Positions 1 through 12,892 of a stretch of 12,892 nt of DNA are shown in pieces. Positions within the stretch are counted from its first letter, which is position 1; the number at the start of each line of letters is the position of its first letter. The DNA is taken from positions 1 to 12,892 of the forward strand of contig JAGUXD010000033.1 of the NCBI GenBank assembly GCA_020062035.1, read 5' to 3'. This stretch comes from Candidatus Brocadiia bacterium. Its GTDB lineage: Bacteria > Planctomycetota > MHYJ01 > JACQXL01. The notes under the pieces were generated by a model. The model saw only the letters and a program-made list of their open reading frames with translations, made no database searches and was not told where the DNA came from. A program made the translations under genes and the position numbers.

Positions 1-21
1 CATCCTCCTTTTAGAGGAATT

Positions 22-45
22 ATAGTCCCGCTTTAGCGGGATTAT
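22..45. repeat. GC-rich stem-loop near left edge
   Basis: Arms 22-31 (ATAGTCCCGC) and 36-45 (GCGGGATTAT) pair over 10 bp, including one G-T wobble, around the tetraloop TTTA. There is no T-run after it, so it is a poor intrinsic terminator. It resembles the other GC-rich stem-loops scattered through this window. It could mark the end of an upstream gene that lies outside the window. A second, weaker stem (TCCTC at 3-7, GAGGA at 14-18) lies just before it. Confidence 0.5.
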
Positions 46-105
46 CTAAAGCAAGGACTTTTTGGACAGCCTGTAATATAATTTCCTATGCAATCAAGAA
101 AAATG

Positions 106-114
106 TGCTAATAT
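106..114 (+). promoter_or_regulatory. possible extended -10 element upstream of the cyclase gene
   Basis: The string TGCTAATAT contains an extended -10 (TG-N-TAATAT) about 70 bases before the cyclase start codon. No convincing -35 sits 16-18 bases before it. A second TATAAT string at 77-82 also lacks a properly spaced -35. Either could serve as the promoter for the signalling gene. The call rests on motif resemblance in AT-rich DNA and is weak. Confidence 0.25.
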
Positions 115-156
115 CGGAAAGAAAAGTTATGGACTTATACACTTTTCCTTTACTTT

Positions 157-170
157 CAGAATTTATTCTG
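157..170. promoter_or_regulatory. small perfect inverted repeat before the cyclase start
   Basis: CAGAATTTATTCTG is a dyad (CAGAAT / ATTCTG with two central bases) ending 13 bases before the ATG at 184. It could be an operator half-site pair or a small RNA hairpin over the translation start, where no Shine-Dalgarno sequence is visible. No factor can be assigned. Confidence 0.3.
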
Positions 171-183
171 CTAATGTAATTTT

Positions 184-3100
184 ATGTTATGTCCTAAGTG
201 TCAGATAGAGAATCCACCTCAAGCAAAATTCTGTTATGAATGTGGCAGCAAGATGGCGGAGTTTACACCAACCATATCAGTCAAGGCTGAGGCTGAACGG
301 CGTCTCGCTACCATTGTCTTTGCTGACATTGTTGGTTATACTGAGCGGGCCGAAGCCATGGACCCGGAAGAGATTCATACATTACTTGACCACATCTTTT
401 CTCAGTTTGAAAAAATCATCAAGGATAAGGGAGGCTATGTGGATAGGTATATCGGTGATGCCTTGATAGCGGTTTTTGGGGTACCGAAAGCGGGTGAAAA
501 TGACCCAGAACAAGCCGTTGGAGTCGCTTTGCTTATCCGGGAAGAACTTGAGAAATTGTCTGTTGGATTGAAGCAAAAATTATCCATCCGCATCGGTATT
601 AACACAGGTGAGGTTCTGTGGGGTTCTGTTGGTAGCGCCGGTGCGACTGTCTGGGGCGATAGCGTTAATGTTGCACAGCGATTACAAACCAGCGCCGCTA
701 TTAATTCTATCGTCGTCTCTGAGGCAACGAAACAGCAACTCAAAGAACATTTCCGTCTCAATCAACTTCCTGCTCTTAAATTGAAGGGTAAGGAACAATT
801 TATTCAGGCATATGAAGTTATCGGAGTAGAAAAAGTTAGGTTACCACCAGTCACCCCCTTTATAGGGCGCCAGCCAGAAGTGGAATTTTTAAAGACATCT
901 CTAAAAGAGGTTATCAACAACAAGAAAATATCTCTGGTATTGCTATCCGGGGAAGTGGGGGTTGGCAAGAGTCGGTTATTATCTGAGTTTACTAACTTTC
1001 TTAAGACTACCTCTGAAGAATATCGTATTTTCACCGAACGTTGTCTTCCTCATGCTCAGTTACCGTATGACCCATTAGCCGAGATTATCCGTCACTATTT
1101 TGACCTGACCAACTTATCATTAAATGAAGCGTCTACCCGACTGGCAAAAGAAACCAAGCGCCTATTACCTGATGACTCCCTGGCTCACCATTTTTTAGGG
1201 TTTTTCCTGGGAATAAAATATCCTGATTCACCATTGACAGAACTTACACCTGAGGCCGCACACATCTCCGCCTTTAATACACTCAAAAAAGTCTTAGAAC
1301 ATGCCAGCCAAGAAGTGAACGCTATGATTTTTGCGATAGAAGACCTGCAATGGGCAGATATCGGAACTAAAGATTTTATTAATTATCTCAATGTAACTTC
1401 GTTTAACGCTCCCCTACTGATTGTGGTTACGACCAGAATTCAGGAGAACATTATGGAATATATTGGCAACATCAGAGACCACGCCCGAAATTCCAATGCA
1501 CGTTGGAAAGTAATTGAATTACTTCCTTTCACCAAGGAATTAACTGTCCAATTCGTTAATGTTATGTTCAAAGATTCTCGTGTATCTGCTCGTTTTACTG
1601 AAGAACTCTGGATAAAAACAGGAGGAAACCCTTTATTCATGGAGGAATTGATCAGGGCTTTAAGTGAGGGAAGAGGACTTCCTCTAAAAGAAAAAGAAAC
1701 CTGGAATCTCCCAGAAAATATCTGGCAAATTATAGAGAGTTGGATTGACCGTTTGCCCGAGTTAGAAAAGAAGGTTCTCAAAGTGGCGTCTGTGTTCGGG
1801 CGCATTTTCTGGGAAAGCGGTCTCAGCCAATGCCTTCAGCAGCCAGTCAGGGAAACTTTACTTCAATTAGAAGCAAAAGGATTTATTAGTCGCGACTTAG
1901 AAACTTTATTCCATAATGATTACCAATATACTTTTCGTCATGAACTCATTCGTGATGTTACTTATCGGATGTTTTTAAAACGAGAGCGTTCTCACTTCCA
2001 CCGTATCGTCCTTGACTTCCTCCAGGCCAAACAAAAGAATAACGAACTTAGTGAAGAACTTTATCTAAAATTAGGCGGTTATCACGCTGAAGAATCCAGT
2101 GAGTTTGGCATCGCGGCTGACCTTTATGAAGGTTATGGTGATTATGAGAATAATCGTTATATGCTTGAGGAATCGCTCTGGGTCTATCGTAAGGCACAAG
2201 AGGTAATAAGTAAGTCCGAGTTAAAAGACATCGCCTTAAGAAAGGCGAGATTAATAGAAAAAGAAGCGCATATCTATTATAATCTCTCTCGCTATAAACA
2301 AGCCATAGAAAAATATGAGCAGTTAAACAATGAACCACCACATTGGTCCTGGCGGGTAAAAGGACTATTGGGCATTGCCGAAATATATGAGAAACAAGCC
2401 GATTATGAGTCGGCATTTCGTTATGCCAAAGAGGCAACAGAAATCGCCTTCCACGGTAAAAATAGCCGACTGCTCGGTTCGGCACTCAACCTCGTGGCAC
2501 TCTCCTTTATCGGTAAGGGGCTTTATAGCAGTGCCTCTAAATTAGCCGGACAACTCCAAAACACCTTCAAGCAAGCGCTAACCGAAGAAACGTTATCACC
2601 CATAGAAGTAACTAATATTAAAAAAGAATTAGCCACCAGTGTTAGTAATATCGGGTTAATCCAATGGTATCAGGGTGAATATGAAGCGGCCTTGGTTTCT
2701 TACGAAGAAACACTCAAGATTATGCAGGAAATCAATAATCGCTATGGAATCGCGGCTTCTTACATCAATATCGGCAATACCCGGCGTGACCAAGGGAACT
2801 ATCAGAGTGCGATTGATTATTATCAAAAATCACTCCTCACCTCAGAGAAGGTTGGAAGTCGCCGTGGGATGGCGGTGGCGCTTCTTAATATCGGCGCTAT
2901 CCACCACGACCTTGGTGATTACCAGCAGGCTCAAGAATACTTCTCACGGAGCCTCACTCTGAGTAGAGAAATTGCGGCCCACCATGAAGAAACGGTCGCT
3001 CTTACTTCCCTGGGCAACCTTTACCATGACCAAGGTGAATACTCACGCGCTCTTAATACCCATTTAGAAAGTCTACCTCTGAAACGAAAATTAGCCGAAA

Positions 3101-3873
3101 AATCTGAGTTGGTCATTACTCTGCTTAATATTGCGACCCTTTTCTTTGAACGGGGTGAGGATAATGAAACCTTACCACTGATTGCCGAGGCCGAAAAGAT
3201 TACCAAAGAAGTTAAGGCTAAAATGGAATTTATTATATCGCTCAATGCTTTTGGCCGGATGTTAGTTTATTTCGCACTTATGGGTGGATTATCTAATCTA
3301 CCGAAAAATACGCTCTTTGCAAAGGCGAGAGAATATGTTCAGGAGGCGCTTAGGTTGGCTAAATTACTTAACCTTAGAAGACAGATTTTAGAAGCCCTAA
3401 CTTCTTTATCGCTGATAACTATTCAAGAGGCTATTTCCCCTGAAGAGTTATCTAAAAAAGAAAGTAGAGAAATCCTTTTCCACCAAGCACATGACTCACT
3501 CAAAGAAGGAGAAAGTATTCTGCCCTTTATTACTCATAAAGAATCTCATATCCATCACTACTTTGCATATACGCGCTACTATATAGAATTGATTAATCGT
3601 TTAAGTAAAAAAGCCAGAAGTGATGAAACGAGCCAGAAAGAGATAAAAGATGCCTTACAAAAAGTGGTAAAAATTGCGACTCAAGGTTTAAACCTCACCC
3701 AGGAACTTGGTCTCAAACGGCTACAGCCAGAAGCCTTGTATCTGTATGTCCATGCGCTTGCACTCTCTGGCGAGGAGAGTAAAGCTGCTGATTATTATGC
3801 GAATTGTCGCCAGTTAGCCGAGATGATGGGGCTTAAACCATTCTTACGTATAACAGGCCGAATGCCGGTGTAA
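184..3873 (+). CDS. zinc-ribbon / class III adenylate-guanylate cyclase / AAA ATPase / TPR signalling protein
   Basis: A multidomain cytosolic sensor-effector of 1229 residues. Residues 3-20 form a zinc ribbon (CPKC...CYEC). Residues about 40-215 are a class III cyclase domain that would make cyclic nucleotide from ATP or GTP. Metal-binding aspartates are D48 (FADIVGYT) and D92 (YIGDA), and the transition-state pair is N162/R166 (VNVAQR). The substrate-choice positions appear to be R88, where adenylate cyclases usually have Lys, and T155. Residues about 225-500 are a STAND/AAA-type ATPase with Walker A GEVGVGKS (256-263) and Walker B IEDLQWAD (385-392). From about residue 685 helical TPR units follow, the clearest being four to five copies of about 40 residues around 815-1010. 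No membrane segment is seen. The ATG lacks a Shine-Dalgarno sequence, but the zinc ribbon begins immediately, so the start is probably right. The trigger is unknown. Domain assignment is secure, cyclase activity less so. Confidence 0.93.
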   Translation: MLCPKCQIENPPQAKFCYECGSKMAEFTPTISVKAEAERRLATIVFADIVGYTERAEAMDPEEIHTLLDHIFSQFEKIIKDKGGYVDRYIGDALIAVFGVPKAGENDPEQAVGVALLIREELEKLSVGLKQKLSIRIGINTGEVLWGSVGSAGATVWGDSVNVAQRLQTSAAINSIVVSEATKQQLKEHFRLNQLPALKLKGKEQFIQAYEVIGVEKVRLPPVTPFIGRQPEVEFLKTSLKEVINNKKISLVLLSGEVGVGKSRLLSEFTNFLKTTSEEYRIFTERCLPHAQLPYDPLAEIIRHYFDLTNLSLNEASTRLAKETKRLLPDDSLAHHFLGFFLGIKYPDSPLTELTPEAAHISAFNTLKKVLEHASQEVNAMIFAIEDLQWADIGTKDFINYLNVTSFNAPLLIVVTTRIQENIMEYIGNIRDHARNSNARWKVIELLPFTKELTVQFVNVMFKDSRVSARFTEELWIKTGGNPLFMEELIRALSEGRGLPLKEKETWNLPENIWQIIESWIDRLPELEKKVLKVASVFGRIFWESGLSQCLQQPVRETLLQLEAKGFISRDLETLFHNDYQYTFRHELIRDVTYRMFLKRERSHFHRIVLDFLQAKQKNNELSEELYLKLGGYHAEESSEFGIAADLYEGYGDYENNRYMLEESLWVYRKAQEVISKSELKDIALRKARLIEKEAHIYYNLSRYKQAIEKYEQLNNEPPHWSWRVKGLLGIAEIYEKQADYESAFRYAKEATEIAFHGKNSRLLGSALNLVALSFIGKGLYSSASKLAGQLQNTFKQALTEETLSPIEVTNIKKELATSVSNIGLIQWYQGEYEAALVSYEETLKIMQEINNRYGIAASYINIGNTRRDQGNYQSAIDYYQKSLLTSEKVGSRRGMAVALLNIGAIHHDLGDYQQAQEYFSRSLTLSREIAAHHEETVALTSLGNLYHDQGEYSRALNTHLESLPLKRKLAEKSELVITLLNIATLFFERGEDNETLPLIAEAEKITKEVKAKMEFIISLNAFGRMLVYFALMGGLSNLPKNTLFAKAREYVQEALRLAKLLNLRRQILEALTSLSLITIQEAISPEELSKKESREILFHQAHDSLKEGESILPFITHKESHIHHYFAYTRYYIELINRLSKKARSDETSQKEIKDALQKVVKIATQGLNLTQELGLKRLQPEALYLYVHALALSGEESKAADYYANCRQLAEMMGLKPFLRITGRMPV

Positions 3874-4734
3874 TTTATCGTATAAATATCGTTGAGAATG
3901 TAGTTGTCCGCCCCAGTGGAGTTTCTCTCTTAAGGTCTCGTAAAAACTACGTCTACCTATCTTAATTAAGCGGAAAATGGCTCTGGATTTTTTAATTACG
4001 AGCCGGTCTGTCTGTTTCAGATAAACCGAGAGCTGACCATCAATCGTCAGGATTATCTCCTGACCAGATGCCTCAGCCATTTCTAACTCAATAAGTGAAC
4101 TATCAGGGAGAACTAATGGTCGCATACTCAAGGTATGAGCGCAGATTGGGCTAACGGTTATTGCCTGCATTTCCGGAGCAATTAAAGGACCACCTGCAGA
4201 AAGTGAATACGCAGTAGAACCTGCTGGACTTGAAACTATCACACCGTCAGCACCAAATACTGTAATTTCCCTCTTATCAATAAAGAGACGAAAATACAAC
4301 ATCCTTGAGATACTTCCGCGGGTAATTACAATATCGTTCAAGGCAATACCAGAAAATCGTTTCTCTTTCCTACTACTTTGAACACTGCATTCTATCATCA
4401 TTAACTCCGCAATCTTAGGATGTTTGGTAATCACATCCTGCAGACAATCCTTGACCTCGTCAAAGGAGCATTCAGTAAGAAATCCGAATTTACCTAAATT
4501 TACTCCGAAGACTGGGATAGGGTTTTTCGCAAGGCGTCTTGCAGTAGAAAGGATTGAGCCATCACCACCTAAAACAATAATGAGGTCTACCTTGACTTTA
4601 CTCAGGTCAAATCTACCAGCAAGGTCAACGCCGACAATTTTTACAGGATGTGCCTTAAGAAAATCCTGGAATCCCTGAACTACCTTATTGATACGCTCTT
4701 TCTTTCGGTCTCCAATAATTATTACCTTTTTCAT
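3844..4734 (-). CDS. nadK: NAD kinase
   Basis: A 296-residue cytosolic NAD kinase (PpnK family) that phosphorylates NAD to NADP using ATP or polyphosphate. Family motifs are all present: GGDGS at 56-60, NLGKFGFL at 79-86, an LND motif (usually NE), a DGVIVSSPAGSTAYSLSAGG block, and IDGQ near the C-terminus. The frame is open upstream to 4854, but those 40 extra codons (proline/arginine rich, then repeat DNA) do not resemble the family. The ATG at 4734 gives MKKVIIIGDRK, the expected first beta strand, so I chose it. A weak AAGG lies about 12 bases upstream. The gene is convergent with the cyclase gene, and their last 30 bp overlap. The last 20 or so residues after the usual WGG ending are therefore encoded partly by DNA that also codes for the cyclase C-terminus. 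Confidence 0.95.
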   Translation of the reverse strand: MKKVIIIGDRKKERINKVVQGFQDFLKAHPVKIVGVDLAGRFDLSKVKVDLIIVLGGDGSILSTARRLAKNPIPVFGVNLGKFGFLTECSFDEVKDCLQDVITKHPKIAELMMIECSVQSSRKEKRFSGIALNDIVITRGSISRMLYFRLFIDKREITVFGADGVIVSSPAGSTAYSLSAGGPLIAPEMQAITVSPICAHTLSMRPLVLPDSSLIELEMAEASGQEIILTIDGQLSVYLKQTDRLVIKKSRAIFRLIKIGRRSFYETLREKLHWGGQLHSQRYLYDKLHRHSACYT

Positions 4735-4771
4735 ATACTGCGAGAACCTTACTAAAAACCTTGTATAAAGT

Positions 4772-4813
4772 AAAGTATTTAAGTAAAATAAAAGTGGGGT
4801 CAAATAATACTTT
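4772..4813. repeat. inverted repeat with AAAGTGGGGTCAAAT core
   Basis: Arms AAAGTATT (4772-4779) and AATACTTT (4806-4813) are exact reverse complements. They enclose 26 bases containing AAAGTGGGGTCAAAT. From memory, similar GGGGTCAAAT/GGGGTCAGGT strings flanked by short palindromes recur in many environmental bacterial genomes, often near IS200/REP-associated tyrosine transposases. No such transposase is in this window. The repeat occupies the divergent gap between nadK and the vWA gene. Confidence 0.4.
4777..4803 (-). promoter_or_regulatory. weak candidate promoter for nadK
   Basis: On the minus strand TTGACC (4803-4798) is followed after 15 bases by TTAAAT (4782-4777), about 43 bases before the nadK ATG. 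The -35 matches 5 of 6 consensus bases and the -10 matches 4 of 6. The TTGACC is part of the GGGGTCAAAT string of the inverted repeat described separately, so the promoter may be repeat-borne or illusory. Confidence 0.25.
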
Positions 4814-4831
4814 TCCTTTTCCTCGCCTCGT

Positions 4832-4866
4832 CTCCGCCTCGGCGGAGCGGGCATCCCAGTGGGGAT
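4832..4866. repeat. tandem GC-rich hairpins covering the vWA gene's ribosome-binding region
   Basis: Two adjacent stem-loops are visible. The first is CTCCGCC/GGCGGAG (4832-4838 with 4841-4847). The second is ATCCC/GGGAT (4853-4857 with 4862-4866). The second contains the CCCAGTGGG string shared with repeats at 7386-7394 and 10868-10876. The GGGG at 4861-4864, seven bases before the ATG at 4872, is the only Shine-Dalgarno-like sequence available, so the second hairpin may mask the ribosome-binding site. Function beyond that is inference. Confidence 0.55.
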
Positions 4867-4871
4867 AAAAG

Positions 4872-7334
4872 ATGAATTACTATATTACTTGGCGTAATCT
4901 GCCAGAAATGTGGCTTTTGTTTCTCGTTATCATCCCGACTGTTTTATTGTTCTCGTATCTTATTTACAGAAAGGAAAGAACCTCTGCCTCGTCTTCTGTT
5001 AAATTACTCCTGTCGTCATTTCGCTCTCTGGTTATTCTGATTTCTCTTCTCATTCTCTTTCAGCCGGTCGTAGTTACAGAAAAGCCTATCACTAAAGAAT
5101 CAATGGTTGTTCTTCTTGTTGACGATTCACTAAGTATGTCTTTTAAGGACAGGTATTCTCCCTCAGATGCGAAAGAGTTAACTAATCTGGGAATTTCCGG
5201 CACAAATCTGAGCCGAATAGAAATAGTAAATGCGGTTTTAGATAACCCTGAAATAGACCTGCTTAACCGACTCAAGAAGAAGGCAAAGATAAAAACATAC
5301 ACTTGTTCAGCCACGACAAAGCCATTTGAATGGTCCGCTGATAACGAGACCATAATAAAAGCCGAAGGGAATGGAACCGGTATTGGACAGGGAATACAGG
5401 ATGTCGTAAATGATATCGGCGGCGCATCCTGTGGTGGGATTATTTTACTCTCTGATGGGCAGAATAATTCAGGCGTTGAACCGCTTGATGTAATCCGCTC
5501 TCTTAAAGACCGAAGCATCTCTTTTCCTATATATACTATTGTCTGCGGTAATCCGCAAAGTCATAACGATATAGAAATCTCTGATTTATCCGCGCCAGAT
5601 GTTGCAACCGTTGCTGATATTGTTGATTTCCGTTTTACTCTTAAAGCAAGCGGTGTTTTTCGTAAGCCTATGAGAATTATCCTGTCTGAAAGAGGTGCGG
5701 ACGAACCGCAATTCCGAGAGGTCGCTGAAGAAACCATCAAACCCACGAAATTTCCCTCTAATACCACTCTTAAATACAAGCCAACTAATGTTGGAGAGTA
5801 TATTTATGAAATAAAAGTCCTGCCTTCTGAAGAAGAAACAATTTATGAAAATAATTATCTGGAACATCATCTCGTTGTTGTTGATAATAATATCAGCGTA
5901 TTATATGTGGAAAGTTATCCGCGCTGGGAGTATCGTCGGCTTAAGAATGCCCTTATTCGTGACCGGACAATGAAGACATCGGTCTTTCTGGTCTCTGCGG
6001 ATGCGGAGTTTCCGCAGGAATCATCACCCGCAATCCCACCGCTTATTCGGTTTCCTCCTGAAGCAAAAGACCTATTTTATTACGATGTGATTATCTGGGG
6101 TGATGTAAGTCCTGAATATTTAAGCCCTCAGCCGGAAAAGTTGCTTCATAATATCAAGAGATTTGTAGAAGAAATGGGCGGCGGCATTGCCTTTGTCTGC
6201 GGCGAAAAGTTTAATCCCCGCTCTTTCAGAAAGACCATCTTAACTGAACTTATCCCTCTCTCATTAGAAGACGATGACTATTTCTCAGGAAGTGAAACAA
6301 AAGAAATCTTTACTGAAGCATTCAGAATAAAATTAACCCCGGAAGGTTTATCTGATAGTATAATGCGATTAGAGGATAACCCTGTGGAAAATACTAAAGT
6401 CTGGGAAACATTGCCGGGCTTTTTCTGGTATTATCCATTTAAGAAACCCAAACCCGCGGCAAGGGTTCTGGCAGTCCATCCGATTGCCTTTGGTAAATTT
6501 GGACCGAGACCGATTATTGCTACGCAATATTATGGGGCTGGCAGAAGTTTTCTTATTACCTCTGATGAAACCTGGCGATGGTGTCAAATCAAAGGCGATA
6601 AGTATTTCTATACCTTCTGGGGCGAGGTAATCAGATTCTTGAGAGGCGGACGTCTACTCGGCACAAGAAAAGTCCACATCAGCACTGATAAACCAAAATA
6701 CCAACTTTCAGAAACAGCCAAAATCACTGCCAAAATATATGATAATGAATTCAGACCCCTCAAACAAAGTTCTTACACAGTATATCTGGAAACCTTTCCG
6801 CCGAAGGCGGATCTGCCGAATGCACAGGGGAAGCAAGAAAAAGCATCATCCGATTCGGAAAGCATTACTTCATTAGTCAAAAGAGATATAATCCTGAATC
6901 CTGTTCCTGATAAGGAAGGACACTACGAAGGTTCATATACCCCAGATAAGGTAGGCAAATATAAAATATGGAGCGAAACTTCAGAACCTGACATCTCCGC
7001 CGAAGGCACAGGGGAAGCAAGAAAAAACATCATCCGACATAAAAAAAAGGAGGTAAAAAGTTACGGCTTTTTCTCTATGCATTATCCTAAACTGGAATAC
7101 GAAAAGCCTCTTCCGAACGTTGCCCTGCTTAAGAAAATTGCAGAAGAAACTCAGGGCGCTTTTCTGAAACTTCCAGAAATAAACAAACTACCTGATATCG
7201 TCAAACCGGTGAGTGATGTGATTTATACTGAGACCAAAGAAGATGACCTCTGGGATACTCCGATAGTATTTTTATTATTCCTGATAATAATTTCTGCTGA
7301 ATGGGTCATCAGAAAGTTCGCCGGGCTGATATAA
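4872..7334 (+). CDS. membrane-anchored vWA-domain protein with glutamine amidotransferase-like region (BatA-like)
   Basis: A protein of 820 residues with two N-terminal membrane segments (about 13-32 and 52-69) and one near the C-terminus (about 797-815). A vWA domain starts at about residue 77, with the MIDAS motif DDSLS at 84-88 and SDG at 194-196. A class I glutamine amidotransferase-like fold follows (about 340-450; SVLYVESYPRWEYR, then YYDVIIWGDVSP and GGGIAFVCGE). A beta-rich region precedes the last membrane helix. This order is typical of large BatA-like vWA proteins in envelope operons. Amidotransferase catalysis is not expected, and the domain is probably a structural relative. It leads the five-gene block and probably works with the downstream ABC exporter. 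Residues about 642-661 and 709-722 are encoded by copies of one DNA repeat read in different frames, so both stretches look like insertions. It ends 187 bases before the ATPase gene. Exact role unknown. Confidence 0.88.
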   Translation: MNYYITWRNLPEMWLLFLVIIPTVLLFSYLIYRKERTSASSSVKLLLSSFRSLVILISLLILFQPVVVTEKPITKESMVVLLVDDSLSMSFKDRYSPSDAKELTNLGISGTNLSRIEIVNAVLDNPEIDLLNRLKKKAKIKTYTCSATTKPFEWSADNETIIKAEGNGTGIGQGIQDVVNDIGGASCGGIILLSDGQNNSGVEPLDVIRSLKDRSISFPIYTIVCGNPQSHNDIEISDLSAPDVATVADIVDFRFTLKASGVFRKPMRIILSERGADEPQFREVAEETIKPTKFPSNTTLKYKPTNVGEYIYEIKVLPSEEETIYENNYLEHHLVVVDNNISVLYVESYPRWEYRRLKNALIRDRTMKTSVFLVSADAEFPQESSPAIPPLIRFPPEAKDLFYYDVIIWGDVSPEYLSPQPEKLLHNIKRFVEEMGGGIAFVCGEKFNPRSFRKTILTELIPLSLEDDDYFSGSETKEIFTEAFRIKLTPEGLSDSIMRLEDNPVENTKVWETLPGFFWYYPFKKPKPAARVLAVHPIAFGKFGPRPIIATQYYGAGRSFLITSDETWRWCQIKGDKYFYTFWGEVIRFLRGGRLLGTRKVHISTDKPKYQLSETAKITAKIYDNEFRPLKQSSYTVYLETFPPKADLPNAQGKQEKASSDSESITSLVKRDIILNPVPDKEGHYEGSYTPDKVGKYKIWSETSEPDISAEGTGEARKNIIRHKKKEVKSYGFFSMHYPKLEYEKPLPNVALLKKIAEETQGAFLKLPEINKLPDIVKPVSDVIYTETKEDDLWDTPIVFLLFLIIISAEWVIRKFAGLI
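6797..6853 (+). repeat. intragenic dispersed repeat, copy 1 (longer form)
   Basis: TCCGCCGAAGG (6797-6807) is followed by 14 bases that complete a TCCGCC/GGCGGA hairpin and a CTGCCGAAT string, then a 32-bp block at 6822-6853. That block recurs at 7006-7037 with one mismatch (31/32). Here base 6822 is codon position 1, giving AQGKQEKASSD. The sequence lies inside the vWA gene in a region without recognisable domain features. Confidence 0.75.
6996..7037 (+). repeat. intragenic dispersed repeat, copy 2 (shorter form)
   Basis: TCCGCCGAAGG (6996-7006) runs directly into the 32-bp block at 7006-7037, without the hairpin-completing insert present in copy 1. Base 7006 is codon position 2, so the same DNA is read one frame off, giving GTGEARKNIIR. 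Conservation at the DNA level but not the protein level indicates a mobile or dispersed DNA repeat, not a duplicated protein motif. Confidence 0.75.
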
Positions 7335-7352
7335 TCAGTTGGAATCCGTCAT

Positions 7353-7461
7353 ATTAGCCACCAAAATAAGAACACAGAATACAGTCCCAGTGGGAAGAAT
7401 ACCCCGATGGACATCGGGGCTATATTCTGTATTCTTGTTTCTCTGTGTCTCTGTGGCTAAT
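7353..7461. repeat. MITE-like palindromic element, copy A (76-bp core 7365-7440)
   Basis: The outer termini are a perfect 9-bp inverted repeat, ATTAGCCAC (7353-7361) and GTGGCTAAT (7453-7461). Inside lies a 76-bp core (7365-7440) found again in inverted orientation at 8529-8604 with one mismatch (7391). Within the core, arms 7368-7384 and 7420-7436 are 15/17 inverted repeats, and CCCCGATG/CATCGGGG (7402-7409, 7412-7419) forms a perfect 8-bp hairpin. The right outer part contains CTCTGTGTCTCTGTGG, a string I recognise as common in short repeats of environmental genomes. There is no coding capacity. It fills most of the gap between the vWA and ATPase genes. Confidence 0.8.
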
Positions 7462-7466
7462 TTTTC

Positions 7467-7493
7467 TTGACAGCATCAGTGTCATAATATAAA
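7467..7493 (+). promoter_or_regulatory. sigma70-type promoter for the ABC ATPase gene
   Basis: A perfect -35 TTGACA (7467-7472) is followed after 15 bases by TATAAA (7488-7493). TAAATA at 17-base spacing is an alternative -10. Transcription would begin near 7500, leaving a leader of about 20 bases with no Shine-Dalgarno sequence before the ATG at 7522. The -35 begins five bases after the right terminus of repeat copy A, so the repeat separates the vWA gene from an independent promoter for the transporter genes. Confidence 0.55.
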
Positions 7494-7521
7494 TAAAAAC
7501 TCTCGTTATTTCTGCATTTGT

Positions 7522-8439
7522 ATGATACAAGTAGAAAACCTGACAAAGAAGTTTGGGAATGTTGCGGCAGTGGATGGAGTCTCTTTTAATGTTGAGAATA
7601 GAGAAATCGTGGGCTTTCTTGGCCCAAATGGTGCCGGTAAAACCACGACAATGCGTGTGCTGACTTCCTACCTTGCTCCTACTTCAGGCAGGGCAGCAGT
7701 CGCGGGTTTTGATGTAGTCAGAAATTCTTTAGAAGCCAGAAAACGAATCGGATATCTGCCGGAGAGCGTTCCTTTTTATCCTGAGATGCGAGTTCGGGAA
7801 TACCTCTCTTTTAGAGCCAAACTGAAAGCCGTTCCCAGAAAACAGAGAAAACAACGGCTTGACGAGGTCATGGAAAGATGCCGGGTAAAAGATGTGGAAC
7901 ATAAAATCATTGGACATCTCTCCAAGGGCTATCGTCAACGACTCGGACTGGCTGAAGCAATTATTCATAATCCACCTATTCTTATCCTTGATGAACCGAC
8001 GATTGGGTTAGACCCTGCACAGATTAGACAGACCCGCGAACTTATTAAAGAATTAGGACAGGACAAGACGGTTATTCTTTCTACCCATATTTTACCTGAG
8101 GTTGAAATGCTCTGTAACAGGGTAATCATTATTCACCAGGGTAAAATCGCGATAATGGACACCCTGAATAACCTCGTCAAAGACCAAAAGATAAAACTGG
8201 AAATCACAGGTAATATCAACGATATTACAGAGACACTAAAACAACTACCAGGCATAAAAAATATCTCTTTTACCCAGCAGGACTTATGGTATGTTGTTAC
8301 TATTGAATTATCAAACAATGAAGACATCAGGGACATTGTATATCAAAAGATAGTCCAGAACCAATGGGGTATTCGTGAGTTCAAAACCGAACGAACGACA
8401 TTGGAAGAAATGTTTATTAGAATAACCACAAGGGAGTAG
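7522..8439 (+). CDS. ABC transporter ATP-binding protein (GldA-type)
   Basis: A cytosolic ATPase subunit of 305 residues that would power the permease encoded next. Walker A is GPNGAGKTT (34-42), the signature is LSKGYRQR (133-140; a variant of LSGGQ usual in this subfamily), Walker B is LILDEP (154-159), and the H-loop histidine is H189 (STHIL). The C-terminal 80 or so residues form the extra domain seen in ABC-2 type exporter ATPases. The start MIQVENLTKKFG is the canonical family start, although no Shine-Dalgarno sequence precedes it. A near-consensus promoter lies just upstream. The gene is bracketed by inverted copies of one 76-bp element about 1.1 kb apart. The GldA-like assignment comes from its permease, GldG and DUF4340 neighbours. 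The substrate is unknown. Confidence 0.94.
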   Translation: MIQVENLTKKFGNVAAVDGVSFNVENREIVGFLGPNGAGKTTTMRVLTSYLAPTSGRAAVAGFDVVRNSLEARKRIGYLPESVPFYPEMRVREYLSFRAKLKAVPRKQRKQRLDEVMERCRVKDVEHKIIGHLSKGYRQRLGLAEAIIHNPPILILDEPTIGLDPAQIRQTRELIKELGQDKTVILSTHILPEVEMLCNRVIIIHQGKIAIMDTLNNLVKDQKIKLEITGNINDITETLKQLPGIKNISFTQQDLWYVVTIELSNNEDIRDIVYQKIVQNQWGIREFKTERTTLEEMFIRITTRE

Positions 8440-8517
8440 CGGGAAGAGTTTGAGAAACTCATCTTTCAGAGTGGTGTCTCAATAATCCGTTTCTACTATG
8501 TCTTCAGAACGAACAAG

Positions 8518-8524
8518 AAGGAGG
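8518..8524 (+). promoter_or_regulatory. perfect Shine-Dalgarno sequence stranded upstream of repeat copy B
   Basis: AAGGAGG is the strongest ribosome-binding sequence in the window. The nearest plausible gene start is 80 or more bases away (GTG 8605, ATG 8611), with the 76-bp repeat exactly in between. Removing the repeat would place this site 4 bases before the GTG and 10 before the ATG. I infer that it is the original ribosome-binding site of the permease gene. Confidence 0.6.
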
Positions 8525-8528
8525 GTGA

Positions 8529-8604
8529 AAACAAGAATACAGAATATAGCCCCGATGTCCATCGGGGTATTCTTCCCTCTGGGACTGTATTCTGTGTTCT
8601 TATT
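8529..8604. repeat. MITE-like palindromic element, copy B (inverted relative to copy A)
   Basis: Reverse complement of 7365-7440 with a single mismatch at 8578. In the sense of the operon transcript, arms 8533-8549 and 8585-8601 pair along all 17 positions, two of them G-U wobbles. In copy A's orientation those two positions are A-C mismatches. Inside is CCCCGATG/CATCGGGG (8550-8557 with 8560-8567). It lacks the ATTAGCCAC outer termini of copy A, so the mobile unit may be the 76-bp core. It ends directly at the GTG start option of the permease gene. Confidence 0.8.
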
Positions 8605-8610
8605 GTGATT

Positions 8611-9327
8611 ATGCGAAATATCTGGGTCCTAACTAAAAAGGAACTGGCAATTTATTTCTATTCCCCGCTGGCTTATGTCATTATTACCGCATTCCTATTA
8701 TTGTCAGGGTATTTTTTCTATCAATTTGTCGCAGGCATTGCTGATGCGACTGCCCTGAGATATGTTCTTGAATTCATCGGATTCATCTCGCTTATTATCT
8801 CGCCGATGATTACAATGCGGCTTTTAGCCGAAGAGAAAAAGTCAGGCACATTGGAATTACTTATGACTGCTCCTATCACAGAAACACAGGTGGTCGTCTC
8901 TAAATACATCTCCAGTTTATTATTCTTTATCGCATTAATTATGCCGACAGTGGCATATGTAATATTACTTATCTTCTGGGGAAAGCCGGATTTAGGAGCG
9001 ATTATCTGTGGTTATCTCGGACTTATCTGTCTGGCTGGGGTATTTTTGAGCATCGGGCTTTTTGTCTCTTCATTTACCTCTAACCAGATTGTTGCAGTAA
9101 TTATTACTTTTGTCATACTTCTGATTGGCTGGGTCATCGGATGGGCCGGAGAGTTTTTCAGGGAACAATGGTGGAAGGATATCTTTAAATATATTGGTTT
9201 CTTTGAGCACTTTGACGCCTTCAGAAAAGGGCTGATTGACAGCCGAGATTTCCTTTATTGTTTTTCTCTGATTATATTCTTCTTGTTTTTAACAGTTCGG
9301 ATAGTAGAATCAAGAAGATGGAAATAA
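8611..9327 (+). CDS. ABC-2 type permease (GldF-type)
   Basis: An integral inner-membrane permease of 238 residues with about six hydrophobic segments, the first starting near residue 20. It carries the family hallmark EEKKSGTLELLMTAP between the second and third segments, and opens with the expected MRNIWVLTKKELAIYF. It would form the channel energised by the upstream ATPase. I chose ATG 8611. An in-frame GTG at 8605, flush with the end of repeat copy B, would add two residues. Neither has a Shine-Dalgarno sequence at normal distance, because the perfect AAGGAGG lies upstream of the repeat. Translation may depend on RNA folding or coupling. The 3' end overlaps the next start codon by 10 bases (ATGGAAATAA), which indicates translational coupling. 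Length and motif fit GldF-like permeases well. Confidence 0.92.
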   Translation: MRNIWVLTKKELAIYFYSPLAYVIITAFLLLSGYFFYQFVAGIADATALRYVLEFIGFISLIISPMITMRLLAEEKKSGTLELLMTAPITETQVVVSKYISSLLFFIALIMPTVAYVILLIFWGKPDLGAIICGYLGLICLAGVFLSIGLFVSSFTSNQIVAVIITFVILLIGWVIGWAGEFFREQWWKDIFKYIGFFEHFDAFRKGLIDSRDFLYCFSLIIFFLFLTVRIVESRRWK

Positions 9328-10784
9328 ATAATACAAATATACAGGGCTGGGGCAGAAGGCAAAAGACCTTTACTTTCTTAAACGCCCTCGTGATGGTCCT
9401 GATTGCATTAGCAATTTTAGTCGGAGTAAATTATATCTCTCAACGACGATATTTCCGACTTGATTGCACCTTTAAGCAGGAATATTCTCTCTCAAGTAAA
9501 AGCAAAGAAATCCTTAAACAACTCAAAGAGCCAATTATTATATACGCCTTCTTTACTCCAGCACAGGACCTATTTATCGCAGAGGTTCAGCGAATGATGA
9601 CAGACCTTCTGGAAGAATATAAAATCCATTCTCACGGAAAAATCCAGATAGAAATAATTCAACCATCAATAGACCGCGAAATGGTAGAGGTTTTGCAAAA
9701 GAAATTCAAGTTGGAGACAATTGCACAAAACGATATGATTATACGCTCTGGTGATAGTCAGAAAAATGTAAATCTGATAGAGACATATGAGCGAGACTAT
9801 GGTCCTTATGGCAGGCCGAGCGGTATCAAGTCATTTAAGGGCGAGGAGGCTCTTAGTGCTGCAATCAAGCAGGTCATTCAGCCCCAGAAAACAATCATCT
9901 ATTTTACCACAGGACATGGTGAAGGAGATGAGGACAATTCCTCGCTTGACGGATATACAACTTTTATCCATTATCTCCAGCGGGAAAATATAGAGAAGAA
10001 AAAGATAAATCTTTTAGAGGTCTCACAAATTCCTGCGGATTGTAGTGCCTTGGTTCTACTGGGCCCAAAGACTCAAATCAGCGCACCGGAGACGGCTCTT
10101 CTGAATAATTATCTCAAAGAAGGCGGCAGGCTCTTGATAATGCTTGACCCTCTCAGTGAAACTAACTTGTCTGATTTCATGAAGGAATGGGGAATAAAAT
10201 TGGATGGCGGTATTGTCGTTGACCCTGAAAAATGCATCGCTATCTTCGGTGAAATCTGTCTGATTACTGATAATTACTCATCGCATAAGATTACAGATAA
10301 AATGATAGGAGAAGTATCCTATTTCCTCGGTGCACAGGCAGTAGAGTCAATTTCTCCCACTATCGCGACAGAAATAGTAAAATCGTCTCGCACTTCCTGG
10401 TTAGAAACCGATATAGAAACCCTCAGCAAAAGCCGGGCAAAATATCATCCTGATAGCGACCGCAAAGGTCCTATCGGACTTGCCGTAGCCGTTAGTAAAA
10501 CCGAATCCCGTTTAGTAGTCATAGGCGATTCTGATATGATTAGAAATAAATTTATAGAGCCGGAGTCCCTTTTAGGGTTTAGCAGAGTGGACTTACCTCT
10601 GAACGCCTTGCGCTGGCTTGCAGGACAGGAAGTCTTTATCGCTATTGAACCAAAGACATTTGAGATAAAACGAATTGACCTCACTCCTGAACGGCAAACA
10701 TTTTTGGCTTGGTTTAGTTTGGTAATAATTCCTTTAATCGGAGCGATTTTAGGCATCCTTATGTGGCTCATTCGTAGAAAGTAG
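9318..10784 (+). CDS. GldG-type ABC transporter auxiliary membrane protein
   Basis: A protein of 488 residues. It has an N-terminal membrane anchor (about 18-38), a large region that should lie outside the cytoplasm and matches the ABC-transporter auxiliary (GldG/IFT52-like) fold, and a C-terminal membrane helix (about 463-485) ending in RRK. Recognisable pieces are YSLSSKSKEILKQL after the anchor, the strand-turn FTTGHGEGD, VLLGPKTQISAPETALLNNYLKEGG as a Rossmann-like segment, and the closing LTPERQTFLAWFSLVIIP typical of this family. The frame is open further upstream to a TTG at 9258, but that part only shadows the permease gene. ATG 9318, overlapping the permease stop, is the natural start. 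It probably completes a GldF/GldG membrane complex with the ATPase. In Bacteroidetes the orthologous complex is needed for gliding, but nothing here suggests gliding. Confidence 0.92.
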   Translation: MEINNTNIQGWGRRQKTFTFLNALVMVLIALAILVGVNYISQRRYFRLDCTFKQEYSLSSKSKEILKQLKEPIIIYAFFTPAQDLFIAEVQRMMTDLLEEYKIHSHGKIQIEIIQPSIDREMVEVLQKKFKLETIAQNDMIIRSGDSQKNVNLIETYERDYGPYGRPSGIKSFKGEEALSAAIKQVIQPQKTIIYFTTGHGEGDEDNSSLDGYTTFIHYLQRENIEKKKINLLEVSQIPADCSALVLLGPKTQISAPETALLNNYLKEGGRLLIMLDPLSETNLSDFMKEWGIKLDGGIVVDPEKCIAIFGEICLITDNYSSHKITDKMIGEVSYFLGAQAVESISPTIATEIVKSSRTSWLETDIETLSKSRAKYHPDSDRKGPIGLAVAVSKTESRLVVIGDSDMIRNKFIEPESLLGFSRVDLPLNALRWLAGQEVFIAIEPKTFEIKRIDLTPERQTFLAWFSLVIIPLIGAILGILMWLIRRK

Positions 10785-10798
10785 AGAGAAATGAGTAT

Positions 10799-10920
10799 GG
10801 AAATCATATCCGTCTCATGCCAGAGGTCATGTATACGGTCCCCGCAGGCGACCTCTGGCATCACAGACCCAGTGGGAAATAGGACCCCGAATACTTTCGG
10901 GGTTTGATATGACGGATTCC
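10799..10920. repeat. composite palindromic repeat between the GldG-like and DUF4340 genes (element C)
   Basis: Contains a 12-bp perfect stem, ATGCCAGAGGTC (10817-10828) with GACCTCTGGCAT (10850-10861) around a 21-base loop. CCCAGTGGGAA follows (10868-10878). An 8-bp hairpin ACCCCGAA/TTCGGGGT (10884-10891 with 10896-10903, loop TACT) comes next. It ends in ATATGACGGATTCC (10907-10920), whose exact reverse complement is at 7341-7354 beside repeat copy A. The order CCCAGTGGGAA then CCCCGA hairpin is the same as inside copy A. There is no coding capacity and no T-run for termination. It fills most of the 171-base gap. Confidence 0.65.
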
Positions 10921-10947
10921 GATGGAAAAGAAGCCGATAAAAAGTGT

Positions 10948-10952
10948 GGAGG
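10948..10952 (+). promoter_or_regulatory. ribosome-binding site for the DUF4340 gene
   Basis: GGAGG lies three bases before ATG 10956. It favours this ATG over the in-frame GTG at 10944, which would place the Shine-Dalgarno sequence inside the coding region. The spacing is shorter than usual. Confidence 0.5.
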
Positions 10953-10955
10953 ATT

Positions 10956-12725
10956 ATGAAAACCAAAACAACTATTATTCTCCTTCTAATTGCCGCTCTG
11001 TTAGGTGCGTATATCTTCCTGATTGAAACAAAACTGCCTACTACAGATGAGTTAAAAGAAATAAGAAAGAAGGTGTTTTCTGTAAAGGCAAATGATATTA
11101 CAAAAATAGTGATAAACGCACCTAATGCCTCTCAAATGACAGTCGGTTCCATTACTCCAACAAGGGTGACAATCATCTGCACAAGAAAGGATTCTGGATG
11201 GGCGATGATTGCTCCGCTCAGAACCAGGGCAGATAAATCCACTCTTGACAATATTGCCAATCAGATTGCTGACCTGCAGAAAAAAGATACTATAAAAGAA
11301 GTAAGTAATTTAGCGACCTATGGGCTTCTTGAACCGATAATTACGCTCACTTTCCATTCCAGAATCGGCCCAGCGCAGACACTCAAACTCGGCTATCTAG
11401 CTCCACTAAATTTGGGTGTCTATCTATCTGTTGAAGGACGCAAGGAAATTTATGTCGTGCCCGAATATTTTGCCGATACCATAAATAAACCGGTTTCTGA
11501 TTTCCGTCATAAAAAGGTATTTGACGCTAATATTTATGAAGCGAATAACCTTGAGTTTATTTATCCTGATAAAACAATCATCCTCGAAAAGAATAAAGAC
11601 AATCAATGGCTAATTACCTCGCCTGTCTCAGAAAAAGCCGATGAAAATAAGATACGAGACCTGCTTTCCACAATGGCCGGGCTTTGTGTTGATACCTTTG
11701 TCGCTGACAACGAGACAAATTTATCTATATATGGATTGGACAAACCCCTTCTTAAAATAGCCCTTAAATCAGAAATCCTTGTTCTGGGAAGGGAATGGCA
11801 ATCGGATAAATTTGTTGCTATGAAAGAATCCCGGCCGGACACCATTTTTACTATCAATAAGACCTCTTACCAGAACTTAATGCTTTCCCTTGATGACTTA
11901 CGAACCAAGCGATTCTTTGAAATAGACCATCCCAAAATAACCAATATCAGGATAAAATACAACCAGAAAGAGGTCGTTAATTTAGAAAAAGACAAGAATA
12001 ATAACTGGCAGTTTGTTTATCCCGTATTTAGCGGAAGTGATATTGCGCCCTATGATGTCCAGGGATTCCTTGATAAATTAAATAATACCAATATAGAGCA
12101 ATTTTGTCCCACTGGGATTACGATAACCGATTTAGCGCCTTATGGGCTGGACGAGCCCTTATTAGAACTCACTCTCAATACCACCACTACGCTGATGGGA
12201 TTTGTTGAAGAGGAAGTGGAAGAGCCAGAAACAAAACTCTATTTTAAACAAACAGATAAACCCCGTATCGTAGCGGTAGATTCCTCGCTCTGGAACTATC
12301 TTCAACAGGGCTCTATTATCTTCCGCAAGAAGACACTTTTTAACATCCCTACTGATAAAGTAAAGAAACTTTCCATCTACACACCGGAAAAGGGCTCTCT
12401 ATCCTATGAAAGGACAAAACCAGACGACTGGCAGATTATTAGCGGCAAAGAAATCAGCAAATCAGACCTCAATAAAATAATGAATGAATTCTGCTATCTG
12501 ACCGCATCTGAATTTGTAATGGATATGAATCTTAGCGCCAGTCCGGATTTAGCACATTATGGATTGGATAAACCAGAGGCAATCATTACTATGGAGTATG
12601 AATGGAAAGGGCAAGTAGTTACAAAATCACTTCATATCGGCACAAAGACAGAAAACCATTATTATGCAAAAATAGAAGATGATGTCGTGGTCTTTAAGAT
12701 TATACCTTCTATAATGCCCCGATAA
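10956..12725 (+). CDS. DUF4340-domain protein with four tandem modules
   Basis: A protein of 589 residues with an N-terminal signal-anchor helix (about 6-23) and a large domain expected outside the cytoplasm. Four modules repeat with a period of about 135 residues. Each has a tryptophan (W82, W218, W351, W492) in a W-hydrophobic-hydrophobic context, usually with a nearby proline, then 40-45 residues later YGL-x-x-P (Y122, Y259, Y396, Y535). This is the DUF4340 pattern. The family regularly follows GldG-like genes and is thought to be an accessory of that exporter, although its biochemical role is unknown. I chose ATG 10956, behind GGAGG, over GTG 10944. The stop codon lies within a CCCCGAT/ATCGAGG stem-loop, and the final residues (IIPSIMPR) are partly repeat-encoded, so the original C-terminus may have been replaced. 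Family call is firm, function unknown. Confidence 0.9.
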   Translation: MKTKTTIILLLIAALLGAYIFLIETKLPTTDELKEIRKKVFSVKANDITKIVINAPNASQMTVGSITPTRVTIICTRKDSGWAMIAPLRTRADKSTLDNIANQIADLQKKDTIKEVSNLATYGLLEPIITLTFHSRIGPAQTLKLGYLAPLNLGVYLSVEGRKEIYVVPEYFADTINKPVSDFRHKKVFDANIYEANNLEFIYPDKTIILEKNKDNQWLITSPVSEKADENKIRDLLSTMAGLCVDTFVADNETNLSIYGLDKPLLKIALKSEILVLGREWQSDKFVAMKESRPDTIFTINKTSYQNLMLSLDDLRTKRFFEIDHPKITNIRIKYNQKEVVNLEKDKNNNWQFVYPVFSGSDIAPYDVQGFLDKLNNTNIEQFCPTGITITDLAPYGLDEPLLELTLNTTTTLMGFVEEEVEEPETKLYFKQTDKPRIVAVDSSLWNYLQQGSIIFRKKTLFNIPTDKVKKLSIYTPEKGSLSYERTKPDDWQIISGKEISKSDLNKIMNEFCYLTASEFVMDMNLSASPDLAHYGLDKPEAIITMEYEWKGQVVTKSLHIGTKTENHYYAKIEDDVVVFKIIPSIMPR

Positions 12726-12732
12726 ATCGAGG
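12717..12732. repeat. stem-loop spanning the DUF4340 stop codon
   Basis: CCCCGAT (12717-12723) pairs with ATCGAGG (12726-12732) except for one C-A mismatch. The TAA stop (12723-12725) lies at its tip. The stem resembles the CCCCGATG/CATCGGGG hairpins of copies A and B and the CCCCGAA/TTCGGGG hairpin of element C. No T-run follows, so it is not a typical intrinsic terminator. Confidence 0.5.
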
Positions 12733-12765
12733 TGCCTGAAACAGCGCCACCTCCAACAAATAATT

Positions 12766-12892
12766 AGGGTCTGCTGAAAAATGATTTTATATCTTCTTGA
12801 GTTTGGCAAATTTTATGGGTTAAGGCAAGAAAAATAGGAGGAAATTACTCAAAATAAGAAGGCGGATGTCCGATATCTTATAAGAAGATTGA
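12766..12892 (+). other. right-edge noncoding stretch with possible IS terminus and an open frame running off the window
   Basis: AGGGTCTGCTGAAAAA (12766-12781) resembles, from memory, terminal inverted repeats of some IS families that end in TTTTTCAGCAGACCC. The partner terminus and any transposase would lie beyond the window. A good Shine-Dalgarno GGAGG sits at 12837-12841. The frame beginning at 12838 stays open to the edge (EEITQNKKADVRYLIRRL), but it has no ATG, GTG or TTG at a suitable distance; only an ATT at 12844. I cannot name a product. Confidence 0.2.

Follow-up and report, generated by a model that had tools for sequence, protein, structure and literature searches.

A palindromic interspersed repeat between a Shine-Dalgarno-like motif and the start codon of an ABC-2 permease gene in a planctomycete genome

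A noncoding palindromic repeat separates a perfect Shine-Dalgarno (SD)-like motif from the start codon of an ABC-2 permease gene in the window, the whole 12,892-nucleotide stretch of DNA that was analyzed. The reading we favor, at a rough probability of 0.6, is that a MITE-like repeat inserted recently between the permease SD and its start and has persisted chiefly through the low dependence of translation initiation on the SD in this lineage. The preliminary description suggested that the repeat may fold and hide itself from the ribosome, such that the SD still works. Such bridging is predicted to be loose, had no general pattern in our sample, and is not needed for tolerance, but it is possible at this locus.

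Results

The permease gene (8611..9327, + strand) follows an ABC transporter ATP-binding gene (7522..8439, + strand), and the best NCBIfam matches of the two, both below cut-off, are GldF and GldA, respectively. Read directly, the bases upstream of the permease are AAGGAGG (8518..8524, + strand), GTGA (8525..8528, + strand), a 76-base repeat (8529..8604, + strand), GTG at 8605, ATT, and ATG at 8611, exactly the layout first described. Either GTG 8605 or ATG 8611 had been proposed as the start, and the ATG is the likely one. When orthologs were aligned around the permease start, with rows cut at the position of ATG 8611, five of them (G001, G002, G003, G005, and G006) had an ATG there, while the GTG, which as a start would add two residues, was not conserved. 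GTG 8605 may belong to the repeat's own end, as GTG also follows TTCTTATT in the copy on contig C98, and for that reason the ends of the window copy are uncertain by 2 to 3 bases. The second GTGA (8605..8608, + strand), which contains this GTG and is possibly part of the repeat's end, could alternatively form the right half of a 4-bp target-site duplication with the GTGA at 8525..8528 as its left half. The permease reading frame is intact.

The AAGGAGG motif is 86 nt from ATG 8611 in linear sequence, too distant for an SD, and no SD core was found at -20 to -4 of that ATG. With the repeat taken out, AAGGAGG would lie 6, 10, or 12 nt from ATG 8611, depending on whether GTGA is treated as a target duplication and on where the repeat ends, and we agree with the earlier proposal that deleting the element restores SD spacing. 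A count over 411 kb, both strands included, gave 53 occurrences of the motif, from which a chance hit within the 15 nt that precede the repeat is reckoned at about 6 in 10,000; at -18 to -4, the motif is present in 11 of 293 sampled genes of the window's genome. Because the motif is rare, is found at SD positions in those 11 genes, and would be 6 to 12 nt from the start without the repeat, it probably is the permease's original SD, cut off from the start by the repeat. Delivery of AAGGAGG by a third repeat was considered and rejected, as the 21-mer around it is unique in the 64%-complete genome even when as many as 3 mismatches are allowed. A promoter within the repeat that would make a leaderless permease mRNA was likewise rejected, as 7335-8650 gave only 9-of-12 matches, none of them on the + strand in a position to start transcription near 8611.

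The repeat is dispersed in the window's genome (G000), a fragmented Planctomycetota metagenome-assembled genome of 1.19 Mb on 211 contigs that is 64% complete. There are 11 matches at an E value of ≤0.001, the window copy included. Of the seven near-full-length copies, C80 has two, and C128, C98, C4, C142, and C162 have one each; a partial copy is on C50. The core, AAACAAGAATACAG...TTCTTA, spans 74 to 79 bp; six of the seven near-full copies have AAACAAGAATACAG on the left and TTCTTA on the right, and the C162 copy ends in CTCTTA. The window repeat is 97 to 99% identical to its closest near-full relatives. A second, inverted copy in the window (7362..7440, - strand), upstream of the ATPase gene, is 97% identical over 79 nt. 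Inspected copies were mostly intergenic, and one was inside another palindrome.

MITE-like and other palindromic interspersed repeats of bacteria are short, noncoding, and multicopy, with inverted ends. The window repeat is alike in each of these respects, with several dispersed noncoding copies that have inverted terminal arms. It differs in that the possible target duplication, GTGA/GTGA, is found at the window copy only, as no matching 4-base flank repeat was seen when the other copies were inspected by eye, and in that an Rfam search gave nothing at gathering score. No full-length copy was found in 58 relative genomes, a set with no genome of the same genus.

We note other repeats in the window. 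The second copy at 7362..7440 is nested in the arms of another palindrome, TTAGCCAC at 7354-7361 and GTGGCTAA at 7453-7460. By eye, the 18-base hairpin at the tip of the enclosing palindrome, CCCCGATGTCCATCGGGG, is also present in other settings in G002, G003, and G008, and in G008 (L042) a different palindrome clearly has it at its tip. An 820-amino-acid gene contains two copies of a 42-base repeat (6812-6853 and 6996-7037), 93% identical and in two different reading frames, and no further match to this repeat was found in the genome. Finally, a row of short palindromes seen by eye at 10814-10920 precedes a DUF4340 gene: TGCCAGAGGTC...GACCTCTGGCA, CCCAGTGGG, and CCCCGAA...TTCGGGG.

The repeat is predicted to fold stably as RNA. 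The predicted structure (8533..8601, + strand) is a stem in which 8533-8549 pair with 8585-8601 and which encloses a 7-bp hairpin at 8550-8567 and a 4-bp hairpin at 8574-8584. The prediction thus reproduces the stem drawn earlier, 17 bp long and with two G-U pairs; it runs from pair 8533-8601 to pair 8549-8585, with the wobbles at 8538-8596 and 8547-8587. Positions 8529-8604 have a predicted folding energy of -35.5 kcal/mol, and 8510-8640 has a z score of -3.89. Pairing probabilities came from six folding runs, in which three leader lengths were each folded at 37 and 15°C. Base 8540 was paired with a probability of 1.0, and the outermost pair, 8533-8601, varied from 0.27 to 0.93 with context; in the shortest context, other pairs extended toward the start. 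The extension pairs 8531-8603 and 8530-8604 had probabilities of only 0.00 to 0.07 across the six runs, against an earlier claim that the stem can be extended to 8530/8604. Because that extension is so improbable, the predicted looped-out spacing is 8 + 9, or about 17 nt to ATG and 11 nt to GTG, rather than the 11 and 5 nt estimated earlier. Mean unpaired probabilities over the six runs were 0.26 to 0.49 for the SD and 0.30 to 0.53 for the ATG, and the SD was mostly unpaired in the minimum-energy fold of the 131 nt from 8510 to 8640. As in a split ribosome-binding site, the linear distance between SD and start is too great, and a stable structure is predicted wholly between the two.

Conservation of the arrangement in close relatives, also expected of a split ribosome-binding site, was not found. 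Eight genomes yielded six orthologs of the same family or order for examination; G007 had no permease match, and a 33% match in G004 was taken as a paralog. The motif AAGGAGG was absent from the 120 nt upstream of the permease in all six (0/6), contrary to the prediction that homologs lacking the element would show the SD near the start, and the 58 relative genomes gave no full-length copy of the repeat. The empty site is a reconstruction, because the closest permease ortholog has 73% protein identity. In four of the six orthologs, the ATPase stop is ≤8 nt from the permease ATG or overlaps it. The other inserts at this junction are in two of the six relatives: the G003 junction is 87 nt with a TGTCATTGCGAG palindrome, and the G008 junction holds a PDDEXK_3 gene, a family also known as GxxExxY, followed by short repeats (L020 613-987).

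The window junction, 171 nt from ATPase stop to permease ATG, also holds one arm of a second palindromic repeat (8436..8496, + strand). The arm starts at the ATPase stop codon and matches at 93% over 8436-8490 and, to the other arm, at 79% over 8436-8496. The full palindrome of about 120 bp, on C155, ends 3 bases before folE. We note that two unrelated palindromes are found shortly before folE in two genera (L079 892-1012 and upstream of folE in L184), at 3 bases in G000 and, by eye, roughly 10 in G003. Between the two window genes, 8440-8610 is a 57-codon open frame, in frame with both and behind a TAG stop, as in 0.033 of shuffles. Readthrough of the ATPase TAG into a permease fusion is disfavored by the orthologs' ATG at the position of 8611 and because much of the junction derives from repeats.

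Palindromes near starts were surveyed in samples of four genomes that came to 975 kb: 524 kb from G000 (81 of its 211 contigs), 193 kb from G001, 93 kb from G002, and 165 kb from G003. Of the 20 contigs first taken from G000, 19 were selected because they had repeat matches and the other because it had a permease paralog; some G001-G003 stretches were also picked for matches, and the starts are mostly first-ATG guesses. Eighty-eight palindromes were kept as noncoding, 87 of them with a flanking gene; 56 were dropped as coding and more for weak folding or length. Where a palindrome had a gene on each side, the distance was 12 nt or less at 18 of 76 start sides, versus 17.2 if palindromes were placed at random within these gaps, and at 17 of 60 stop sides, versus 14.0. 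Thus, palindromes show neither a clear preference for positions next to starts nor a clear avoidance of them.

Bridging had also been put forward as a general way for palindromes to colonize initiation regions, and the survey did not bear this out. A 5-nt SD core ≤15 nt away on the far side was found at 2 of 21 start-adjacent palindromes and at 6 of 153 control flanks (P = 0.25), and a 4-nt core at 3 of 21 and 17 of 153 (P = 0.71). The 21 cases, 18 of which have genes on both sides, include L157 and five with the start at or inside the palindrome edge; the C155 folE palindrome is not in the survey table. An earlier pass on a smaller sample agrees (21 of 71 versus 17.3 expected; SD core at 2/24 versus 5/136). 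The two palindromes with a 5-nt core were the permease locus and L157 in G003, and L157 was rejected as a second SD-palindrome-start case, as its gene is a DDE transposase. An ATG beside a palindrome at L085 was set aside because, by eye, it is probably part of a repeat module.

Another copy of the repeat serves as a same-genome control. The C128 copy, which is identical at 73 of 74 bases, stops 3 nt short of the ATG of lysA (TIGR01048), and matches in four relatives begin at the same Met. Upstream of lysA, two of those relatives lack a 4-nt SD core, a third has AGGA at -14, and the fourth has GAGG at -11. No SD core was found in the 19 bases checked left of the C128 repeat, where a promoter-like TTGATA-17-TAAAAT was seen by eye. 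A near-identical repeat therefore adjoins the lysA start with nothing to bridge, and bridging is not needed for such a repeat position to exist.

SD sequences are used in this genome, by a minority of genes. Sampled G000 genes had a 5-nt SD core in 56 of 293 cases and a 4-nt core in 78, and an overlapping count found SD-like cores of 4 nt or more in 71 of 266 genes versus 41 after shuffling, hence the minority use; the motifs are enriched at -9 to -14. A promoter match was found for 40 G000 genes, and in 17 of these the -10 box ended 4 to 11 nt before the ATG, versus about 1.3 in shuffles, a leaderless spacing for part of the promoters. A published survey places the Planctomycetes with the phyla in which SD genes are few and leaderless and/or S1-type signals occur (PMC5397173).

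Discussion

How the permease came to have a repeat between its SD and its start is best explained by insertion and weak SD dependence. A noncoding palindromic repeat would have inserted between the SD and start of the permease gene, in an operon junction that has further inserts in two of six relatives, and we infer that the SD was there first and the repeat came later. The insertion would have survived mainly through the weak SD dependence of initiation in the lineage, as most sampled genes lack an SD core, part of the promoters have leaderless spacing, and the relatives' permease genes lack AAGGAGG. Permease initiation may thus be SD independent or weakly bridged; folding of the repeat may permit weak SD use across the stem but would not be what permits such insertions in general. 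Some observations count against this explanation. An AAGGAGG next to the repeat would seldom arise by chance, and the SD may be needed here, because the permease is operon internal and a scan of the + strand from 8424 to 8611 gave no promoter match. Moreover, the mostly unpaired SD of the 131-nt predicted fold would favor bridging, and the enrichment of SD motifs at -9 to -14 indicates that part of the genes use an SD.

Alternatively, the folded repeat might bring AAGGAGG near the start for normal SD pairing, a reading we consider unlikely but worth weighing. Phage precedent for it exists, as the preliminary description mentioned. In T4 genes 38 and 25, as set out in a review, the stretch between SD and AUG folds as a hairpin that shortens the spacing from 22 to 5 nt and from 27 to 11 nt, respectively, and bridging was tested by mutation in both genes and also by probing in gene 25 (PMC3014915). 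Like those genes, the permease locus has a hairpin-forming stretch between SD and start; unlike them, its shortening, from 86 to about 17 nt, is a prediction, and its insert is a dispersed repeat. The perfect SD left of the repeat, the 17-bp stem between, the absence of a nearer SD core, and the open SD of the 131-nt fold all agree with bridging. The 17-nt looped-out spacing, the near-zero probability of the pairs that would shorten it, and the partial pairing of SD and ATG argue against it, as do the lysA copy and the lack of significant SD enrichment at other palindromes. The fuller proposal, in which about 70 nt are looped out by the element's own hairpin and a preexisting SD stays functional, a bacterial chromosomal, repeat-derived counterpart of T4 genes 38 and 25, we hold slightly more doubtful still. 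In sum, a repeat that splits a probable SD from its start and is predicted to fold stably survives from the first account; its tight spacing, generality, and homolog prediction are not supported.

The E. coli thrS leader is a different case, with its hairpin upstream of the SD-AUG unit. Its likeness to the permease locus is a long hairpin within the ribosome's binding region: one article describes thrS as a split ribosome-binding site whose long hairpin, a standby-site module, the ribosome accommodates without unfolding (PMC3936740). Our literature search on repeats between SD and start found no on-topic paper, which does not show their absence in print.

It is improbable, though conceivable, that the insertion harms permease translation and that the population carries it as a mildly deleterious allele. 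The insertion looks recent, at 97 to 99% identity to the closest near-full copies, and the predicted stem is strong with the ATG partly paired, but the permease frame is intact and palindromes near starts were not depleted in the survey. Very unlikely is translational coupling, in which ribosomes ending a mini-frame (8525-8608) or the ATPase would reinitiate at ATG 8611: the close or overlapping ATPase stop in four of six orthologs and a mini-frame open through the repeat, with a UGA stop two bases before the ATG, speak for it, but the ATPase stop is now 171 nt away, the mini-frame would cross the predicted stem, and its GTG abuts the SD with a spacing of 0, which makes a poor start.

The permease locus is a natural case of a repeat between an SD and a start codon. 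With the lysA copy as a same-genome control, it makes ribosome skipping of a large hairpin testable. If the repeat did loop itself out, a mobile element would carry its own translational disguise. The survey suggests a plainer tolerance, in which SD-poor, partly leaderless genomes accept palindromes beside start codons.
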